64,000 bases of DNA from Shimia sp. R9_2. GTDB taxonomy: Bacteria; Pseudomonadota; Alphaproteobacteria; Rhodobacterales; Rhodobacteraceae. Position numbers and translations under genes: made by a program. This document shows positions 1 through 64,000 of this stretch, one piece after another. The notes beneath the pieces are model-generated. The model did no database searches. It saw only the letters and a list, made by a program, of their open reading frames with translations, and was not told where the DNA came from. Where the stretch lies: the NCBI RefSeq assembly GCF_017743735.1, contig NZ_JAGHRO010000002.1:124001-188000 (forward strand), in the 5' to 3' direction. The first letter of the stretch is position 1. The number at the start of each line of letters is the position of its first letter.

Positions 1-1120
1 GCAAAGTCAGCAGCAGCATGCCAATGGCGTCCATGAACATGCCCAGCACCGCATAGGCCAGCAGAATGCAGATCAGGATCAGCCACGGCGACATCTCAAG
101 GCTGGTGATCCAATCCGAAAACGCCCCCGGCAGATCCGCAAACCCAAGGAAGCGCACATAGATCAGCACCCCCCAGATGATGGTGAAAATCATCACCGTC
201 AGCTTGGCCGTATCCAACAGCGCAGATTTCAGCTCCGGCCAGCGCATCCCGCGCACCAGCGCCAGCAGGAAGACAATGAACGCCCCCACGGCCCCGCCCT
301 CGGTCGGTGTGCCCCAGGCATCGCCGAAGGGGTTGTAGACAAAGAAGATGATGATCACGACCACCGCCACAATCGGCAAAGCCGGCGGCAGCGCGGCAAA
401 ACGCTCACGCCATGTAAAGCCGCTCACCGGCGGGCCGACGGTCTTGAAGATCATGGCAATGCCCACAATCATCGCACCATAGACCACTGCGGAGAACGCA
501 CCAGGGATAAAGCCCGCCAGCAGCAGCTTGCCCACATCCTGCTCCACGATGATGGCATAGATCACAAGGATCGCAGAGGGCGGGATCAGCGAGGCCAAAG
601 TGCCCCCGGCCGCCACAACGCCTGCGGCAAACTGCTTGTTGTAGCCCACCTTCAACATCTCCGGGATCGCAATCCGCGCAAACACCGCCGCTGTCGCCAC
701 CGACGCACCGGACACCGCCGCAAAGCCTGCGGTCGCAAACACGGTTGACACCGCCAGCCCGCCCGGCACCCAGGCGATCCACTTCTTGGCCGCATCAAAC
801 AGCGCCGTTGTCAGCTTGGCGTAATAGGCCAGATAGCCAATCAGAATGAAGGTCGGAATGAGGCTCAACGCCTGTGAGGACACTTTGGAATGCGGCACCG
901 ATCCGGCAATCGCGATGGATTTGCCCAACGCCCCGTCCCAGATCTCCCGCCGCTCATTCCAGTAGAGCAGTTTTTCCGGCGCATAGCCGGACTTGGCCCA
1001 GAAAATCCAGACGATCCCGACAAAGCCAGCCAGCGCAGCGGCAAAGGCCACCCGCATCCCCAGCACCACAAGCAGGAGCATCCCGCCCGTGACCCACAGG
1101 CCAATCGTAATGTTATCCAT
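1..1120 (-). CDS. dctM: TRAP transporter large permease DctM (3' end cut by window)
   Basis: Large membrane subunit of a tripartite ATP-independent periplasmic transporter; it carries the ion-coupled transport path in the inner membrane. Translating the minus strand from the ATG at 1118-1120 gives an uninterrupted frame of 373 codons to the window edge, made of many hydrophobic segments. Family-typical stretches are visible, such as GFAAVSGASVATAA and LIPPSAILVIYAI, characteristic of the DctM/IT superfamily. The start overlaps the stop of the preceding dctQ gene by 8 nt, so translation is probably coupled. The C-terminal part lies outside the window. The family call is firm; the substrate is inferred only from the linked DctP and DctBD. 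Confidence 0.93.
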   Translation of the reverse strand, partial: MDNITIGLWVTGGMLLLVVLGMRVAFAAALAGFVGIVWIFWAKSGYAPEKLLYWNERREIWDGALGKSIAIAGSVPHSKVSSQALSLIPTFILIGYLAYYAKLTTALFDAAKKWIAWVPGGLAVSTVFATAGFAAVSGASVATAAVFARIAIPEMLKVGYNKQFAAGVVAAGGTLASLIPPSAILVIYAIIVEQDVGKLLLAGFIPGAFSAVVYGAMIVGIAMIFKTVGPPVSGFTWRERFAALPPALPIVAVVVIIIFFVYNPFGDAWGTPTEGGAVGAFIVFLLALVRGMRWPELKSALLDTAKLTVMIFTIIWGVLIYVRFLGFADLPGAFSDWITSLEMSPWLILICILLAYAVLGMFMDAIGMLLLTL

Positions 1121-1748
1121 TGTCAGCATCCCCAAGCTGATCGACCTCTGCACGGGCCTGTTCTTCGATCGACTGCACCAGCGGCACCGCCACCGGGCTT
1201 GGTAGGTTCAGCAAAAACGCGCGCCCATAGCCCCAGACCTGCAGCGCCAGCCGCAGACACATCACCGAAAATGCCACCGGCACAATCAGCTTGGAGGGCC
1301 AGATCGGCAGGCCAATATCAATCGAACTGTCGCGCGAACACAGCGGTCGCGCGCAATCAAAAGAGCGCTCAAAATGCGCCCAGCTGCCCATGGTCAGCGC
1401 AATCATCAACCCAAGGATCAGGATCACAGACAGCAGCTCTGCCCCCCAGAGCGCACGGCCCTTGAGCTTGCCAATCACCATATCCATGCGGATGTGGCTG
1501 CCATCGCGCTGCACATAAGCGATCCCCATCACCGCAATCAACGGCATCAGCGCCTCGATATAATCCACATATCCCGACAGCGGCGACGCAAAGAACTTGC
1601 GCCCACCCACCGAATAAGCGGCCAAAAACATCAGGCTGAACACGGCAAGGCCGCTCAGCAATGCAAAAAACTGTTCCAGCTTGAGCAGGTGACGATCCAG
1701 TCTGCTGAGCACACTGTTGTCTTCAAGCACGGCAGAGGCACCGGCCAT
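1113..1748 (-). CDS. dctQ: TRAP transporter small permease DctQ
   Basis: Small four-helix membrane subunit that pairs with DctM in TRAP transporters. I place the start at the ATG at 1746-1748 (MAGASAVL, 211 aa) because a purine-rich GGGGGAAGG site lies just upstream; a frame opening eight codons earlier lacks such a site. Four hydrophobic segments are visible (near residues 28-45, 65-85, 105-125 and 155-170), as usual for DctQ. The gene lies between dctP (81-nt gap containing a hairpin) and dctM (8-nt overlap), the canonical P-Q-M order. Confidence 0.9.
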   Translation of the reverse strand: MAGASAVLEDNSVLSRLDRHLLKLEQFFALLSGLAVFSLMFLAAYSVGGRKFFASPLSGYVDYIEALMPLIAVMGIAYVQRDGSHIRMDMVIGKLKGRALWGAELLSVILILGLMIALTMGSWAHFERSFDCARPLCSRDSSIDIGLPIWPSKLIVPVAFSVMCLRLALQVWGYGRAFLLNLPSPVAVPLVQSIEEQARAEVDQLGDADNG

Positions 1749-1782
1749 ATCCTTCCCCCTTCTACCTGACACACGTCAGATA

Positions 1783-1811
1783 CAAAACGGCCCCGGAACT
1801 CACCGAGGCCG
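1783..1811 (-). terminator. Attenuator-like hairpin between dctP and dctQ
   Basis: On the minus strand an imperfect stem (CGGCCTCGG / CCGGGGCCG, loop TGAGTT) is followed by TTTTG. It sits in the 81-nt gap after dctP. Partial termination here would give more binding protein than membrane subunits, a common arrangement in TRAP operons; that role is inferred. Confidence 0.55.
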
Positions 1812-1829
1812 CAATTTTAATTATTTTTA

Positions 1830-2846
1830 TCAGTTGGTTGCGCGGTGATCTTCGAGAGTTTTCACAACCAGATCATAGAGCTCCTGACCAGGAATGCCCT
1901 GCGCTTCCATGTCTTTGATCCAGGCATCGCGGATCGGGTCTGCCGCTTTGGCGCGGAACTCCGCGATCACAGCATCGTCGATCTCAACCTTGGCCACGCC
2001 CTTCTCTTCCAGAACGCTGTCCCACCTCTCCAGAAGCGTGCCGTAGTTCGCCACATAGTGATCCAGCGATTCCTGAACAGAGCTGTCCAGCGCCGCGCGG
2101 TGCTCATCTGACAGGTCTTCATAAGCGTCGATGTTCACCACAACCGGGCAGTTCACGGTGCCGGGGTTCAGGTTGGCTGTCCACCAGTCCGCTTGGTTGA
2201 TGGTGCCAAAAGACAGGTGCGCGTGCTGCGCAAAGGCCACCGTGTCCACCACACCGCTTTCCATCGCCTGATAGGCTTCGGTCGCGGTCACAGAGGTCGG
2301 CACGCCGCCCACGGCTTCAAAGGCTTTGCCCAGACCGCCGGTGGCGCGCACGCGCATGCCGTCAAAGTCGGCCAGCGAGTCACGTGGATCGCCGGTGCCA
2401 ACAAGGTTGTACTGCGGCATGGGCGAGGTCATCAGCAGCTTTGCGTTCCACTGCTCCATTTCTTCCGCTGCGGCCGGGTGGCCGTAAACAGCCGCAGACA
2501 CCGCCATCTCTTCCTGCAGGTTCGCCACGCCGAGGAATGGCAGCTCCAGCACAGTGATCACGCGGTTCTTGTCACGGTGATAGCCTGCACAGAATTGCGC
2601 CATTTCAAACGCGCCGATGGAGATCCCATCTAGGTTTTCACGGTTCTTGGACAGACCGCCATAGCTGATGTTCATAGTGAACTCGCCGCCGGTCTTTTCG
2701 CTCACCAGCTCCGCCAGTTTCTCAACATGCTCGGTGAAGGCGCGGCGTTTGCCCCAGACAGAGACATTCCACTCGGTGGCCATTGCTTCGGTGACAAAGG
2801 CCATAGACAGGGCCGCCACGGCGGTCCGGCTCATCAATTTACGCAT
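1830..2846 (-). CDS. dctP: TRAP transporter solute-binding protein DctP
   Basis: Periplasmic substrate-binding subunit of the TRAP transporter. The ATG at 2844-2846 follows a good GGGAGG ribosome site and gives 338 aa, normal for the DctP family; the longer frame upstream has no such support. An export signal covers about residues 1-23 (basic MRKLMSR, hydrophobic core, AMA cleavage site). The middle of the protein has the family's conserved RVRATGGLGKAFEAVGG region, in which an arginine usually grips the ligand carboxylate. It is followed by dctQ and dctM and preceded by dctBD on the same strand. The ligand is probably an organic acid, but C4-dicarboxylate specificity is not proven by sequence. 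Confidence 0.93.
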   Translation of the reverse strand: MRKLMSRTAVAALSMAFVTEAMATEWNVSVWGKRRAFTEHVEKLAELVSEKTGGEFTMNISYGGLSKNRENLDGISIGAFEMAQFCAGYHRDKNRVITVLELPFLGVANLQEEMAVSAAVYGHPAAAEEMEQWNAKLLMTSPMPQYNLVGTGDPRDSLADFDGMRVRATGGLGKAFEAVGGVPTSVTATEAYQAMESGVVDTVAFAQHAHLSFGTINQADWWTANLNPGTVNCPVVVNIDAYEDLSDEHRAALDSSVQESLDHYVANYGTLLERWDSVLEEKGVAKVEIDDAVIAEFRAKAADPIRDAWIKDMEAQGIPGQELYDLVVKTLEDHRATN

Positions 2847-2940
2847 GATTTCCTCCCGATTGCGTAAGTGCTTATGTCCAAAGCATGCCGCAACGCGCAT
2901 CAGATTGCCAATGAAGGATTTTGCGCAGGACACGACGTCA

Positions 2941-2962
2941 GCCCTGCGGATTTCCGCAGGGC
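2941..2962. promoter_or_regulatory. Perfect 22-bp inverted repeat between dctD and dctP
   Basis: Ten-base arms (GCCCTGCGGA / TCCGCAGGGC) around a 2-nt centre lie between the end of dctD (3077) and the start of dctP (2846). There is no T-run on the downstream side for either strand, so it is not a standard intrinsic terminator. It could be a hairpin in the read-through transcript or an operator for the dctPQM promoter. Function is inferred from position only. Confidence 0.45.
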
Positions 2963-3076
2963 AAGAAAATCATCAATTTCTTTGAGGTTTCAGCGCTTTA
3001 AGCCGCGCATTCAACACCAGATTGCGCGCATCCGCCGCAGCAAACTTTTTGGCTGTGCGTCTCTACGCGCAACCCG

Positions 3077-4417
3077 TCAAAGCAGCGCTTCTTTCTTCAG
3101 ACCCAGCTTCACAATCTTTTCGTTCAGCGTCCGCCGTCCGATTCCCAGCGCCTCCGCAGCGGCGTCCATCCGCCCCTCATGCCCCTTGATGGCCTTTCCG
3201 ATCAGTTCCCGCTCAAAGGCGGCAACGGCCTCCCGTAGGGTTTCCGGCACATCCTCAAGCCCGCCCGTCTGGGTCAAGGCCGCCGCCATGGTGCCCCCAC
3301 CCCGACGCGCCTGCATCACACGGCGCGCACAGACGTTGCGCAGCTCGCGTACATTGCCCGGCCAATCATGCGCCATCAGCGTGGCCACATCCTCATGATC
3401 CAGCTCCGGCGCAGCAATCTCATGCACCCTTGCATAGTCATCAAGGAAATGCGCCGCCAGCAGGGTCACATCGTCCCGCCGCTGGCGCAGCGGTGGAAGT
3501 TGCATCACGAAGGTATTGATCCGAAACAGAAAATCCTGCCGAAGCCGGCCATCCGCGACAGCTTGTTCCACGTCCTCATTGGTGGCTGAAATGATCCGCA
3601 GATCCACCGCATCCGGCGTGGCCGCGCCCACGGGAAACACCTGCTGGTCTTCGATCACCCGCAACAGCTTTGCCTGAACGGCGGGTGGGCAAGCCCCGAT
3701 CTCATCCAGAAACAGTGTCCCGCCGGTCGCCGCCTGCAGACGCCCCTTGCCACCCTCCGCGGTGCCAAACATCTCCGCTTCAAAACGCTCCGGGCTCAGC
3801 GCCGCGCAGTTGATGGCGAGAAACGGCTGCTCAGCGCGCGGCCCCAAATCATGCAGCGCCCGCGCCACCAATTCCTTGCCGGTCCCCGTCTCGCCCTGGA
3901 TCAGCACCGCGCCCTCCATGGGCGCAAGGTCCAGCACCTCTTCGCGCAGATTGGCCACGGCCTGCGTTTGCCCCAAAAGCACCCGATCCAGTCCCGACAG
4001 TTCATAAAGCCGCGCCTTAAGCCGCTGGTTGCTGGCCCGCATCCGGCGCTGTTCGGCCGCATGGGTCAGAATGGTCAGCAGACGGCGCGGCTCATAAGGT
4101 TTCTCTACGAAGCTGTAGGCACCGGCCTGCATCGCCTCCACCGCCATGGGAATATCCCCATGGGCGGAAATCAGAACCAACGGCGGGGACAGTTCGGTAT
4201 CCAATGCGGCCAACAGTTCCATCCCGGTCATCCCCGGCATACGCACATCTGAAAGGATCACATCCGGCGCAAATGTTGCCAGCCGCTCCAAAGCCTTTTC
4301 GCCGCGCGCCACCGCCTCCGCCTGCCAGCCCGCCGCCTCCATCAAGGCCAGCAGCGAATGCCGCATCGCCTTGTCATCATCCACAATCAGCAGGCTGTAT
4401 GTCGGCCCGTCGTTCAT
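3077..4417 (-). CDS. dctD: DctD-like NtrC-family response regulator lacking the GAFTGA loop
   Basis: Cytoplasmic response regulator paired with DctB. The ATG at 4415-4417 (MNDGPTYS) follows GGAGAGG and gives 446 aa. The order is: receiver domain (residues 1-120, acidic DDD at 13-15, phospho-acceptor Asp57 in LSDVRMPG, Lys106), AAA+ domain (Walker A GETGTGKE 175-182, Walker B GGTLFLDE about 232-239, arginine-rich segment with PPLRQRRDD), and a C-terminal Fis-type helix-turn-helix (GIGRRTLNEKIVKLGL). The usual sequence between ELFGHE and Walker B, GAFTGA, is absent: the protein reads FGTAEGGKGRLQ at about 217-228. GAFTGA contacts sigma-54, so this protein may not activate a sigma-54 promoter. 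It starts 13 nt after dctB. Confidence 0.92.
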   Translation of the reverse strand: MNDGPTYSLLIVDDDKAMRHSLLALMEAAGWQAEAVARGEKALERLATFAPDVILSDVRMPGMTGMELLAALDTELSPPLVLISAHGDIPMAVEAMQAGAYSFVEKPYEPRRLLTILTHAAEQRRMRASNQRLKARLYELSGLDRVLLGQTQAVANLREEVLDLAPMEGAVLIQGETGTGKELVARALHDLGPRAEQPFLAINCAALSPERFEAEMFGTAEGGKGRLQAATGGTLFLDEIGACPPAVQAKLLRVIEDQQVFPVGAATPDAVDLRIISATNEDVEQAVADGRLRQDFLFRINTFVMQLPPLRQRRDDVTLLAAHFLDDYARVHEIAAPELDHEDVATLMAHDWPGNVRELRNVCARRVMQARRGGGTMAAALTQTGGLEDVPETLREAVAAFERELIGKAIKGHEGRMDAAAEALGIGRRTLNEKIVKLGLKKEALL

Positions 4418-4430
4418 CTGCGCCTCTCCT

Positions 4431-6221
4431 TCATTGCGCCGCAAGCGGGCCGCTCTCCGTCAGCCCGGTGCCTGCTCCCGCAAGCGGCAGCGACACCCGA
4501 AACACCGCGCCACCGCTGTGTTCTGAGGCATCCTTGCTCACGCGGTCTTCAGCTTCCATCCGGCCGCCGTGATCTTTCACGATGGTGGCGGAAATGGCCA
4601 GTCCAAGCCCCATGCCGCGCCCACTTTCTCTTGTGGTAACAAAAGGTTCCTGCAGGTCCTGCAAGTTCGCCGCCGCCAACCCGTGCCCCGTGTCCGTGAC
4701 CTCAAACACCGCAAAACCGTCGCTCTGCCACAGCCGCACGGTCAGCACCGCCGCCTGCGGTTCCTCTTCCATGGCGTCACAGGCGTTGCGCAGAATATTG
4801 GTCATCACCTGCTCAATGCGCAGCCGATTGCCGCGCACCAAAATCGGCGCCTCCGCCAGATCCCGCGCAACCGTGACCTCCCCCGCCTCCAGATTGGGGG
4901 CCACAAGGGTCAGCGCCGCCTCCATCGCAGATTGCAGCGCAAAAACCTCAAACCCTTCTTTGCCGCTGGTGGCAAAGAACTTGAGCTGGCGTGTGATGCC
5001 CTCCATGCGCGCCACCAAACCACCCAGATCCGCCCCCAGCCCCGCAGCCCCCTTCGGGTTCAGCTCCGCCGCTGCCAGATGGTTGCGCATCGCGGCAATC
5101 GGCTGCCCCAGCTCATGGGTCACAGAGGCGGAAAGCTGACCCAATGCCGCCAGACGGCTGGCTTGCGACAGCTCCTTCTGCGCCGCCTGAAGCTGGGTCT
5201 GCGCGGTCTTGCGCTCTGAAATCTCCACCGCCAGCAATGCATTGGCCTGACGCAGCTGCGCCTCTTCCTGCTCCGCCCGCCTGAGTGCCCGCCCGATCCG
5301 CCGCGCGCGCTGCACCTGAAACAGGATCAAAGCCGATCCCGCCAGCAAAACCACCACAGCCGTCGCCAGCCAGGCCCGCGCCACCGCCCGGTCATCACTG
5401 GCAAAATAGTGCAGCTCCCAGCCATCCGGCAGATCCTGCGCCACCAGATGCAGCCGCAGCTCGCCCGCAATATCCGCCTGATTTTCGCCTTTCGGCGCCC
5501 AGTCCAGCGGATCCAATGCCTGCCCGGGGAACTGCCGCGCCGCGACAATCTCGTCCTTCTGTGCCGCGCTCAACGGCGACAACGCGCGATAGCGCCACGA
5601 CGGATCAGACGCCAGAAGGACAACCCCGTCCCGATTGGCAAGGATCACCTGCTCCCCCGCATTGGCCCAGCTTTCTTCCAGATCGCCAAAGCTCTTCTTC
5701 AGCGCAATGACACCAGACACCTGCGCGTCTGAACCTAGCACCGAAGACCCCTGCACCGGATCGGCTATGAAATACCCCGGCTCCCCCGTGGTGGTGCCAA
5801 TCGCATAAAACCGCCCCTGCCCGCCGGACAAAGCCTCCTGAAAATAGGGCCGAAACGCATAGCTTTGCCCAACAAAGGAGCGCGGCGTATTGTGGTTTGA
5901 GGCAGAGATGGTGCCGCCCGTGGCATCCATCAGATAAATCGCATCCAAGCCCGCCTTGCTGGCAAAATCCGCAAGCCGGGCATTGAGCGCGCCGGTGTCT
6001 TCACCTGCCAAAGCGTCCAAAACAAAACTGTCCTGCGCCAGCACATGGGTCAGGTGGCTGTGCCGCTCCAGCTCCGCCACAACCGTGCTGCGGTAAAGCG
6101 AAAGCTGCCCTTCAGATTTTTCAAGCTCCTCTGACAAAAACAGCCCCAGCGCCACGCGTTGCACCACAAAGCCGACGCAGAGCGTCGCGATGAGAGACAG
6201 GATCAGAGACAGGCGGGCCAT
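4431..6221 (-). CDS. dctB: DctB-like sensor histidine kinase
   Basis: Membrane histidine kinase, 596 aa, that senses a periplasmic ligand and phosphorylates DctD. Two membrane segments (about residues 5-25 and 285-305) enclose a periplasmic double-Cache-type region of about 260 residues, as in DctB of rhizobia. The cytoplasmic part has a coiled-coil linker, the H-box (SVTHELGQPIAAMRN), an N-box (NILRNACDAME), and G-boxes (DTGHGLA and GRGMGLGLAIS). It is the first gene of the dctB-dctD pair and is divergent from the TerB-like gene. Linkage to a TRAP operon fits control of dctPQM. Confidence 0.93.
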   Translation of the reverse strand: MARLSLILSLIATLCVGFVVQRVALGLFLSEELEKSEGQLSLYRSTVVAELERHSHLTHVLAQDSFVLDALAGEDTGALNARLADFASKAGLDAIYLMDATGGTISASNHNTPRSFVGQSYAFRPYFQEALSGGQGRFYAIGTTTGEPGYFIADPVQGSSVLGSDAQVSGVIALKKSFGDLEESWANAGEQVILANRDGVVLLASDPSWRYRALSPLSAAQKDEIVAARQFPGQALDPLDWAPKGENQADIAGELRLHLVAQDLPDGWELHYFASDDRAVARAWLATAVVVLLAGSALILFQVQRARRIGRALRRAEQEEAQLRQANALLAVEISERKTAQTQLQAAQKELSQASRLAALGQLSASVTHELGQPIAAMRNHLAAAELNPKGAAGLGADLGGLVARMEGITRQLKFFATSGKEGFEVFALQSAMEAALTLVAPNLEAGEVTVARDLAEAPILVRGNRLRIEQVMTNILRNACDAMEEEPQAAVLTVRLWQSDGFAVFEVTDTGHGLAAANLQDLQEPFVTTRESGRGMGLGLAISATIVKDHGGRMEAEDRVSKDASEHSGGAVFRVSLPLAGAGTGLTESGPLAAQ

Positions 6222-6317
6222 GGTATTGGGCTCATGAGGGACAGCTGAAAGACAGTGGCAGGCACGCTAGTGCATGCAGAGAAAACTGCAAACGGGATTT
6301 TGGGGCGCAGACCGGTC

Positions 6318-6378
6318 AGGGGCTTTGCCCCTGCCACCGCAAGCGGTGGCCACCCCAGGATATTTGACGAATGAGAAA
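6318..6378 (+). repeat. Dispersed roseobacter-type repeat, copy 1
   Basis: Two adjacent hairpins (AGGGGC-TTT-GCCCCT and CCACCGC-AA-GCGGTGG) are followed by CACCCCAGGATATTTGACG and AATGAGAA. A closely matching block occurs at 34036-34095 and a reversed relative at 58641-58706. It lies between dctB and the TerB-like gene, with no coding function. Confidence 0.75.
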
Positions 6379-6420
6379 CAGAACTTGCCGCCCCCGCCGC
6401 ACGGTCTTACATCTTCGCCT

Positions 6421-6861
6421 ATGTTTGCAGATTTTCTGAAACGCCTGACGGCGCCCGCCCCTGAGCCCCTGTCCGATATGGATGCCCGACTGGCGCTGAG
6501 CGCGCTGTTGGTGCGCATTGCCCGCGCAGACGGCAGCTATGATCCGGATGAGGCCGCGCGCATCGAACGCATCATCGCCGGCCGCTACAGCCTGTCCCCG
6601 TTTGAGGCCACCTCGTTGCGCAAAGAAGCCGAGACGCTGGAATCCGAGGCCCCGGACACGGTGCGCTTCACCCGCGCCATCAAAGACGCCGTGCCACTGG
6701 AAGAACGGGTCTCTGTGATTGAGGCCATGTGGCAGGTGGTGATGGTCGATGGCGAACGCGACAGCCGCGAAGACGCGCTGCTGCGACTGGCGGCCAATCT
6801 CTTGGGCATCTCAGATGTGGAAAGCGCCCGCGCCCGCCAACGTGTGATCGCCCACGGATGA
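6421..6861 (+). CDS. TerB-like (tellurite resistance TerB/DnaJ-TerB fold) protein
   Basis: Small cytoplasmic helical protein of the TerB family. I chose the ATG at 6421 (MFADFLKRL, 146 aa); the longer upstream frame runs through a dispersed repeat and is unlikely to be translated. TerB signatures are visible: LLVRIARADGSYDPDEAARIERII (acidic, metal-binding-like, about residues 30-55) and a second copy MVDGERDSREDALLRLAANLLGI near the C-terminus. The family is linked to membrane stress and metal sensing, but single TerB proteins have no settled function. The stop overlaps the next gene's start as ATGA, so the two are probably co-translated. Confidence 0.8.
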   Translation: MFADFLKRLTAPAPEPLSDMDARLALSALLVRIARADGSYDPDEAARIERIIAGRYSLSPFEATSLRKEAETLESEAPDTVRFTRAIKDAVPLEERVSVIEAMWQVVMVDGERDSREDALLRLAANLLGISDVESARARQRVIAHG

Positions 6862-7604
6862 GGGTTGCCCTGCCGATGTATGACCGCCCGGAAACCGCGG
6901 CGGCTCATGATCGGCTGTGCCAGCTCTTTGTGGAGGCCTATGGCGATGGGCCATCGCGGCGCAGTACCCCTGAGGATCTCTGGGCGCTCTGGCAAAGCCC
7001 CGATCTGTTGCTGGCCCAGACCTGTGGCTTTCCGTTTCGCACGCGGCTGATTGGCAAAGTCGCTCTGATCGGCGCGCCGGACCATGGCCTGCCGGATCTG
7101 CCCGCCGGGCACTATTGTTCGGTGATTGTGGTCCATAAATCCCATCCTGCCGCGCAGGCAGACCAGCCCCTTGTCCCGCTTGAGGGTGCAACCATGGCCT
7201 ATAACGAGCCGCTGTCGCAATCAGGCTGGGCCGCACCTTGGCACCATTTTGACAGCCGCAACTTGCGAATCGGCCCACGTGTTCAAAGCGGTGCGCACCG
7301 CCGCTCCGCACAATTGGTGGCCGAAGGCAGCACAGATTTTGCCGCTCTGGATGTGGTGAGCTGGATGTTGATGCAACGTCACGATGGCTTTGCCCGTGAT
7401 CTTGTCGAGATAGAGCGCACCGCGCCGACGCCAGCTTTGCCCTATATCTCCGCGATTTACCGCGATCCCGCGCCCATTCAGGCTGCCTTAAGTGCAGCAA
7501 TAACAGCGCTTTTGCCGTCTGAGCGGTCAGAATTGATCCTCAAGGGGCTGGTGGACATGCCCCAAAGCGCTTATGAGGCTGTGCCAAATCCGCCCGAACC
7601 CTGA
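6858..7604 (+). CDS. PhnD/SsuA-type substrate-binding-like protein without signal peptide
   Basis: A 248-aa protein starting at the ATG that overlaps the TerB stop (ATGA). It resembles the phosphate/phosphite/phosphonate binding-protein (PhnD-like) superfamily: an N-terminal strand RVALPMYDRPE, a LWALWQSPDLLLAQTCGFPFRTRL segment, and a middle CSVIVVHK strand. Unlike transported binding proteins it has no hydrophobic leader after the start codon, so as annotated it would stay in the cytoplasm. No permease or ATPase of the phosphonate type is adjacent; the ABC genes that follow are amino-acid type. The substrate and role are unknown. Confidence 0.72.
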   Translation: MRVALPMYDRPETAAAHDRLCQLFVEAYGDGPSRRSTPEDLWALWQSPDLLLAQTCGFPFRTRLIGKVALIGAPDHGLPDLPAGHYCSVIVVHKSHPAAQADQPLVPLEGATMAYNEPLSQSGWAAPWHHFDSRNLRIGPRVQSGAHRRSAQLVAEGSTDFAALDVVSWMLMQRHDGFARDLVEIERTAPTPALPYISAIYRDPAPIQAALSAAITALLPSERSELILKGLVDMPQSAYEAVPNPPEP

Positions 7605-7731
7605 CCATTTGGTCATTGGGGGGATCAAAACGTCAGCCTTGGCGTCTCAACCGCCCTTTTGAAAGTTGCAATTAGGTAAATTTTCATCCCTATTGGGGCA
7701 CCAAGATCAACCCGATACTGATGGGGACACT

Positions 7732-8505
7732 GTGAGCGAAGCCACGCCCGTTCTGCAAATCCGCGACCTGCACAAAGCCTACGCCAATCTCGAAGTGATC
7801 AAAGGCGTGGATATCACCGCCCATCGCGGCGACGTGGTGTCTCTGATCGGCTCGTCCGGCTCCGGCAAATCCACCATCCTGCGCTGCGCCAACCTTCTGG
7901 AGCACAGCCAGCAGGGCGACATCCTGTTCAAAGGCGAACCCGTCAGTTGGAAAGGCAATGGCCATGCGCGCCAGCCTGCCGACCCCAAACAGGTGCTGCG
8001 TATCCGCACCAACCTGTCGATGGTGTTTCAGCAGTTCAATCTCTGGTCCCACATGACCATCCTGCAAAACGTGATGGAAGCGCCCATCACCGTGCTGGGT
8101 CGCGACCGCGACGAGATTGAGGAAGCCGCCCATATGTATCTCAACAAGGTGGGCATTGCCGACAAACACGATGCCTACCCCGCACAGCTTTCAGGCGGCC
8201 AGCAGCAACGTGCCGCAATTGCCCGCGCACTCGCGATGGAGCCTGAGGCGCTGCTGTTTGACGAGCCCACATCGGCGCTTGATCCCGAGCTTGAACAGGA
8301 AGTGGTGCGCGTGATCAAGGCGCTGGCTGAGGAAGGCCGCACTATGATGATCGTGACGCACGACATGAAGATGGCACGTGATGTTTCTGATCACGTTGTG
8401 TTTTTGCATCAAGGCCTGATCGAAGAAGAAGGTGCGCCGGATGAACTTTTTGGCAATCCAAAATCAGAACGGTTGAAACAGTTCCTGTCATCAACCGTCA
8501 CATAA
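7732..8505 (+). CDS. Polar amino-acid ABC transporter ATP-binding protein
   Basis: ATPase subunit of a HisP/GlnQ-type importer, 257 aa from the GTG at 7732. An upstream TTG at 7666 would add 22 residues that match nothing in the family. Motifs are complete: Walker A GSSGSGKST, Q-loop VFQQFNLWSHMT, signature LSGGQQQR, Walker B LLFDEPTSALDPE, and switch-region VTHDMKMA. It heads a run with a binding protein, two permeases and then gamma-glutamylation genes. The transported compound is probably an amine or amino acid used by those downstream enzymes, which is inference from context. Confidence 0.92.
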   Translation: MSEATPVLQIRDLHKAYANLEVIKGVDITAHRGDVVSLIGSSGSGKSTILRCANLLEHSQQGDILFKGEPVSWKGNGHARQPADPKQVLRIRTNLSMVFQQFNLWSHMTILQNVMEAPITVLGRDRDEIEEAAHMYLNKVGIADKHDAYPAQLSGGQQQRAAIARALAMEPEALLFDEPTSALDPELEQEVVRVIKALAEEGRTMMIVTHDMKMARDVSDHVVFLHQGLIEEEGAPDELFGNPKSERLKQFLSSTVT

Positions 8506-8530
8506 TTTACCAACCATAGGGAGCAACACT

Positions 8531-9238
8531 ATGAATAAACTGATCCTGAGCACCGCCGCACTGGCGTTGACCGCAGGTTTCGCCATGGCGGACACCGTTC
8601 GTCTCGGCACCGAGGGCGCCTACCCTCCATACAACTTCATCAACGATTCTGGTGAAGTGGACGGTTTTGAGCGCGAGCTGGGCGACGAGCTCTGCGCACG
8701 TGCCGAGCTGACCTGTGAATGGGTCACCAACGATTGGGATAGCATCATCCCGAACCTGCAGTCCGGCAACTACGACGCCATCATCGCGGGCATGTCCATC
8801 ACCGATGAGCGCGAAGAAACCATGGACTTCACACAGGGCTACACGCGTCCGTCGCCTTCCGCCTACGCCGCTCTCTCTGCGGACGTAGATGTGAAATCCG
8901 CTGTTGTTGCGGCCCAAACCGGCACCATTCAGTCCGATCATGTGGCCACCACTGGTGCAACGCTTGTGGAATTCAACACACCTGACGAAACCATCGCCGC
9001 TGTGAACGCAGGCGAAGTCGACGCCGTGATGGCCGACAAAGACTTCCTGGCACCTTTCGTGGCTGAAACCGAGCTGACCTTCATCGAAGACGTCTACCTC
9101 GGCGGCGGCATCGGCATGGCGTTCCGTGAGTCTGATGACGAGCTGCGCGGCAAGTTTGACGCGGCCATCGCCTCCATGAAGGCAGACGGCACGCTCAACG
9201 CGATGCTCGACAAATGGGAAATCGAAGGCAAATTCTAA
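8531..9238 (+). CDS. Periplasmic polar amino-acid/amine-binding protein
   Basis: Solute-binding subunit of the ABC importer, 235 aa. The export signal is MNKLILSTAALALTAGFAMA with cleavage after AMA. The mature part has the SBP_bac_3 pattern: VRLGTEGAYPPYNFINDSGEVDGFERELGDEL near the start, NYDAIIAGMSITDEREETMDFTQGY in the middle, and a C-terminal FDAAIASMKADGTLNAMLDKW typical of LAO/HisJ-like proteins. The ATG is preceded by AGGGAGC. A strong hairpin follows the gene, separating it from the permeases. Confidence 0.92.
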   Translation: MNKLILSTAALALTAGFAMADTVRLGTEGAYPPYNFINDSGEVDGFERELGDELCARAELTCEWVTNDWDSIIPNLQSGNYDAIIAGMSITDEREETMDFTQGYTRPSPSAYAALSADVDVKSAVVAAQTGTIQSDHVATTGATLVEFNTPDETIAAVNAGEVDAVMADKDFLAPFVAETELTFIEDVYLGGGIGMAFRESDDELRGKFDAAIASMKADGTLNAMLDKWEIEGKF

Positions 9239-9262
9239 GCCCTTCGCTGATCCACAAACACG

Positions 9263-9287
9263 AAGGGGGGCGGCTTGCCCCCCTTTT
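9263..9287 (+). terminator. Terminator/attenuator after the binding-protein gene
   Basis: A GGGGGGC / GCCCCCC stem with a GGCTT loop, preceded by AA and followed by TTTT, lies 25 nt after the binding-protein stop and before the permease genes. It probably lets only part of the transcription continue, giving excess binding protein. Confidence 0.75.
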
Positions 9288-9317
9288 CCAATCCCGCGCC
9301 GAGGCTGATTTGAGCCT

Positions 9318-10238
9318 GTGCTGCGCGAAAACCAAATGAGGCCAGCCATTTTTGCCTATTGCTCAGATCCCTCTGTCCTAGACAGTCTGCCTTGGCTCAG
9401 CTGCTATCTCACCACCGGGAAGCACATGGCCTTTTACGCCTCTTTTGGCACCGTGCTCCTGCTGCTAGCCGTGACCGCGCCCACAGCGCTGGCCTTTGGC
9501 CTTGGTGGCGCCATGGCTGCCCGCGCGCGCTTCTTCCTGCTGCGCTGGATCGGCAAAGCCTATATCGCCATCGTGCGCGGCGTGCCGGACATCGCCTTCT
9601 TCCTCTTCTTCGTGATTGCGCTCGATCAGGGCATCGAATGGCTGCGCCACAAGGTGAAATGCCCCGACTGGTCCGAACCGATCCGCCAAGGAAACGAGTT
9701 CCTGGTCTGTGACATCGCCAAAATGCCGCTCAGCACCTCTCCGCAATGGGTGCATGAGATCTACGGCTTCTGGGTTGCTGTCTTCACCTTTGCGATCGTC
9801 TTTGGTGCTTTTGCCGCCAATGTGCTCTTTGGCGCCATGAACGCCGTGCCGCGTCCACAGCTGGAAACTGCAGAGGCCTATGGCATGACGCCGCGCCAGA
9901 CCTTCTGGCGCATCCTGCTGCCGCAAATGTGGATCTACGCCCTGCCCGGCCTGTCCAACCTCTGGATGGTGCTGATCAAGGCCACCCCGCTCCTGTTCCT
10001 GCTCGGTGTCGAAGACATCGTCTACTGGGCACGCGATCTGGGAGCCTCCAAGACCGCCCGCTTCACAGACTACCCCCATGGCGACTGGCGCATGTGGTAT
10101 TTCCTCGCGCTACTGATCTTCTACCTCCTGTTCACACGGGTCTCTGAAATCGCCCTGGGCCGCCTCACCAAACGCCTCTCCCACGGCCAGGCCACATTGG
10201 ATGGCGAAGCCCAACGCAAAGCAGGGAGCGCCGCATGA
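9318..10238 (+). CDS. Polar amino-acid ABC transporter permease (HisQ-like)
   Basis: Inner-membrane permease of the importer. The frame opens with GTG at 9318; an ATG six codons later (9336) is an equally possible start, and neither has a clear ribosome site. It has about five hydrophobic segments and the EAA loop that contacts the ATPase (ETAEAYGMTPRQTFWRILLPQ). Compared with usual HisQ-like permeases it is long (about 300 aa) because of a roughly 45-residue loop (near residues 112-155) between helices that contains two cysteines. The stop overlaps the next permease start (ATGA). Confidence 0.88.
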   Translation: MLRENQMRPAIFAYCSDPSVLDSLPWLSCYLTTGKHMAFYASFGTVLLLLAVTAPTALAFGLGGAMAARARFFLLRWIGKAYIAIVRGVPDIAFFLFFVIALDQGIEWLRHKVKCPDWSEPIRQGNEFLVCDIAKMPLSTSPQWVHEIYGFWVAVFTFAIVFGAFAANVLFGAMNAVPRPQLETAEAYGMTPRQTFWRILLPQMWIYALPGLSNLWMVLIKATPLLFLLGVEDIVYWARDLGASKTARFTDYPHGDWRMWYFLALLIFYLLFTRVSEIALGRLTKRLSHGQATLDGEAQRKAGSAA

Positions 10239-11041
10239 GCTGTATCGAGACCATTCAGGCCTATGCCTTCCGCTCTCTGGGCTATGGCGAGCGCCTGCTG
10301 CCGCGCAGCGAATTCACCCTCTGTGAGCATTTCACCCTGATCGGCTCCGGCATGATCTGGAACGTCTACTACGGCGTTCTGGCCGTGCTCACAGGTTTCC
10401 TCTTTGCCAACCTTCTGGCGGTGGCCAAGAACTCTGACAGCCGACTGGCCCGCAAACCGGCGGAGTGGTTCATCTTCCTCTTCCGCGGCAGCCCGCTGTT
10501 CATCCAGTTCTTCTTTGCCTACTTCCTGTTCCTGTCGCTCAAGGGCCTCTCGCCGATCTTCAACCCACTGTCCTCCGCGGCACTGGGCGCGCTGATCGTG
10601 CTGTTCCTGAATACCTCCGCCTACTCGGCAGAGATCTTCTACGGCGCATTGCGCTCGATCCCAAAAGGCGATGTAGAGGCGGCAGACGCCTATGGCTTCA
10701 CCGGCTGGTATCGCTATCGCCGGATCATGTTCCCAACCATGATGCGTCTGGCATGGCCTGCCTACACCAACGAGGCAATCTTTCTGTTCCATGCCACAAC
10801 ACTGGTGTTCTTCTCAGGCTTCCCGGCATGGCGGCAACAGGGCGATGCGCTCTATTACGCGAACTACTTCGCGGATAAGACCTACAACCCCTTCGTGCCC
10901 TACCCCATTCTGGCGCTCTATTTCATCCTTCTGACTCTGGTGATCATCTGGGTCTTCGGAATTGTGAACCGCCGCCTGAACCGGCATCTGCCTCAAAATG
11001 CGGCACCAAAGCTGCGCATCCGGCCAAATCTCATTCGCTGA
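10235..11041 (+). CDS. Polar amino-acid ABC transporter permease (HisM-like)
   Basis: Second permease subunit, 268 aa, starting at the ATG that overlaps the previous stop by 4 nt. Family features: IFLFRGSPLFIQFFFAYF, NTSAYSAEIFYGALRSIPKGDVEAADAYGFTG (EAA loop) and YRRIMFPTMMRLAWPAYTNE, with about five hydrophobic helices. With the ATPase, binding protein and first permease it completes a heterodimeric importer. A terminator-like hairpin follows at 11072. Confidence 0.9.
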   Translation: MSCIETIQAYAFRSLGYGERLLPRSEFTLCEHFTLIGSGMIWNVYYGVLAVLTGFLFANLLAVAKNSDSRLARKPAEWFIFLFRGSPLFIQFFFAYFLFLSLKGLSPIFNPLSSAALGALIVLFLNTSAYSAEIFYGALRSIPKGDVEAADAYGFTGWYRYRRIMFPTMMRLAWPAYTNEAIFLFHATTLVFFSGFPAWRQQGDALYYANYFADKTYNPFVPYPILALYFILLTLVIIWVFGIVNRRLNRHLPQNAAPKLRIRPNLIR

Positions 11042-11071
11042 GTCGCCCGCGCGCCTTTTGCAAAAATCACG

Positions 11072-11110
11072 TTGCGCCCGCCCCTTATAAGGCGGGCGTT
11101 GCTGTATTTT
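11072..11110 (+). terminator. Terminator after the ABC transporter genes
   Basis: CGCCCGCC / GGCGGGCG stem with loop CCTTATAA, followed by TTGCTGTATTTT. It separates the transporter genes from the gamma-glutamylation genes. Confidence 0.65.
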
Positions 11111-11114
11111 CTCC

Positions 11115-11153
11115 ACCGTCGCGTTACAGCCGCAATACCGACGCGATACCGAC
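11115..11153 (+). repeat. Dispersed repeat 2, copy A (ACCGACGCGATACC box)
   Basis: The block GCGTTACAGCCGCAATACC followed by GACGCGATAC (11121-11149) is identical over 29 nt to 44186-44214. A related reversed form with the same ACCGACGCGATACCGA core lies at 56594-56634. It is non-coding and lies between a terminator and the next operator. Confidence 0.7.
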
Positions 11154-11191
11154 ATCACGAGAAATTGCTGGACAAGCCGCGCAACGGCAAA

Positions 11192-11211
11192 GATAATTTG
11201 ATCAAATTATC
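11192..11211. promoter_or_regulatory. Palindromic operator 1 (GATAATTTGATCAAATTATC)
   Basis: A perfect 20-bp palindrome ending 14 nt before the ATG of the glutamine-synthetase-like gene at 11226. Its 14-bp core AATTTGATCAAATT recurs at 12578-12591, directly upstream of another gene of the same cluster. The repeated position suggests the binding site of a dimeric regulator of this pathway. The regulator is not encoded nearby. Confidence 0.7.
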
Positions 11212-11225
11212 CAAGTAGGTACTCC

Positions 11226-12542
11226 ATGGACAGCGCGCTCCCTCCGACACTTCGCATCGCCGCCGTAGATCTGAACGGTCAATTGCGCGGCAAACGCATC
11301 CCTTCGGAACATCAGGCAAAGCTCTCCAAGGGCGGCGCGCGCCTGCCGATCTCCGCCCTCAATCTCGACATCTGGGGCTGTGACATCGAGGACAGCCCGC
11401 TGGTGTTTGAAAGCGGCGATCAGGACGGCATCCTGACCCCCAGCACGCGCGGCGCCGTGCCTATGCCATGGCTCTCCACCGCCTCTTCCCTGACGCTGAT
11501 GCAAATGCTGCAAGAGGACGGCACGCCGTATCTGGGCGATCCCATGGCGGCGCTGGCCCACGTCCTGGACCGCTACGCCGCCCGTGGCTGGACCGTCATG
11601 GCCGCCACCGAAATGGAATTCACGCTGATGGATGACAGCGGCAGAACCCTGCGGCCGCCACTCAGCCCACGGGACGGGCGTCGCCTCGACGCCAGCGAAA
11701 TTCTGTCGCTGGATGAGCTTGACAGTTTTGACGCGCTGTTCAGCGATCTCTATCAGGCCGCCTCCGATATGGGCATCCCGCTGCAGACCATGACCTGCGA
11801 AGGCGGCATCGGCCAGTTTGAAATCACGCTGAACCACCAGCCCGCCATGAAGGCCGCACAGGATGCCTTGTTGATCAAGCAGCTGATCCGCGCAACCGCC
11901 AGAAAACATGGGGTTGCCGCCACTTTCATGGCCAAACCCTATGCGGATGATGCAGGCAATGGCATGCATGTCCATTTCTCCGTGGTGGATGAAACCGGCG
12001 CCAATGTGTTTGACGATGGCACGGCCGAGGGCTCCAACTTGCTGCGCTTTGCGGTTGCGGGATGCCTTGCCGCCATGCGCGCCTCAACCCTGATCTTCGC
12101 GCCCCACGGCCCCTCTTATGACCGCTTTGCGCCGGGTGCCCATGCGCCCACATCGGTCTGCTGGGGCTATGAAAACCGCACCGCCGCGCTGCGCATTCCC
12201 GGCGGCCCACCGGCTGCGCGCCGCATCGAACATCGCGTTGCAGGCGGGGATGTGAACCCTTTCCTCATGCTGGCCTCGGTGCTCTCCGCCGCCCTTACCG
12301 GGATTGCGGAGCGCATGACACCGCCAGCCCCAGTTGTCGGCAACGCTTATGCGCAGGAGCAACCGCAGTTGGCCGAAAGCTGGGAGACAGCCATTGACCT
12401 CTTTGAACACGATGCCTTCATCGCCCGCTGCCTGCCTGCCGAGCTGATCCGCAATCTGGTGATGACCAAGCGTCAGGAACTACGCAAGCTCGCCGACATC
12501 CCCACAGAGCAACACTGGCAAACCTATCTGGAACGTGTATGA
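11226..12542 (+). CDS. Glutamine-synthetase-family amine ligase (PuuA-like), paralog 1
   Basis: A 438-aa glutamine-synthetase-fold protein, expected to join glutamate to a substrate amine with ATP. Catalytic signatures are present: ATEMEFTL (metal glutamates), CEGGIGQFEITLNH, NGMHVHFSVVD (ATP/metal histidine region), YENRTAALRIPGG and RRIEHRVAGGDVNPFL. It lacks the adenylylation-loop context of housekeeping GlnA and is closest in architecture to gamma-glutamylpolyamine or gamma-glutamylamine synthetases. It is the first of four consecutive genes (ligase, amidotransferase, ligase, oxidase). An operator palindrome lies just upstream. The actual amine is unknown. Confidence 0.85.
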   Translation: MDSALPPTLRIAAVDLNGQLRGKRIPSEHQAKLSKGGARLPISALNLDIWGCDIEDSPLVFESGDQDGILTPSTRGAVPMPWLSTASSLTLMQMLQEDGTPYLGDPMAALAHVLDRYAARGWTVMAATEMEFTLMDDSGRTLRPPLSPRDGRRLDASEILSLDELDSFDALFSDLYQAASDMGIPLQTMTCEGGIGQFEITLNHQPAMKAAQDALLIKQLIRATARKHGVAATFMAKPYADDAGNGMHVHFSVVDETGANVFDDGTAEGSNLLRFAVAGCLAAMRASTLIFAPHGPSYDRFAPGAHAPTSVCWGYENRTAALRIPGGPPAARRIEHRVAGGDVNPFLMLASVLSAALTGIAERMTPPAPVVGNAYAQEQPQLAESWETAIDLFEHDAFIARCLPAELIRNLVMTKRQELRKLADIPTEQHWQTYLERV

Positions 12543-12576
12543 CAGGCTTGCGCGACGCCCATGGCGGCGCTACGGT

Positions 12577-12592
12577 AAATTTGATCAAATTT
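12577..12592. promoter_or_regulatory. Palindromic operator 2 (AAATTTGATCAAATTT)
   Basis: A perfect 16-bp palindrome sharing the AATTTGATCAAATT core with the site at 11192-11211. It ends 8 nt before the ATG of the amidotransferase gene, so a bound repressor would cover the start region. Its position inside the cluster implies an internal promoter. Confidence 0.68.
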
Positions 12593-12600
12593 GGTGACCC

Positions 12601-13284
12601 ATGAAAATCGGCATTTTGCTCACCGGACACACTCCCGATGAGCTCGCACCCCACTACGGCAACTACATCGAGATGTTCAAAACCCTGCTTTCCGGACAGG
12701 ATTTTGAGTTCGCAGGCTACAAGGTGGTCGATGGTGAATTTCCCGCATCGATTGAAGAGTGCGACGGATGGCTGATCACTGGATCCAAGCACGGCGTCTA
12801 TGAGGATCACGATTGGATTCCCCCGCTGGAGGATTTCATCCGCGAGGCGGTGACGCTTAATATCCCGATGGTTGGCGTGTGTTTCGGCCATCAGATCATC
12901 GCACAGGCGCTTGGCGGCAAAGTCGAGAAATTTGAGGGGGGTTGGGCTGTTGGCCGCCAGACCTATGACTTCGCGGGCACCGAAATCGCGCTCAATGCCT
13001 GGCATCAGGATCAGGTGGTCGAGATTGCGCCCGGCGCTGTGACCATTGCCACCAATGACTTCTGCAAACACGCGGCCATTCTGTACGGCGACCGCGCTCT
13101 GACGGTTCAGGCGCATCCTGAATTTTCAGCCGATTTTGTGGATGGTCTGATCAACACCCGTGGCCGTGGCGTGGTGCCTGAGGAGGTGCTCGAAGCCGCC
13201 ATCGACGAGCTTGATGAGGCCACCGCGAGCCAAACCATTGCCGACCAATTTGCTGACTTCTTCCGCCAAGAGAGACCCCGATGA
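12601..13284 (+). CDS. Class I glutamine-amidotransferase-like protein (PuuD/GuaA-type)
   Basis: A 227-aa single-domain class I amidotransferase fold. The nucleophile elbow GVCFGHQ carries the catalytic Cys (about residue 99); the His-Glu pair is in AHPEF (about residue 171). No synthetase domain is attached. Between two gamma-glutamyl ligase genes and ahead of a PuuB-like oxidase, the likely role is hydrolysis of a gamma-glutamyl product, as PuuD does in putrescine breakdown. Sequence alone cannot separate this from general glutamine amidotransferase activity. Its stop overlaps the next start by 4 nt (ATGA). Confidence 0.82.
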   Translation: MKIGILLTGHTPDELAPHYGNYIEMFKTLLSGQDFEFAGYKVVDGEFPASIEECDGWLITGSKHGVYEDHDWIPPLEDFIREAVTLNIPMVGVCFGHQIIAQALGGKVEKFEGGWAVGRQTYDFAGTEIALNAWHQDQVVEIAPGAVTIATNDFCKHAAILYGDRALTVQAHPEFSADFVDGLINTRGRGVVPEEVLEAAIDELDEATASQTIADQFADFFRQERPR

Positions 13285-14639
13285 CCGACTGGCTTTCCAA
13301 AACCCCTGATGCTGCACGTGCCTATCTCGAAGGCCACCGGCTCGACGAAGTCGAATGTATCATCTCTGATCTTCCCGGCATTGCGCGCGGCAAGGCGGTT
13401 CCCGCCACCAAATTTGCCCGTCAGGACTATTTCCACCTGCCGGATTCCGTGTTTTATCAAACAATTACGGGCGATTGGGGCGAGGCTGCGGGCGAGGAAG
13501 GCTTCATCGAGAAAGACATGATCCTGCGGCCGGACTGGAACACGGCCACCGCCGCGCCATGGACCGGCGACTGGACGCTTCAGGTCATTCACGACGCCTA
13601 CAACACCGACGGCACACCTGTGCCCTTCAGTCCGCGTAACGTATTGAAACGCGTGGTAGATCTCTACCGTGCCAAAGGCTGGGAGCCGGTGGTCGCACCG
13701 GAAATGGAGTTCTTTCTGGTCGCGCGGAATACGGATCCCGCGCAAAGCATCAAGCCGATGATGGGCCGCTCCGGCCGCCCCGCTGCGGCCCGTCAGGCCT
13801 ACTCCATGACGGCGGTTGATGAATTCGGCCCGGTGATTGACGACATCTACGACTTTGCCGAAGCGCAAGGCTTTGAGATTGACGGCATCACCCAGGAAGG
13901 CGGCGCGGGCCAGCTCGAAATCAACATGGTGCATGGCGATCCGGTCAAGCTGGCGGATGAGGTGTTTTACTTCAAGCGTCTGATCCGCGAAGCGGCCCTG
14001 CGCCATGATTGCTACGCCACCTTTATGGCCAAGCCGATCGCCGATGAGCCCGGCAGCGCGATGCACATCCACCACTCGGTGATCGACATCGAGACCGGCC
14101 AGAACATCTTTTCCGGCCCTCAGGGTGGCGACACGGATGCGTTTTTTCACTTTATCGCGGGCATGCAGAACCACCTGCCCGCCGCCATTGCCGTGCTTGC
14201 GCCTTATGTGAACTCCTATCGCCGCTACGTGCGCGACCATGCGGCGCCGATCAATCTGGAATGGGCGCGTGATAATCGCACCACCGGCATCCGCGTGCCC
14301 CTCTCCAGCCCGCAGGCCCGCCGCGTCGAAAACCGCATCGCGGGCATGGACTGCAACCCCTATCTCGGCATCGCCGCCTCCCTCGCCTGCGGCTACCTAG
14401 GGTTGATCGAGCAGGAGCGCCCGGACAAGCAATTCAAGGGCGACGCCTATGACGGCGAAGAAGCCATCCCCCGCATCCTCGGCGGCGCCCTCGATCTCTT
14501 CGATCAGGCCACCGCCCTCCACGAGGTCCTCGGCCCAGAATTCGCCCGTGTCTACTCCATTGTGAAACGGGCCGAATACGAAGAATTCCTCGCCGTGATC
14601 TCCCCCTGGGAACGTGAGCACCTTCTGCTAAACGTTTGA
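13281..14639 (+). CDS. Glutamine-synthetase-family ligase (gamma-glutamylputrescine synthetase-like), paralog 2
   Basis: A 452-aa glutamine-synthetase-like enzyme. Conserved segments: PEMEFFLVARN, TQEGGAGQLEINMVHG, GSAMHIHHSVID, NLEWARDNRTTGIRVP and RRVENRIAGMDCNPYLGIAASLACGYLG. The N-terminal VECIISDLPGIARGKAVP stretch is typical of PuuA-type enzymes. The start overlaps the amidotransferase stop (ATGA), arguing for one translation unit. It is clearly diverged from paralog 1 at 11226, so the two may act on different amines or form mixed assemblies. A terminator hairpin follows at once. Confidence 0.88.
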   Translation: MTDWLSKTPDAARAYLEGHRLDEVECIISDLPGIARGKAVPATKFARQDYFHLPDSVFYQTITGDWGEAAGEEGFIEKDMILRPDWNTATAAPWTGDWTLQVIHDAYNTDGTPVPFSPRNVLKRVVDLYRAKGWEPVVAPEMEFFLVARNTDPAQSIKPMMGRSGRPAAARQAYSMTAVDEFGPVIDDIYDFAEAQGFEIDGITQEGGAGQLEINMVHGDPVKLADEVFYFKRLIREAALRHDCYATFMAKPIADEPGSAMHIHHSVIDIETGQNIFSGPQGGDTDAFFHFIAGMQNHLPAAIAVLAPYVNSYRRYVRDHAAPINLEWARDNRTTGIRVPLSSPQARRVENRIAGMDCNPYLGIAASLACGYLGLIEQERPDKQFKGDAYDGEEAIPRILGGALDLFDQATALHEVLGPEFARVYSIVKRAEYEEFLAVISPWEREHLLLNV

Positions 14640-14644
14640 TTTTA

Positions 14645-14667
14645 AAAGCCGCCTGACAGGCGGCTTT
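14645..14667 (+). terminator. Terminator after GS paralog 2
   Basis: AAAGCCGCCT / AGGCGGCTTT stem with a GAC loop lies 5 nt after the stop codon. It is followed by the repeat at 14667, so the oxidase gene downstream may have its own promoter. Confidence 0.7.
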
Positions 14668-14703
14668 GCCTCCGGCGGGGATATTTAAAGGCAAGAGGAA
14701 ACA
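14667..14703 (+). repeat. Dispersed roseobacter-type repeat, copy 2 (divergent)
   Basis: TGCCTCCGGCGGGGATATTT and AAAGGCAAGAGGAAA match the tail of the family seen at 6318 and 34036 (GC-rich hairpin, then GGATATTT, then an A-rich stretch). Here the repeat tail directly abuts the ribosome site of the oxidase gene. Confidence 0.55.
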
Positions 14704-14711
14704 GACACACC

Positions 14712-16022
14712 ATGTCGATGAACCTGCTCTACGCCAATGATCGCAAAGGCACATATCCCGAGAGTTGGTACGCCGCCACGGTCACGCCACTCCCCCCATT
14801 TGCACCTCTCAAAGGGGACACCCGCGCAGATGTCTGCGTGATTGGCGGCGGTTTCACCGGCCTATCAACCGCGCTTCATCTCGCCGAGGCTGGGCGCAAA
14901 GTTGTGCTGCTGGAGGCCCACCGTGTGGGCTTCGGGGCATCCGGGCGCAATGGCGGTCAGCTCGGCAGCGGCCAGCGCATGGAGCAAGACGGACTGGAAA
15001 GCCTGATGGGTCCTGAGGATGCAGCCAAGCTCTGGGCCTTGGCAGAGGACGCCAAGACCCTCGTCAAATCCCGCATCCAACAGCATGACATCGCCTGCCA
15101 CTACAAACCCGGGGTCGCCCACGCCTGTTTCTCGGTAAAGGAAGTTGCTGAGGAACACAGCTACGCAGCGCATCTGCAGGAACAATACAGCTACACAGAG
15201 ATTTCTCCGCTGGATCGCGACGCCATGCAAGCGCTGTGCCCGTCTCCCAAATATGTCGGTGGCTCACTGGATATGGGCGCAGGACACCTGCATCCTCTGG
15301 CCTATGCACTTGGCCTTGCGCGCGCTGCGGCGGCGGCAGGCGCAGTGATCCATGAAACCAGCGAAGTCACAAAGATCGAACGTGGCACTAAGATCGCCGT
15401 CCATACCTCAGATGGAAAAGTCTCGGCAGATCAATTGGTTCTGGCGTGTAACGGATATCTCGGGGATCTTGAGCCCAAAGTTGCGAGCCGCGTCATGCCG
15501 ATCAACAATTTTATCGCGGCCACAGAACCGTTGGGCGCTGACGCGGCGCGTGTGCTGACTCAAGACGTCGCAGTGGCCGACAGCAAATTTGTGATCAACT
15601 ACTTCCGGCTCAGCCACAACAAGCGGCTGCTCTTTGGTGGCGGCGAAAGCTATGGCTACCGCTTTCCTGCGGACATCGCCACCACTGTGCGCAAACCGAT
15701 GACGGAAATCTTCCCCCATCTCAAAGACATACGCATCGACTACGCCTGGGGCGGCACATTGGCAATCACCATGAAGCGTATGCCCTATCTGCGCCGACTT
15801 GCGCCCAATATTCTTACCGCGTCCGGCTATAGCGGGCATGGCGTCGGCACCGCCACGCACGCAGGCCAGCTGATCGCACTGGCACTGGCGGGGCAAAGTG
15901 ACGGGTTTGACACCATGGCCCGCGTGCCGGCTTTGCCCTTCCCGGGCGGCCAGCGCCTGCGCAGCCCGCTGCTTGCACTTGCGATGACCTGGTACGCCCT
16001 GCGCGACCGCCTCGGCATCTGA
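14712..16022 (+). CDS. FAD-dependent amine oxidase (PuuB/DadA-like, gamma-glutamyl amine oxidase)
   Basis: A 436-aa FAD oxidoreductase of the DAO family. The dinucleotide-binding fold is ADVCVIGGGFTGLSTALHLAEAG (about residues 36-58), followed by VVLLEAHRVGFGASGRNGGQLG, the pattern of PuuB-type enzymes. The C-terminal GYSGHGVGTATHAGQLIA closes the FAD site. After two gamma-glutamyl ligases and an amidotransferase, it should oxidise a gamma-glutamylated amine to the aldehyde. No aldehyde dehydrogenase follows in this window; that step must be elsewhere. Confidence 0.87.
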   Translation: MSMNLLYANDRKGTYPESWYAATVTPLPPFAPLKGDTRADVCVIGGGFTGLSTALHLAEAGRKVVLLEAHRVGFGASGRNGGQLGSGQRMEQDGLESLMGPEDAAKLWALAEDAKTLVKSRIQQHDIACHYKPGVAHACFSVKEVAEEHSYAAHLQEQYSYTEISPLDRDAMQALCPSPKYVGGSLDMGAGHLHPLAYALGLARAAAAAGAVIHETSEVTKIERGTKIAVHTSDGKVSADQLVLACNGYLGDLEPKVASRVMPINNFIAATEPLGADAARVLTQDVAVADSKFVINYFRLSHNKRLLFGGGESYGYRFPADIATTVRKPMTEIFPHLKDIRIDYAWGGTLAITMKRMPYLRRLAPNILTASGYSGHGVGTATHAGQLIALALAGQSDGFDTMARVPALPFPGGQRLRSPLLALAMTWYALRDRLGI

Positions 16023-16143
16023 TCCCTCTTCACCCTGAGACAACATGTCATGAAATCATCACATCCCTCGGGGTGATTTCGCTGGCTTGGCGCGGCGCAT
16101 TGTTTTATATTTTTGAAAACCCAACTTAAGAAAGTTGAAAACT

Positions 16144-17361
16144 ATGACATTGCCTCCCAATGTATATGCCGCCGAGCCGATCCCGAATTCTGCACGCGAG
16201 GAAATCGAACACCTTCTTCAAACCGGCGACCTCTTCCGTTACACGGCTGCCGAAAACGCCCCTGTTTCTTTGCTGGAAGCGGAATTCGCCGGGCTGCTGG
16301 GCAGCAAATATGCACTGGCGGTCTCTTCCTGTTCCGCAGCGCTGTTCCTGTCTTTGAAGGCGCTTGATCTGCCCCGCGACGCCCGTGTGCTCCTGCCTGG
16401 CTTCACCTTTGCAGCTGTGCCTTCTTCGGTCGTGCACGCAGATTGCATCCCCGTGCTGTGTGAAGTGGGCGACAACTATCGCATCGACCTCGCTGACTTT
16501 GAGGCCAAACTCGACGATAGCATCTCTGCCGTCATCATCAGCCACATGCGCGGCCACACCTCTGATATGGACGCGATCATGGCGCTTTGTGAGGCGCGCA
16601 ACGTCCCGGTGATCGAAGACGCGGCCCACAGCCTTGGCACCACATGGCATGGCCGCAATATCGGCACCCTTGGCCGCGTCGGTTGTTTTTCCTTCCAGTC
16701 CTATAAGCTCGTGAATTCCGGCGAAGGTGGAATCATGGTCTCTGACGACGCTGATCTGATCGCTCGTGCTGTGATCATGTCTGGCGCCTATGAGCACAAC
16801 TGGAAGAAGCACAAAGCGCGCGAAGGGGACAACACCGGCGAACTGGCCGAGGCCTTTGGCCGCTGGCAGAACCAACTGCCGCTCTATAACCTTCGCCTGT
16901 CCAATCTGGCCGCAGCAATCATTCGCCCGCAGCTGGGTGAAGTGGCGCGCCGCGTGCGCGATGGCCGCGCAAACCATGATTATGTGGCCGGTCTCTTGAA
17001 CGCCTCTCCTTGGCTGCAAGTACCTGAAAAGCTTGCGCCAGAGGAGCGCGCACCGGATTCAATCCAGTTCAACCTCGAAGGCATGAACAACGAAGAGATC
17101 CTCGCCTTCCAAGAGGCCGCCAACGCCCATGGCGTGAAGGTCCAGGTCTTTGGTCAGTCGACCGACAACGCACGCGCATATTGGAACTGGCAATTCATGC
17201 CCGAGATGCCCGAGCTGCCAAAAACGCGCGCGATGCTGATGTCAGCCTGTGACGTTCGCCTGCCTGCGCGCCTGAAGAAAGAAGAGCTCGACGTGATTGC
17301 GGAGGCACTCACCGGTGCTGCGCAGGATGTGATGGGCAAACTGCGCGCCTATGGCACGTAA
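16144..17361 (+). CDS. DegT/DnrJ/EryC1/StrS-family PLP aminotransferase
   Basis: A 405-aa fold-type I PLP enzyme; start at ATG 16144 (MTLPPNVYAAEP), nine bases inside a longer frame that would need a TTG. The PLP lysine is in CFSFQSYKLVNSGEGG (about residue 193), and the family's VIEDAAHSLGTTWHGRNIG precedes it. DegT proteins usually aminate sugar ketones for surface or antibiotic sugars, but no sugar-pathway genes lie nearby. Position after the amine cluster might suggest use of an oxidation product, which is speculation. A terminator follows. Confidence 0.85.
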   Translation: MTLPPNVYAAEPIPNSAREEIEHLLQTGDLFRYTAAENAPVSLLEAEFAGLLGSKYALAVSSCSAALFLSLKALDLPRDARVLLPGFTFAAVPSSVVHADCIPVLCEVGDNYRIDLADFEAKLDDSISAVIISHMRGHTSDMDAIMALCEARNVPVIEDAAHSLGTTWHGRNIGTLGRVGCFSFQSYKLVNSGEGGIMVSDDADLIARAVIMSGAYEHNWKKHKAREGDNTGELAEAFGRWQNQLPLYNLRLSNLAAAIIRPQLGEVARRVRDGRANHDYVAGLLNASPWLQVPEKLAPEERAPDSIQFNLEGMNNEEILAFQEAANAHGVKVQVFGQSTDNARAYWNWQFMPEMPELPKTRAMLMSACDVRLPARLKKEELDVIAEALTGAAQDVMGKLRAYGT

Positions 17362-17385
17362 CCAGGTCTATTGATGCCAATTAAG

Positions 17386-17415
17386 AAGAGCGGGCCGCAA
17401 CGTCCGCTCTTTTCT
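17386..17415 (+). terminator. Terminator after the DegT gene
   Basis: AAGAGCGG / CCGCTCTT stem followed by TTCTTTT. It lies upstream of the ATG chosen for the next gene and supports that later start. Confidence 0.75.
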
Positions 17416-17496
17416 TTTGGCCAAAGCCTTGCCTCCATTGGTACGTGCGGCAACCGCACCTATATCCCTCCCAATGCCTCAGGCCGGATTGCTCCA

Positions 17497-18495
17497 ATGA
17501 CAGCTTTTTCACTCCTTGATTTGTCCCCCATCCCGGAAGGGGCTTCTGTTGCGGAAGCCTTGCAGCACACAATCAGCCTTGCCCAACACGCGGAAACCTG
17601 GGGATACGGGCGGTTCTGGCTGGCCGAGCACCACAACTCCGGTGGGATTGCCTCCTCTGCCACTGCGGTATTGATCGGCCAAGTGCTCGCCGCAACCTCA
17701 ACCATCCGCGTTGGGTCCGGCGGCATCATGATGCCCAACCACAGCCCGCTTCAGGTGGCCGAGCAATTTGGCACATTGGCAACGCTCTATCCGAACCGTG
17801 TTGACCTCGGCCTGGGCCGTGCCCCGGGCACCGATCCCAACACCGCCGCCGCATTGCGCCGTGGCCTGAACGGGCCAGATCAATTCCCGCAGGATGTGAT
17901 TGAACTGATGGGGTTCTTGGGCGAGGCCACACCGGATCAACCGGTGAAAGCCGTGCCTGGGACAGGCACCCATGTGCCGGTGTGGATTTTGGGCTCCAGC
18001 CTGTTTGGCGCGCAGCTCGCCGCGCAGCTTGGCCTGCCCTACGCCTTCGCCTCCCACTTTGCCCCTGACGCCCTGGAAGAGGCGGCTGCGATCTACCGCC
18101 ACCGCTTCACGCCCGGAATCACGCAAGAGCCCCGGTTTATGATGGCGGTGAATGTCTTTGCCGCCGATACCGACGCCGATGCGATCCGGCTACGCACCTC
18201 TATGCAGCAAGGGTTCCTGAACCTGCGCCGCGGCAGACCCGGCCCGCTGCCTGCGCCTGTGGACAGCTTTGATCAGGTCGCCAACCGTGTGGAAGCGCAT
18301 ATGGTCAACCACGCTTTGCGTGTCACGGCTGTGGGCACGCTTGACACGGTTCGCCACCAGATTTCGGAGCTGATCGCCCGTCTTAAACCAGACGAGGTGA
18401 TCATCACCAATATGATCCACGACCCTGAGGCCCGCCTGAAATCATTCAAAATTGCTGCGGACGTCATGCAAGAGCTGACGCCCCTCGCAGCCTGA
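17497..18495 (+). CDS. Luciferase-like (LLM class) flavin-dependent oxidoreductase
   Basis: A 332-aa bacterial-luciferase-fold monooxygenase. I use the ATG at 17497 ([12 protein letters not shown]); earlier frame positions run through the terminator at 17386. Family markers: [15 protein letters not shown] at the N-terminus, [49 protein letters not shown] and [11 protein letters not shown]. This subgroup is widespread and usually without known substrate. It is convergent with the hydrolase at 18496, the two stops being adjacent. Confidence 0.88.
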
Positions 18496-19206
18496 TCACT
18501 TCAGCACAAAGGGCTGGCGCATCCACGTGCGCAAGGCGGCCGTGACCGCATCTGGATTCTCAAGAACCGGCAGATGCCCGGCGTCGGGGATCACCTCAAG
18601 CTTGGCATAGGGGATCAGCTCCGCCATGAAGCTGTGCCGCTTTACCGGCGTCAGCGCATCATGCTCGCCGCACAGCACCAACGCGGGGCATTTGCATTTG
18701 CGCAAAACGCTCTGCTGATCACGGCGGCGTTGCAATGCACGCGCCTGTCGCACAAACACCTCCGGACCAAGCGCCATGCCCATGTCACGCACTTGATTGA
18801 GGATGTCTGCGCGCGCGACGCTTGGCGCAAGATATTCCGGCCGCATAAAATCGCTGAGCACTTCATCAAGGCGCCCTGCCCGCGCCCCCACAATCCAAGG
18901 CTCATATGCTGCTGCGCTGGTTGGAGATTCCGCCAGTGGATTGGTGTCCATCAAGGCGATACGGGTCACCCGCTCCGGCGCTTTGCGCAGGATGTCCATC
19001 GCGACAATCCCGCCCATGCTCAGACCGGCCAGTGCAAACTTTGGCGGCAGGATCGGCAGCAAGGCAGAAGCTATCTCGCTGATCCGCTCTCCTTGAGTGA
19101 CCGGCGCAACCATCACCGCGTGATCTTTGGACAAATCCGTTACCTGATGCGCAAACAAACGTGCATCGCACATCATTCCCGGCAACAGCACAATCGGCTC
19201 TTGCAT
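18496..19206 (-). CDS. Alpha/beta-fold hydrolase
   Basis: A 236-aa single-domain alpha/beta hydrolase. The nucleophile elbow GLSMGG (about residues 61-66) holds the catalytic Ser; the acid is probably in CGEHDALTP and the His in DAGHLPVLENP. The oxyanion region is LLPGMMCDARLF at the start. There is no signal peptide. It is the last of a minus-strand run that includes a VOC protein and two other hydrolases. The substrate cannot be told from sequence. Confidence 0.85.
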   Translation of the reverse strand: MQEPIVLLPGMMCDARLFAHQVTDLSKDHAVMVAPVTQGERISEIASALLPILPPKFALAGLSMGGIVAMDILRKAPERVTRIALMDTNPLAESPTSAAAYEPWIVGARAGRLDEVLSDFMRPEYLAPSVARADILNQVRDMGMALGPEVFVRQARALQRRRDQQSVLRKCKCPALVLCGEHDALTPVKRHSFMAELIPYAKLEVIPDAGHLPVLENPDAVTAALRTWMRQPFVLK

Positions 19207-19271
19207 AACTGCCCCCTGTTCTTCTTTTTGTTGTGCGCAACTGTGCCATAGCGCTCGCTTAGGTCAAGCGG

Positions 19272-19715
19272 TCAATAGCCGCCCCAGCGAAAAGCGCCCT
19301 CTTTGGAGAGTTCGGAGAACGGATTGTGGGCCACTTCCCAGACATGTCCGTCCAGATCAGCAAAATAGCCAATGAACCCGCCCCAGAAGACCTCCCCTGC
19401 CGGTCTCAAAATGCGCCCGCCGGCCTCTTCGGCCGCCGCAAGCAGAGGGGCGACCTCTTCCGCTGTGCGCACATTATGCGCCAACGTTATGCCGGAAAAG
19501 CCGCCAATCGCTTCTTCGGGAATGCCCAGATCTTCAGCCAGCCCGGCTCTGGAATAGAGACCAAGGGTCTGCCCCAGCAGATTGAAGGCCACCACGCCTT
19601 CGTTCCCCGGCTCCCGCTCCCAGCCAAGCGCCTCATAGAAGGCCGCCGATGCCGCAATGTCTTTCACGGCCAGAGTGATTAGACTTACCCGCGGTTCCAT
19701 TTGTACCTTGGTCAT
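19272..19715 (-). CDS. VOC-superfamily (glyoxalase/bleomycin-resistance-like) protein
   Basis: A 147-aa protein with two beta-alpha-beta-beta-beta modules: VSLITLAVKDIAASAAFYEALGWE near residue 10 and FWGGFIGYFADLDGHVWEVAHNP near the C-terminus. An internal ATG (MEPRVSLI) is an alternative start. The upstream hydrolase ends 9 nt before its start, so the two are probably in one operon. Function in this group ranges from glyoxalase to antibiotic binding and is unassigned here. Confidence 0.82.
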   Translation of the reverse strand: MTKVQMEPRVSLITLAVKDIAASAAFYEALGWEREPGNEGVVAFNLLGQTLGLYSRAGLAEDLGIPEEAIGGFSGITLAHNVRTAEEVAPLLAAAEEAGGRILRPAGEVFWGGFIGYFADLDGHVWEVAHNPFSELSKEGAFRWGGY

Positions 19716-19724
19716 AGCTGCACC

Positions 19725-20705
19725 CTATAAACTTTTGATAAAATTCACGAAACCTTCCACGGCCTTCTGCGTCTCTCCAGGCGACATAATATCTCCGGCA
19801 ATCACATGCGCGCCTGGATCTGCATCTGGCCCCAGATTCTGGATTGCGACAGTTGCTACACCGCCCCAGCGAGCGGCGACCTCTTTTGTCTTGCTCGCGT
19901 CCACCACTTTGTCATCCTCTGAAAACCAAAACAGCGCTGGCAGAGTACTCTTGGAATGGTCCATAGCAAAGACGTCTTTCACCAAGGCGGCCATTTGCAA
20001 CACAGCAGTTGTTGGGTAACGCGTTGTCCAATAAGTGTCATGCGCCTCATTACTGGGTTCAAACGAGCGCTCTGCCCCCGCCACCAGCGATACCCAACAG
20101 CGTGCCGCAGGCCAGGTAAGCAGAGCTGCCGCAGGATTATTGATGCCGAAATTCGGCGACACAAAGATCAATCCTTTGACACCCCTCATGGTCGCATTCT
20201 GATCGGCCATGCCTGCGACCAATGTGCTACCGGTCGAAGTGGAAATCACCACCACTTCATCACCAACACGCCGGGCCACCTCTAGCGCTTCAGAAAGGTC
20301 ATCGGCCCAGCCTTGCACTGTAGCTTCATTCAGTGCGGCACCGTCACGGCCATGTCCTTGCAAGCGTGTGTAAACCAGATTGGCGCCAAGGGCTGCAGCA
20401 ACAAGATCCGGCACTGGACGAATTTCTTCTGAGGTCGCTGAAAATCCGTGTACGTATAGTATCGACAGAGGCGTGCGTTGGCCCGCTTCCCTGTGCCAAA
20501 CCACACGTTTCGCCACGCCGGGCGTGAGATCATCAAACGCAGCTTCGCGGCCAGCAAAATGAACATCCACATCTGCGCCAATGTCGCTGGCAGAGGCACT
20601 CGGCGCTAAAGAAACCTTCTCATAGGGGCCCAAAACATACAGTGCCGCACCAAGCAGGATCACCCCGAGTAGCACACGCCCCAAAATCCTCCCAAAGGCG
20701 CGCAT
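19725..20705 (-). CDS. Membrane-anchored alpha/beta hydrolase
   Basis: A 326-aa protein from the ATG at 20703-20705, whose last base is shared with the upstream gene's stop (TGATG). The N-terminus has one hydrophobic helix (ILGRVLLGVILLGAALYVLG) likely to anchor or export it. The catalytic part has LYVHGFSATSEEIRPVP, a nucleophile elbow VISTSTGSTLVAG (GxSxG replaced by STSTG) and a C-terminal DPGAHVIAGD His motif. The non-standard elbow is a point of interest. It is translationally coupled to the hydrolase at 20705-21463. Confidence 0.8.
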   Translation of the reverse strand: MRAFGRILGRVLLGVILLGAALYVLGPYEKVSLAPSASASDIGADVDVHFAGREAAFDDLTPGVAKRVVWHREAGQRTPLSILYVHGFSATSEEIRPVPDLVAAALGANLVYTRLQGHGRDGAALNEATVQGWADDLSEALEVARRVGDEVVVISTSTGSTLVAGMADQNATMRGVKGLIFVSPNFGINNPAAALLTWPAARCWVSLVAGAERSFEPSNEAHDTYWTTRYPTTAVLQMAALVKDVFAMDHSKSTLPALFWFSEDDKVVDASKTKEVAARWGGVATVAIQNLGPDADPGAHVIAGDIMSPGETQKAVEGFVNFIKSL

Positions 20706-21463
20706 CAGTTCTGAACTGGTGCCGCAAGCACCTCTTCCACTTTGGTTTCGATCAACCTCAGACACTCATCATCCGAAAAGCGGTGATCTTTGCCCTTCAC
20801 CATCAACAGCTGGATGTCCTCCCCCTCAGCGTGGTCCAGCAATCGATAGGCCACTTCAGAGCTTACCGCCGTATCCTCTGTGCCCTGCAAGAAGCGTACC
20901 GGGAATGGCAGCGACAGCGGATCGCGCAGCACAAGTCGGGTCCGCCCGTCTTCGATCATGCGTTTGGTGATGATATAAGGCTCCATATAGTCCGAAGGCA
21001 GCGCCACTTGTCCTTCGCGGTCAAGCTCTGCTTTTTGTTCGTCGGAAAAGCCCGCCCAATAGCTGTCTTCGGTAAAATCCGGTGCGGCAGCGATTGTCAC
21101 TAGCCCATGAATGCGCTGCGGCACGGCCTTGGCTGCCAAAAGCGCCTGCCAGCCGCCCATGGAGGACCCAACAACCACCAAAGCGCCATCTGTCAGCGCA
21201 TCCAGCGTGGCCAAAGTGTCCTCATGCCAATCGCCGATACAGCCCTCTTCAAAGGTGCCACCGCTTTCCCCATGACCGGAATAGTCAAACCGCAGAAAGC
21301 TCTGTCCGCGCGCTTTGGCCCAAGCCTCCAGATGCACCGCCTTGGTGCCTTCCATATCCGATTTCAGGCCACCAAGAAACACGACGGTCGGCCCCGCCCC
21401 ATCGGTCTTGTGATAGGCAATGCGGCGGCCTTGCGGGCTGTCAAAGAACTGGGTGGCGCTCAT
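20705..21463 (-). CDS. Alpha/beta hydrolase (ABHD10-like)
   Basis: A 252-aa cytoplasmic alpha/beta hydrolase. The pattern VVFLGGLKSDMEGTKA, FLRFDYSGHGESGG, elbow VVGSSMGGWQALL and C-terminal VKGKDHRFSDDE matches the group that includes mitochondrial ABHD10 and bacterial relatives. It is the first gene of a minus-strand hydrolase-hydrolase-VOC operon and lies head to head with thrS, sharing a 156-bp promoter region. Confidence 0.86.
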   Translation of the reverse strand: MSATQFFDSPQGRRIAYHKTDGAGPTVVFLGGLKSDMEGTKAVHLEAWAKARGQSFLRFDYSGHGESGGTFEEGCIGDWHEDTLATLDALTDGALVVVGSSMGGWQALLAAKAVPQRIHGLVTIAAAPDFTEDSYWAGFSDEQKAELDREGQVALPSDYMEPYIITKRMIEDGRTRLVLRDPLSLPFPVRFLQGTEDTAVSSEVAYRLLDHAEGEDIQLLMVKGKDHRFSDDECLRLIETKVEEVLAAPVQN

Positions 21464-21619
21464 GGGGATCCTCTTAAGATTTTTTCAAATTTTATCGGTG
21501 CAAGTCGCATCTGTTAACCCCGCTTGACTTGAGGGGCAGCACGGTTCATTTAAGCGACGAACCATATACCCGCAACCGGGCGTTCCGTGGGCGCCAAACT
21601 GACGAGGAGCTAGACGCCT

Positions 21620-23569
21620 ATGGCTGATATTTCCCTTACATTTCCTGATGGTAACACGCGTTCTTTCGCAGCAGGAGTGACCCCTGCCGAAGTCGCAAGC
21701 TCCATCTCCACCTCGCTTGGCAAAAAAGCGATCTCTGCCACTGTCGATGGCAAACACTGGGATCTGCAATGGCCGATTGAGGCCGATGCCAGCATCGCAA
21801 TCAACACAATCAAAGACAGCGACGCCGAGGCGCTCGAACTGATCCGCCACGACTGCGCACACGTGATGGCCCGCGCGGTTCAAGAAATCTGGCCCGATGT
21901 AAAAGTCACCATCGGCCCGGTGATCGAGCACGGCTGGTACTATGACTTTGACCGTGAAGAGCCCTTCACACCGGAAGATCTCGGCCTCATCGAAAAGAAG
22001 ATGAAAGAGATCATCAACAAACGCGAGCCTGTGACCACCGAGGTCTGGGAACGCGAGCGTGCGGTAAAACATTATCAGGCCAACAACGAGCCTTATAAAG
22101 TGGAGCTGATCGAAGCCATCCCCGGTGACGAGCCCCTGCGTATGTACTGGCACGGCCACTGGCAGGATCTCTGCCGCGGCCCGCACCTGCAGCATACCGG
22201 CCAGATCCCCGCGGATGCATTCAAGCTGATGAGCGTGGCCGGTGCCTACTGGCGCGGCGATTCCGATCGCGCGATGTTGCAGCGTATCTATGGCGTGGCC
22301 TTCAAAAACAAAGAAGACCTCAAAGCTCACCTGCATATGCTGGAAGAGGCTGAAAAACGCGATCATCGCCGCTTGGGCCGCGAGATGAACCTGTTCCATA
22401 TGCAGGAAGAGGCGCCCGGACAGATCTTCTGGCACCCCAATGGCTGGACAGTTTACACCGAGCTGCAAGACTACATGCGCCGCAAACAAAAGCGCGGTGG
22501 CTATGTAGAGGTGAACACCCCGCAAGTGGTGGACCGTAAGCTCTGGGAAGCCTCCGGTCACTGGGACAAGTATCAGGAAAACATGTTCATCGTCGAAGTG
22601 GACGAGGATCATGCCCGAGAAAAGGCCGTGAACGCGCTGAAGCCGATGAACTGCCCCTGCCACGTGCAGATCTTTAATCAGGGTCTGAAATCCTACCGCG
22701 ATCTGCCTTTGCGGATTGCTGAATTCGGCTCCTGTGCGCGTTACGAGCCTTCCGGTGCTCTGCACGGGATCATGCGTGTGCGCGGCTTTACGCAGGACGA
22801 TGGCCACATCTTCTGTGCTGAGGATGAGATCACTTCGGAAACCAAGAAGTTCATCGACTTCCTGTCAGAGGTCTATTCCGATCTCGGCTTTGACAACTGG
22901 ACCATCAAGCTCTCCACCCGCCCGGAAAAGCGTATCGGCTCTGACGAAAGCTGGGACTACGCTGAAAAGGCGCTTGGCGATGCCTGCAACGCGGCTGGCC
23001 ACGAGTTTGAGATCCTGGAAGGCGAAGGCGCGTTTTATGGCCCCAAGCTGGAATTCACCCTGACAGATGCCATCGGCCGGAACTGGCAATGCGGCACCCT
23101 TCAGGTGGACCCCAACCTGCCGGAACGTCTAGATGCGACCTACATTGGTGCGGACGGTGAGAAGCACCGCCCTATCATGCTGCACCGCGCGACACTGGGC
23201 TCATTTGAGCGCTTCATCGGCATTCTGATCGAAGAGCACGCTGGCAAACTGCCGTTCTGGCTTGCACCGCGTCAGGTGGTTGTTGCGGCGATTGTATCTG
23301 ATGCGGATGACTATTGCCTAGAAGTTGTCGAGGCGCTCAAAGCCGCTGGCGTGCGGGCAGAAGCTGACCTGCGCAACGAGAAGATCAACTACAAAGTTCG
23401 CGAGCACTCCGTCGGCAAGGTTCCGGTGATTTTGGCCATCGGGAAAAAAGAAGTCGAAGAGCGCACCGTATCCACCCGCCGCCTGGGTGAGAAACAAAGC
23501 AAGGTGCAAAGCTTGGATGAAATCGTGGCGCAGCTGTCGGTCGAAGCAACCCCGCCCGACATGCAGTGA
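21620..23569 (+). CDS. thrS: Threonyl-tRNA synthetase
   Basis: Charges tRNA-Thr. The 649-aa product has the full bacterial domain set: TGS domain (about 1-62), editing domain with [15 protein letters not shown] (about 74-90), class II catalytic core with [13 protein letters not shown] (zinc cysteine) and [21 protein letters not shown], motif 3 ([24 protein letters not shown]), and a C-terminal anticodon-binding domain. The start follows GAGGAGC. A strong terminator comes 23 nt after the stop. Confidence 0.98.
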
Positions 23570-23591
23570 TTGCTCCACACGACAAGTTCTT

Positions 23592-23620
23592 AAATGCGGC
23601 GCTCTGAGCGCCGCATTTTT
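23592..23620 (+). terminator. thrS terminator
   Basis: A perfect 12-bp stem AAATGCGGCGCT / AGCGCCGCATTT with loop CTG, followed by TT. Confidence 0.88.
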
Positions 23621-24012
23621 CATTTAAGGCGCAGTCCAAGGCGACAAAAGCTGAAACATTTGCAAGCCATTGCACTATTTTGGGGGTCGTAAGGCTTTGC
23701 CTGCCACCGAAAATTGTAACAATTGCCAGTGATTTTCGGCGAGACCTCGCAACTGCTGGTCGGCGAAACCCTGCGCAAGCGCCAAAATCCCCGCAGTTTT
23801 ACCCGGAAAGTCCCCCAGCATTCACAAGAGATTCACCAACAGTTGCAGATCTTTGCCAGCTTCCCGACCACAGTGTTACATGAGATAACATCGCCGTGGC
23901 ACACAGTCGTGTGATTGGTAAGTGACCTGCGCGGCGACCTATGTTGTAGTCATGCTAAGGCGCAAACGCCGCGTCTGGCCGAATTTAACTGTATCAAGAG
24001 GGAAGAGATACA
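23621..24012. other. Gene-free stretch upstream of bufA
   Basis: About 390 nt between the thrS terminator and the bufferin precursor. I see no convincing gene or RNA. There is a short inverted repeat TGTTA-N7-TAACA at 23874-23890 and a ribosome site GAGGGAAGAG before the ATG at 24013. This must hold the promoter of the bufferin operon; no sigma-factor box is clear enough to name. Confidence 0.5.
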
Positions 24013-24318
24013 ATGTCCACAACCGTAAAAACTCTCGCCGTTGCCGGCGCCGTCGCAGCAGCCCTGACCGCGCACGCAACCACCGCATCCGCCGCAGGCA
24101 AAGAGAAATGCTACGGTGTGTCTCTGGCAGGCGCCAATGACTGCGCCGCCGGTCCTGGCACCACCTGCGCAGGCACCTCCACCGTTGATTACCAGGGCAA
24201 CGCATGGAAACTGGTTGACGCAGGCACCTGCGTAGACATGGAACTGCCAGCACTGGCAGACGGCACCCCACGTGTCGGCTCCCTGGAAGCGCTGGATCGC
24301 GACCTGCCGAAGAGCTAA
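24013..24318 (+). CDS. bufA: Bufferin precursor peptide BufA1 (DUF2282)
   Basis: A 101-aa exported small protein. The signal peptide covers about residues 1-27 (hydrophobic [12 protein letters not shown], ending ATTASA). The mature part has exactly four Cys, at residues 33 (KEKCYGV), 44 (NDCAAG), 52 (TTCAGTS) and 73 (AGTCVDM). This is the DUF2282 pattern of bufferins, whose cysteines are modified by the BufB/BufC pair so that the peptide binds copper. BufB, BufC and DoxX genes follow, as in known loci. Copper as the metal and the modification are inferred from the family. Confidence 0.92.
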
Positions 24319-24327
24319 GGCCTTCTT

Positions 24328-24356
24328 GCGAAGCCCCGCCCCACATGGGGCTTCGC
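24328..24356 (+). terminator. Hairpin between bufA and bufB
   Basis: Stem GCGAAGCCCC / GGGGCTTCGC starting 10 nt after the bufA stop, followed by only a weak ATTTCC tail. It probably reduces read-through or stabilises the upstream message, giving more precursor than enzyme. Confidence 0.65.
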
Positions 24357-24598
24357 ATTTCCCCTGCCATATTGGCGCAAGGGACCAAGAACTGTCATAC
24401 TACGCTCAACGGGCAGCACTCAGCAGCCCAGCGTGGTATAAAGGATCAAGCACGATGGCGCATCATGCCAGGCATTCTTATTTGAAAATTTCCGCGCCAG
24501 CCGCCAGTGAAATTACCCAGTGAAATTCTACAGAGCCCAAAAGCCACCACTCCAAAAGAACCTGCCCCCAACACCTGCCACAAGAACAAGGTGACGCG

Positions 24599-25468
24599 AT
24601 GTTTGACGCACAACAAACGCCCCGCAAATTGCCCAACCGCCCCGGCGTCGGCTACAAGCCGCAGCACTACGCCGATCTGATCCAAGATCCCGGCACCGTG
24701 GGCTGGCTCGAAATTCACGCTGAGAACTATATGGGGGATGGCGGTCGCCCCATCGCGCAACTCCGCCAGTTGTCTGAGCGTTTTCCGATTTCCGTCCATG
24801 GCGTTGGTTTGTCAATCGGTGGCGAAGGCGCACTTGACGCCGACCACCTTGCGCGCCTCAAGCACCTTGTTGACTGGCTAAACCCAACCGTTTTTTCTGA
24901 ACACTTGGCTTGGAGCACCCATGATGGCGCGTTTTTGAACGATCTGTTGCCCTTGCCCTACACCGACGCCACGCTCCAGCGCGTGTGCGACCACATCAAC
25001 CAGCTGCAAGACACCATCAATCGCCAGATGATGCTGGAGAACCCGTCCAGCTATTTGGCGTTCGATGAAAGCACCTGGTCGGAACCTGATTTTCTGCGGG
25101 AAGTTGCCAAGCGCACAGGATGTGGATTGCTGCTGGATGTGAACAACGTTTTTGTGTCCGCAACCAACCTGGACTACGATCCCCGCGCCTACATTGCAGA
25201 TTATCCGCTCGACATGGTCGGTGAAATTCACCTCGGCGGCCATGATGAAGACGAAGATGATCACGGCAAGCCACTGCTTATCGACAGCCACGGCGCACCT
25301 ATTGTTGATCCTGTATGGGCGCTGCTTGACCACACCCTTTCCTTGTCTGGCCCCAAACCGATCCTGATCGAGTGGGACACCGATGTGCCGGGATGGCCGA
25401 TCCTGCATGACGAAGCGCTGCGCGCAGATGCAGCCCTTGCCAAGCTTACCACCGGTGTTGCGGCATGA
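24599..25468 (+). CDS. bufB: MNIO-family peptide-modifying enzyme BufB (DUF692)
   Basis: A 289-aa TIM-barrel enzyme of the multinuclear non-haem iron oxidase (DUF692) family, which oxidatively modifies cysteines of peptide precursors. Likely iron ligands are visible: ISVHGVGLS, VFSEHLAW, LENPSSYL, LLLDVNNVFV, GEIHLGGHDED, LLIDSHGAP and LIEWDTDVP. The start at ATG 24599 follows CAAGGTGAC. It lies 280 nt after bufA and overlaps bufC by 4 nt, so enzyme and partner are co-translated. It should act on BufA in the cytoplasm before export. Confidence 0.94.
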   Translation: MFDAQQTPRKLPNRPGVGYKPQHYADLIQDPGTVGWLEIHAENYMGDGGRPIAQLRQLSERFPISVHGVGLSIGGEGALDADHLARLKHLVDWLNPTVFSEHLAWSTHDGAFLNDLLPLPYTDATLQRVCDHINQLQDTINRQMMLENPSSYLAFDESTWSEPDFLREVAKRTGCGLLLDVNNVFVSATNLDYDPRAYIADYPLDMVGEIHLGGHDEDEDDHGKPLLIDSHGAPIVDPVWALLDHTLSLSGPKPILIEWDTDVPGWPILHDEALRADAALAKLTTGVAA

Positions 25469-26217
25469 ACGTCTCCCAGAACGAATTTCGCGGCGCGATC
25501 TTTGATGGCGGACGCGCGCGGCCTGAAGGCCTGTCCGATGCCAAAGGTCAGCCTGCCGGGCGGCGGTTTGACGTCTATCGCAACAATGTGGCCGTCTCTC
25601 TGACAGAAGCGCTTGCCACCGGTTTTCCGACCATCGCCAAACTCATTGGCAGTGAGAACTTCAATGCGATTGCAGGCGTGTTTCTGCGCCAATCGCCACC
25701 GTCCTCGCCGATGATGATGCATTATGGCGAAGACTTTCCGGATTTTCTGGCGGGCTTTGAGCCTCTGGCACATCTCGGCTACCTCGCAGATGTCGCACGC
25801 CTTGAGATGGCGATGCGCCGCTCCTACCACGCAGCGGACGCAGAAGCGGTGAACCCCGAAGCCCTAGCGGCCCACCCGCCTGAGCGCCTCACCGAACTGG
25901 TAATGACCTTCGCCCCCTCGGTTAAACTCCTGCGCTCTCCCTGGCCGATCCACGCCATTTGGGCATTCAATATGCAAGATGGCCCAAAGCCTGAAGCCGG
26001 AGGCCAGGATGTTATCATCCTGCGCCCTGAATATGATCCGGTCCCCCACGCTTTGGCACCCGGAGCCTATGAATTTATCACCGCGCTCACCGCGGGCGGC
26101 ACACTGGGCGCCGCGGCTGCTGTCGCAACCGACGAAGTGGCTGAATTTGACCTGAGCGCCACGCTCGGCCTACTCCTAACGGGCAACGCCCTGATTTCTA
26201 TTGATTTACCATCCTAA
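25465..26217 (+). CDS. bufC: BufC, DUF2063 partner of the MNIO enzyme
   Basis: A 250-aa protein of the DUF2063 (putative DNA-binding/RiPP-recognition-like) family. The N-terminal QNEFRGAIFDG and RRFDVYRNNVAVSLTEAL are the family signature, followed by FPTIAKLIGSENFNAIAGVFL. The old 'DNA-binding' label is not supported; in MNIO systems this partner recognises the precursor and delivers it to the oxidase. Its start overlaps bufB's stop (ATGA). Confidence 0.9.
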   Translation: MNVSQNEFRGAIFDGGRARPEGLSDAKGQPAGRRFDVYRNNVAVSLTEALATGFPTIAKLIGSENFNAIAGVFLRQSPPSSPMMMHYGEDFPDFLAGFEPLAHLGYLADVARLEMAMRRSYHAADAEAVNPEALAAHPPERLTELVMTFAPSVKLLRSPWPIHAIWAFNMQDGPKPEAGGQDVIILRPEYDPVPHALAPGAYEFITALTAGGTLGAAAAVATDEVAEFDLSATLGLLLTGNALISIDLPS

Positions 26218-26229
26218 TCCGAGGATCGC

Positions 26230-26754
26230 ATGACACGTATACTGGACCAATACACCGACCTTCTTGACCGGCTTGACCGTCTGGATTGGCTCGTTCCCAC
26301 GCTGGCCCGCCTGAGCTTTCTGGCAGTGCTGTTCTTCTATTTCTGGAACTCGGCAATGCTGAAGATCGACGGTTCGATCTTCTCCCCGTCTTCCGGTGCA
26401 TTCGGGCAGATTTTCCCAAAAGCAGCCGAAGCCGTGCTCTGGGACGTCACTCAAATGAACTTCTTACAGCGCATTGTGATCCTTGCTGGCACGATTGCTG
26501 AGTTTGTTCTTCCTCTGCTGATCGTTTTTGGTCTGCTGACCCGCCTCGCCGCAGCTGGCATGATCGGCTTCATCATTGTTCAAACGCTGGTGGACGTGAC
26601 GGGCCACGGTGTTGCCCTTGGCGGTCTGTTTGACAGCGCTCAGGGTCTGATCGACCAGCGTGTGATGTGGATCCTGCTCTTTGTGGTGCTGGTCTTCAAA
26701 GGCGCTGGCCCAATCTCGATTGACGCCCTGTTCCGCAAGCCTTCCAGAGACTGA
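26230..26754 (+). CDS. DoxX-family membrane protein of the bufferin operon
   Basis: A 174-aa inner-membrane protein with four hydrophobic helices (about 25-43, 78-103, 105-125 and 138-155), the size and layout of the DoxX family. It starts 12 nt after bufC with GAGGATCGC upstream. DoxX-like genes often accompany MNIO/DUF2063 pairs; a redox or membrane role is assumed but not shown. A strong terminator follows, closing the operon. Confidence 0.85.
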   Translation: MTRILDQYTDLLDRLDRLDWLVPTLARLSFLAVLFFYFWNSAMLKIDGSIFSPSSGAFGQIFPKAAEAVLWDVTQMNFLQRIVILAGTIAEFVLPLLIVFGLLTRLAAAGMIGFIIVQTLVDVTGHGVALGGLFDSAQGLIDQRVMWILLFVVLVFKGAGPISIDALFRKPSRD

Positions 26755-26782
26755 TCCGGGCGGCCACTTACATACAAAAAAC

Positions 26783-26813
26783 AAAAGCCCGCGAGACAAT
26801 CGCGGGCTTTTTT
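26783..26813 (+). terminator. Terminator of the bufferin operon
   Basis: Stem AAAAGCCCGCG / CGCGGGCTTTT with seven intervening bases, then TT. It is a textbook intrinsic terminator 28 nt after the DoxX stop. Confidence 0.9.
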
Positions 26814-26901
26814 GATCTGCTCTGGCACCCTAACGAAACTCAATTTGTCCCGACTGAAAAGACTAAGGCACCGAGAGAAATTGAGCTCGATATTCGCGCC
26901 C

Positions 26902-27216
26902 TTAGCTAAGTTCGGCCTGCACGTCTTTTCCCCAACCGAGGTAATAGCTTCCGCCGCGCTCTATAAGCGGACGTTTCATCAGGGTGGGATGCGCTTTCAA
27001 AAGCGCAATCGGATCTTCTGAGCGTTCGTCTTCGCTCAAATTTCTCCATGTGGTCGATTTCTTATTCACTAGATCATCTTTAAATTGTGTGTGTGCTATT
27101 TCTAACACCACATCAGGAACCCCATCCTGACGAACATCGACAAAGGCAACATCCCCCAATGTTTTCATTGCCTTACGACAGGTATCGCAATTTTTCAAAC
27201 CGTAGACAGTTGTCAT
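26902..27216 (-). CDS. ArsC/Spx-family (YffB-like) thioredoxin-fold protein
   Basis: A 104-aa protein from the ATG at 27214-27216 (MTTVYGLKNCDTC); earlier frame codons lack a ribosome site. The N-terminal NCDTCRKAMKTL gives the CxxC-type motif of the ArsC/Spx superfamily, with STTWRNLSEDER and HPTLMKRPLIE later in the chain, matching the YffB-like group. Members act as reductases or as regulators; arsenate reduction should not be assumed. Confidence 0.85.
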   Translation of the reverse strand: MTTVYGLKNCDTCRKAMKTLGDVAFVDVRQDGVPDVVLEIAHTQFKDDLVNKKSTTWRNLSEDERSEDPIALLKAHPTLMKRPLIERGGSYYLGWGKDVQAELS

Positions 27217-27424
27217 GTCACCCTCTTTGCATGGCCATAATGACCGTATAATCCAGTTCATTTCGGGTTTCACGTTGGTTTTGCTTGATTTTTGTCATCA
27301 CCATGCAATCCTCAGGCAGGCGCATTTGTTTCAATCTTCCGTAATCGTGCACTCGGAATTTGGGATTTCTGTTGCTCCGGCATTTTGCCGTAATTGACTA
27401 AAAGTGAATAAAGAGGAGAACGGT

Positions 27425-27631
27425 ATGCCACGCGGTACCGTAAAGTGGTTCAACACCACCAAAGGCTTCGGGTTCATCGAACCTGAAGAAGGCGGCAAAG
27501 ATGTCTTTGTCCATATTTCCGTTGTCGAACGGTCCGGACTTAAAGGTCTGTCCGACAACCAGAAAGTTGAATTTGAAATGACGCAAGGACGGGACGGCCG
27601 CGACATGGCGGGCGAACTCAAACTGCTTTAA
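27425..27631 (+). CDS. Cold-shock-domain protein (CspA family)
   Basis: A 68-aa single cold-shock domain binding RNA and single-stranded DNA. RNP1 (KGFGFIEP) and RNP2 (VFVHIS) motifs are intact, at residues about 14-21 and 31-36. The ATG at 27425 follows AGAGGAGAAC. The 5' region (27274-27424) is long for such a gene, as expected for leader-controlled csp genes, but no defined structure is claimed. Confidence 0.95.
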
Positions 27632-27636
27632 TGGAT

Positions 27637-27657
27637 TGGGGCGCCATTAGCGCCCCA
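27637..27657 (+). terminator. Hairpin after the cold-shock gene
   Basis: TGGGGCGC / GCGCCCCA stem with loop CATTA, 5 nt after the stop. There is no T-run, so termination may be incomplete. Confidence 0.5.
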
Positions 27658-27701
27658 TCCGCCCTGCGCTCCGCGCGCAAATCCCCTCCTTCAAAAATCT
27701 G

Positions 27702-27998
27702 CTATGAACAGCCCTTCGCACCAGGTGGACAGCTTGATGCTCTGTAGCCCCTGTGGCCCGTGCTCGCATTGACAAAACGCTCGGTGGTGTTAGGCGTACC
27801 ACAACAAATCACGCCACCCAATGTCACTGGCTGGAGCCCACTCGGGCAGTAATTTGTATAGGTCGGATAGGGATGGATCAGCACCCCTTCAGGCTGATTG
27901 ACCGGCCCAATGACCGGAGCATTGCTGCTCCAGCTCTGTGCCGAAAGCGGCGCGGCAAACATCAATGCAACTCCAGTGGCAAGCGAAAGGCATTTCAT
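27702..27998 (-). CDS. Small secreted protein of unknown function
   Basis: A 98-aa protein with a clear signal peptide (MKCLSLATGVALMFAAPLSA). The mature part is short and rich in Gly, Pro and Thr, with cysteines in NYCPSG, GVICCGTP and the C-terminal SSCPPGAKGCS. I do not recognise the family. The start codon has AATTGGAGCC upstream. It stands alone between the convergent cold-shock gene and folA. Confidence 0.65.
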   Translation of the reverse strand: MKCLSLATGVALMFAAPLSAQSWSSNAPVIGPVNQPEGVLIHPYPTYTNYCPSGLQPVTLGGVICCGTPNTTERFVNASTGHRGYRASSCPPGAKGCS

Positions 27999-28115
27999 AA
28001 AACACAGGCTCCAATTGTTGTTAGAAACATAGATAGCTTTGGCTAAGCTACTGCACGCGTTTGAAAACTGTCAAATTCGCAGACACGCGCCACTGTGATT
28101 TTGAAAGCCAGTCAC

Positions 28116-28610
28116 TCACGCTGCGGCAGTTTTAGAAACACGCAAATACTCACGCACCGTACAGCTCGGTGTGGCGCCCTCAAGCGGTCGGCTTGTGATG
28201 AGCTGCCACTTCGCAGGATCAAACTCCGGAAAGAAGGTGTCCGCGTCATTAATCTCGGTCTCGACATCCGTGATCAGCAGACGATGCGCGACATTGAGCA
28301 TTTCCTTGTAAATGCCCGCGCCGCCTATGCCGTAGATCCGATCATAGCCTTGCGCTGTGGCATAGTCGACAGCAGCATCAATCGAGGGCACCACAATGTC
28401 CGCCGCATCCGGCTGTGAAGCCACCACAATATTCAGCCGATTTGACAGCGGCTTTACCGGCAGACTGTCCCAGGTGTTGCGTCCCATAATCAGGGCGCCT
28501 CCGGTGGTCTCGCGCTGAAACAGTTTAAAGTCCTGTGGAATGCGCCATGGTATGTCCCCATCCCGCCCAATCGCACCGTTTTGGGCCCGTGCAACAACAA
28601 GTGTGATCAT
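28116..28610 (-). CDS. folA: Dihydrofolate reductase
   Basis: A 164-aa NADPH-dependent enzyme regenerating tetrahydrofolate. Signatures: LVVARAQNGAIGRDGDIPWRIPQDF (active-site Asp in the substrate site), ALIMGRNTWDSLP and IYGIGGAGIYKEML. It follows thyA by 3 nt on the same strand, the classic thyA-folA pair, coupling dTMP synthesis to folate recycling. Confidence 0.97.
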   Translation of the reverse strand: MITLVVARAQNGAIGRDGDIPWRIPQDFKLFQRETTGGALIMGRNTWDSLPVKPLSNRLNIVVASQPDAADIVVPSIDAAVDYATAQGYDRIYGIGGAGIYKEMLNVAHRLLITDVETEINDADTFFPEFDPAKWQLITSRPLEGATPSCTVREYLRVSKTAAA

Positions 28611-28613
28611 AGT

Positions 28614-29393
28614 TTACACCGCCACTGGTGCGGAAATGGCCGCGTCCGGCTCATATCCAACAATTTCAAAATCCTCGAAGGTAAAGTCAAAGATCGACTT
28701 CACATCCCGCTTAATCACCAATTTCGGCAGCGCCTTTGGTGTGCGTGTCAGCTGCAGATTTACCTGCTCCATGTGATTGGAATAGATGTGGGCATCGCCA
28801 ACGGAATGCACAAAATCCCCAACCTCATAACCGGTCACATGCGCCAGCATATGCTGCAGCAGCGCGTAGGAGGCGATGTTGAACGGCACGCCCAGGAACA
28901 TGTCGGCAGAGCGCTGATAAAGTTGCAGGTGCAATTTGCCATTCAGCACCCGCACCTGCCACATGGTGTGGCACGGCGGCAGCGCCATATCGGGCACATC
29001 CTGCGGGTTCCAGGCAGAGACTATCAAACGGCGGCTGTCAGGCGAGGTTTTGATCATCTCAACCAGCGTTTCAATCTGATCTACGCCGCCAAAATCGCGC
29101 CACTGCTTGCCGTAAACCGGTCCAAGATCCCCGTTTTCATCGGCCCATTCGTCCCAGATGGTGACCCGATTGTCTTGCAAGTACTTGATGTTGGTGTCGC
29201 CTGCGAGAAACCACAGCAATTCATGAATGATCCCGCGCAGGTAAAGCTTCTTGGTGGTCACCAAAGGAAAGCCATCTGCGAGGCCATAGCGCATCTGCAT
29301 CCCGAAATAAGAACGCGTGCCCGTGCCTGTCCGGTCGCCCGTGTCTTCGCCAAACTCCAAAATGGTCTTCAATGCATCATGATATTGTTGCAC
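28614..29393 (-). CDS. thyA: Thymidylate synthase
   Basis: A 259-aa enzyme converting dUMP to dTMP with methylene-THF. The catalytic Cys is in [10 protein letters not shown], with [16 protein letters not shown] upstream and [23 protein letters not shown] downstream, all characteristic of ThyA (not ThyX). The start at 29391-29393 is the only one in frame. It is the upstream gene of the thyA-folA operon. Confidence 0.97.
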
Positions 29394-29657
29394 GGCCTGC
29401 CTCGTTTCTCCTCAGTGTCACCCCATCTGGAATGCCATTTGCACCGGCACCCATTTGGAGCAACGACTCACAGTTGTCGCGTTCTCTGAACTATATCTTG
29501 TGGGTCTCAAGCTGGAAACCGCGAGGATTGATCCATCCACAGGCAAATTCAGCGCACCACTTCCCGCATCCGTGATTGCCTCCCAACTGCAAACAGGCTG
29601 GCCAATCCGGACAGTTGCGTGTTCAATATCTCCAAACCCCATTCAAAGGAATCCCAT

Positions 29658-30086
29658 ATGCATGTGAAATACCTGCACACCATGGTGCGTGTCTCTGATC
29701 TGGAGGCTTCCATGGCTTTTTACGCGCTCTTTGGTCTCAAACAGATCAAGCGCTATGACAGCGAACAGGGCCGCTTCACGCTTGTCTATCTGGCCGCAGA
29801 TGGCGATCACGACGCACCACTGGAACTGACCCACAACTGGGACGGCGACGAAGGCCTGCCCTCTGACAGCCGCCACTTCGGGCATCTCGCCTATGAGGTC
29901 GGCAATATCTACGAAATGTGCCAGCATCTGGCGGACAATGGCGTGGTGATCAACCGCCCGCCCCGCGACGGGCGCATGGCCTTTGTTCGCTCACCGGACA
30001 ACATCTCCATTGAGTTGCTGCAGCAGGGCGAAGCGCTCGCGCCTGCGGAACCATGGGCCAGCATGGAAAGCACCGGCCATTGGTAA
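29658..30086 (+). CDS. gloA: Lactoylglutathione lyase-like VOC protein (glyoxalase I)
   Basis: A 142-aa glyoxalase I-type protein from the ATG at 29658 (MHVKYLHTMVRV), preceded by AAAGGA. Metal-ligand positions are recognisable: HTMVRVSDLEASMAFY (first His), LELTHNWD (Glu), HFGHLAYEV (His) and SPDNISIELLQ (Glu). These are the glyoxalase I ligands, so methylglyoxal detoxification is the likely role. The 3' end overlaps the next gene's frame. Confidence 0.9.
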   Translation: MHVKYLHTMVRVSDLEASMAFYALFGLKQIKRYDSEQGRFTLVYLAADGDHDAPLELTHNWDGDEGLPSDSRHFGHLAYEVGNIYEMCQHLADNGVVINRPPRDGRMAFVRSPDNISIELLQQGEALAPAEPWASMESTGHW

Positions 30087-30820
30087 GAGCGACGGCGCAT
30101 ATCGCCGCAATTGGGGTGGCTCTTGTGGCCACCCCCACCCTCGCTTCGGACTGCCGCATGGCGCTTTTGCTGGCATTGGATGTGAGCTCCTCCGTGGACA
30201 GCGATGAAGACGCGCTTCAGCGCCTCGGCCTCGCCGCTGCTCTGAGTGCTCCCGAAATTCAGGCAGGTTTCCTGAGCGATGCACGCCCGGTGGCGCTTGC
30301 AGTCTATGAATGGAGCGGGCGTCACAAACAGAAAACCCTGCTGGACTGGACCCTGATCGAAACACGCCAGATCCTCAATGAAAGCGCCGCCAAACTTGGG
30401 CTTTCAAAGCGCGGCACCTCTGAATTTCCCACAGCCCTTGGCCATGCGGTCGGCCATGCCGCCACGCTCTTTCGTCAGGCACCCGCGTGTGATGTTCAGG
30501 TGCTGGATGTGAGCGGAGACGGGGAAAACAACGATGGTTTCACACCCAAACAGGCCTATGCGGCCTTTCCGCTGGACGGGGTGATCGTCAACGCGCTGGC
30601 GATTGAGACATTTGGTGTCAAAGCGGCCGATTTTGCAGCCCGTCCCGGTGATATGACGGACTACTATCGGCGTGAGCTGATCAAAGGGCCTGATGCCTTT
30701 GTGGAAACGGCCAAAGGGTTTGAAGACTTCGAGAACGCCATGCGACGTAAGCTGTCACGCGAACTGTCTGTTACTGTGATCGGTCAAGCTTGGTCTCGCG
30801 TATCCGAAAAATCAAACTGA
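30053..30820 (+). CDS. DUF1194 protein with von Willebrand A-like fold
   Basis: An exported 255-aa protein. The frame opens at ATG 30053, overlapping gloA by 34 nt; a TTG at 30080 would give a cleaner signal peptide (VRATAHIAAIGVALVATPTLAS) and only a 7-nt overlap, so the start is uncertain. The mature part begins CRMALLLALDVSSSVDSDED, holding a DxSxS metal-ion-dependent adhesion motif (DVSSS), and later LDVSGDGENN and VIVNALAIE, matching DUF1194. Function is unknown; vWA domains bind partner proteins through a metal ion. Confidence 0.8.
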   Translation: MGQHGKHRPLVRATAHIAAIGVALVATPTLASDCRMALLLALDVSSSVDSDEDALQRLGLAAALSAPEIQAGFLSDARPVALAVYEWSGRHKQKTLLDWTLIETRQILNESAAKLGLSKRGTSEFPTALGHAVGHAATLFRQAPACDVQVLDVSGDGENNDGFTPKQAYAAFPLDGVIVNALAIETFGVKAADFAARPGDMTDYYRRELIKGPDAFVETAKGFEDFENAMRRKLSRELSVTVIGQAWSRVSEKSN

Positions 30821-30890
30821 CTTATATTTTTCAATAGTTTGCAGTGCAACCCTCACGCAAATCTGGAGCACATAAGCAAACGCACGCCGC

Positions 30891-30942
30891 GCCCCATTCT
30901 GGGGCAGGCGCGCAAAAAGCTACGGAGTCCCCATTCTGGGGC
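30891..30942 (-). terminator. Twin identical hairpins after the MarR gene
   Basis: The 13-nt palindrome-like unit CCCCATTCTGGGG occurs twice, at 30892-30904 and 30929-30941, separated by 24 nt. Both lie just beyond the stop of the minus-strand MarR gene (30954). Each can fold as a GC stem with an ATTCT-type loop. They probably act as transcript-end structures. Confidence 0.5.
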
Positions 30943-30953
30943 TGCCGGCTATG

Positions 30954-31451
30954 TCAGTAGATGTAGCGGATCTGATCCGTCCAATAGCGTTCCACACGAC
31001 GCAGCGCGTGGGTGATCTGTTCGATGCCATCATCGCCCAGCACACCTTTGGACTGCAGACCTTCTGCATGGCGCGCAAACAGGGCAGAAATCACATCGCG
31101 AATTTCACGACCCTTTTCGGTCAGGCGCACGCGCACCGAACGGCGGTCAATCTCGCAACGCTGGTGATGCATATAGCCTGCATCAACGAGTTTTTTCAGG
31201 TTGTAACTCACGTTTGAGCCCTGATAGTACCCGCGGCTTTTGAGTTCGCCGGCTGTCACCTCATTGTCGCCAATGTTGAACAGCAGCAACGCCTGCACAG
31301 CGTTGATCTCAATCACGCCCACACGCTCAAATTCGTCCTTGATCACATCCAGCAACAGCCGGTGCAACCGCTCTACAAGCGCCAGCGAGTCCAGATAGTC
31401 GGCCATAAAGCTCTGTTCTGTCCCGCTGGGCATCGATGAATGAAAGCTCAT
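30954..31451 (-). CDS. MarR-family winged-helix transcription regulator (LdtR-like)
   Basis: A 165-aa DNA-binding regulator. Winged-helix segment: VTAGELKSRGYYQGSNVSYNLKKLVDAGYMHHQRCEIDRRSVRVRLTEKG in parts, with recognition helix around GSNVSYNLKKLV. The region from IEINAVQALLLFNIG to the wing resembles the alphaproteobacterial LdtR/MarR group, although this affiliation is only by eye. It lies downstream of sdhE with a 90-nt gap and may be transcribed separately. Targets are unknown. Confidence 0.86.
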   Translation of the reverse strand: MSFHSSMPSGTEQSFMADYLDSLALVERLHRLLLDVIKDEFERVGVIEINAVQALLLFNIGDNEVTAGELKSRGYYQGSNVSYNLKKLVDAGYMHHQRCEIDRRSVRVRLTEKGREIRDVISALFARHAEGLQSKGVLGDDGIEQITHALRRVERYWTDQIRYIY

Positions 31452-31541
31452 TCTTAGTCTCCGTCAGCTTATCTAGCAGCCAGAGTGACGGAAAAAGCCC
31501 AACAAGAGGTTAAACCGTCCAAAAGACATGACAAATTCGCG

Positions 31542-31838
31542 TCAATTTGCACCGCTGATGGTGGTCGCAATGCGAGAAATAAGGGCTTTGAAAGGTTCAG
31601 GCGTTGGTTTTTGCCCCGTAACCCATTGATATAAATCCTGGTCATTCTCACAGAGCAGAGCGTCATAAAGATCCAGCGCAGCGGTATCCATCTGCGCCAG
31701 ATTCTCATCTGCAAACCGCTCAAGGATGATGTCCATCTCTTTGATGCCCCGCCGCATGGAGCGCATTTTCATGCGCTTGAGACGATTCTCATATGTTTCC
31801 TCGCCGAAATTTGCGGCCTCTTTTGGGGCGTCAGACAT
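31542..31838 (-). CDS. sdhE: FAD assembly factor SdhE
   Basis: A small (98-aa) protein that helps insert FAD covalently into succinate dehydrogenase flavoprotein. The family motif RGxxE is present (RRGIKEMDIIL, about residues 30-40) with LYDALLCENDQDLYQWV following, diagnostic of SdhE. Start ambiguity: GTG-ATG-ATG in tandem; I prefer the second ATG (31836-31838) because AAAGG lies 7 nt upstream. It follows an XRE-regulator gene by about 15 nt. Confidence 0.92.
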   Translation of the reverse strand: MSDAPKEAANFGEETYENRLKRMKMRSMRRGIKEMDIILERFADENLAQMDTAALDLYDALLCENDQDLYQWVTGQKPTPEPFKALISRIATTISGAN

Positions 31839-31853
31839 CATCACACCTTTTGC

Positions 31854-32255
31854 TCAGATCTTTTTGCGCAGAGTTTTTTCAAGCCGTGCCAGCCGATCCA
31901 GATCATTTTTCATGCGCGCGCGGATATCGCGGATCTCTTTCAGAATGGCAAGCAGATCTGCTTCTACGCTCTCGCCCTCCTCGCTCATGTCAACGCCGTC
32001 GCCCTCCCCGGTCAGCAACCAACCGACCGAAACATTCAGCAATCCGGCCATCATCGACAGGCGATTGGCGCGTGGCTCCCCGAGATCGTCTTCCCAGGCC
32101 GCGATGGTCGACTTCTTGACGCCAAGACGTTTGGCAAACTCGCCGCGCTTCAGGCCTCCAGCCTCTCTGGCGGCTGCCAGGCGATCGCCGAAGGTGGCAA
32201 CCTCCTCACCATACCAGTCGTCTTCAGGCATCACTTCCAGTTGATCTTGTGGCAT
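31854..32255 (-). CDS. XRE-family helix-turn-helix regulator with C-terminal coiled coil
   Basis: A 133-aa regulator. The HTH covers about residues 21-75 (FGDRLAAAREAGGLKRGEFAKRLGVKKSTIAAWEDD in parts). The C-terminal third is charged and helical (EADLLAILKEIRDIRARMKNDLDRLARLEKTLRKK), likely a coiled coil for dimerisation. It is divergent from the aspartate aminotransferase gene (86-bp intergenic) and probably co-transcribed with sdhE. The target is unknown; autoregulation is plausible. Confidence 0.88.
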   Translation of the reverse strand: MPQDQLEVMPEDDWYGEEVATFGDRLAAAREAGGLKRGEFAKRLGVKKSTIAAWEDDLGEPRANRLSMMAGLLNVSVGWLLTGEGDGVDMSEEGESVEADLLAILKEIRDIRARMKNDLDRLARLEKTLRKKI

Positions 32256-32305
32256 AGTTTACTCCTTAGCGCTTCGACCTTGAATGGCCTTGGTGGGCAC
32301 CCTAA

Positions 32306-33544
<1,239 letters not shown>

Positions 33545-33578
33545 ACACCGGACAACCGGGGGCATCCGGAGAGGACAG

Positions 33579-33983
33579 ATGAGCGGCGATCTTCCAGACT
33601 ATTATTTTCGCGTGCGCGAAAATGGCGCGGCGGTGTTTCGTGTGGACACAGAAAATCGCCATCGCCGGATCGAGATGGATCAGATCGCCGTTCTCAACAT
33701 CCGGAATGGAGAGGTCAAACCGCACGGGGAACGCACACTTTCCAAAGAAGACAAAGCCGCGATTGAGGCTTGGATGGAAGAGCGCCGCGCCTTGCTTGCA
33801 GAGCGCGACATCGACGACATCCTGCGCACGGTGGATCATTTGAACCTGACCACCCAATGGGCCCAATCCAAGGCCACGCCTGAGCAGCTTGAAGAGATCA
33901 CCGACACGCTTTTGCTGACCATGCATGATCTACGCTCGGTGCTGGTGCGCAAAAAAGCCGACCGACTGCTCAAGGGAAAGTAG
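33579..33983 (+). CDS. Conserved-looking hypothetical protein
   Basis: A 134-aa soluble, charged protein with no signal peptide and no known domain that I recognise. The N-terminal half is beta-rich (DYYFRVRENGAAVFRVDTENRHRRIEMDQIAVLNIRNGEV in parts) and the C-terminal half helical. It follows the aminotransferase by 34 nt with GGAGAGGACAG before the ATG, so it may be co-transcribed. Coding evidence is the good ribosome site and even codon use. Confidence 0.7.
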   Translation: MSGDLPDYYFRVRENGAAVFRVDTENRHRRIEMDQIAVLNIRNGEVKPHGERTLSKEDKAAIEAWMEERRALLAERDIDDILRTVDHLNLTTQWAQSKATPEQLEEITDTLLLTMHDLRSVLVRKKADRLLKGK

Positions 33984-34035
33984 TAGCTGCGGCACTCTTC
34001 TCAGTGAGCACCCATTTTTTTGGATTTAGTTTTTT

Positions 34036-34095
34036 AGGGGCGCTGCCCCTGCCACGCAAGCGGTGGCCACCCCGGGATATTTTGCGAATGAGAAG
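34036..34095 (+). repeat. Dispersed roseobacter-type repeat, copy 3
   Basis: Nearly the same as copy 1: AGGGGC-GCT-GCCCCT hairpin, GCAAGCGGTGGCCACCCC, GGGATATTTTGCG, then AATGAGAAGA. Lies between a hypothetical gene and the end of the MATE gene. Confidence 0.75.
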
Positions 34096-34112
34096 AGCTG
34101 CACGTGCAAGCT

Positions 34113-35507
34113 TCAGGCCTGGGCAAACTTTTCCCGCAGACGACTGAGATCGGTGCGCCAGAAACGATACATCAGCAACACCGCTGCAGCCGTCAGCCCT
34201 AGAACCAAACCCAGCCAAACGCCCACGCCGCCCAGCTCAGCCTTAAAGCCCAACACATAGGCACAGGTGACACCAAGCAACCAGTAGCTGATTGCTGCGA
34301 TCACCATCGGGCCGCGCGTATCCTGCACACCGCGCAGCAGCCCCAGCGCCATGACCTGCGCGCCATCCACGACCTGAAAGAGCGCGGCCACATAGAGCAG
34401 GCTCACGCCTGTCGCGAGGATTGCCACGCGCTGGGGCTCCTCTGGGTCGATGAACATCCCCAGAAGCTGCTGCGGGAACGCAAGAAAGACGGCGACCGTG
34501 ATAAGAGAGACCGCAAGCGACATGACAATCGCCACCAGCGCGCCCCTAGCCATATGATCCGCATCTTTGCGGCCCATCGCATTGCCAACGCGCACTGTGG
34601 CGGCGTTTGACAGCCCCAGATGCAACATGAAGGCAAGGCTTGCGAGCTGCAACGCAATGCCATGAGCCGCAAGCGCCACGGTGCCAAGCCAGCCCATCAT
34701 GACAGAAGAGGCGGAAAACAGCCCGACCTCTGCGAGGTTGGTGAGGCCAATCGGCAGCCCCAGCTTAAAGACCTGCGCAAACACATCCCAATCCGGGCGC
34801 CAGATGCGGGCAAACAGCTCATGTTGCGGCAGAGCACGCACCGCATAGAGGATCACGCCAAGCAGCGAGACAAACTGCACAATGATTGAGGCAATCGCCG
34901 CCCCGCGCACGCCAAGCTCCGGCAGTCCCCAATTGCCAAAAATCAGGCCATAGTTGACAAGCGCATTCACCGGCACCGCAACAACCGTAACCCAGAACAC
35001 CACGCGCGTGTGCTCCAATGCGGCCAGATACGACTTAAGCACCATCACCAGCAGCGCGGGCATCAGCCCAAATCCGGCGATGCGCAAATAGGCCTGCGCC
35101 AAATCGGCCACTTCCGGCCCCTGCTGCAATCCCAGCAGCAACGCTCCGGACAGGAAAAAGAGCGGCAGAACCACCAGCCCGTAGGTGACTGACAGCCAAA
35201 GCCCCATGCGCGTGATGCGACGCAGCGCAGCTTCATTGCCTTCAGCGTCGGCCTCAGCCACCAGCGGCATCACCGCAATGGCAAAGCCTGACCCGAGGAT
35301 AAAAATCACGAAGAAAAACGTGTGTCCAAGCACAACCGATGCCAGCGCCTCTACCGAGTACCAGCCCAACATGATTGTGTCGGTCAGACCGATGGCAAAT
35401 TGCGCCACATGGCCGCCAATCAGCGGCAAGCCCAAGCGCGCAAGGGCCCGGATGTGATCCCGCGTGGCCATGGAAGATTTTACAGAAGTTCTGGTTGTCT
35501 CGCTCAT
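34113..35507 (-). CDS. MATE-family multidrug/cation efflux transporter
   Basis: A 464-aa inner-membrane protein with about 12 hydrophobic helices in two repeats: GLPLIGGHVAQFAIGLTDTIMLGWYS starts the first and LGLPIGLTNLAEVGLFSASSVMMGWLG the second, the NorM/MATE pattern. It likely exports drugs or metabolites in exchange for H+ or Na+. It is divergent from the DUF2461 gene. The exact substrate is unknown. Confidence 0.92.
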   Translation of the reverse strand: MSETTRTSVKSSMATRDHIRALARLGLPLIGGHVAQFAIGLTDTIMLGWYSVEALASVVLGHTFFFVIFILGSGFAIAVMPLVAEADAEGNEAALRRITRMGLWLSVTYGLVVLPLFFLSGALLLGLQQGPEVADLAQAYLRIAGFGLMPALLVMVLKSYLAALEHTRVVFWVTVVAVPVNALVNYGLIFGNWGLPELGVRGAAIASIIVQFVSLLGVILYAVRALPQHELFARIWRPDWDVFAQVFKLGLPIGLTNLAEVGLFSASSVMMGWLGTVALAAHGIALQLASLAFMLHLGLSNAATVRVGNAMGRKDADHMARGALVAIVMSLAVSLITVAVFLAFPQQLLGMFIDPEEPQRVAILATGVSLLYVAALFQVVDGAQVMALGLLRGVQDTRGPMVIAAISYWLLGVTCAYVLGFKAELGGVGVWLGLVLGLTAAAVLLMYRFWRTDLSRLREKFAQA

Positions 35508-35615
35508 CTCTCAGCCATATGCCCGTTGTTTGTGCAGAGCAAGCCGCCAGTTGCAGTTGATCGCTTCTCGCGGCTCTGACACCATCAATACATGCGATCC
35601 GCATTGGAGCAGCAA

Positions 35616-36260
35616 ATGTCCACAGCAGCGTTAGACGGTCTAATTCCAGACACCCGACAGTTCCTTGGTGAGCTGGCCGAAAACAACACTCGCGACTGGT
35701 TCTTGGCCCACAAGGAGACCTATGATAAAGCGCTCAAAGCGCCCGCGCTTGAATTGCTGGATAAGGTCGCCGCCCATTTGCAAAAACAGACGGGCCAAGT
35801 GCCCACCACAAAGCTGTTTCGACCCAATCGCGATGTCCGCTTCTCAAAGGACAAGACGCCTTATCACCTGCATCTGCACATGTCCTGGTCCACGGCGCCA
35901 ACCGGCTGGTTCTTTGGTATCGGACAGGACTACATCTCCGCAGGTGCTGGCATCATGGGATTTGACAAAGACATGCTGACCCGCTGGCGTGCAGCTGTGG
36001 ACGGCCCCAAAGGAGAGGAGATCGCCGCAGAGGTGGATCGCCTGCTGGGATGGGGAGCGCGTCTGGATGAACCTGCGCTCAAGCGCGTGCCTGCACCTTA
36101 TGGCAAAGATCACCCTCAGGAAGCCCTGTTGCGTCGCAAAGGCCTGGCCATGTGGTTTGAGGTGACGGAGGAGGAAGCGTCAAAAGGCGACCTCGTTTCC
36201 GAGATCGCCTCCGCATTCCACACATTTGATCCACTCAACCGGATCCTGTTTGAGATCTGA
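35616..36260 (+). CDS. DUF2461 (TIGR02453) family protein
   Basis: A 214-aa soluble protein from ATG 35616 (MSTAALDGLIPD). Family landmarks: FLGELAENNTRDWFLAHKETYD, KLFRPNRDVRFSKDKTPYH and GYISAGAGIMGFD-like segment, followed by a helical tail. The family is widespread and of unknown biochemical function. It is convergent with the PPK2 gene, with stops 3 nt apart. Confidence 0.88.
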   Translation: MSTAALDGLIPDTRQFLGELAENNTRDWFLAHKETYDKALKAPALELLDKVAAHLQKQTGQVPTTKLFRPNRDVRFSKDKTPYHLHLHMSWSTAPTGWFFGIGQDYISAGAGIMGFDKDMLTRWRAAVDGPKGEEIAAEVDRLLGWGARLDEPALKRVPAPYGKDHPQEALLRRKGLAMWFEVTEEEASKGDLVSEIASAFHTFDPLNRILFEI

Positions 36261-36263
36261 ACC

Positions 36264-37283
36264 TCAGCGGTCTTTTCGGCTGTCCGGATGCAACGCCGTA
36301 CCCAGAATATGATCTGAGTTGTGGATCACATGGCTTGCGGTGTTCGCAATCAGCGGATCAGCGGGTTGCGCAATCTTCGGATCCTTGCCCGGATAGTCCA
36401 GCGTGCTCAGGAAGTGACGCATACAGTTCAGACGCGCCCGCTTCTTGTCGTTGGATTTGATCACGGTCCAAGGCGCATCAGCCGTGTCGGTGTAGAAGAA
36501 CATCGCCTCTTTGGCTTCTGTATAGTCTTCCCATTTGTTCAGCGATGCTTTGTCAATCGGGCTGAGCTTCCACTGTTTGAGCGGATCGGTTTCGCGGCTT
36601 TCAAAGCGGCGCTTCTGTTCATCTTGGGTGACTGAGAACCAATATTTATAAAGCCGAATGCCTGACCGCACCAGCATCTGCTCCAGATCAGGGGTCTGGC
36701 GCATAAATTCAAGATATTCTCCGGGTTCACAGAACCCCATCACCCGCTCAACACCCGCGCGATTGTACCAGCTGCGGTCATAGAGCACGATTTCACCGGC
36801 AGTCGGCAGGTGCTCGATATAGCGCTGAAAATACCATTGGCCGCGTTCTTGATCAGTGGGCTTATTCAGCGCCACCACACGTGCAGTCCGCGGGTTGAGG
36901 TGCTCGGTAAACCGCTTGATGGTCCCGCCCTTACCGGCCGCATCGCGCCCCTCAAAAAGCATCACAAATTTCTGGCCGGTCTCCTGCGCCCAGAGCTGAA
37001 CTTTCAGCAGCTCGGACTGCAGCTTGGCCTTTTGCGTCTCATAAGCACGACGCGACATCTTTTTCGGATAAGGGTACTCGCCGCGTTCAAAGGCGCGGCG
37101 CATCTCATCCACGGACTCCTTATTGGCAACGGCAGGTGCCGCTGGAGCCGCAGCGTCCTCTGCAACTGGCGCGGGCTCGGCTTCGCTCTCTACCTTTGGA
37201 GCCTCTGCAATTTCAGCAGGTTCCGCAGCGACGTCCAGCACCAGTTCCTCTTCAACAACACGCTGTTCAAGTTGTTTTTCCAT
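36264..37283 (-). CDS. ppk2: Polyphosphate kinase 2
   Basis: A 339-aa enzyme of the PPK2 family, transferring phosphate between polyphosphate and nucleotides. Walker A is FEGRDAAGKGGTIK (about residues 106-119); Walker B/lid is LYDRSWYNRAGVERVMGF; further NKPTDQERGQWYFQRYIEHLP and PWTVIKSNDKKRARLNCMRHFLS. It has an Ala/Glu/Pro-rich acidic extension over the first about 60 residues that is probably disordered. Class I (single-domain) PPK2; direction (ATP or GTP/ADP making) cannot be decided from sequence. Confidence 0.95.
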   Translation of the reverse strand: MEKQLEQRVVEEELVLDVAAEPAEIAEAPKVESEAEPAPVAEDAAAPAAPAVANKESVDEMRRAFERGEYPYPKKMSRRAYETQKAKLQSELLKVQLWAQETGQKFVMLFEGRDAAGKGGTIKRFTEHLNPRTARVVALNKPTDQERGQWYFQRYIEHLPTAGEIVLYDRSWYNRAGVERVMGFCEPGEYLEFMRQTPDLEQMLVRSGIRLYKYWFSVTQDEQKRRFESRETDPLKQWKLSPIDKASLNKWEDYTEAKEAMFFYTDTADAPWTVIKSNDKKRARLNCMRHFLSTLDYPGKDPKIAQPADPLIANTASHVIHNSDHILGTALHPDSRKDR

Positions 37284-37644
37284 AAGCTAATCCCTGTCCT
37301 GATAAATTCGACAGACATATAGCAAAGGTTGCAATTTCGCGCTTTGACACACGTCAATTTCCAGAGAAATAGTCAGTGAATTTATTGCGCTGATCTCTGC
37401 ACCGAAAACATGTCGGCAACTGGGAGGGCGCACCTCTATCTGAGGAGTACGCCGATCGTACCCTTCTATGGAAGATTGAAGCCCTCAGATATCGACCTCT
37501 CAAATCCATATTAAATCCACCACAAAACAACGCGAAGAAGGAAGCGAAAGCTATTGAAAATATTGAATAGTCGTCACAGCCAGTAGCGTTCCGTTAAGAT
37601 TCGCGCCCCTAGGCTCTCCTCACACTTAAGAGGACCCTAAGATC
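37284..37644. other. Gene-free stretch between ppk2 and the orphan binding-protein gene
   Basis: About 360 nt, AT-richer than its surroundings, holding the divergent start regions of the two flanking genes. No ORF, tRNA or recognisable RNA was found. AGAGGACC precedes the ATG at 37645. Confidence 0.5.
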
Positions 37645-38418
37645 ATGAAACTTTTTGCCGCCGCTTTGGCCACAACATCCCTCACGCTTACCGCGCCCGT
37701 CTTTGCTGAAACGCTCACCATCATGGCAGCCGATTTGCCGCCGATGGTCTACGCCGACGGCACAGGCCGCGAAGCAGAGATCGTGACCGCTGTGATGGGC
37801 CACTGCGGTCACGAAGTGGCTTTTGAGGTGCAGCCGTTCACACGCCACTGGGCCTCATTTGAGGCGGGCAAGGGGGACGCTGTGATGACCGTACCCGTGG
37901 GGATGCCAATGGAAGGCACCCAAGGCGCTGCCTATATTGCCTATCAGAACGGCGTGTCCTTCCTGGCCGGTTCTGGCAGCGACTATGGCGCGCTCAGCGA
38001 TCTTGCAGGTCTCAGCGTTGCCGCATTCCAAGGCGCGTCCAACATCCTGCCCGGACTTGCAGAGGCCTCCGACACCTTCGCCTCTTATCGGGAGATGACC
38101 GATCAGGAAACTCAATCCAAGCTCCTCTTTGGCGGGCGCGTGGACGGCATTCTGGGCGATGGCATGCTGTTTGCGGCCTATACCGCCTCTCTGCGGGACG
38201 CAGGCTCCAGCGCTGGCATTGATGCGTCCCAACCGCTTGAGTTCCGCGCCATTTTTGAGCCGTCCAATTATGCGATGAATTTCCGCGATGCCGCGCTGGC
38301 CGCCGATTTTGATCGCTGCTTTGCAGAGCTTGAGGCGGACGGGACCATCACCGCCATCAACGCCAAATGGGTCGACAAATATCGTGACACATTGGGCAAC
38401 AACTACCTGTCTATGTAA
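37645..38418 (+). CDS. Periplasmic amino-acid-type binding protein (orphan)
   Basis: A 257-aa exported protein of the SBP_bac_3 family. Signal peptide MKLFAAALATTSLTLTAPVFA, then LTIMAADLPPMVYADGTGREAEIVTAVMGHCG and VDGILGDGMLFAAY. The C-terminal DRCFAELEADGTITAINAKWVDKYR matches the family end. No permease or ATPase is adjacent, so it may be a signal-receptor-type or orphan binding protein. Ligand unknown. Confidence 0.82.
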   Translation: MKLFAAALATTSLTLTAPVFAETLTIMAADLPPMVYADGTGREAEIVTAVMGHCGHEVAFEVQPFTRHWASFEAGKGDAVMTVPVGMPMEGTQGAAYIAYQNGVSFLAGSGSDYGALSDLAGLSVAAFQGASNILPGLAEASDTFASYREMTDQETQSKLLFGGRVDGILGDGMLFAAYTASLRDAGSSAGIDASQPLEFRAIFEPSNYAMNFRDAALAADFDRCFAELEADGTITAINAKWVDKYRDTLGNNYLSM

Positions 38419-38480
38419 CCTGTTGTTGGTGCGGCGAGCGCCCTGCGCATGCAGAAGGCGCCGCCAACCTGCTGCGCATT

Positions 38481-39050
38481 TTAATCACAGAACCGGCCCT
38501 GCACCTCGTAGCGAGCAAAGGGAATTTTGTCCGGACGTTCCGGCCTGTCAAAGGTCTGTGGGCGGCCAATCACCCGATCTTCCGGATCGCGTGTCCCACG
38601 CAAGCTGTCAGGGTCCAATGCACGTCGATCACATGTCGCCAACAGGCGGATCGTGATCGCCTCCTGATCCTGCAAATCAATCAGGTAGCCTTCCCGACGC
38701 GTTGCCGTGCTGTTGAAAATCAGCGGTGGGTCCAACCGGAACTCTCGTGTCTCAGGCCCGAACAGCTCCGGCTCGCCTTGCCAATCTTGCCCGGAGGCAA
38801 ACAGCAACTCATAAAACCCAGGCGGCACCAAGACGCGGAAGAACTCTCCGCCGCGTATATAGGCAGCCAGCGCCATCTCCCCGGTTTCATATGCGCGCAG
38901 CCGCAGCACATAATCCGCCTCCGCCGTTGTCTTGATTTGCAACGGGATTGTGGTGGGCAGCCCCGTCTTGTTCCAAAGCAAACCCTGCGGCCTTTCCTGC
39001 GCCGCCCCACCTGTCGCGAACAGAATGAAAAACAAGATACTGCGCCACAT
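38481..39050 (-). CDS. Exported protein of unknown function
   Basis: A 189-aa protein. I start at the ATG 39048-39050 because a hydrophobic leader follows directly (MWRSILFFILFATGGAAQ) with GGGAGAGCC upstream; a longer frame would bury this leader. The mature part is mostly beta (TTIPLQIKTTAEADYVLRL, FFRVLVPPGFYELLFASG). Ends RYEVQGRFCD. I do not recognise the family. It is divergent from parE across about 157 bp. Confidence 0.7.
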   Translation of the reverse strand: MWRSILFFILFATGGAAQERPQGLLWNKTGLPTTIPLQIKTTAEADYVLRLRAYETGEMALAAYIRGGEFFRVLVPPGFYELLFASGQDWQGEPELFGPETREFRLDPPLIFNSTATRREGYLIDLQDQEAITIRLLATCDRRALDPDSLRGTRDPEDRVIGRPQTFDRPERPDKIPFARYEVQGRFCD

Positions 39051-39207
39051 TACCGGCTCTCCCTCAGATGTCTCAAAGATAGGCATCCGCGTGGGCCCGA
39101 GCCATAGAATTTTCCGTGACCATAGAGAGAGCAACTCTGATGGCGTATCTGCGCGTTCTTCCTCTTCCCCCTGCCGCGCGCTCCTGCCATAATGCTTACC
39201 AAGCAAC

Positions 39208-41187
39208 ATGAACAAGAGCAGCCCGCGAATGCCCAACGACCTTCTGGCCGAAGCCCAGCCGACCGATTATGACGCCTCCTCGATTGAAGTCCTTGAGGGG
39301 CTTGAACCTGTCCGCAAGCGTCCGGGCATGTATATCGGTGGCACGGATGAGCGCGCGCTGCACCACATGGTCGCCGAGATCCTCGACAACTCCATGGACG
39401 AAGCGGTGGCAGGCCACGCCAACCGCATCGAAGTGGAGCTGCATGAGGATTATTCCCTGACCGTACGCGACAACGGGCGCGGCATCCCTGTAGATCCCCA
39501 CCCCAAGTTTCCGGACAAATCCGCGCTCGAGGTGATCCTCTGCACATTGCACGCGGGCGGCAAATTCTCGGGCAAAGCCTATCAGACCTCGGGTGGTCTG
39601 CACGGCGTGGGTGCCTCGGTTGTGAATGCGCTTTCGGATTTGATGGTTGTGCAGGTTGCGCGCAACAAAGAGCTCTATGAGCAGCGGTTCTCCCGCGGCA
39701 TTCCGCAGGGCAAGGTCGAGAAAATCGGCGCCGCGCCAAACCGCCGTGGCACAACCGTGACCTTCCACGCCGATGAACAGATCTTTGGCTCCCACCGCTT
39801 CAAACCGGCACGCCTCTTCAAATCCATCCGCTCAAAAGCCTACCTCTTCTCCGGTGTCGAAATCCGCTGGAAAACCGCGATTGATGACGGCGAAACCCCA
39901 ACGGAAGCCACCTTCCACTTCCCCGGCGGTCTGTCCGATTACCTCAAAGAAACCATGAACGGCGCCACCACCTACGCCGAACAGCCCTTTGCGGGCACCG
40001 TGGACTTTCAGGAGCGTTTCAACACGCCGGGCAAGGTCGAATGGGCCATCAACTGGACCCCAAGCCGTGACGGTTTCATTCAGTCCTACTGTAACACCGT
40101 CCCCACACCGGAAGGCGGCACGCACGTTTCCGGCTTCTGGGCCGCCGTGCTCAAAGGCATCAAGGCTTACGGCGAGCTGGTGAACAACAAAAAGGCCGCC
40201 CAGATCACCCGCGACGATCTGATCACTGGCGGCTGCGCGCTGGTCTCCTGCTTCATTCGCGAGCCGGAATTTGTCGGCCAGACCAAAGACCGCCTCGCCA
40301 CCGTTGAGGCCCAGCGTCTGGTGGAAAACGCCGTGCGCGACCACTTTGACAACTGGCTGGCCGCCGACACCAAATCCGCCGGCGCGATCCTTGATTTCCT
40401 CGTGCTGCGCGCCGAAGAGCGTCTGCGCCGCCGTCAGGAAAAAGAAACCGCCCGCAAAACCGCCACCAAAAAGCTCCGCCTGCCGGGCAAGCTGGTGGAT
40501 TGCTCCGCCACCAACCGGGAAGGCACCGAGCTTTTCATTGTTGAGGGTGACTCCGCGGGCGGCTCTGCCAAAATGGCACGGGATCGTAAGAAACAGGCCC
40601 TGCTGCCCCTGCGTGGTAAGATCCTCAACGTGCTTGGCGCAGCCAGCTCCAAGATCGGCACCAACCAGGAAATCAACGACCTGACCCAAGCACTCGGCGT
40701 CGGGCTTGGCACCAAATTCAATGTGGACGATCTGCGCTATGACAAGATCATCATCATGACCGACGCGGATGTGGACGGCGCCCACATCGCCGCGCTGCTG
40801 ATGACCTTCTTTTATACCCAGATGCGCCCGATGATCGACGCGGGCCACCTCTACATGGCCTGCCCCCCTCTCTTCCGCCTCACTCAGGGCGCCAAACGTG
40901 TCTATTGCGTGGACGAAGCGGAAAAAGACGAATGGCTCGCCAAAGGTCTTGGCGGCAAAGGCAAAATCGACGTCAGCCGCTTCAAAGGTCTTGGTGAAAT
41001 GGACGCCAAAGACCTCAAAGAGACCACGATGGACCCCAATTCCCGCAAGCTGATCCGCGTGACGATTGACGAGGACGAACCCGGCGAAACCGACGCGCTG
41101 GTGGGCGATCTGATGGGTAAAAAACCGGAGAAACGCTTCCAGTACATTCAGGAGAACGCGCGGTTTGTGGAGGAGCTGGATGTTTGA
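39208..41187 (+). CDS. parE: DNA topoisomerase IV subunit B
   Basis: A 659-aa ATPase subunit of topoisomerase IV, needed for chromosome decatenation. GHKL ATPase motifs: AEILDNSMDEAVAG, RDNGRGIPVD and SGGLHGVGASVVNALS. TOPRIM: FIVEGDSAGGSAKMARD, LPLRGKILNV and MTDADVDGAHIAALLMTFFY. The short N-terminus and the QTSGGLHGVG form fit ParE rather than GyrB. An ATG at 39229 is a possible alternative start. No terminator is visible after it. Confidence 0.95.
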   Translation: MNKSSPRMPNDLLAEAQPTDYDASSIEVLEGLEPVRKRPGMYIGGTDERALHHMVAEILDNSMDEAVAGHANRIEVELHEDYSLTVRDNGRGIPVDPHPKFPDKSALEVILCTLHAGGKFSGKAYQTSGGLHGVGASVVNALSDLMVVQVARNKELYEQRFSRGIPQGKVEKIGAAPNRRGTTVTFHADEQIFGSHRFKPARLFKSIRSKAYLFSGVEIRWKTAIDDGETPTEATFHFPGGLSDYLKETMNGATTYAEQPFAGTVDFQERFNTPGKVEWAINWTPSRDGFIQSYCNTVPTPEGGTHVSGFWAAVLKGIKAYGELVNNKKAAQITRDDLITGGCALVSCFIREPEFVGQTKDRLATVEAQRLVENAVRDHFDNWLAADTKSAGAILDFLVLRAEERLRRRQEKETARKTATKKLRLPGKLVDCSATNREGTELFIVEGDSAGGSAKMARDRKKQALLPLRGKILNVLGAASSKIGTNQEINDLTQALGVGLGTKFNVDDLRYDKIIIMTDADVDGAHIAALLMTFFYTQMRPMIDAGHLYMACPPLFRLTQGAKRVYCVDEAEKDEWLAKGLGGKGKIDVSRFKGLGEMDAKDLKETTMDPNSRKLIRVTIDEDEPGETDALVGDLMGKKPEKRFQYIQENARFVEELDV

Positions 41188-41209
41188 GGCAAGGTACCCA
41201 AAAGTGTAA

Positions 41210-41957
41210 ATGGATACATCACAAATTGCTCAAAAAGTTTCGCTCCCTACGGCGCGCATAGTTGCCATTTTTCTAGTGATTGAACTGTTTTCACTGTTCA
41301 CAATCGGCAAATCGCCCGCCTATTTGACAGCGAACGAGTTGTTTCAGGCGCGCCCTCTAAACCTAGGTTACTATGCAGTCATTTGCTCCATGGTGGCTTT
41401 TCCTGTTTTTCTGCCATTGTATTTTTGTTCTTGGAGCTTAAACTTTTTGCCTACAGGTTGGTAACCTGGCCGTTTAGGCGCTCTCGCATTGCTAAGGTAA
41501 GTTTCGCATTTTCTCGACGGCAACAGTTTGTACACTCTTCTATTGTCAGAAAATACGCTGAGTGGAAATCAGATGCTAAACTTCTGGAGAAACTGAACGA
41601 AAATGAACGCCGGTGCGCGCGACCATCGGCCATGCTGCCATCAGCAATATTCGTTTTACTGATTTTGATCGTGTGGAACTCTTCGAGCGCCGCTCCTTCA
41701 TTTTTATGAAAGTGTGCTCTTTAGATGAGCCAGCTCAAGTCTGCGGGCTATATGATATCGTAGTCGCGACAGCCTTTCTCCAAGCCGGTTTTTTGATGGC
41801 CGTCCAAGGTTTTGCAGACAGACAGTCTCAGTTTTTTCCAATACGAGAACTGCCAGTAGCTCTTGGCGAAATAAGAAAGGCGCCAAGATCCGAAGTGGCC
41901 GACGACCTTGCAAAAGCGATGTCAACTTGGATGCATGGAAGAAGCGATAAATCCTAA
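41210..41957 (+). pseudogene. Membrane protein gene interrupted by two frameshifts at T5 runs
   Basis: Three overlapping frames read as one protein if one T is added to each of two runs of five T (41422-41426 and 41701-41705). Frame 1 (from 41210) ends PVFLPLYF; adding T continues LFLELKLFAYRLVTWPF. Frame 2 ends SSSAAPSF; adding T continues FMKVCSLDEPAQVCGLYD to the stop at 41957. The joined product (about 249 aa) has three hydrophobic helices (frame-1 start, LFLELKLFAYRLV region, and AIFVLLILIVW). The region is clearly AT-richer than parE. Either a decayed or transferred gene, or sequencing undercalls of T-runs. Function unknown. Confidence 0.7.
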
Positions 41958-42138
41958 GCGCCCGACCCTAGGGTGGGTGCAGAATGCGCCCTCCCATTGG
42001 GGAGGGTCGGGCGCGGCGGAATGCAAAGCATTCCGCATTGGATTGTAAATCACACGCCGTAGGGTGCGCATTCACTGCGCACCACCCTTTCGATACACAA
42101 CACCGCCAAATCGGTGCGCATTAATGCGCACCCTACGG
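41958..42138. repeat. Dense inverted-repeat cluster (REP/MITE-like)
   Basis: Three nested structures: arms GCGCCCGACCCT / AGGGTCGGGCGC (41958-41969, 42003-42014); a perfect hairpin GCGGAATGC-AAA-GCATTCCGC (42016-42036); and 16-bp arms CCGTAGGGTGCGCATT / AATGCGCACCCTACGG (42057-42072, 42123-42138). Within the last lies a 20-bp palindrome GGTGCGCATTAATGCGCACC (42113-42132). No coding frame; directly follows the frameshifted gene. Confidence 0.8.
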
Positions 42139-42175
42139 CTTGCCCCTGCGCGGTGGCACTGCCACACTCTGCCCC

Positions 42176-42589
42176 ATGCGCCAGATCCTCCTCCTCGCCC
42201 TCCTGATCCCAAATTCGGCCCTCGCCCAAGCCCGCGCGGACAGCGAACGCTATCAAAACAATCACTTGTCCCCAACCGCGGCACCCAAATCGCAGGACTC
42301 AGACCTCTCTCAATGGCCGCAAGATGAACCCCGCACAGAGCTCTTCTGTGACCAATACGCCCGCGCCGCCACCGGTATGCGCGGCACTGAGCAAGGCAGC
42401 CGCACCGGCACCAATCTTGGCCAGGGTCTCGGCTACATCGGAACACGCGACCGCAAACAGGCCGAGGCTTTTGGCATGATCGGCGCAGCTCTTGGGGCGT
42501 CTGAAGGCCGCGCGCAGGATCAGGAATTTTACAGCTTCCACTTTCAGGAATGCCGCACGGGTGGGCGCCTTGTCCCCACCCCGAAATAA
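42176..42589 (+). CDS. Exported hypothetical protein
   Basis: A 137-aa protein from ATG 42176 with a signal peptide MRQILLLALLIPNSALAQ (SALAQ cleavage). The mature part has a Gly-rich stretch (TGTNLGQGLGYIGTRDRKQAEAFGMIGAALGAS) and two Cys, in LFCDQYAR and QECRTGGR, which may form a disulfide. No family recognised. It lies just after the inverted-repeat cluster and 73 nt before the next gene. Confidence 0.65.
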   Translation: MRQILLLALLIPNSALAQARADSERYQNNHLSPTAAPKSQDSDLSQWPQDEPRTELFCDQYARAATGMRGTEQGSRTGTNLGQGLGYIGTRDRKQAEAFGMIGAALGASEGRAQDQEFYSFHFQECRTGGRLVPTPK

Positions 42590-42662
42590 GCCAATCAGCT
42601 GTTGAAACACCCCTGACCCACCTGTGAACCCTGTTTCAACGGGAACCCGCTATGCTCGCCCC

Positions 42663-43409
42663 ATGGCTGACTTCATTCACATCTATCAACTGCCTCTGAT
42701 CCTGCTTTTCTTCATGATCGGCAGTGCCGGCGCGCTGTTGTTGTTCAAATTCGCGCACCGCTCAAAGGCATGGGAATTGGCCGATGTGATCTGGGTGGCG
42801 CTCGGCGGTTTGGGTGCTGTAGTCGCCATAGCTGTGGGCATCTATCAGGAGGACAGCACGGCGCTGAACCGTCAGGTCACCGTCGCCTATACCGCGTCGC
42901 GCGCCTTTGACACCGACGCCGCCCGCTTCCGCCTGCGCTATTGTAACGATGTGTCCGAAGAGGAGCTGCAAAAGCTCTGTGAGAAAGTTGAATATCTTTC
43001 CGCCAGTTCCGCCAGCAACACTGCCTTGCCGCTCTTTGTCTCGGTGACTGAGCGCCGCGCGCCGCTCGAAGGTTTCACGCTACTGTTCAAAAACCGCGAC
43101 GACATGGACACCATGGAGAAAGCCGCCGCCCAACTGGAAGAGGCGGAGTTTCTCGCCTTTGACACCCGCGATGTGCCCACGGTTATGGCGCTCAAAGACA
43201 TCGCCCCCACCCGTCCGGAGGTTGCTGCCGACTACCGTGTTCTGGCGCTGACCTATGACGCGCTGATCGAAGATGTCAGCGTTCTGCGCGAGGCCTGGGA
43301 GGTGCTGCAATCAGGCCGCGCCCTTCTGATCCTGCAATTTGTCGCCATCTGCCTGGTGGCCTTTGCCGCGCCCTTCCGGCTGGGCCGCACCATCGACGGA
43401 CTGATCTGA
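42663..43409 (+). CDS. Membrane protein of unknown function
   Basis: A 248-aa protein from ATG 42663 (MADFIHIYQL). Two N-terminal hydrophobic helices (LPLILLFFMIGSAGALLLF, DVIWVALGGLGAVVAIAVG) and one at the C-terminus (LLILQFVAICLVAFAAPF) frame a soluble middle of about 140 residues containing two Cys. The architecture suggests a membrane-tethered helical protein. Family not recognised. Confidence 0.7.
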   Translation: MADFIHIYQLPLILLFFMIGSAGALLLFKFAHRSKAWELADVIWVALGGLGAVVAIAVGIYQEDSTALNRQVTVAYTASRAFDTDAARFRLRYCNDVSEEELQKLCEKVEYLSASSASNTALPLFVSVTERRAPLEGFTLLFKNRDDMDTMEKAAAQLEEAEFLAFDTRDVPTVMALKDIAPTRPEVAADYRVLALTYDALIEDVSVLREAWEVLQSGRALLILQFVAICLVAFAAPFRLGRTIDGLI

Positions 43410-43466
43410 CTGTGACGTGATCGATTTGCGCCTTGTCCGATCTGCGGCCTTTGCTACTCTTCTTTC

Positions 43467-44141
43467 ATGCGCCGCCTGCTTTGCCTTCTCTCCCTGACGC
43501 TGATTTCCTGCACCCGTCCCCTCACGGAGACCGAGACCGCCTTTGCGCGCGATGTGCATGGCGACAGTCTGGACACCAGCCGCGTGCGTATCACGCGCGA
43601 TGTGCCTCTGGGCGTGGCCACTTTTGAATACAAAAAGCGCCCGCGTCTGGCCTGTCGGGAACGCATCAATCCCGAACCCAAAGAAGAGGTCATCACCGCC
43701 TCCCCCGCGGGTGTGGTGCTCTTCAATCGCCTCTTCACCACCGAAGACTGGTCTGTCCCGAACTATCTGCCGGACTATCCCGAGAAGGTGCACATGAGTG
43801 CCGCGCTGTTCTTTGCCCACGAAATGACCCACGTCTGGCAATGGCAAAACCGCGACGTCACCGGATATTCACCCCGCCGCGCCGCGAGCGAGCACAAACG
43901 CGGCGTAGATCCCTATCAGTTTGAAACCGCCTCGGCGGAGACCTTCCTGGATTACGGCTATGAACAGCAGGCCTCTGTGGTCGAAGAATACCTTTGTTGC
44001 GCGATCCTGGATCCGGAAGCCCCCCGCACCGCGCGCCTTCGCTCCCTGCTGGATGATCACTTCCCCGTCGATGATCTGCCCCGTCTGGAGTCCGTGATCC
44101 TGCCTTGGGAAGGGGCGGAACTAGAAGGCATTTGCCGCTAA
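43467..44141 (+). CDS. Lipoprotein with zinc-peptidase HExxH motif
   Basis: A 224-aa protein. Lipobox LISC (Cys15 after MRRLLCLLSLTLIS) predicts a lipid-anchored envelope protein. HEMTH at residues 118-122 (FFAHEMTHVWQWQ) is a gluzincin-type zinc site; a conserved-looking VVEEYLCC Glu about 45 residues later could be the third ligand. The H-E-x-x-H-V-W-Q form is seen in some predicted peptidase-like domains. Peptidase activity is inferred and not proven. Ends EGAELEGICR. Confidence 0.75.
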   Translation: MRRLLCLLSLTLISCTRPLTETETAFARDVHGDSLDTSRVRITRDVPLGVATFEYKKRPRLACRERINPEPKEEVITASPAGVVLFNRLFTTEDWSVPNYLPDYPEKVHMSAALFFAHEMTHVWQWQNRDVTGYSPRRAASEHKRGVDPYQFETASAETFLDYGYEQQASVVEEYLCCAILDPEAPRTARLRSLLDDHFPVDDLPRLESVILPWEGAELEGICR

Positions 44142-44185
44142 ACCAGTCGGTATTTGCACTTACGGTCCACAGCCGTGGTACCACC

Positions 44186-44214
44186 GCGTTACAGCCGCAA
44201 TACCGACGCGATAC
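44186..44214 (+). repeat. Dispersed repeat 2, copy B
   Basis: GCGTTACAGCCGCAATACC followed by GACGCGATAC is identical to 11121-11149. Both copies are preceded by CCACCG. Lies between the HExxH lipoprotein and the PA14-like gene. Confidence 0.75.
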
Positions 44215-44270
44215 ATATGTGGACCTGCCCACAAAGAAGGAGGCCAAGGCCCCCTTCTGTGTTCCTGCGC

Positions 44271-44849
44271 CTATTTGTATCCGAAGGCGCTGTCCGGGAT
44301 CAGTTGTCGCTTGCCGCCCGGCGGTGTCCACTCGCTCTCAAAGCAGGCCGTGCCTTCTTTCTGGAAATACAGCACCTTAATGTCATACCAGCCTGCCTTA
44401 GGCACATTCACCTGCGGCCGCCCTGCGCTGGCACAGGCGGTGATGCCGTCAATCTTGCCCACGGTCTGCCCGCTGATCCAGATCTGCGCGCCATCATTTG
44501 TATAGAATTCAACACCATAGACCCCAGCAGACGGAAATTTGATGTAGCCGGTCACCTCTGCGCCAACCAACTCTGCACGGCCTGACGTCATCACCGGCGC
44601 GCCCTTGCCCTTGTCTGGAAAATTCAAACCCGGCAGCGGCGTTCCCGGCTCACCAAAGCGCTCAATCCGGCGCTGCGCCGGATGCAAGTTGCGCACACTC
44701 CGGTCATTGACCGCATATACAACTGCAAGCCCGGTCTTAAGACCTTTGGGTTGTGGATCTGCAGGTGTCAACTCAATCACCTGCGCAGAAAGCGCGTTAG
44801 AAAACATAACAGAAACTGTCGCCAACGCACTGAAAATAAAAGACTTCAC
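44271..44849 (-). CDS. Exported PA14-like domain protein
   Basis: A 192-aa protein. I start at the GTG 44847-44849 (VKSFIFSALATVSVMFSNALSAQ), which begins a proper signal peptide and has GGGAGG at the right distance; the longer frame has none. The mature part resembles a PA14 beta-barrel: GYIKFPSAGVYGVEFYTNDGAQIWISG, followed by VPKAGWYDIKVLYFQKEGTACFESEW. PA14 domains usually bind carbohydrate. No linked enzyme is adjacent. Confidence 0.78.
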   Translation of the reverse strand: MKSFIFSALATVSVMFSNALSAQVIELTPADPQPKGLKTGLAVVYAVNDRSVRNLHPAQRRIERFGEPGTPLPGLNFPDKGKGAPVMTSGRAELVGAEVTGYIKFPSAGVYGVEFYTNDGAQIWISGQTVGKIDGITACASAGRPQVNVPKAGWYDIKVLYFQKEGTACFESEWTPPGGKRQLIPDSAFGYK

Positions 44850-44952
44850 TGTGCAACCTCCCTGGTGTCGCATTCTTCTATCGCAGCCTAGAATCTTTGA
44901 CACCCGCGGGGCAAGTCACAGTTCAGCGACAGAATAAGTAACCAGTCGCGCG

Positions 44953-45612
44953 TCAGGCTATGGCACTCAGCTCCGCCGCACGCAGGAAGTCGTTCCAATG
45001 CGAAAACCGAACATCATGCGCGATTTCCTCGACCGGAGACTTGCGGTAGCCCTCCGTATACAAGGCAAATCTCACCTCCGCATTCTCTGCGGTTCCGGCA
45101 TCCACTTCGCTGTCGCCCACATACAGAACCTCCGCGGCGGAGAAGCTGCCCATCGCCTCATACAGCGGCTGCGGATCAGGCTTGCGCACCGGCAAGGTAT
45201 CCCCGCCGATAACAACATCAAAAAAACCTTCAAGACCCAACCCGGCCAACACATGCCGCGCGGGCTCTTCCGGTTTGTTGGTACACACCGCGAGAAACAT
45301 CCCCTTTTCCTTGAGCAACCGCAGTACGTCCAACACGCCGTCATACACCACGGTCTTGTCGGAATTTGATGCATTGTAGATTGCCAACACCCGCGCGTGT
45401 ACGCGGTTAAACTCTTCCACCGGCATGCCCCGCGCGGCCATCACGCGTTCAACAAGCTTGGGCAAACCATTGCCCACAAACGAAATTGTCGTCGCAAGAT
45501 CGAGGGGTTCGAAACCTTCTTCGGTGAGAATCAGGTTGATTGAGGCCTGAATATCCGGCGCGCTGTCCACCAAAGTGCCGTCCAAATCGAATACCACTGC
45601 CTTGATCATCAT
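44953..45612 (-). CDS. HAD-family phosphatase (phosphoglycolate phosphatase-like)
   Basis: A 219-aa HAD hydrolase from ATG 45610-45612 (MMIKAVVFDLDGTLVDS). The nucleophile DLDGT, the motif III Lys in GDTLPVRKPDPQPLY and the motif IV YVGDSEVDAGTA are all intact, and the cap is the small helical type of phosphoglycolate phosphatases (Gph). Substrate likely 2-phosphoglycolate or a similar small phosphate. The preceding 5' region is 254 nt long and shared with the LysR gene in opposite orientation. Confidence 0.88.
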   Translation of the reverse strand: MMIKAVVFDLDGTLVDSAPDIQASINLILTEEGFEPLDLATTISFVGNGLPKLVERVMAARGMPVEEFNRVHARVLAIYNASNSDKTVVYDGVLDVLRLLKEKGMFLAVCTNKPEEPARHVLAGLGLEGFFDVVIGGDTLPVRKPDPQPLYEAMGSFSAAEVLYVGDSEVDAGTAENAEVRFALYTEGYRKSPVEEIAHDVRFSHWNDFLRAAELSAIA

Positions 45613-45866
45613 TATTGCTCCCAAAACTTTCGGCGCACAGAAACAATCTTTGAGGACAAAGGCAAGCGCATGGGCGCGCTCTACCCACGTGCTTTGATGA
45701 CAACTGCAGACTAGCTCCAATTCGTTGGCCAAAGGGCATTCAATCTGCCCGAAACCAATCTGGAGAGCGGTTTCTGCAAATCTGTCGCCGCGACATGCTG
45801 GTGCATTCTGGTTTTCTTCACTAACATGAAGAACCCTGACTTATTTCAAGAAAATCCTGAAAATTC

Positions 45867-46793
45867 ATGTCCTACATCGACAACATCCGAACCTTTGTAC
45901 GTGTCTATGAACTGGGCAGCATGTCCGCCGCGGCCCGTGATCAGAGGATATCTGCGGCTGTGGCATCCTCGCGGATTTCTCAATTGGAAGAATATCTTAG
46001 CGTGCGTCTCTTTCACCGCACAACGCGGCAGCTTAATCCCACTGAGCAGGGCAACACTTTCTATGATGGCGCATGTAAGGTTCTGGAAGCGATAGAAGAC
46101 GCCGAAGCCGCAGTGAATTCCATCACGCAAAGCCCACGTGGCTTGCTCCACATCGCCGCCCCCTTGGGTGTTGGCCGGCGGCTGATCGCGCCCTTGGTGC
46201 CAGAATTCAAAAAAGAATATCCACTGGTCGATCTGAGACTTCGTCTGTCCGACCGGAAGCTGGACCTCACCGCGGAGGGCTTGGATGTCGCCTTTTTCTT
46301 AGGTGTGCCGGAAGACAGCACTCTACGCATCCGAAAGATTGCGGATTGCCCGCGTGTTCTTTGTGCATCCCCGAGCTACCTCGCACAGCGTGGCACGCCG
46401 GAGACGCCTGAGGCCCTTACGGATGGAACTCATGATTGCCTCAACTTGCGCTACCCCGGCGCGCCGGAATTCCAATGGCCTCTGGAAACATCGAACGGAA
46501 CACAGCGTTTTGCAGTGAAAGGGCCGTTTGAGTCCGACGATGGAGACGTTCTGACAGACTGGGCGCTTGAGGGCTTTGGCATCACCCTCAAGCCGGTGTT
46601 TGAGATCGCAGAACATCTCAACTCAGGCGCTCTGGTGCCCGTCCTGCAAGATACGCCCCCGATACCGATCCAGATGGCGCTGCTTTACACACACCGCCGT
46701 CACCAAGACCCCAAAACACGGCTTTTGATCGAGTTCATGACCCCACGCGTGCAAGCTGCGCTCTCCGGAAACCTTTCGGTTTCCGAAGGTTAA
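45867..46793 (+). CDS. LysR-family transcription regulator
   Basis: A 308-aa LysR-type protein. N-terminal [41 protein letters not shown] in parts, followed by [17 protein letters not shown], and a C-terminal effector-binding fold ([22 protein letters not shown]). It ends overlapping the convergent uraH stop by 4 nt. Position next to the purine-degradation genes suggests it controls them, which is inference; the canonical divergent arrangement of LysR and target is not present. Confidence 0.9.
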
Positions 46794-47146
46794 CTGCCGC
46801 GATAGGTGGAATACCCGAATGGGGACAGCAACAGCGGCACATGGTAGTGCGCATCGGCGTCAGCCATGCCAAAGCGGATCGGAACCTCATCCAAAAAGAG
46901 CGGATCATCTCCCGCCTGACCGGTCTCGCGCAGGTAGTCACCGCAATGGAAGATCAGTTCGTAAGTGCCTGTTTTAAAATCGCCTTCTGGCAAGATTGGC
47001 GCATCAGTGCGGCCGTCATCGTTGGTGACAGTCTCGGCAATTTTGCGGTGTGAATTGCCGCTGACGCGATACAGCGAAATACGAATACCTTTTGCCGGAA
47101 CGCCCCGCGCCGTGTCCAGAATATGGGTTGTCAGATAGCCAGCCAT
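46790..47146 (-). CDS. uraH: 5-hydroxyisourate hydrolase
   Basis: A 118-aa transthyretin-like enzyme that hydrolyses 5-hydroxyisourate in urate breakdown. [16 protein letters not shown] at the start and the C-terminal YRGS tetrapeptide are diagnostic of HIU hydrolase; [19 protein letters not shown] closes the chain. It is divergent from the puuE-uraD fusion (154-bp region) and convergent with the LysR gene. Confidence 0.96.
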
Positions 47147-47300
47147 AAAATTCCCTCACATTTCTTGTGCATCGTCTATCGCCGATGATGCTCTGCCAAG
47201 CAAAGCCAGAGTGCCAACAACACTTTCATGAATAAAGAGAAAGTCTTGGGCATTCGCGCGCGTTAGAACATAATGACAAAAATGTGAGGGAGCCGACAAC

Positions 47301-48716
47301 GTGACTCGTTACGTCCGGAACATGCGGGGCTATGGCCAAAACCCACCCCGCGCCGCTTGGCCGAATGATGCCAAAATCGCCGTACAATTTGTGCTGAACT
47401 ACGAAGAAGGCGGCGAAAACTGCGTTCTTCACGGGGACGCCGCCTCTGAGGCATTCCTGTCAGACATCCCAGGTGCCGCGCAATGGCCCGGGCAACGCCA
47501 CTGGAACATGGAGTCGATCTACGAATATGGCGCGCGCGCCGGCTTCTGGCGCCTCCATCGCCTTTTCACCGACGCGGATATTCCCGTCACGATTTATGGC
47601 GTCGCCACCGCACTTGCCCGCAGCCCCGAACAGGTCGCTGCCATGAAAAGTGCAGGCTGGGAGATCGCCAGCCACGGCCTCAAGTGGGTTGAGCACAAAG
47701 ATATGGCAGCGGATGAAGAGCGCGCCGCGATTGCGGAAGCAATCCGCCTGCACACCGAGGTGGTCGGTGAGCGCCCGCGCGGCTGGTATACAGGCCGGTG
47801 CTCCGAAAACACCGTGCAGCTCGTCGCTGAGGAAGGTGGCTTTGACTATATCTCAGACACTTACGACGACGACCTGCCCTATTGGCTGGAACTGGAGGAG
47901 CGTGATCAGCTGATCATTCCCTACACGCTTGAGGCCAATGACATGCGCTTTGCTACGGCACCGGGCTGGGTGACTGGGCAGGACTTCTACACCTACCTCA
48001 AAGATGCCTTTGATACGCTCTACGCCGAGGGCACCGACGGCGCGCCAAAGATGCTTTCCATCGGACTGCATTGCCGCTTGGTCGGGCGTCCGGGCAAACT
48101 CGCGGCGCTCAAGCAGTTTGTGGACTACATCCAGAGCTTTGAAGGGGTTTGGACACCCCGGCGGGTCGACATCGCCGAGCATTGGCAAACCCATCACCCG
48201 CACCAGCGGATCGAACGTCCAAGCATGATGGACAAAGCCCGCTTTGTGGAAAGCTATGGCGGCATCTTTGAGCACTCCCCCTGGGTTGCCGAGCAAGCGC
48301 ATGATTTGGAACTAGGTCCGGCGCACGATTGCGCTGCCGGGGTGCACAATGTGCTTTGCCGCGCTTTCCGACGCGCGCCGAAAGAAGCGCGCCTAAAAGT
48401 GCTTCAGGCCCACCCTGATCTGGCCGGCAAACTCGCAGCGGCGGGCCGTTTGACCGCTGAAAGCACCTCAGAGCAGGCCGGTGCAGGTTTGGACATGCTG
48501 ACCGATGACGAGCGCGCACGTTTCACGCAACTCAACACAGATTACGTTGCGAAACACGGGTTCCCTTTTATCATCGCGGTGCGCGATCACGACAAACCCT
48601 CCATCATGGCCGCCTTTGAACGACGGATCGGCAACGACAGCACAACCGAATTTGCAGAAGCCTGCCGACAGGTTGAGCGGATTGCCGAGTTCCGGCTGCA
48701 GGATTTGCTGCCTTGA
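47301..48716 (+). CDS. puuE: Bifunctional allantoinase PuuE / OHCU decarboxylase UraD fusion
   Basis: A 471-aa fusion. Residues 1-about 300 are a polysaccharide-deacetylase-like allantoinase (PuuE): PRAAWPNDAKIAVQFVLNYEEGGE, GARAGFWRLHRLF and IGLHCRLVGRPGK. Residues about 310-471 are an OHCU decarboxylase: LCRAFRRAPKEARLKVLQAHPDLAGK, STSEQAGAGLDMLTDDE, and GFPFIIAVRDH. Together they convert OHCU to S-allantoin and then on to allantoate. No break or frameshift is visible at the junction. It overlaps allA by 4 nt (TTGA). Confidence 0.95.
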   Translation: MTRYVRNMRGYGQNPPRAAWPNDAKIAVQFVLNYEEGGENCVLHGDAASEAFLSDIPGAAQWPGQRHWNMESIYEYGARAGFWRLHRLFTDADIPVTIYGVATALARSPEQVAAMKSAGWEIASHGLKWVEHKDMAADEERAAIAEAIRLHTEVVGERPRGWYTGRCSENTVQLVAEEGGFDYISDTYDDDLPYWLELEERDQLIIPYTLEANDMRFATAPGWVTGQDFYTYLKDAFDTLYAEGTDGAPKMLSIGLHCRLVGRPGKLAALKQFVDYIQSFEGVWTPRRVDIAEHWQTHHPHQRIERPSMMDKARFVESYGGIFEHSPWVAEQAHDLELGPAHDCAAGVHNVLCRAFRRAPKEARLKVLQAHPDLAGKLAAAGRLTAESTSEQAGAGLDMLTDDERARFTQLNTDYVAKHGFPFIIAVRDHDKPSIMAAFERRIGNDSTTEFAEACRQVERIAEFRLQDLLP

Positions 48717-49225
48717 CCGATATCAACGCACTCCCATTGACCGCAGAAGCCTTCGCGCCATTTGGCGATGTCATCACGCTGCGGGACGCTCCTGATAAGA
48801 TCATCAATCAAGGCATGTGCGGTCGGCATCACGACTTGGCCCAAATGGATTTTGGGCCAATGGGGCGCGCGGGCATATCGCTGTTTAATGCCACGCCGCG
48901 CACGCTACCTTACACACTGGACATGGTCGAGCGGCACCCAGACGGCTCGCAGGCTTTCATTCCGATGACGGAACATGCGTTTTTGGTGATTGTTGCCAAA
49001 GATTTAGGCGGCATCCCCGATGTGCCCCAAGCTTTCCTCGCGGCACCCGGCCAGGGCATCAACTTTCATCGCAACATATGGCACGGAGTGCTGACCCCTC
49101 TGAGCGCACCCGGCTTGTTTGCCGTGGTAGATCGCATTGGAGACACCGCCAACCTAGAAGAGTTTTGGTTCGACACACCTTATCGCGTGGTGGCCGACCA
49201 AATCCCCCGGTCAGGCCTCACCTGA
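48713..49225 (+). CDS. allA: Ureidoglycolate lyase
   Basis: A 170-aa cupin-like enzyme that splits ureidoglycolate to glyoxylate and urea. Starts at TTG 48713, overlapping the fusion gene's TGA (TTGA), so it depends on translational coupling. Signatures: PLTAEAFAPFGDVI, LDMVERHPDGSQAFIPM, and FHRNIWHGVLTPL with the metal-binding His. Last enzyme of the visible urate route; urease is not in the window. Confidence 0.93.
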   Translation: MTDINALPLTAEAFAPFGDVITLRDAPDKIINQGMCGRHHDLAQMDFGPMGRAGISLFNATPRTLPYTLDMVERHPDGSQAFIPMTEHAFLVIVAKDLGGIPDVPQAFLAAPGQGINFHRNIWHGVLTPLSAPGLFAVVDRIGDTANLEEFWFDTPYRVVADQIPRSGLT

Positions 49226-49290
49226 CCCTCTTGCCTCAAGCTGCTCAATATTAGAAGTGGCAGGGCGTAACGACCGACAGGAGAAGCAAA

Positions 49291-50631
49291 ATGGCTGATA
49301 GCACAGCTAACAACACGCAGACATTGGGGCAATATGCCGACCCCAATGTCACGCCACCTTTAGGCCAAGCAATTCCGCTTGGCTTCCAGCACGTCTTGGC
49401 GATGTTCGCCTCCAACGTGACCCCTTCAATCATCGTCGCCGGTGCGGCTGGTCTGGCCTTTGGCGGGCCGGAACAGGTCTATCTCATTCAGATGGCCATG
49501 CTTTTTGCAGGCATCGCCACGCTCTTTCAGACTGTTGGGATTGGTCCCATTGGCGCGCGCCTGCCCATCATGCAAGGCACCAGCTTCGCCTTTGTGGGCG
49601 TTCTCGCGGGTGTCGCCGCGACCCAAGGTTTGAGCGTTGCGCTCACCGCCTGTATCATTGGCGGCGTTATCCACTTTGCGCTTGGATCCGTGATCGGCAA
49701 ACTGCGCTGGCTCTTCCCGCCGTTGGTGACCGGTCTGGTGATCCTTGCAATCGGCCTATACCTGATCCCGGTGGCCATCAAATATGCAGCAGGTGGCGCG
49801 GCAAGCTTTCAAATGGAAGCCGAAAGCTTCGGCTCGCTGAAGCACTGGTCCGTGGCCCTCACCGTTGTGATCGTCGCTTTGGTGCTGAAGTTCTACACCA
49901 AAGGCGTCCTGTCCAATGCGGCCATTCTCGTGGGCCTGCTGGCGGGCTACGTTCTGGCTTTTGCTCTCGGAATGGTAAACTTCGCAGCCGTCGGCAAAGC
50001 CTCTTGGGTGACAGGCATCACACCGCTCCCTTACGGGTTTGAATTCAGCTTGGGCGCTGTCATCGCGGTCACCTTGGTTTCCATCGTGTCTGCCATTGAA
50101 ACCGTGGGCGACGCCTCAGCGACCGCGAAAGCGGGCGCTGGCCGCGACGCAACGGATGCAGAGATCCAGGGCGCGACCTACGCAGATGGCCTCGGCACAG
50201 CCGTGGCAGGCGTGTTTGGCGGTCTGCCCAACACATCCTTCAGCCAAAACGTTGGCATTGTCGGCATGACAGGTGTGATGAGCCGCCATGTGGTGACCAT
50301 CGGTGGCATCGTTCTGATCGTCTGCGGCTTGCTGCCCAAGATTGGCGCCGTCATCGCCTCTATGCCGCTTCCGGTGCTGGGTGGCGGTGTGATCGTGATG
50401 TTTGGCATGGTTGCCTCCGCAGGTCTGAACGTGCTGACCGAGGTGAACATGAACCGCCGCAATATGGTGATCATCGCGGTCTCGCTCGCGGCAGGTCTCG
50501 GCCTCAACCTTGTGCCAACCGCCGTGCAATATTTGCCAGGTGTTATAAAAACGCTGATGACATCCGCAGTGGCCCCCACTGCACTTTGCGCCATTGTTCT
50601 CAACCTCGTGCTGCCGCAAGAAGAAAGCTAA
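49291..50631 (+). CDS. NCS2-family xanthine/uracil/urate permease
   Basis: A 446-aa inner-membrane purine transporter with about 14 hydrophobic helices. The NCS2 signature QNVGIVGMTGVMSR is present (Q-N-x-G-4x-T-3x-R form), with LPIMQGTSFAFVG and IVSAIETVGD, the latter carrying the substrate-binding Glu. Context with urate-degradation genes argues for urate or xanthine uptake. A strong terminator with a UUCG-type loop follows. Confidence 0.93.
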   Translation: MADSTANNTQTLGQYADPNVTPPLGQAIPLGFQHVLAMFASNVTPSIIVAGAAGLAFGGPEQVYLIQMAMLFAGIATLFQTVGIGPIGARLPIMQGTSFAFVGVLAGVAATQGLSVALTACIIGGVIHFALGSVIGKLRWLFPPLVTGLVILAIGLYLIPVAIKYAAGGAASFQMEAESFGSLKHWSVALTVVIVALVLKFYTKGVLSNAAILVGLLAGYVLAFALGMVNFAAVGKASWVTGITPLPYGFEFSLGAVIAVTLVSIVSAIETVGDASATAKAGAGRDATDAEIQGATYADGLGTAVAGVFGGLPNTSFSQNVGIVGMTGVMSRHVVTIGGIVLIVCGLLPKIGAVIASMPLPVLGGGVIVMFGMVASAGLNVLTEVNMNRRNMVIIAVSLAAGLGLNLVPTAVQYLPGVIKTLMTSAVAPTALCAIVLNLVLPQEES

Positions 50632-50650
50632 GCTTCTGCAAATCCGATCT

Positions 50651-50675
50651 AAAAGGGGCGTTCGCGCCCCTTTTT
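50651..50675 (+). terminator. Terminator of the purine-degradation operon
   Basis: AAAAGGGGCG / CGCCCCTTTT stem with a TTCG tetraloop, then T. Very stable type. Confidence 0.9.
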
Positions 50676-50772
50676 CTTTGTCTGCTCACCCGTCTTTAAC
50701 CCTTCCGCCATACCCCGGAACAGACATGATCTGAGCGCATGGGAGCCATGCAACCGCCCCACTAGCTTGATT

Positions 50773-50786
50773 GTTTAATGTTAAAC
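50773..50786. promoter_or_regulatory. Inverted repeat upstream of aceE (GTTTAATGTTAAAC)
   Basis: Arms GTTTAA / TTAAAC with a TG centre, 42 nt before the aceE start. It lies in the only promoter region of the pyruvate dehydrogenase operon and could be its operator. It does not match the E. coli PdhR half-site pattern. Function inferred. Confidence 0.5.
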
Positions 50787-50827
50787 TATAGTGTCTGAAA
50801 CGCGGATTTCAGTGGAGGAGACGCCGC

Positions 50828-53482
50828 ATGGCGAACGAGATTTCTGACATCGACCCAATCGAGTCCCAAGAATGGCAAGATGCAATCGAAGACGTGATTG
50901 CACGGGACGGCCCAGACAGAGCCCATTACCTGCTGGACAAAGCGGTTCAACAGGCCCGTGCGGCCGGTGCGACACTGCCCTTCTCGGCAACCACCCCATA
51001 CCAGAACACCATCCCGGCGGATGATCAGGAAGATTTCCCTGGCGATCTCGATATGGAATGGCGCATCCGCACCATCAACCGCTGGAATGCCATGGCGACC
51101 GTGGTGCGCCGCAACAAAGAGAGCAGCGAGTATGGCGGTCACATCGCTTCCTTCGCCTCCTCCGCGGTGATGTATGATATAGGGTTAAACCATTTTTGGC
51201 GCAGCAAATCTGCGATCCACGGCGGCGACCTTGTGTTCTTCCAAGGTCACGTGATCCCTGGCATCTATGCGCGTTCCTTCATGGAAGGTCGCCTGACAGA
51301 GGAGCAGCTTGAGAACTTCCGCTCCGAGGTGAATGGCAAAGGTCTTTCTTCCTATCCGCATCCATGGCTGATGCCCGACTACTGGCAGTTCCCAACCGTA
51401 TCCATGGGCCTTGGCCCGCTGATGGCGATCTATCAGGCGCGGTTCATGAAATACATGCATAACCGCGGCCTCATCGACATGGCAGACCGCAAGGTCTGGT
51501 GCTTCCTTGGTGACGGGGAAATGGACGAACCGGAAAGCCGTGGTGCCATCGACCTCGCCGTGCGCGAAGGCCTCGACAACCTGATCTTCGTGGTAAACTG
51601 CAACCTGCAGCGTCTGGATGGTCCTGTACGCGGCAACCACAAGATCGTGCAAGAACTGGAAGGCGACTTCCGCGGCGCGGGCTGGAATGTCATCAAGCTC
51701 CTGTGGGGCAAAGGCTGGGACGAACTGCTGGAGAAAGACACCTCTGGCAAGCTGCGCCAGTTGATGGATGAAACCGTTGATGGCGACTATCAGACATTCA
51801 AGTCCAAAGATGGCGCCTACATTCGCGAGCATTTCTTCGGCAAGTATCCGGAGACCGCAGAACTGGTCAAAGACTGGACAGACGAGCAGATCTGGGCACT
51901 GCGCCGCGGCGGCCACGATCCGCAGAAAGTCTATACCGCGTTCAAACGCGCAACCGACACCAAGGGCATGCCAACCTGCCTGTTGATCAAAACAGTTAAA
52001 GGTTATGGCATGGGCAGCGCTGGCGAAGGTCAGAACACGACCCACCAGCAAAAGAAAATGGCCGAAGATCAATTGCGCGCCTTCCGGGATCGCTTTGAGA
52101 TCCCAGTGAGCGACGAAGATCTGCCCAAAGCGCCATTTGTGAAGCTCAACAACGCGCAGAAAGCCTATCTGGCTGACCGCCGCAAAGCGCTTGGCGGGGA
52201 ATTCCCCAAGCGTGAGAGCCAATCACCCAAGATGGAAATCCCAGCGCTCGACAAATTTGCCGCGCAGCTGAAAGGCACCGGCGAGCGTGAAATTTCCACC
52301 ACCATGGCCTTTGTCCGCATCCTGACCACGCTGCTGCGTGACAAACAGATCGGCAAAAACGTCGTGCCAATCGTGCCGGATGAAAGCCGTACTTTCGGGA
52401 TGGAAGGCCTGTTCCGCTCGGTGGGGATCTATAACCCAGAAGGGCAGAACTACACGCCGGAAGACGCCGATCAGATGATGTACTACAAGGAATCGACCTC
52501 TGGTCAGGTTCTGCAGGAAGGCATCAACGAAGCGGGCGCCATGGCGGATTGGATTGCGGCAGCAACCTCCTATTCCAACCATGGCGTGCCGATGATCCCC
52601 TTCTTCATCTACTACTCCATGTTTGGCTTCCAGCGGATTGGCGATCTGGCTTGGGCGGCAGGCGACAGCCGGGCGCGCGGCTTTATGCTGGGTGGCACCG
52701 CAGGGCGCACCACGCTGAACGGCGAAGGGCTGCAGCATGAGGACGGCCACAGCCATATCCTCGCGGGCACTATTCCAAACTGCGTCAGCTATGACCCGAC
52801 CTTCCAGCACGAAGTTGCTGTGATCGTGCAGCATGGCCTCAAGAGAATGTATGAAAATCAGGAAGATGTGTTCTTCTACCTGACCTTGATGAACGAAAAC
52901 TACGCCCATCCGGACATGCCTATGGGTGTGGAAGACGAGATCATCAAAGGCCTCTACCGCTTTCAGGAAGTCAAAAAACCAACCAAGAAGCACGTCACGC
53001 TGATGGGCTCCGGCACCATTCTTGTTCAGGCCATGAAAGCCGCAGACATGCTCAAGGAAGACTTTGGTGTGACCGCTGAAATCTGGTCCGCCACGAGCTT
53101 CAACGAGCTGGCGCGGGATTGTCAGGATGTGGCCCGCCACAACCGCCTGAACCCGCTGGCGGAGCCAAAAGTGTCCTTTGTTGCGGAACAACTTGCCAAA
53201 GCAAAAGGTCCGGTGATCGCCGCGACAGACTACATGAAGAACTACGCAGAGCAGATCCGCACATGTGTGCCGGGCCGCTATACGGTTCTGGGCACAGACG
53301 GCTTTGGCCGCTCTGACAGCCGTGTGAACCTGCGCCGCTTCTTTGAGGTGGATGCCAACCACATCGCCGCAGCCGCCATGGTGGATCTGTTCCGCGAAGG
53401 CGCTGTGACCAAGAAAGACCTTGAGGCCGCATTGGCCAAATATGACATCGACGGCGCCAAGCCGAACCCGCGCCTGGTGTGA
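50828..53482 (+). CDS. aceE: Pyruvate dehydrogenase E1 (homodimeric)
   Basis: An 884-aa thiamine-diphosphate-dependent E1 that decarboxylates pyruvate and reductively acetylates E2. TPP motif: FLGDGEMDEPESRGAIDLAVREGLDN with the later VNCN. The histidines of EYGGHIASFASSA and of GSAGEGQNTTHQQKKM belong to the active-site segments. One polypeptide of this length is the gamma-proteobacteria-like homodimeric type, not the PdhA/PdhB split pair usual in alphaproteobacteria. First gene of the aceE-aceF-lpd operon. Confidence 0.96.
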   Translation: MANEISDIDPIESQEWQDAIEDVIARDGPDRAHYLLDKAVQQARAAGATLPFSATTPYQNTIPADDQEDFPGDLDMEWRIRTINRWNAMATVVRRNKESSEYGGHIASFASSAVMYDIGLNHFWRSKSAIHGGDLVFFQGHVIPGIYARSFMEGRLTEEQLENFRSEVNGKGLSSYPHPWLMPDYWQFPTVSMGLGPLMAIYQARFMKYMHNRGLIDMADRKVWCFLGDGEMDEPESRGAIDLAVREGLDNLIFVVNCNLQRLDGPVRGNHKIVQELEGDFRGAGWNVIKLLWGKGWDELLEKDTSGKLRQLMDETVDGDYQTFKSKDGAYIREHFFGKYPETAELVKDWTDEQIWALRRGGHDPQKVYTAFKRATDTKGMPTCLLIKTVKGYGMGSAGEGQNTTHQQKKMAEDQLRAFRDRFEIPVSDEDLPKAPFVKLNNAQKAYLADRRKALGGEFPKRESQSPKMEIPALDKFAAQLKGTGEREISTTMAFVRILTTLLRDKQIGKNVVPIVPDESRTFGMEGLFRSVGIYNPEGQNYTPEDADQMMYYKESTSGQVLQEGINEAGAMADWIAAATSYSNHGVPMIPFFIYYSMFGFQRIGDLAWAAGDSRARGFMLGGTAGRTTLNGEGLQHEDGHSHILAGTIPNCVSYDPTFQHEVAVIVQHGLKRMYENQEDVFFYLTLMNENYAHPDMPMGVEDEIIKGLYRFQEVKKPTKKHVTLMGSGTILVQAMKAADMLKEDFGVTAEIWSATSFNELARDCQDVARHNRLNPLAEPKVSFVAEQLAKAKGPVIAATDYMKNYAEQIRTCVPGRYTVLGTDGFGRSDSRVNLRRFFEVDANHIAAAAMVDLFREGAVTKKDLEAALAKYDIDGAKPNPRLV

Positions 53483-53506
53483 TCGGGAAGAGAGGAGATT
53501 TTAAAC

Positions 53507-54751
53507 ATGGCAATTGAAGTCAAAGTTCCCGACATCGGTGATTTCACTGAAGTTCCAGTGGTTTCCGTCTTGGTCAGCGCAGGCGATGTGATCGCGGCAG
53601 AAGATCCCCTGATCGAAATCGAAAGCGACAAGGCCACCATGGAAGTGCCCTCCCCGGCTGCGGGCAAGGTGCTTGAGATCAAAGTGGCCGAAGGGGACAA
53701 TGTCTCTGAAGGTTCGCTGGTTCTGCTTCTGGAAGCAGAAGAGGCCGCAGACGCAGCACCGGCACCCAAAGCTGAGGCCGCCCCGGCTGCGGCACCTGCG
53801 CCAGCCGCACCTGCCCCGGCAGCTGTGACAGACGCTGGATTTGGCAAAGCACATGCGTCCCCGTCTGTGCGCGCCTTTGCGCGTCAGCTGGATGTGGATC
53901 TGGCCAAGGTCAACGGCACAGGCCGCAAAGGACGCATCCTGCGCGAAGACGTCACCGCCTTCCTGAAGTCCACCACAACAGCGGCAGCGCCTGCTGGTGC
54001 GGCACAGGGCGGCATGGGCATCCCACCGATCCCGGCTGTGGATTTCTCCAAATTCGGTCCAACCGAAGATGTGGATATGCCCCGGATCAAAAAGATCTCC
54101 GGCCCGGCCCTTCACCGCAGCTGGCTCAACATTCCGCATGTTACCCACAACGAAGAAGCCGATATCTCTGAGCTGGATGGTTATCGCCGTGAGCTGGATG
54201 CGCAAGCCAAGCAAGACGGCTACCGCGTCACGCTTTTGTCCTTTGTTATCAAGGCCTCTGTCTCTGCCCTCAAACAGCACTGGGAAGTCAATTCCTCGCT
54301 GCATCCGGATGGTGACAAGCTGATCAAAAAGGATTTCTACAACATCGGCTTTGCGGCGGACACGCCCAATGGTTTGGTGGTTCCGGTGATCAAAGATGCG
54401 GATCGCAAAGGCATCATCGAAATCTCCAAAGACCTGATGGAGCTTTCCGCCAAGGCGCGTGAAGGCAAGCTGAAGGGCGACGACATGTCCGGCGCGACCT
54501 TCACCATCTCGAGTCTCGGCGGCATTGGCGGCACGTCTTTCACCCCGATTGTGAATGCACCTGAAGTGGCGATCCTCGGACTGACCCGCTCCAAAATGGC
54601 GCCGGTCTGGAACGGTGAAGAGTTTGAGCCACGCCTCATGCAACCGCTGTCTCTGAGCTATGACCACCGCGCGATTGACGGTGCGCTGGCAGCGCGTTTC
54701 TGCGCCACGCTGAAGCACCTGATGGGCGACGTGCGTCGCTTGATGCTCTAA
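53507..54751 (+). CDS. aceF: Dihydrolipoamide acetyltransferase E2
   Basis: A 414-aa E2 core. Single lipoyl domain (lysine in ESDKATMEVPSPAAG, about residue 41), a Pro/Ala linker, an E1/E3-binding domain (SPSVRAFARQLDVDLAKVNGTGRKGRILREDV) and a catalytic domain whose active-site His is in LSYDHRAIDGALAARF. It lies 24 nt after aceE. Only one lipoyl domain, unlike the three of E. coli AceF. Confidence 0.95.
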   Translation: MAIEVKVPDIGDFTEVPVVSVLVSAGDVIAAEDPLIEIESDKATMEVPSPAAGKVLEIKVAEGDNVSEGSLVLLLEAEEAADAAPAPKAEAAPAAAPAPAAPAPAAVTDAGFGKAHASPSVRAFARQLDVDLAKVNGTGRKGRILREDVTAFLKSTTTAAAPAGAAQGGMGIPPIPAVDFSKFGPTEDVDMPRIKKISGPALHRSWLNIPHVTHNEEADISELDGYRRELDAQAKQDGYRVTLLSFVIKASVSALKQHWEVNSSLHPDGDKLIKKDFYNIGFAADTPNGLVVPVIKDADRKGIIEISKDLMELSAKAREGKLKGDDMSGATFTISSLGGIGGTSFTPIVNAPEVAILGLTRSKMAPVWNGEEFEPRLMQPLSLSYDHRAIDGALAARFCATLKHLMGDVRRLML

Positions 54752-54765
54752 GGGAGGACTTCACT

Positions 54766-56496
54766 ATGGACGTCAAAGTACCTGATATTGGTGACTTTTC
54801 CGAAGTTCCTGTGGTTTCCATTCTGGTTTCTGTTGGCGACACTGTCGCCGCAGAGGATCCGCTGATCGAGCTGGAAAGCGACAAGGCCACCATGGAAGTG
54901 CCTTCCCCCGCCGCTGGCGTGGTGAAAGAGATCAAAGTGGCCGAAGGCGACAATGTCTCTGAGGGCAGCCTGATCATCGTTCTGGATGCTGAAGGTGCGG
55001 AAGAAGCGCCCAAAGCGGCAGCTCCGGCAGCGCCTGCTGCACCACAAACCGTAACCGCAACTGGCACTGCAACCGGTGCCGGTGATGTCCATGCCGAGGT
55101 GGTTGTGCTGGGCTCTGGCCCCGGCGGTTACACAGCAGCCTTCCGCGCGGCGGATCTGGGCAAGAAAGTTGTTCTGATTGAGAAAGACAGCTCGCTTGGT
55201 GGTGTCTGCCTCAACGTGGGCTGTATCCCCTCCAAGGCGCTCCTGCACTCGGCGAAAGTCATCACCGAAGCAGAGGAAATGGGCGATCACGGCATCAGCT
55301 TTGCCAAACCTGAGGTCGATCTCGATAAGCTGCGCGGCTGGAAAGAAAGCGTTGTCAATCAATTGACTGGCGGCCTTTCTGGATTGGCCAAGGCGCGCAA
55401 GGTTCAGGTTGTGAACGGCTTTGGCACCTTCACCGGCCCCAATATGATCCAGGTGGACAACGACGGCACAAAATCCACCGTCAGCTTTGATCAATGTGTG
55501 ATCGCAGCAGGGTCTGAGCCCGTCACCCTCCCCTTCATCCCGCATGACGATCCTCGCGTGATCGACAGCACCGGCGCGCTGGAGCTGGAAGACGTGCCAG
55601 AGCGCCTGCTGGTGCTGGGTGGCGGCATCATCGGCCTGGAAATGGCCACGGTGTACGATGCGCTTGGCTCCAAAGTGACAATTGTCGAGTTCATGGATCA
55701 GATCATTCCCGGGGCTGACAAGGATGTGGTCAAACCGCTGCACAAGCGGATTGAGGGGCGCTATGAGGCGATCCTAACCAAGACCAAAGTCACTGCGGTT
55801 AATGCAACGGACGCTGGTCTTGAGGTCACCATGGAAGGTCCTAAGGGCGAAGTGGTTGATACTTTTGACAAAGTTCTTGTTGCGGTGGGCCGCCGTCCGA
55901 ATGGGGCAAAAATCAATGCCGCTGCGGCTGGCGTGGCTGTGGATGAGCGCGGCTTTATCGCGGTCGACAGCCAGCAACGCACTGGTGTGCCTCACATTTT
56001 TGCCATTGGCGATGTGGTTGGCCAGCCGATGCTCGCCCACAAGGCTGTGCATGAAGGCAAAGTCGCTGCAGAGGTGGCCGCAGGGTACAAACGCCACTTT
56101 GATGCGCGGGTGATCCCGTCTGTGGCCTACACCGATCCTGAGGTTGCCTGGGTGGGCGTCACAGAGACCCAAGCGAAGGCCGAAGGGCTGAAGGTTGGCA
56201 AGGGTGTGTTCCCATGGGCCGCGTCTGGTCGCTCCCTCAGCCTGGGCCGCTCTGAAGGGCTTACCAAGTTGATTTTCGACGAAGAATCCGAGCGCGTGAT
56301 TGGCGCCGGAATCGTTGGACCCAACGCTGGTGACCTGATCGCGGAGGTGGCGCTGGCCATCGAAATGGGCGCAGATGCGGTTGATCTGGGCCACACGATT
56401 CACCCCCACCCAACCCTGAGTGAGACGGTGAATTTCGCGGCGGAAATGTTTGAGGGAACGATCACAGATCTGATGCCGCCCCGCAAAAAGAAATAA
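54766..56496 (+). CDS. lpdA: Dihydrolipoamide dehydrogenase E3 with N-terminal lipoyl domain
   Basis: A 576-aa E3. Residues 1-about 80 form a lipoyl domain (ESDKATMEVPSPAAG) followed by an Ala/Pro linker; the remainder is a flavoprotein disulfide reductase with FAD fold (VVVLGSGPGGYTAAFRAADLG), redox-active disulfide GGVCLNVGCIPSKALL, NAD fold (LLVLGGGIIGLEMATVYDALG), and C-terminal catalytic HTIHPHPTLSE. Hence lipoyl domains are on both E2 and E3 in this operon. A terminator follows. Confidence 0.96.
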   Translation: MDVKVPDIGDFSEVPVVSILVSVGDTVAAEDPLIELESDKATMEVPSPAAGVVKEIKVAEGDNVSEGSLIIVLDAEGAEEAPKAAAPAAPAAPQTVTATGTATGAGDVHAEVVVLGSGPGGYTAAFRAADLGKKVVLIEKDSSLGGVCLNVGCIPSKALLHSAKVITEAEEMGDHGISFAKPEVDLDKLRGWKESVVNQLTGGLSGLAKARKVQVVNGFGTFTGPNMIQVDNDGTKSTVSFDQCVIAAGSEPVTLPFIPHDDPRVIDSTGALELEDVPERLLVLGGGIIGLEMATVYDALGSKVTIVEFMDQIIPGADKDVVKPLHKRIEGRYEAILTKTKVTAVNATDAGLEVTMEGPKGEVVDTFDKVLVAVGRRPNGAKINAAAAGVAVDERGFIAVDSQQRTGVPHIFAIGDVVGQPMLAHKAVHEGKVAAEVAAGYKRHFDARVIPSVAYTDPEVAWVGVTETQAKAEGLKVGKGVFPWAASGRSLSLGRSEGLTKLIFDEESERVIGAGIVGPNAGDLIAEVALAIEMGADAVDLGHTIHPHPTLSETVNFAAEMFEGTITDLMPPRKKK

Positions 56497-56516
56497 GAAA
56501 ACATCTGTTTTCTGCC

Positions 56517-56549
56517 AAAGCGCGCCTTCCTTGAGGGCGCGCTTTTTCT
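56517..56549 (+). terminator. Terminator of the aceE-aceF-lpd operon
   Basis: AAAGCGCGCC / GGCGCGCTTT stem, loop TTCCTTGAG region, then TTCTT. Clear intrinsic terminator. Confidence 0.88.
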
Positions 56550-56593
56550 TTTGGGAAAGGTTAATCCGACTCAGTGCGCCAAAAAGGCGGTTC

Positions 56594-56634
56594 GGTATCG
56601 CGTCGGTATCCCTACGGTATTGCGTCGGTGTTGG
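56594..56634 (-). repeat. Dispersed repeat 2, copy C (reverse orientation)
   Basis: On the minus strand CCAACACCGACGCAATACC is followed by GTAGGG and ATACCGACGCGATACC. It shares the ACCGACGC-ATACC core with the copies at 11121 and 44186, here present twice in tandem. It lies between lpdA and the SLC13 gene. Confidence 0.65.
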
Positions 56635-56725
56635 TATGCGGATTGCACGTATGGCGAGAGTTTAACGGAGCGCACGTCGCCTCCGCCATAGAGACCTCAC
56701 TGCGCAACACGCGGTCGCCCTGCCC

Positions 56726-58504
56726 TTAGAGCGGCCAGAAGACCGGGATCAACAGAGAGGCCAACAGCCCGATCGACAGGTTCAACGGAATGCCCACGCG
56801 CATGAAATCGGTGAACTTGTAGCCGCCCGGGCCGAACACCAGCATGTTGGTCTGATAGCCGATTGGCGTGGCAAAGCTTGCGGAGGCCGCGATCATCACC
56901 GCCACCACCAGCGGGCGCGGATCCACGCCAATAGCCTGTGCCAGCCCCACCGCGATGGGGGTGACTACCACCGCCACAGCGTTGTTGGAGACAAGCTCGG
57001 TCAGCACAGAGGTCAGCAGATAGATCGCCCAGACCAGCAGGAAGGGCGGCAGGTTCTCAAGCGCCGGGGCAAGGCTGGTGACAATCAGAGAGACCGCCCC
57101 TGAGGAGGACAAGGCCGCCCCAATCGCCAACATGGCAAAGATGAGCGACAGAAGCCGCCCATCCACAAAGGAAAAGGCCTCATCTGCATCAATGCAGCGG
57201 GTCAGCAGAACAACCGCCACCGCCAGCAGCGACAGCAGCAGGATCGGCGCGAGGCCAAAGCCTGCAAGCACCACAACGCCCGCCATGGCGCCCAAGGCAA
57301 TCGGCGCATGGCCCCGGCGGTATTCCCGCTCAGAGGGCTGGGACACATCCACCATATCCATATCCGCCGACAGGCGCTGGATGTCTTCCGGCGCGCCTTC
57401 AAGCAGGAGCGTGTCGCCCACCCGAACCACAAGCTGGTCGAGCTGCTGGCCGATGTTCTGGTTCCGGCGATGCACCGCCAGCGGATAGACCCCATAGCGG
57501 CGGCGCAGACGCAGGGAGCCGAGGCGGCGACCCACCATGCGGCAGCCCGGTGTGATCAGCGCCTCAACTGTGGTGGTTTCCACCGCGCCGACCTGATCCA
57601 GCCGTTTCAGCGATTTGTTGCGCTGCAGGCTCAGAAGCTCGGTCATCTTGGTGCGAAGAACCACGCGGTCGCCGACCTGCAGGGTCACATCTTTGAGGTT
57701 GCGGCGCAGGGAGGTGTCTCCGCGGATCACGTCGATCAGGCGCACGCCGTCGCGCTTGAAAAGCTGCACCCCGGTGACCTCCCGGCCCACAAGGTTGCTT
57801 TCCGGCGGGATCACCGCCTCGGTGAAGAATTTCATCTGGCTGCGGTTGGACAGCAGGTCCGCCATGCTTGCGCGCTCCGGCAGCAGGCGGCGACCGATGA
57901 CGTAGAGGTAGAGCATCCCCCAGGCCACAATGATCAGGCCCAGCGGTGTGACCTCAAAAATCGAAAACGGCTCCAGCCCCTGATCGCGGGCCACGCCGTC
58001 CACCAGCAGGTTGGTGGAGGTGCCAATCAGGGTCAATGTCCCGCCCATGATGGCGGCATAACTGAGCGGGATCAGCAACTTAGAGGCCGAAGTTCCCAAT
58101 GTGCGCGCAAGCTGGGTGAAGACCGGGATCATCACCACCACCACCGGTGTGTTCGACACAAAGGCCGAGGCGACGATCACAAAACCCAAAAGCATCACAA
58201 TCGCCAGCGCGGGGTTTCTTTTGGCCTGCCCGTCCGCAAGCTGCGTGAAGGTCGACAAGGCCCCCGTGCGCACCAAAGCGCCCATGACAATGAACATTGC
58301 GGCAATTGTCCATGGTGCGGGGTTGGAGAGCACGCCCAAGGCGGCCTCATAAGGCAGCACGCCGAGGAACAGCAGAACCGCCACGCCACCAATGGCAACC
58401 ACCTCTGTGGGGTAGACTTCCTTGAGGAACAGCACAAACATGCTGGCCACCGTCAGCAGAGCCAAGACCGCCTGTGTGGTTTGAGAAAACGCAAAAAGAT
58501 CCAT
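56726..58504 (-). CDS. SLC13-type anion transporter with TrkA-C domains
   Basis: A 592-aa inner-membrane transporter. Two halves of hydrophobic helices flank a soluble region of about 200 residues (about 205-400) with two TrkA-C-like units (SLRRNLKDVTLQVGDRVVLRT; LDQLVVRVGDTLLLEGAPEDIQRL). The SLC13 signature SASFATPIGYQTNMLVFGPGGYKF is near the end, and the N-terminal half has LIGTSTNLLVDG. The group moves sulfate, other anions or dicarboxylates with Na+; substrate is unresolved. Confidence 0.9.
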   Translation of the reverse strand: MDLFAFSQTTQAVLALLTVASMFVLFLKEVYPTEVVAIGGVAVLLFLGVLPYEAALGVLSNPAPWTIAAMFIVMGALVRTGALSTFTQLADGQAKRNPALAIVMLLGFVIVASAFVSNTPVVVVMIPVFTQLARTLGTSASKLLIPLSYAAIMGGTLTLIGTSTNLLVDGVARDQGLEPFSIFEVTPLGLIIVAWGMLYLYVIGRRLLPERASMADLLSNRSQMKFFTEAVIPPESNLVGREVTGVQLFKRDGVRLIDVIRGDTSLRRNLKDVTLQVGDRVVLRTKMTELLSLQRNKSLKRLDQVGAVETTTVEALITPGCRMVGRRLGSLRLRRRYGVYPLAVHRRNQNIGQQLDQLVVRVGDTLLLEGAPEDIQRLSADMDMVDVSQPSEREYRRGHAPIALGAMAGVVVLAGFGLAPILLLSLLAVAVVLLTRCIDADEAFSFVDGRLLSLIFAMLAIGAALSSSGAVSLIVTSLAPALENLPPFLLVWAIYLLTSVLTELVSNNAVAVVVTPIAVGLAQAIGVDPRPLVVAVMIAASASFATPIGYQTNMLVFGPGGYKFTDFMRVGIPLNLSIGLLASLLIPVFWPL

Positions 58505-58640
58505 AGTGCTCAGCCCTTATCAGCGGGCAAGTTTTATCATGGCGCCGATGCCGGGCAAGCGGTTTTCGTTTCCAATCAGCAGGAATAGAGCGCTTTGCTC
58601 AGTCTGACAGCAACGTCATGGCGTTCCACGCTTCATAGCG

Positions 58641-58706
58641 CTCTTCATTCTGCCCAAAATACTCTGGGGGGATCGCGGCCTGGCGGCGATGGGGGCAAAG
58701 CCCCCT
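58641..58706 (-). repeat. Dispersed roseobacter-type repeat, copy 4 (reverse orientation)
   Basis: On the minus strand: GGGGGCTTTGCCCCC hairpin, a second GC stem (CGCCGCCAGGCCGCG), CCCCCCAGAGTATTTTG, then AATGAAGAG. Same architecture as 6318 and 34036, ending near the EamA gene's 3' end. Confidence 0.65.
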
Positions 58707-58716
58707 CCTCTGCAGA

Positions 58717-59595
58717 TCAGGAAGACTGTCGCGGACGCACGAGGGTCATGCCGGTCAGGATCAACGCGAGCGCCGCCCAGACCCAGAGCGAGTAGCGCTC
58801 TGACAGCAGGAGCATCGCCCAGAGCACGCCTGTGCCGGTCACCACATAAGAGACCTGCGCCGCAAAGACCGCGCCTGCGCGGGACACCAACCAGACATAG
58901 GCGGTGTAGACACAGACGTGAATGATTGACGACAGCACCAGCGCAAACTCCGGCGCGGTCCACTCGGTGCGCGGATCAATGAATTGGCCAGGTGCCAGCG
59001 CCAGCGGCAGGGCCAGTATGGCGCCCACCACGCTTGCGCCATAGAGCACATGGCCAGCGCCCAGCCCTTGCATGCCCCATTTGGCCACCACATTGCCTTC
59101 CAGCGCGTAGCAGACCGGGGCAATGACCGCGATGGGCGACCAGAGTGCCATGGCGGGATCTGGCAAGGCGGCGGGCTCTGACAGGATCACCACGCCCGCA
59201 AGCCCTGCCAGCAAGCCAATCAAGCGTGGCCAGTTGAACCTGTCCACCCCAAAGAGAAGCGCCATGGGAAAGGCGACAATCGGCACCAGTGAGATCACAA
59301 TGGACATGACACCGGAGGGCAGCTCTGCCGCCGCGCGGTAGGAAAAGCTGTTGGGGATCAATGTGCCAAGCGCGGCGATTAGCAGGAAGAACCACAGTTT
59401 GTCGCGTGGCAGGGCGACGGATTTGCCGGTGAGCAGCCGCAGCAGAAACAGAAACACCGCGCCAATCAGCATTTGCCAGAAGATCAGCCCAAGCGGTTGA
59501 TACCCCTCAGACACCGCGATTTTGGCCAGCGGCTGCGTGAGCCCCCAACCGGTGCCAATGGCCAGCAGGATTGCGCTAAACTGCAGGGGCGACAT
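58717..59595 (-). CDS. EamA/RhaT-family (DMT) transporter
   Basis: A 292-aa inner-membrane protein with about ten hydrophobic helices, two EamA repeats: ILLAIGTGWGLTQPLAKIAV and, in the second half, LVLSSIIHVCVYTAYVWLVSRAG. Likely exporter of small metabolites or amino acids; substrate unknown. It lies 15 nt downstream of the YmdB gene on the same strand and probably shares its transcript. Confidence 0.87.
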   Translation of the reverse strand: MSPLQFSAILLAIGTGWGLTQPLAKIAVSEGYQPLGLIFWQMLIGAVFLFLLRLLTGKSVALPRDKLWFFLLIAALGTLIPNSFSYRAAAELPSGVMSIVISLVPIVAFPMALLFGVDRFNWPRLIGLLAGLAGVVILSEPAALPDPAMALWSPIAVIAPVCYALEGNVVAKWGMQGLGAGHVLYGASVVGAILALPLALAPGQFIDPRTEWTAPEFALVLSSIIHVCVYTAYVWLVSRAGAVFAAQVSYVVTGTGVLWAMLLLSERYSLWVWAALALILTGMTLVRPRQSS

Positions 59596-59610
59596 GGGCT
59601 GTTAAAGGCG

Positions 59611-60429
59611 TCAGCTTGGGCCGGACTGGCTGAGCCTGCCGCCCTGACGCACCATCTCGATGCGGGTGGCGGCGCCGGTGCGGTCGTCGGTTTCCACATA
59701 AACCCCTGAGAGCGTCGCCTCCCCCAGCGCGGGTGTGAACCGCGCCTTGGGCATGCCGGTGACAAAGCGGCGCATGGGCTCTTCTTTCTCCATGCCAATG
59801 ACGGAGTTGTAATCACCGCACATGCCCGCATCTGCCTGAAAGGCCGTACCTTTGGGCAGGATCTGGGTGTCTGCTGTTGGCACATGGGTGTGGGTGCCCA
59901 CCACAAGGCTCACGCGGCCATCGCAGTAATGCCCCATGCCCATCTTCTCGGAAGTGGCCTCACAATGCATATCGACGATGGCGGCCTGCACCATACCGCC
60001 GCGCGGATGGGCGCGAAGCACTTGATCCACGGCGGAAAACGGATCGGAATATGGCTGCTTCATAAAGACCTGCCCCAGCGCCTGAGTGACCAGCACCTTG
60101 CGCCCGCCGCGCGCTTCAAACACGCGGAACCCTTTGCCGGGCACATCGCCACGGGCGTAGTTCAGCGGGCGGATGATGCGCGGCTCTGACTGGATGAACT
60201 GCAGCATGTCTTTCTGATCAAAAGCGTGATCGCCAAGCGTGAGGCAATCGGCCCCGGCATCGAGCAGTGCCTTGGCGTGGGCACCAGACAGCCCCATGCC
60301 GTTGGAAGCGTTTTCGCCGTTCACCACGACAAAATCGAGCTGCCAGTCTTCCCGCAGCTTGGGAAGGCGTTCCACCACAGCCGCGCGTCCGGCGCGGCCC
60401 ATCACATCACCTAGAAAGAGCATTTTCAT
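59611..60429 (-). CDS. YmdB-family metallophosphoesterase (TIGR00282)
   Basis: A 272-aa dimetal phosphodiesterase. Metal-binding segments are in family order: MLFLGDVMGRAGR, VVNGENASNGMG, LTLGDHAFDQKD, VDMHCEATSEK and VGTHTHVPTADTQIL. YmdB of Bacillus hydrolyses cyclic nucleotides and affects biofilm choice; for this organism only the phosphodiesterase fold is certain. It lies between the EamA gene and the unrecognised membrane-anchored gene at 60546. Confidence 0.92.
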   Translation of the reverse strand: MKMLFLGDVMGRAGRAAVVERLPKLREDWQLDFVVVNGENASNGMGLSGAHAKALLDAGADCLTLGDHAFDQKDMLQFIQSEPRIIRPLNYARGDVPGKGFRVFEARGGRKVLVTQALGQVFMKQPYSDPFSAVDQVLRAHPRGGMVQAAIVDMHCEATSEKMGMGHYCDGRVSLVVGTHTHVPTADTQILPKGTAFQADAGMCGDYNSVIGMEKEEPMRRFVTGMPKARFTPALGEATLSGVYVETDDRTGAATRIEMVRQGGRLSQSGPS

Positions 60430-60545
60430 GGGGGATGGTCCTATCCCTGATCGCGGCTCACCTCAAGGGAGGAACCACCACCGGCGCGCATTCCTGCGCA
60501 TCCTGTGGCCCCGCACACCAATCAGCGCACCAATCAGCGGCCCAG

Positions 60546-61733
60546 TCACCGGCCCTCCACATAGGCGACCAGAAACTCTGGCGCGGGGAATTGGGTGAAG
60601 AGGATGTAGAGAAACACAAGCCCTGCAAGCAGGCGGCCAACCCTGTGATAACGCAGGGTGGCATAGAGGAATCGGAGCTTACTGCGCAGGCTTTGGGGGC
60701 CGACCTCTGCCGGTTGCTGCGTGTTTTTCGGCAGGGCGTTGCGGTCACCACGCACCGCCGCGCTGAGCTGTTGTTCGCTCAGCATTTGTGTGGTCACCAC
60801 ACTGCGGGGCTTGGGCGCGTCGGGCAACCGTCTGCGCAGCTCTATGTAGCCGTTGGGAAACTGGGGATTGTCTGCATTGTGGCGCACCTCGATCACATCA
60901 GCCCCCGGCTCATCATAGCTGAAGGTTTCCATATCGCCCAGAATGCGTCCCAGCGCGCGGCAATAGGTCAGGAACTCCAGAATATGCTGATGGTTTTGAA
61001 ACAGCTGCTGCGGTTCAGTGGCGTCCGGGGCAAAGATCACCTCTTTTCCCAGAAAATGCTGTGACCCGATGGCGCGCAGGCCGACCTTCTGGGTGCCGTC
61101 AGGCCCTGCCCCAGCCCCAAAGGGAAAGGGCGCGACATAGAGCACAGGATTAAAGCCGACGGAGGCCAGTTTCACAAATGTGGCCCCGTCCAGCAGCTGA
61201 TGGGACTGACACCAGTGCACCGCAGAGGGCATCATCTCGCCTATCAAGGCCGTGGCAACGGTCTGGGCAATCAGCAACCGACGCTCAAAGCTGTCGGTGT
61301 TGGCAACATCCCCCAACATGGGGCCGAGACTGGCAATGAAGTCGCTGTCCGCGCCACTGTTGGCCAGTGCAGCGGCAAAGCCGGGCACAGAGCCCGGAGC
61401 GACCTCAATCAGGATGGCCCGCTTGTGCTGTTTGACCGCCTGAAACAGATCAGGGCGCAGCGCCGCTGTAAGCGCGTTGGACAACACCGCAGAAAACCCC
61501 TCTTGCGGTAAAGGCTTGTCAAACCGTTCCAGCGTGACGTTCACCTGATCCGTCGCCAGCCCCAGATGATGAGGCGAGTTATAGCCTTTCAAGCTGGTCC
61601 AAGGACCATGGTCCTTAAGCGCGTCCTGCAGGCGTGGATTGAGGCGCTCAAGCGCTTTGAACTGGCGCTTGAACTGTCGTGTATTGTCAAACACAAGGAC
61701 AACCTGAAGGGCCTGCGCCAGATCTTTGATCAT
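60546..61733 (-). CDS. Unrecognised protein with C-terminal membrane anchor
   Basis: A 395-aa protein. The last about 30 residues are hydrophobic (LLAGLVFLYILFTQFPAPEFLVAYV), likely a tail anchor. The middle (GEMMPSAVHWCQSHQLLDG, GLRAIGSQHFLGKEVIFAP) loosely recalls the DUF4261 type, but this is by eye only. No signal peptide. Start at 61731-61733 is the only supported one. It may be in the same transcript as ymdB. Function unknown. Confidence 0.68.
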   Translation of the reverse strand: MIKDLAQALQVVLVFDNTRQFKRQFKALERLNPRLQDALKDHGPWTSLKGYNSPHHLGLATDQVNVTLERFDKPLPQEGFSAVLSNALTAALRPDLFQAVKQHKRAILIEVAPGSVPGFAAALANSGADSDFIASLGPMLGDVANTDSFERRLLIAQTVATALIGEMMPSAVHWCQSHQLLDGATFVKLASVGFNPVLYVAPFPFGAGAGPDGTQKVGLRAIGSQHFLGKEVIFAPDATEPQQLFQNHQHILEFLTYCRALGRILGDMETFSYDEPGADVIEVRHNADNPQFPNGYIELRRRLPDAPKPRSVVTTQMLSEQQLSAAVRGDRNALPKNTQQPAEVGPQSLRSKLRFLYATLRYHRVGRLLAGLVFLYILFTQFPAPEFLVAYVEGR

Positions 61734-61928
61734 AGTTCCAAACTCGCTATGCGTGTATGGGAACTAATCACAACCAATTATGGCTGAATTTGGCGCGAAC
61801 TGCGGAAAGACTGCGCAAGCCACATTTTGCCAGCGACAACAGCGCCGGACCACCCAGACCACATCCAATCTTGCCCTATGCGCCTGACGCGGTATCTTGG
61901 GGCAAGTCATTCCAACCACAGGTGAATT

Positions 61929-62165
61929 ATGAAACCCATCCTAGCCCTGACTGCCGCCGCTGGTGCCCTCGCCCTTGCGGGCTGCACCGAGCCTTACCCC
62001 AATGATCCCACCAATCTGGCCAATCCGGCGGCGACGCTCTGTGTGGACAAGGGCAACCAGTATGAGATCCGCCAAGATGCGGAGGGCAATGCCGTGGGCT
62101 ATTGCATCCTGCCAAGCGGTCAGGCGGTGGATGGCTGGGAATACTTCCGCACGCAGGCGACCTGA
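61929..62165 (+). CDS. Small DUF333-type lipoprotein
   Basis: A 78-aa lipoprotein. Lipobox LAGC (Cys19, after MKPILALTAAAGALALAG) and a short mature domain NPAATLCVDKGNQYEIRQD and EGNAVGYCILPSGQAVDGWEYFR, the DUF333 pattern with two Cys. Role unknown; family proteins are often envelope-associated. It is the only plus-strand gene in this minus-strand block. Confidence 0.85.
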   Translation: MKPILALTAAAGALALAGCTEPYPNDPTNLANPAATLCVDKGNQYEIRQDAEGNAVGYCILPSGQAVDGWEYFRTQAT

Positions 62166-62238
62166 TTTAAACGGGCAACCTGATCCTTACGATCACATCG
62201 CCCAGCGCGTGCGATGTGGCACGACGGGCGGTGCCTGA

Positions 62239-62811
62239 TCAGCGAGAAAACTCGATCACCCGGCTTTGGGTGATCACCATATCCAGTGGCTGATCGGTGG
62301 CTTCCAGCGGCAGGGCCTCGGCCATTTGCTCTTCAAAGGCAAAGCCGATTGCCAATGTGGCGCGGCGGCTGCGCAGCAGCTCCAGCGTGCGGTCATAAAA
62401 GCCGCCACCATAGCCCAGACGCCCGCCCTTGAGATCAAAGCCCACCAGCGGGACAATCACGATTTCCGGCTCAAAATAATCATCCACCTCTGGCACCTTG
62501 GCCCCAAACGGTCCATCGCGCAGCGGCGCATCAGGTTCCCAACGGGAAAATTTGAGCGGCATGGCTTCGCCCTGAATGACAGGCACCCCGACCGGGCCAT
62601 GGGCCGCGGCCTCTGCCATGGCGGCCAGCGGCGAAATCTCTGTGCGGATCGGCATATAGCCCGCCAGCGGCACGCCACGATGGCCTGCGAGCACTTCAGA
62701 GAGATGCCCGGCCTGACCGGGGCCTGCCATGGCAAAGGCCTCCTTGCGGCGGGCAAATGCGGCTTTGCGGGCGGCGGCTTTCTGATCGTTCAATGTCATT
62801 TCAGGGGTCAT
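62239..62811 (-). CDS. 5-formyltetrahydrofolate cyclo-ligase (MTHFS)
   Basis: A 190-aa enzyme converting 5-formyl-THF to 5,10-methenyl-THF with ATP. The C-terminal GGRLGYGGGFYDRTLELL is the family hallmark, and the basic N-terminus (QKAAARKAAFARRKEAF) binds phosphate. An internal ATG (MTLNDQ) is a possible later start. It is followed by no further gene of the pathway; folA and thyA lie elsewhere in the window. Confidence 0.92.
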   Translation of the reverse strand: MTPEMTLNDQKAAARKAAFARRKEAFAMAGPGQAGHLSEVLAGHRGVPLAGYMPIRTEISPLAAMAEAAAHGPVGVPVIQGEAMPLKFSRWEPDAPLRDGPFGAKVPEVDDYFEPEIVIVPLVGFDLKGGRLGYGGGFYDRTLELLRSRRATLAIGFAFEEQMAEALPLEATDQPLDMVITQSRVIEFSR

Positions 62812-62821
62812 GGTCAGTCAC

Positions 62822-64000
62822 TCACAAAAGGACCTGGGCGGCAAGCCCGAGGAAAAGGAAGAAGCCGACAACATCTGTCACCGTGGTGACAAAAGGGCCG
62901 GAGGCCAGAGCCGGGTCGATGTTCATACGGTCGAGCGCCATGGGGATCAGGATGCCGCCCAGCGCGGCGGCAATCTGGGTGAGCAGCATGGCCACGCCAA
63001 TCACCACAGCCAGCATCGGCACGCCAAACCACGCGCCTGCCACAAGCGCCATGATGAAGCCAAAGAGCGCCCCATTGAGCGCGCCCACAGAAAGCTCCCG
63101 CCAGATTACCCGCATGGCGTTTTGTGCGGTGAGGTCTTTGGTGGCGAGCGCGCGCACGGTCACCGTCATGGTTTGCGTCCCGGCATTCCCGCCCATGGAG
63201 GCGACAATCGGCATCAGCACCGCAAGCGCCACCATCTGATCCACCGTATCGGCAAAGAGGTTGATCACGCCTGAGGCCAAAATGGCGGTCAGCAGGTTCA
63301 CAAACAGCCATGTGGCACGACCCTTGGCGGCGTTGAAGATCGTGTCTGAGAGGCTCGATTCATCGCTCACACCGGCGAGGCGCAGAATGTCCTCTTCGTG
63401 TTCCTCATCCAGCACCACCATGGCGTCATCAATGGTGATCACCCCCACCAGACGCTCGTCCTCATCCACCACAGGGGCGGAGATCAGGTGATACTGGTTG
63501 AAGGCATAGGCGACGTCTTCTTCGTCCTGTGTGATCGGGATGACCTGAAAGACCTCTTCCACCAATGTCGCCATCAGCACTTCGCGGCGCGCCGACATGA
63601 GCTTGCCCAGCGTGACATTGCCCACAGGCTTCATGCGCGGGTCGACAAGGATCACATGGTAAAACTGCTCCGGCAGCTCTTCGGCGTTGCGCAGGAAGTC
63701 GATGGTCTCCCCCACCGTCCAGTGCTCCGGGGCAAACACGGTCTCGCGCTGCATCAGACGGCCGGCGGTGTTCTCCGGATAGCTGAGCGCCTGTTCCACC
63801 GCGACACGGTCGGCATCCTCAAGCTGGTCAAGAATGGCTTCCTGCTGTGGCTCATCGAGATCTTCGACCAGATCAACGATGTCATCGCTTTCCAGATCGC
63901 GCACCGCTTCGGCCAGAACATCCGGGCGCAGGACGTTCATCACCTCTTCGCGCAGACCTTCATCCAGTTCGGAGAGGATCTCCCCGTCAAACTCCGCCCC
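62822..64000 (-). CDS. mgtE: Magnesium transporter MgtE (5' end beyond window)
   Basis: C-terminal part (about 393 codons visible) of an MgtE Mg2+ channel. Visible: MgtE N-domain helices (DVLAEAVRDLESDDIVDLVEDLDEPQQEAILDQLEDAD in parts), CBS-pair (FRNAEELPEQFYHVILVDPRM; DEDERLVGVITIDDA), and five membrane helices with VASMGGNAGTQTMTVTVRAL, the family signature. The 5' end of the gene is outside the window, so no start is assigned. It lies 10 nt upstream of the MTHFS gene on the same strand, possibly co-transcribed. Confidence 0.95.
   Translation of the reverse strand, partial: GAEFDGEILSELDEGLREEVMNVLRPDVLAEAVRDLESDDIVDLVEDLDEPQQEAILDQLEDADRVAVEQALSYPENTAGRLMQRETVFAPEHWTVGETIDFLRNAEELPEQFYHVILVDPRMKPVGNVTLGKLMSARREVLMATLVEEVFQVIPITQDEEDVAYAFNQYHLISAPVVDEDERLVGVITIDDAMVVLDEEHEEDILRLAGVSDESSLSDTIFNAAKGRATWLFVNLLTAILASGVINLFADTVDQMVALAVLMPIVASMGGNAGTQTMTVTVRALATKDLTAQNAMRVIWRELSVGALNGALFGFIMALVAGAWFGVPMLAVVIGVAMLLTQIAAALGGILIPMALDRMNIDPALASGPFVTTVTDVVGFFLFLGLAAQVLL

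Follow-up and report, generated by a model that had tools for sequence, protein, structure and literature searches.

The window, the whole 64,000-nucleotide stretch of Shimia sp. R9_2 DNA that was analysed, holds what is by gene content and order a complete bufferin-1 (Buf1) operon, a system of an already-known kind, and behind its precursor gene lies an RNA hairpin that looks like a new feature: across related loci its place is kept while its letters change (Table 1). We consider it probable that the operon makes a thiooxazole copper buffer from a single promoter with a conserved upstream element, and that the hairpin keeps bufA message above bufBC-doxX message. An earlier note, made from the sequence alone, had proposed a bufferin-type operon here. 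That assignment is upheld by a DUF2282 precursor, an MNIO_BufB match above cut-off, a DUF2063/RRE partner recognized by fold, a DoxX gene and the order bufABC-doxX, and the HMM search for which the note had called placed the genes in all three of the DUF2282, PF05114 and DUF2063 families, with nothing to refute the assignment.

Table 1 Features of the bufferin operon and its flanks, with positions in the window
Feature	Position	Strand	Description
Conserved upstream element of bufA	23874..23918	+	Candidate activator site; dyad TGTTACATGAGATAACA (23874-23890), then GTGGCACACAGTCGTGTGATTGG (23896-23918)
Possible -10 hexamer TATGTT	23940..23945	+	Inside a CCTAnTnT block conserved in 25 same-genus loci
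bufA	24013..24318	+	Bufferin-1 (DUF2282) precursor, 101 aa; Cys 33/44/52/73; conserved tail
Intercistronic RNA hairpin	24327..24357	+	12 bp, 7-nt loop, without U-tract; arms 24327-24338 and 24346-24357
Rest of bufA-bufB gap	24358..24598	+	Probable scar of deleted bufA2; homologous to the gap of locus L034
Possible relic of bufA2 start	24455-24463	+	ATGGCGCAT
bufB	24599..25468	+	MNIO enzyme (DUF692/PF05114), 289 aa
bufC	25465..26217	+	DUF2063 + RRE-type partner protein, 250 aa
doxX	26230..26754	+	DoxX/HvfX-like membrane protein, 174 aa
Terminator hairpin	26783..26811	.	Between doxX and convergent spx-like gene; 12 bp, then T residues

All four frames are open, and the genome carries one MNIO gene and one DUF2282 gene. 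The precursor BufA matches DUF2282 (PF10048; 2.4e-24, Pfam); its cysteines stand at exactly the four positions read in the earlier note and are invariant in 17 aligned precursors. At the N terminus are Lys6, a single hydrophobic segment at residues 8–22 and an Ala-x-Ala end, the last read by eye. The AlphaFold2 model of BufA was too poor (mean pLDDT 53.3) for a disulphide to be judged from it and was set aside. BufB matches PF05114 at 3.4e-103 (Pfam) and the MNIO_BufB equivalog NF050167 at 368.9 bits against a cut-off of 310 (NCBIfam). The iron ligands suspected in this DUF692/MNIO enzyme were borne out by alignment to TglH, in which all nine ligands named in excerpts of PMC10880893 meet the same residues in BufB (H67, H102, E147, D180, N183, H211, D229, H231 and E258); each is invariant in 16 BufB sequences.

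The bufC gene overlaps bufB by four nucleotides (ATGA at 25465), as previously described, and its product matches DUF2063 (PF09836) at 2.5e-24 (Pfam) while falling below the NCBIfam HvfC cut-off. A search of the PDB by sequence alone gave BufC no significant match; the best Foldseek matches of its AlphaFold2 model (mean pLDDT 90.8) were TglI (8hci_A, 6.7e-6; 8hi7_A, 9.2e-6) and 3dee (1.0e-3), a PME1 according to excerpts of PMC12668002. By this modelled fold, BufC is an MNIO partner protein combining DUF2063 with an RRE (PME type 1). The product of the fourth gene has four hydrophobic segments and barely passes the Pfam cut-off for DoxX (PF07681; 24.0 bits against 23.6), which keeps the DoxX membrane gene of the earlier note; against HvfX it reaches 23.8 bits, under the cut-off of 80 (NCBIfam). 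The order bufA-bufB-bufC is that of Buf1, in many of whose operons doxX also counts among the core genes, and doxX comes fourth here, with the DoxX match marginal. Beyond doxX, the terminator that had been pointed out is present as a hairpin followed by T residues (z -3.55; 1 of 200 shuffles equally good). A consensus terminator scan of positions 23000–28000 by itself proves nothing, since it finds three terminator-like sites against a shuffle mean of 6.4.

The gap between bufA and bufB spans 280 nucleotides and contains a second, strong hairpin. A 70-nucleotide segment around it, including a further small stem, folds at -32.9 kcal/mol, and none of 200 shuffles was equally good. A GC-rich hairpin follows bufA in 98 of 113 loci and is below threshold in 15, against 2 of 113 after bufB, 1 of 111 after bufC and 3 of 112 upstream of bufA; shuffled controls gave a qualifying hairpin in 36 of 1,130 cases. 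The stem covaries among loci, its sequence is variable (97 different starting 8-mers across the 113 loci), and beyond the family its occurrence is patchy. The earlier note mentions neither this hairpin nor the long bufA-bufB gap nor the conserved upstream element. The gap in relatives has a median length of 70 nucleotides (below 100 in 69 of 79 loci), and a U-tract, counted as at least five T in the next eight bases, stands behind 4 of the 98 hairpins; together these argue that the hairpin is not a full terminator in most relatives.

A stem-loop between cistrons that is selectively kept and is not a normal terminator recalls the puf operon of Rhodobacter, of the same bacterial order, in which an intercistronic hairpin between upstream high-demand and downstream low-demand genes sets segmental mRNA stability (excerpts of PMC6238624). 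The puf and buf genes are unrelated, and the buf hairpin is likened from its sequence alone to one that works by message stability. By this analogy, we think that the hairpin gives more precursor than enzyme: placed right after bufA, it would keep bufA message above bufBC-doxX message and so provide much precursor per enzyme. The same surplus of bufA message could be caused by transcription rather than stability if the hairpin were a leaky terminator, at which some transcripts stop after bufA and others read through into bufBC. The location of the hairpin between precursor and enzymes would suit leaky termination, as would the U-rich tails of a few relatives (for example, locus L064), but 94 of the 98 hairpins lack five T in the eight bases past the stem, and doxX in the window, by contrast, has a downstream hairpin with a good T-tract; we regard leaky termination as a possible but doubtful explanation. 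The bufferin literature that we covered mentions no hairpin, terminator or stem-loop, with the original 2024 bufferin and 2026 signal-peptide papers lying outside this coverage; wording on attenuation or stoichiometry is likewise absent from the part searched for it, and literature searching gave nothing useful on Roseobacter bufferins or on attenuators after RiPP precursors.

In Buf1 peptides, only the two central cysteines are modified, the modification being 5-thiooxazole, and the outer pair forms a disulphide (excerpts of PMC12452194 and PMC12668002); each modified Cys loses 4 H (PMC12668002). By these published relatives, we infer that the central pair here is Cys44/Cys52 and the outer pair Cys33/Cys73. 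BufA would start out as a precursor carrying a Sec signal; in the cytoplasm, the iron enzyme BufB and its partner BufC would oxidize Cys44 and Cys52 to 5-thiooxazoles, after which the modified peptide would be exported, its signal cleaved and the Cys33–Cys73 disulphide formed. The mature peptide would then bind excess periplasmic copper, with DoxX as a putative accessory membrane protein. Bufferin genes in Caulobacter rise under copper stress (excerpts of PMC8224329). Characterized 5-thiooxazole peptides generally bind copper (excerpts of PMC12668002), which argues against a bufferin whose main job is another metal or oxidative or sulphur stress. Such a role is suggested by DoxX, which points to other stresses, by related gig operons named for gold (excerpts of PMC12452194), by the response of Caulobacter SigF genes to chromium and cadmium (excerpts of PMC3511200) and by a related Microbulbifer cluster that, in excerpts of PMC12538549, showed no expression under added copper and whose authors hesitate over a protective role. 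We consider a main role other than copper handling unlikely.

Two other MNIO systems resemble the operon. Oxazolin (hvfABCX) of Haemophilus influenzae, which carries 5-thiooxazole, has in common with it an MNIO, a DUF2063 partner, the DoxX-like HvfX and, as predicted for BufA, a Sec-exported precursor (excerpts of PMC13419390); the oxazolin precursor has EGKCG repeats, whereas BufA is a DUF2282 protein with single cysteines in which EGKCG is absent, and BufB, at 234.4 bits against a cut-off of 360, falls short of the HvfB model (NCBIfam). Methanobactin (mbnABC), which acquires copper (excerpts of PMC12452194), shares the MNIO, the partner and the conserved iron ligands, but the BufA precursor differs by its predicted Sec signal, and BufB reaches 55.1 bits against a cut-off of 325 for the MbnB model (NCBIfam), which sets it apart from methanobactin.

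Regulation could also act at the hairpin itself, were a protein or a regulatory RNA to bind there and tune bufBC expression. The conserved place of the hairpin would suit such binding, but readers of sequence generally require conserved letters, and the letters of this stem vary from locus to locus. An Rfam search of the whole window returned no matches, which rules out a known RNA family and excludes a known riboregulator while leaving room for a new one; a binding site seems to us quite unlikely. The upstream element aligns across 25 same-genus loci and, at zero or one mismatch, occurs once per genome, at bufA, in 23 of 24 same-genus genomes (it is absent in G013); in the window's own genome, a zero-mismatch match is found solely at bufA. 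The element is probably an activator site adjoining the promoter, with TATGTT as a possible -10 hexamer, and this single promoter would drive all the genes. A wider regulon was considered and dropped: all 13 further sites in the 24 genomes have two mismatches, the own genome at three mismatches yields six more sites against two in a reversed control, and the recurrent further site, inspected by eye in the own genome, falls within the first coding bases of a reductase gene.

Caulobacter vibrioides Buf1 (CC3254-CC3257) shares the four-Cys DUF2282 precursor, MNIO, DUF2063 partner, DoxX and gene order (excerpts of PMC3511200 and PMC12452194), but is controlled by SigF/NrsF with a GTAACC-N16-CGAA promoter. 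NrsF (PF06532) has no match in the own genome, which is 100% complete, with the Caulobacter control positive, and no GTAACC-N16-CGAA site with up to two mismatches lies between thrS and bufA (23570-24012); the 33 matches in the window are at chance level (expected 32.45). With neither NrsF nor a SigF-type site before bufA, SigF/NrsF control is rejected here, and control therefore appears to differ from that of Caulobacter. The window has instead the different upstream element and the hairpin after bufA, and its relatives have a tandem bufA2.

This second precursor gene is kept in 14 of 24 other same-genus genomes, and the window gap probably holds the scar of its loss. The gap is homologous to that of L034, the nearest relative by BufB (score 90, shuffle maximum 40). 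The L034 gap in turn matches the bufA-bufA2 intergenic profile (E 0.0015), over the intergenic stretch and just the first bases of bufA2; in comparisons with tandem loci, shuffles were as good in 0 (L036), 4 (L041), 17 (L033) and 18 (L035) of 200. A bufA2 relic read from the window sequence by itself was not significant: for each of 10 tandem loci, at least 33 of 200 shuffles scored as well, and the profile score of 0.5 bits (E 1.3) was about equal to that of the top shuffle (0.4 bits). The scar in the window is thus argued from its homology to L034, which alone matches the profile, and from the trees. The two loci are sisters in the BufB tree and not in the ThrS tree, a disagreement compatible with one bufA2 loss or two. 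A degenerate or silent operon in Shimia sp. R9_2, as the probable loss of a precursor gene might suggest, is very improbable given four open frames, retained iron ligands, a BufB 94% identical to that of L034 and a bufA 97% identical to that of genome G024.

The order thrS-bufABC-doxX-spx-csp is found in all 25 same-genus loci. Of 80 named loci, 63 show it complete, and contig ends interrupt some of the 80. In this group of marine bacteria, the bufferin genes thus form a core set at a fixed place on the chromosome. We tentatively propose, as a conjecture whose chances we put at somewhat under even, that the bufferin operons of Rhodobacteraceae have a stoichiometry switch specific to this lineage. 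The switch would be a hairpin right behind the precursor gene, constant in place and shape and free in sequence, that favours precursor over enzyme through message stability as in puf, together with a dedicated SigF-independent promoter element; bufA2, in the members of the genus that have it, would lie below the hairpin, and the lineage of the window would have lost it. If so, a bufA2 below the hairpin would be tied to the enzymes, and the cell would produce its two precursors in unequal quantity. Bufferins form a large class of peptides that handle copper and were described only recently; their control here looks unlike that of Caulobacter, the only well-studied bufferin model. For such pathways in general, the hairpin suggests a testable way in which one operon may yield many substrate molecules per enzyme.

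The operon as such is of a known kind. Its precursor family, enzymes, 5-thiooxazole, copper and DoxX are already in print (PMC12452194, PMC12668002, PMC13419390, PMC12538549, PMC3511200, PMC8224329, PMC5413113). A Pfam search placed bufA, bufB and bufC in the families named in the earlier note, DUF2282 (2.4e-24), DUF692/MNIO (as MbnB_TglH_ChrH, 3.4e-103) and DUF2063 (2.5e-24), and the operon coordinates, cysteine positions and 4-nt overlap that it had reported all proved exact on re-checking. DoxX matches its Pfam family at 6.3e-5 (24.0 bits against a cut-off of 23.6). Against NCBIfam, BufB exceeds the MNIO_BufB cut-off (368.9 bits versus 310) and scores below those for HvfB, ApyH, MbnB and ChrH, while BufC and DoxX fall under the cut-offs for HvfC (45.4 bits versus 142) and HvfX (23.8 bits versus 80). 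PDB relatives of BufB are 3bww (9.7e-44), TglH and MbnB. Alignment to TglH, for which nine iron ligands have been named (PMC10880893), gives the same residue at 9/9 positions, bearing out the likely iron ligands noted earlier; these residues are invariant across 16 BufB sequences. A sequence search of the PDB with BufC returned nothing significant; its AlphaFold2 model (16 sequences, mean pLDDT 90.8) is a predicted structure whose fold matches TglI (6.7e-6 and 9.2e-6) and NGO1945 (3dee; 1.0e-3). The genome carries one MNIO gene and one DUF2282 gene. The C-terminal tail of the precursor is well conserved and lies outside the DUF2282 profile.

Features of the buf locus and its surroundings (window coordinates)
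Feature	Position	Strand	Remark
thrS	21620-23569		5′ of bufA; name read from sequence, not from family search
bufA	24013-24318	+	
BufA C-terminal tail	24241-24315		
Hairpin arms	24327-24338 and 24346-24357		12 bp
bufB	24599-25468	+	
bufC	25465-26217	+	
doxX	26230-26754	+	
ArsC/Spx-like gene (spx)	26902-27273	-	3′ of doxX
Cold-shock gene (csp)	27404-27631	-	beyond spx
Small protein gene	27702-27998	-	98 aa; Cys 3, 51, 65, 66, 90, 97
Dihydrofolate reductase-like gene	28116-28610	-	recognised from sequence
Thymidylate synthase-like gene	28614-29393	-	recognised from sequence

BufA relatives were found in 43/60 genomes searched: 25/25 of the same genus (own genome included), 9/11 others of the family and 9/24 of the class. 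All seven genes from thrS to csp are present in 25/25 same-genus loci. Among the best 80 of 591 loci, with flanks of 3 kb and some contigs ending early, bufA is present in 79, bufC in 80, doxX in 78, thrS in 73, spx in 72 and csp in 70, and the full set in 63. Given these full gene sets, we take the locus to be a vertically kept core locus. The six-cysteine small protein next to csp has an apparent export signal and no match in Pfam or NCBIfam; a search of 117 fetched loci found relatives in 35, most of them from the same genus and adjoining the cold-shock gene.

Alignment revealed a block 5′ of bufA that is conserved among same-genus loci and, in looser form, across the wider group. It scores 15 or more of 20 in 77/116 upstream regions versus 0/580 mononucleotide shuffles (maximum 14), a partly circular test in that the consensus was drawn from same-genus members of those 116. 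At 0-1 mismatches it occurs once in 23/24 same-genus genomes, always at bufA. No SigF-type site (GTAACC-N16-CGAA, as in Caulobacter) was found between thrS and bufA, and no NrsF anti-sigma factor in the organism's own genome.

Tandem precursors have been noted in some bufferin clusters (PMC12452194), and 14 of 24 other same-genus loci carry a second bufA, bufA2, lying past the hairpin that follows the first copy and 10-32 nt 5′ of bufB. These copies form one clade with two orphan bufA genes (99/98). Among single-copy same-genus loci, the longest bufA-bufB gaps are those of the window (280 nt) and of its nearest BufB relative, L034 (281 nt); the rest span 61-167 nt. The two long gaps are homologous, scoring 90 against at most 40 for shuffles. 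The BufB tree groups the window with L034 (100/97) inside a clade of ten rows (100/97), and the eight remaining members are all tandem loci. A match to the bufA-bufA2 intergenic profile was obtained with the L034 gap (E 0.0015) and not with the window gap by itself (E 1.3). The homologous long gaps, the clade position and the L034 match suggest that the window's lineage probably lost bufA2 by deletion. Extra bufA paralogues related to the bufA2 clade occur at L062 and L063 (genomes G004 and G012), with no bufB found within the 7.2-kb stretch and no upstream block. Outside the genus, tandem bufA genes were seen at L107, L137 and L060; the second L060 copy falls outside the bufA2 clade, indicating a separate origin.

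Directly 3′ of bufA lies an RNA hairpin. The 70-nt stretch that holds it and a second small stem folds at -32.9 kcal/mol (z -4.17; 0/200 shuffles as good). We surveyed 113 loci, related by descent and so not 113 independent cases: 36 of a first set of 38 (the window plus 37 fetched; two orphan bufA loci without bufB left out) and 77 from the 80-locus set above (two duplicates and a locus lacking bufA left out). A stem with 9 or more base pairs, 6 or more of them G-C, sought after the first bufA copy where there were two, in 40-70 nt cut at the next gene, was present in 98/113 loci versus 36/1130 dinucleotide shuffles. At other positions, searched over 70 nt, such stems occurred after bufB in 2/113, after bufC in 1/111, after doxX in 19/111, after second bufA copies in 2/17 and 5′ of bufA in 3/112. 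The best stems of the 113 loci begin with 97 different 8-mers. In 14 of 25 same-genus loci, picked as alignable, 5/13 hairpin pairs changed on both sides (shuffle mean 1.8; 2/500 as high), the covariation score was 0.160 (shuffle mean 0.109; 0/500 as high) and 82.9% of cells were paired. Slid versions had 31-52% paired; five such pairs also turned up in one of them, yet it was 41% paired and scored 0.046.

DUF2282 was present in 63 of 299 additionally drawn Pseudomonadota genomes. Among the best 29 loci of this draw other than the window's own, the hairpin was found in the host's genus in 1/1 (already in the main set) and in its family in 5/5 (overlap with the 80-locus set possible). Other Alphaproteobacteria were mixed (hairpin 4, none 5, gap too short 3, no downstream bufB 3), and other classes had it in 0/8 (3 without, 5 with short gaps). 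The hairpin thus belongs mainly to the host's family. The bufferin-related papers searched mention neither a hairpin nor a terminator, and those also searched for stem-loops mention none; the hairpin may already be in print in the 2024 paper that founded the field or in the 2026 one on the signal peptide as leader.

The bufA-bufB gap has a median of 70 nt and is under 100 nt in 69/79 loci, leaving little room for a separate promoter, so bufBC must be reached by read-through. The main rival explanation for the hairpin is a leaky terminator; at least five T within eight bases past the stem follow 4/98 qualifying hairpins. In the Rhodobacter puf operon, segmental mRNA stability sets the message ratio (PMC6238624, which cites by title a 1987 hairpin-deletion study). 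The likeness lies in a stem without a U-tract, 3′ of a high-demand gene and 5′ of low-demand genes. By this analogy, we infer that the buf hairpin would act as in puf, with segmental mRNA stability setting the ratio.
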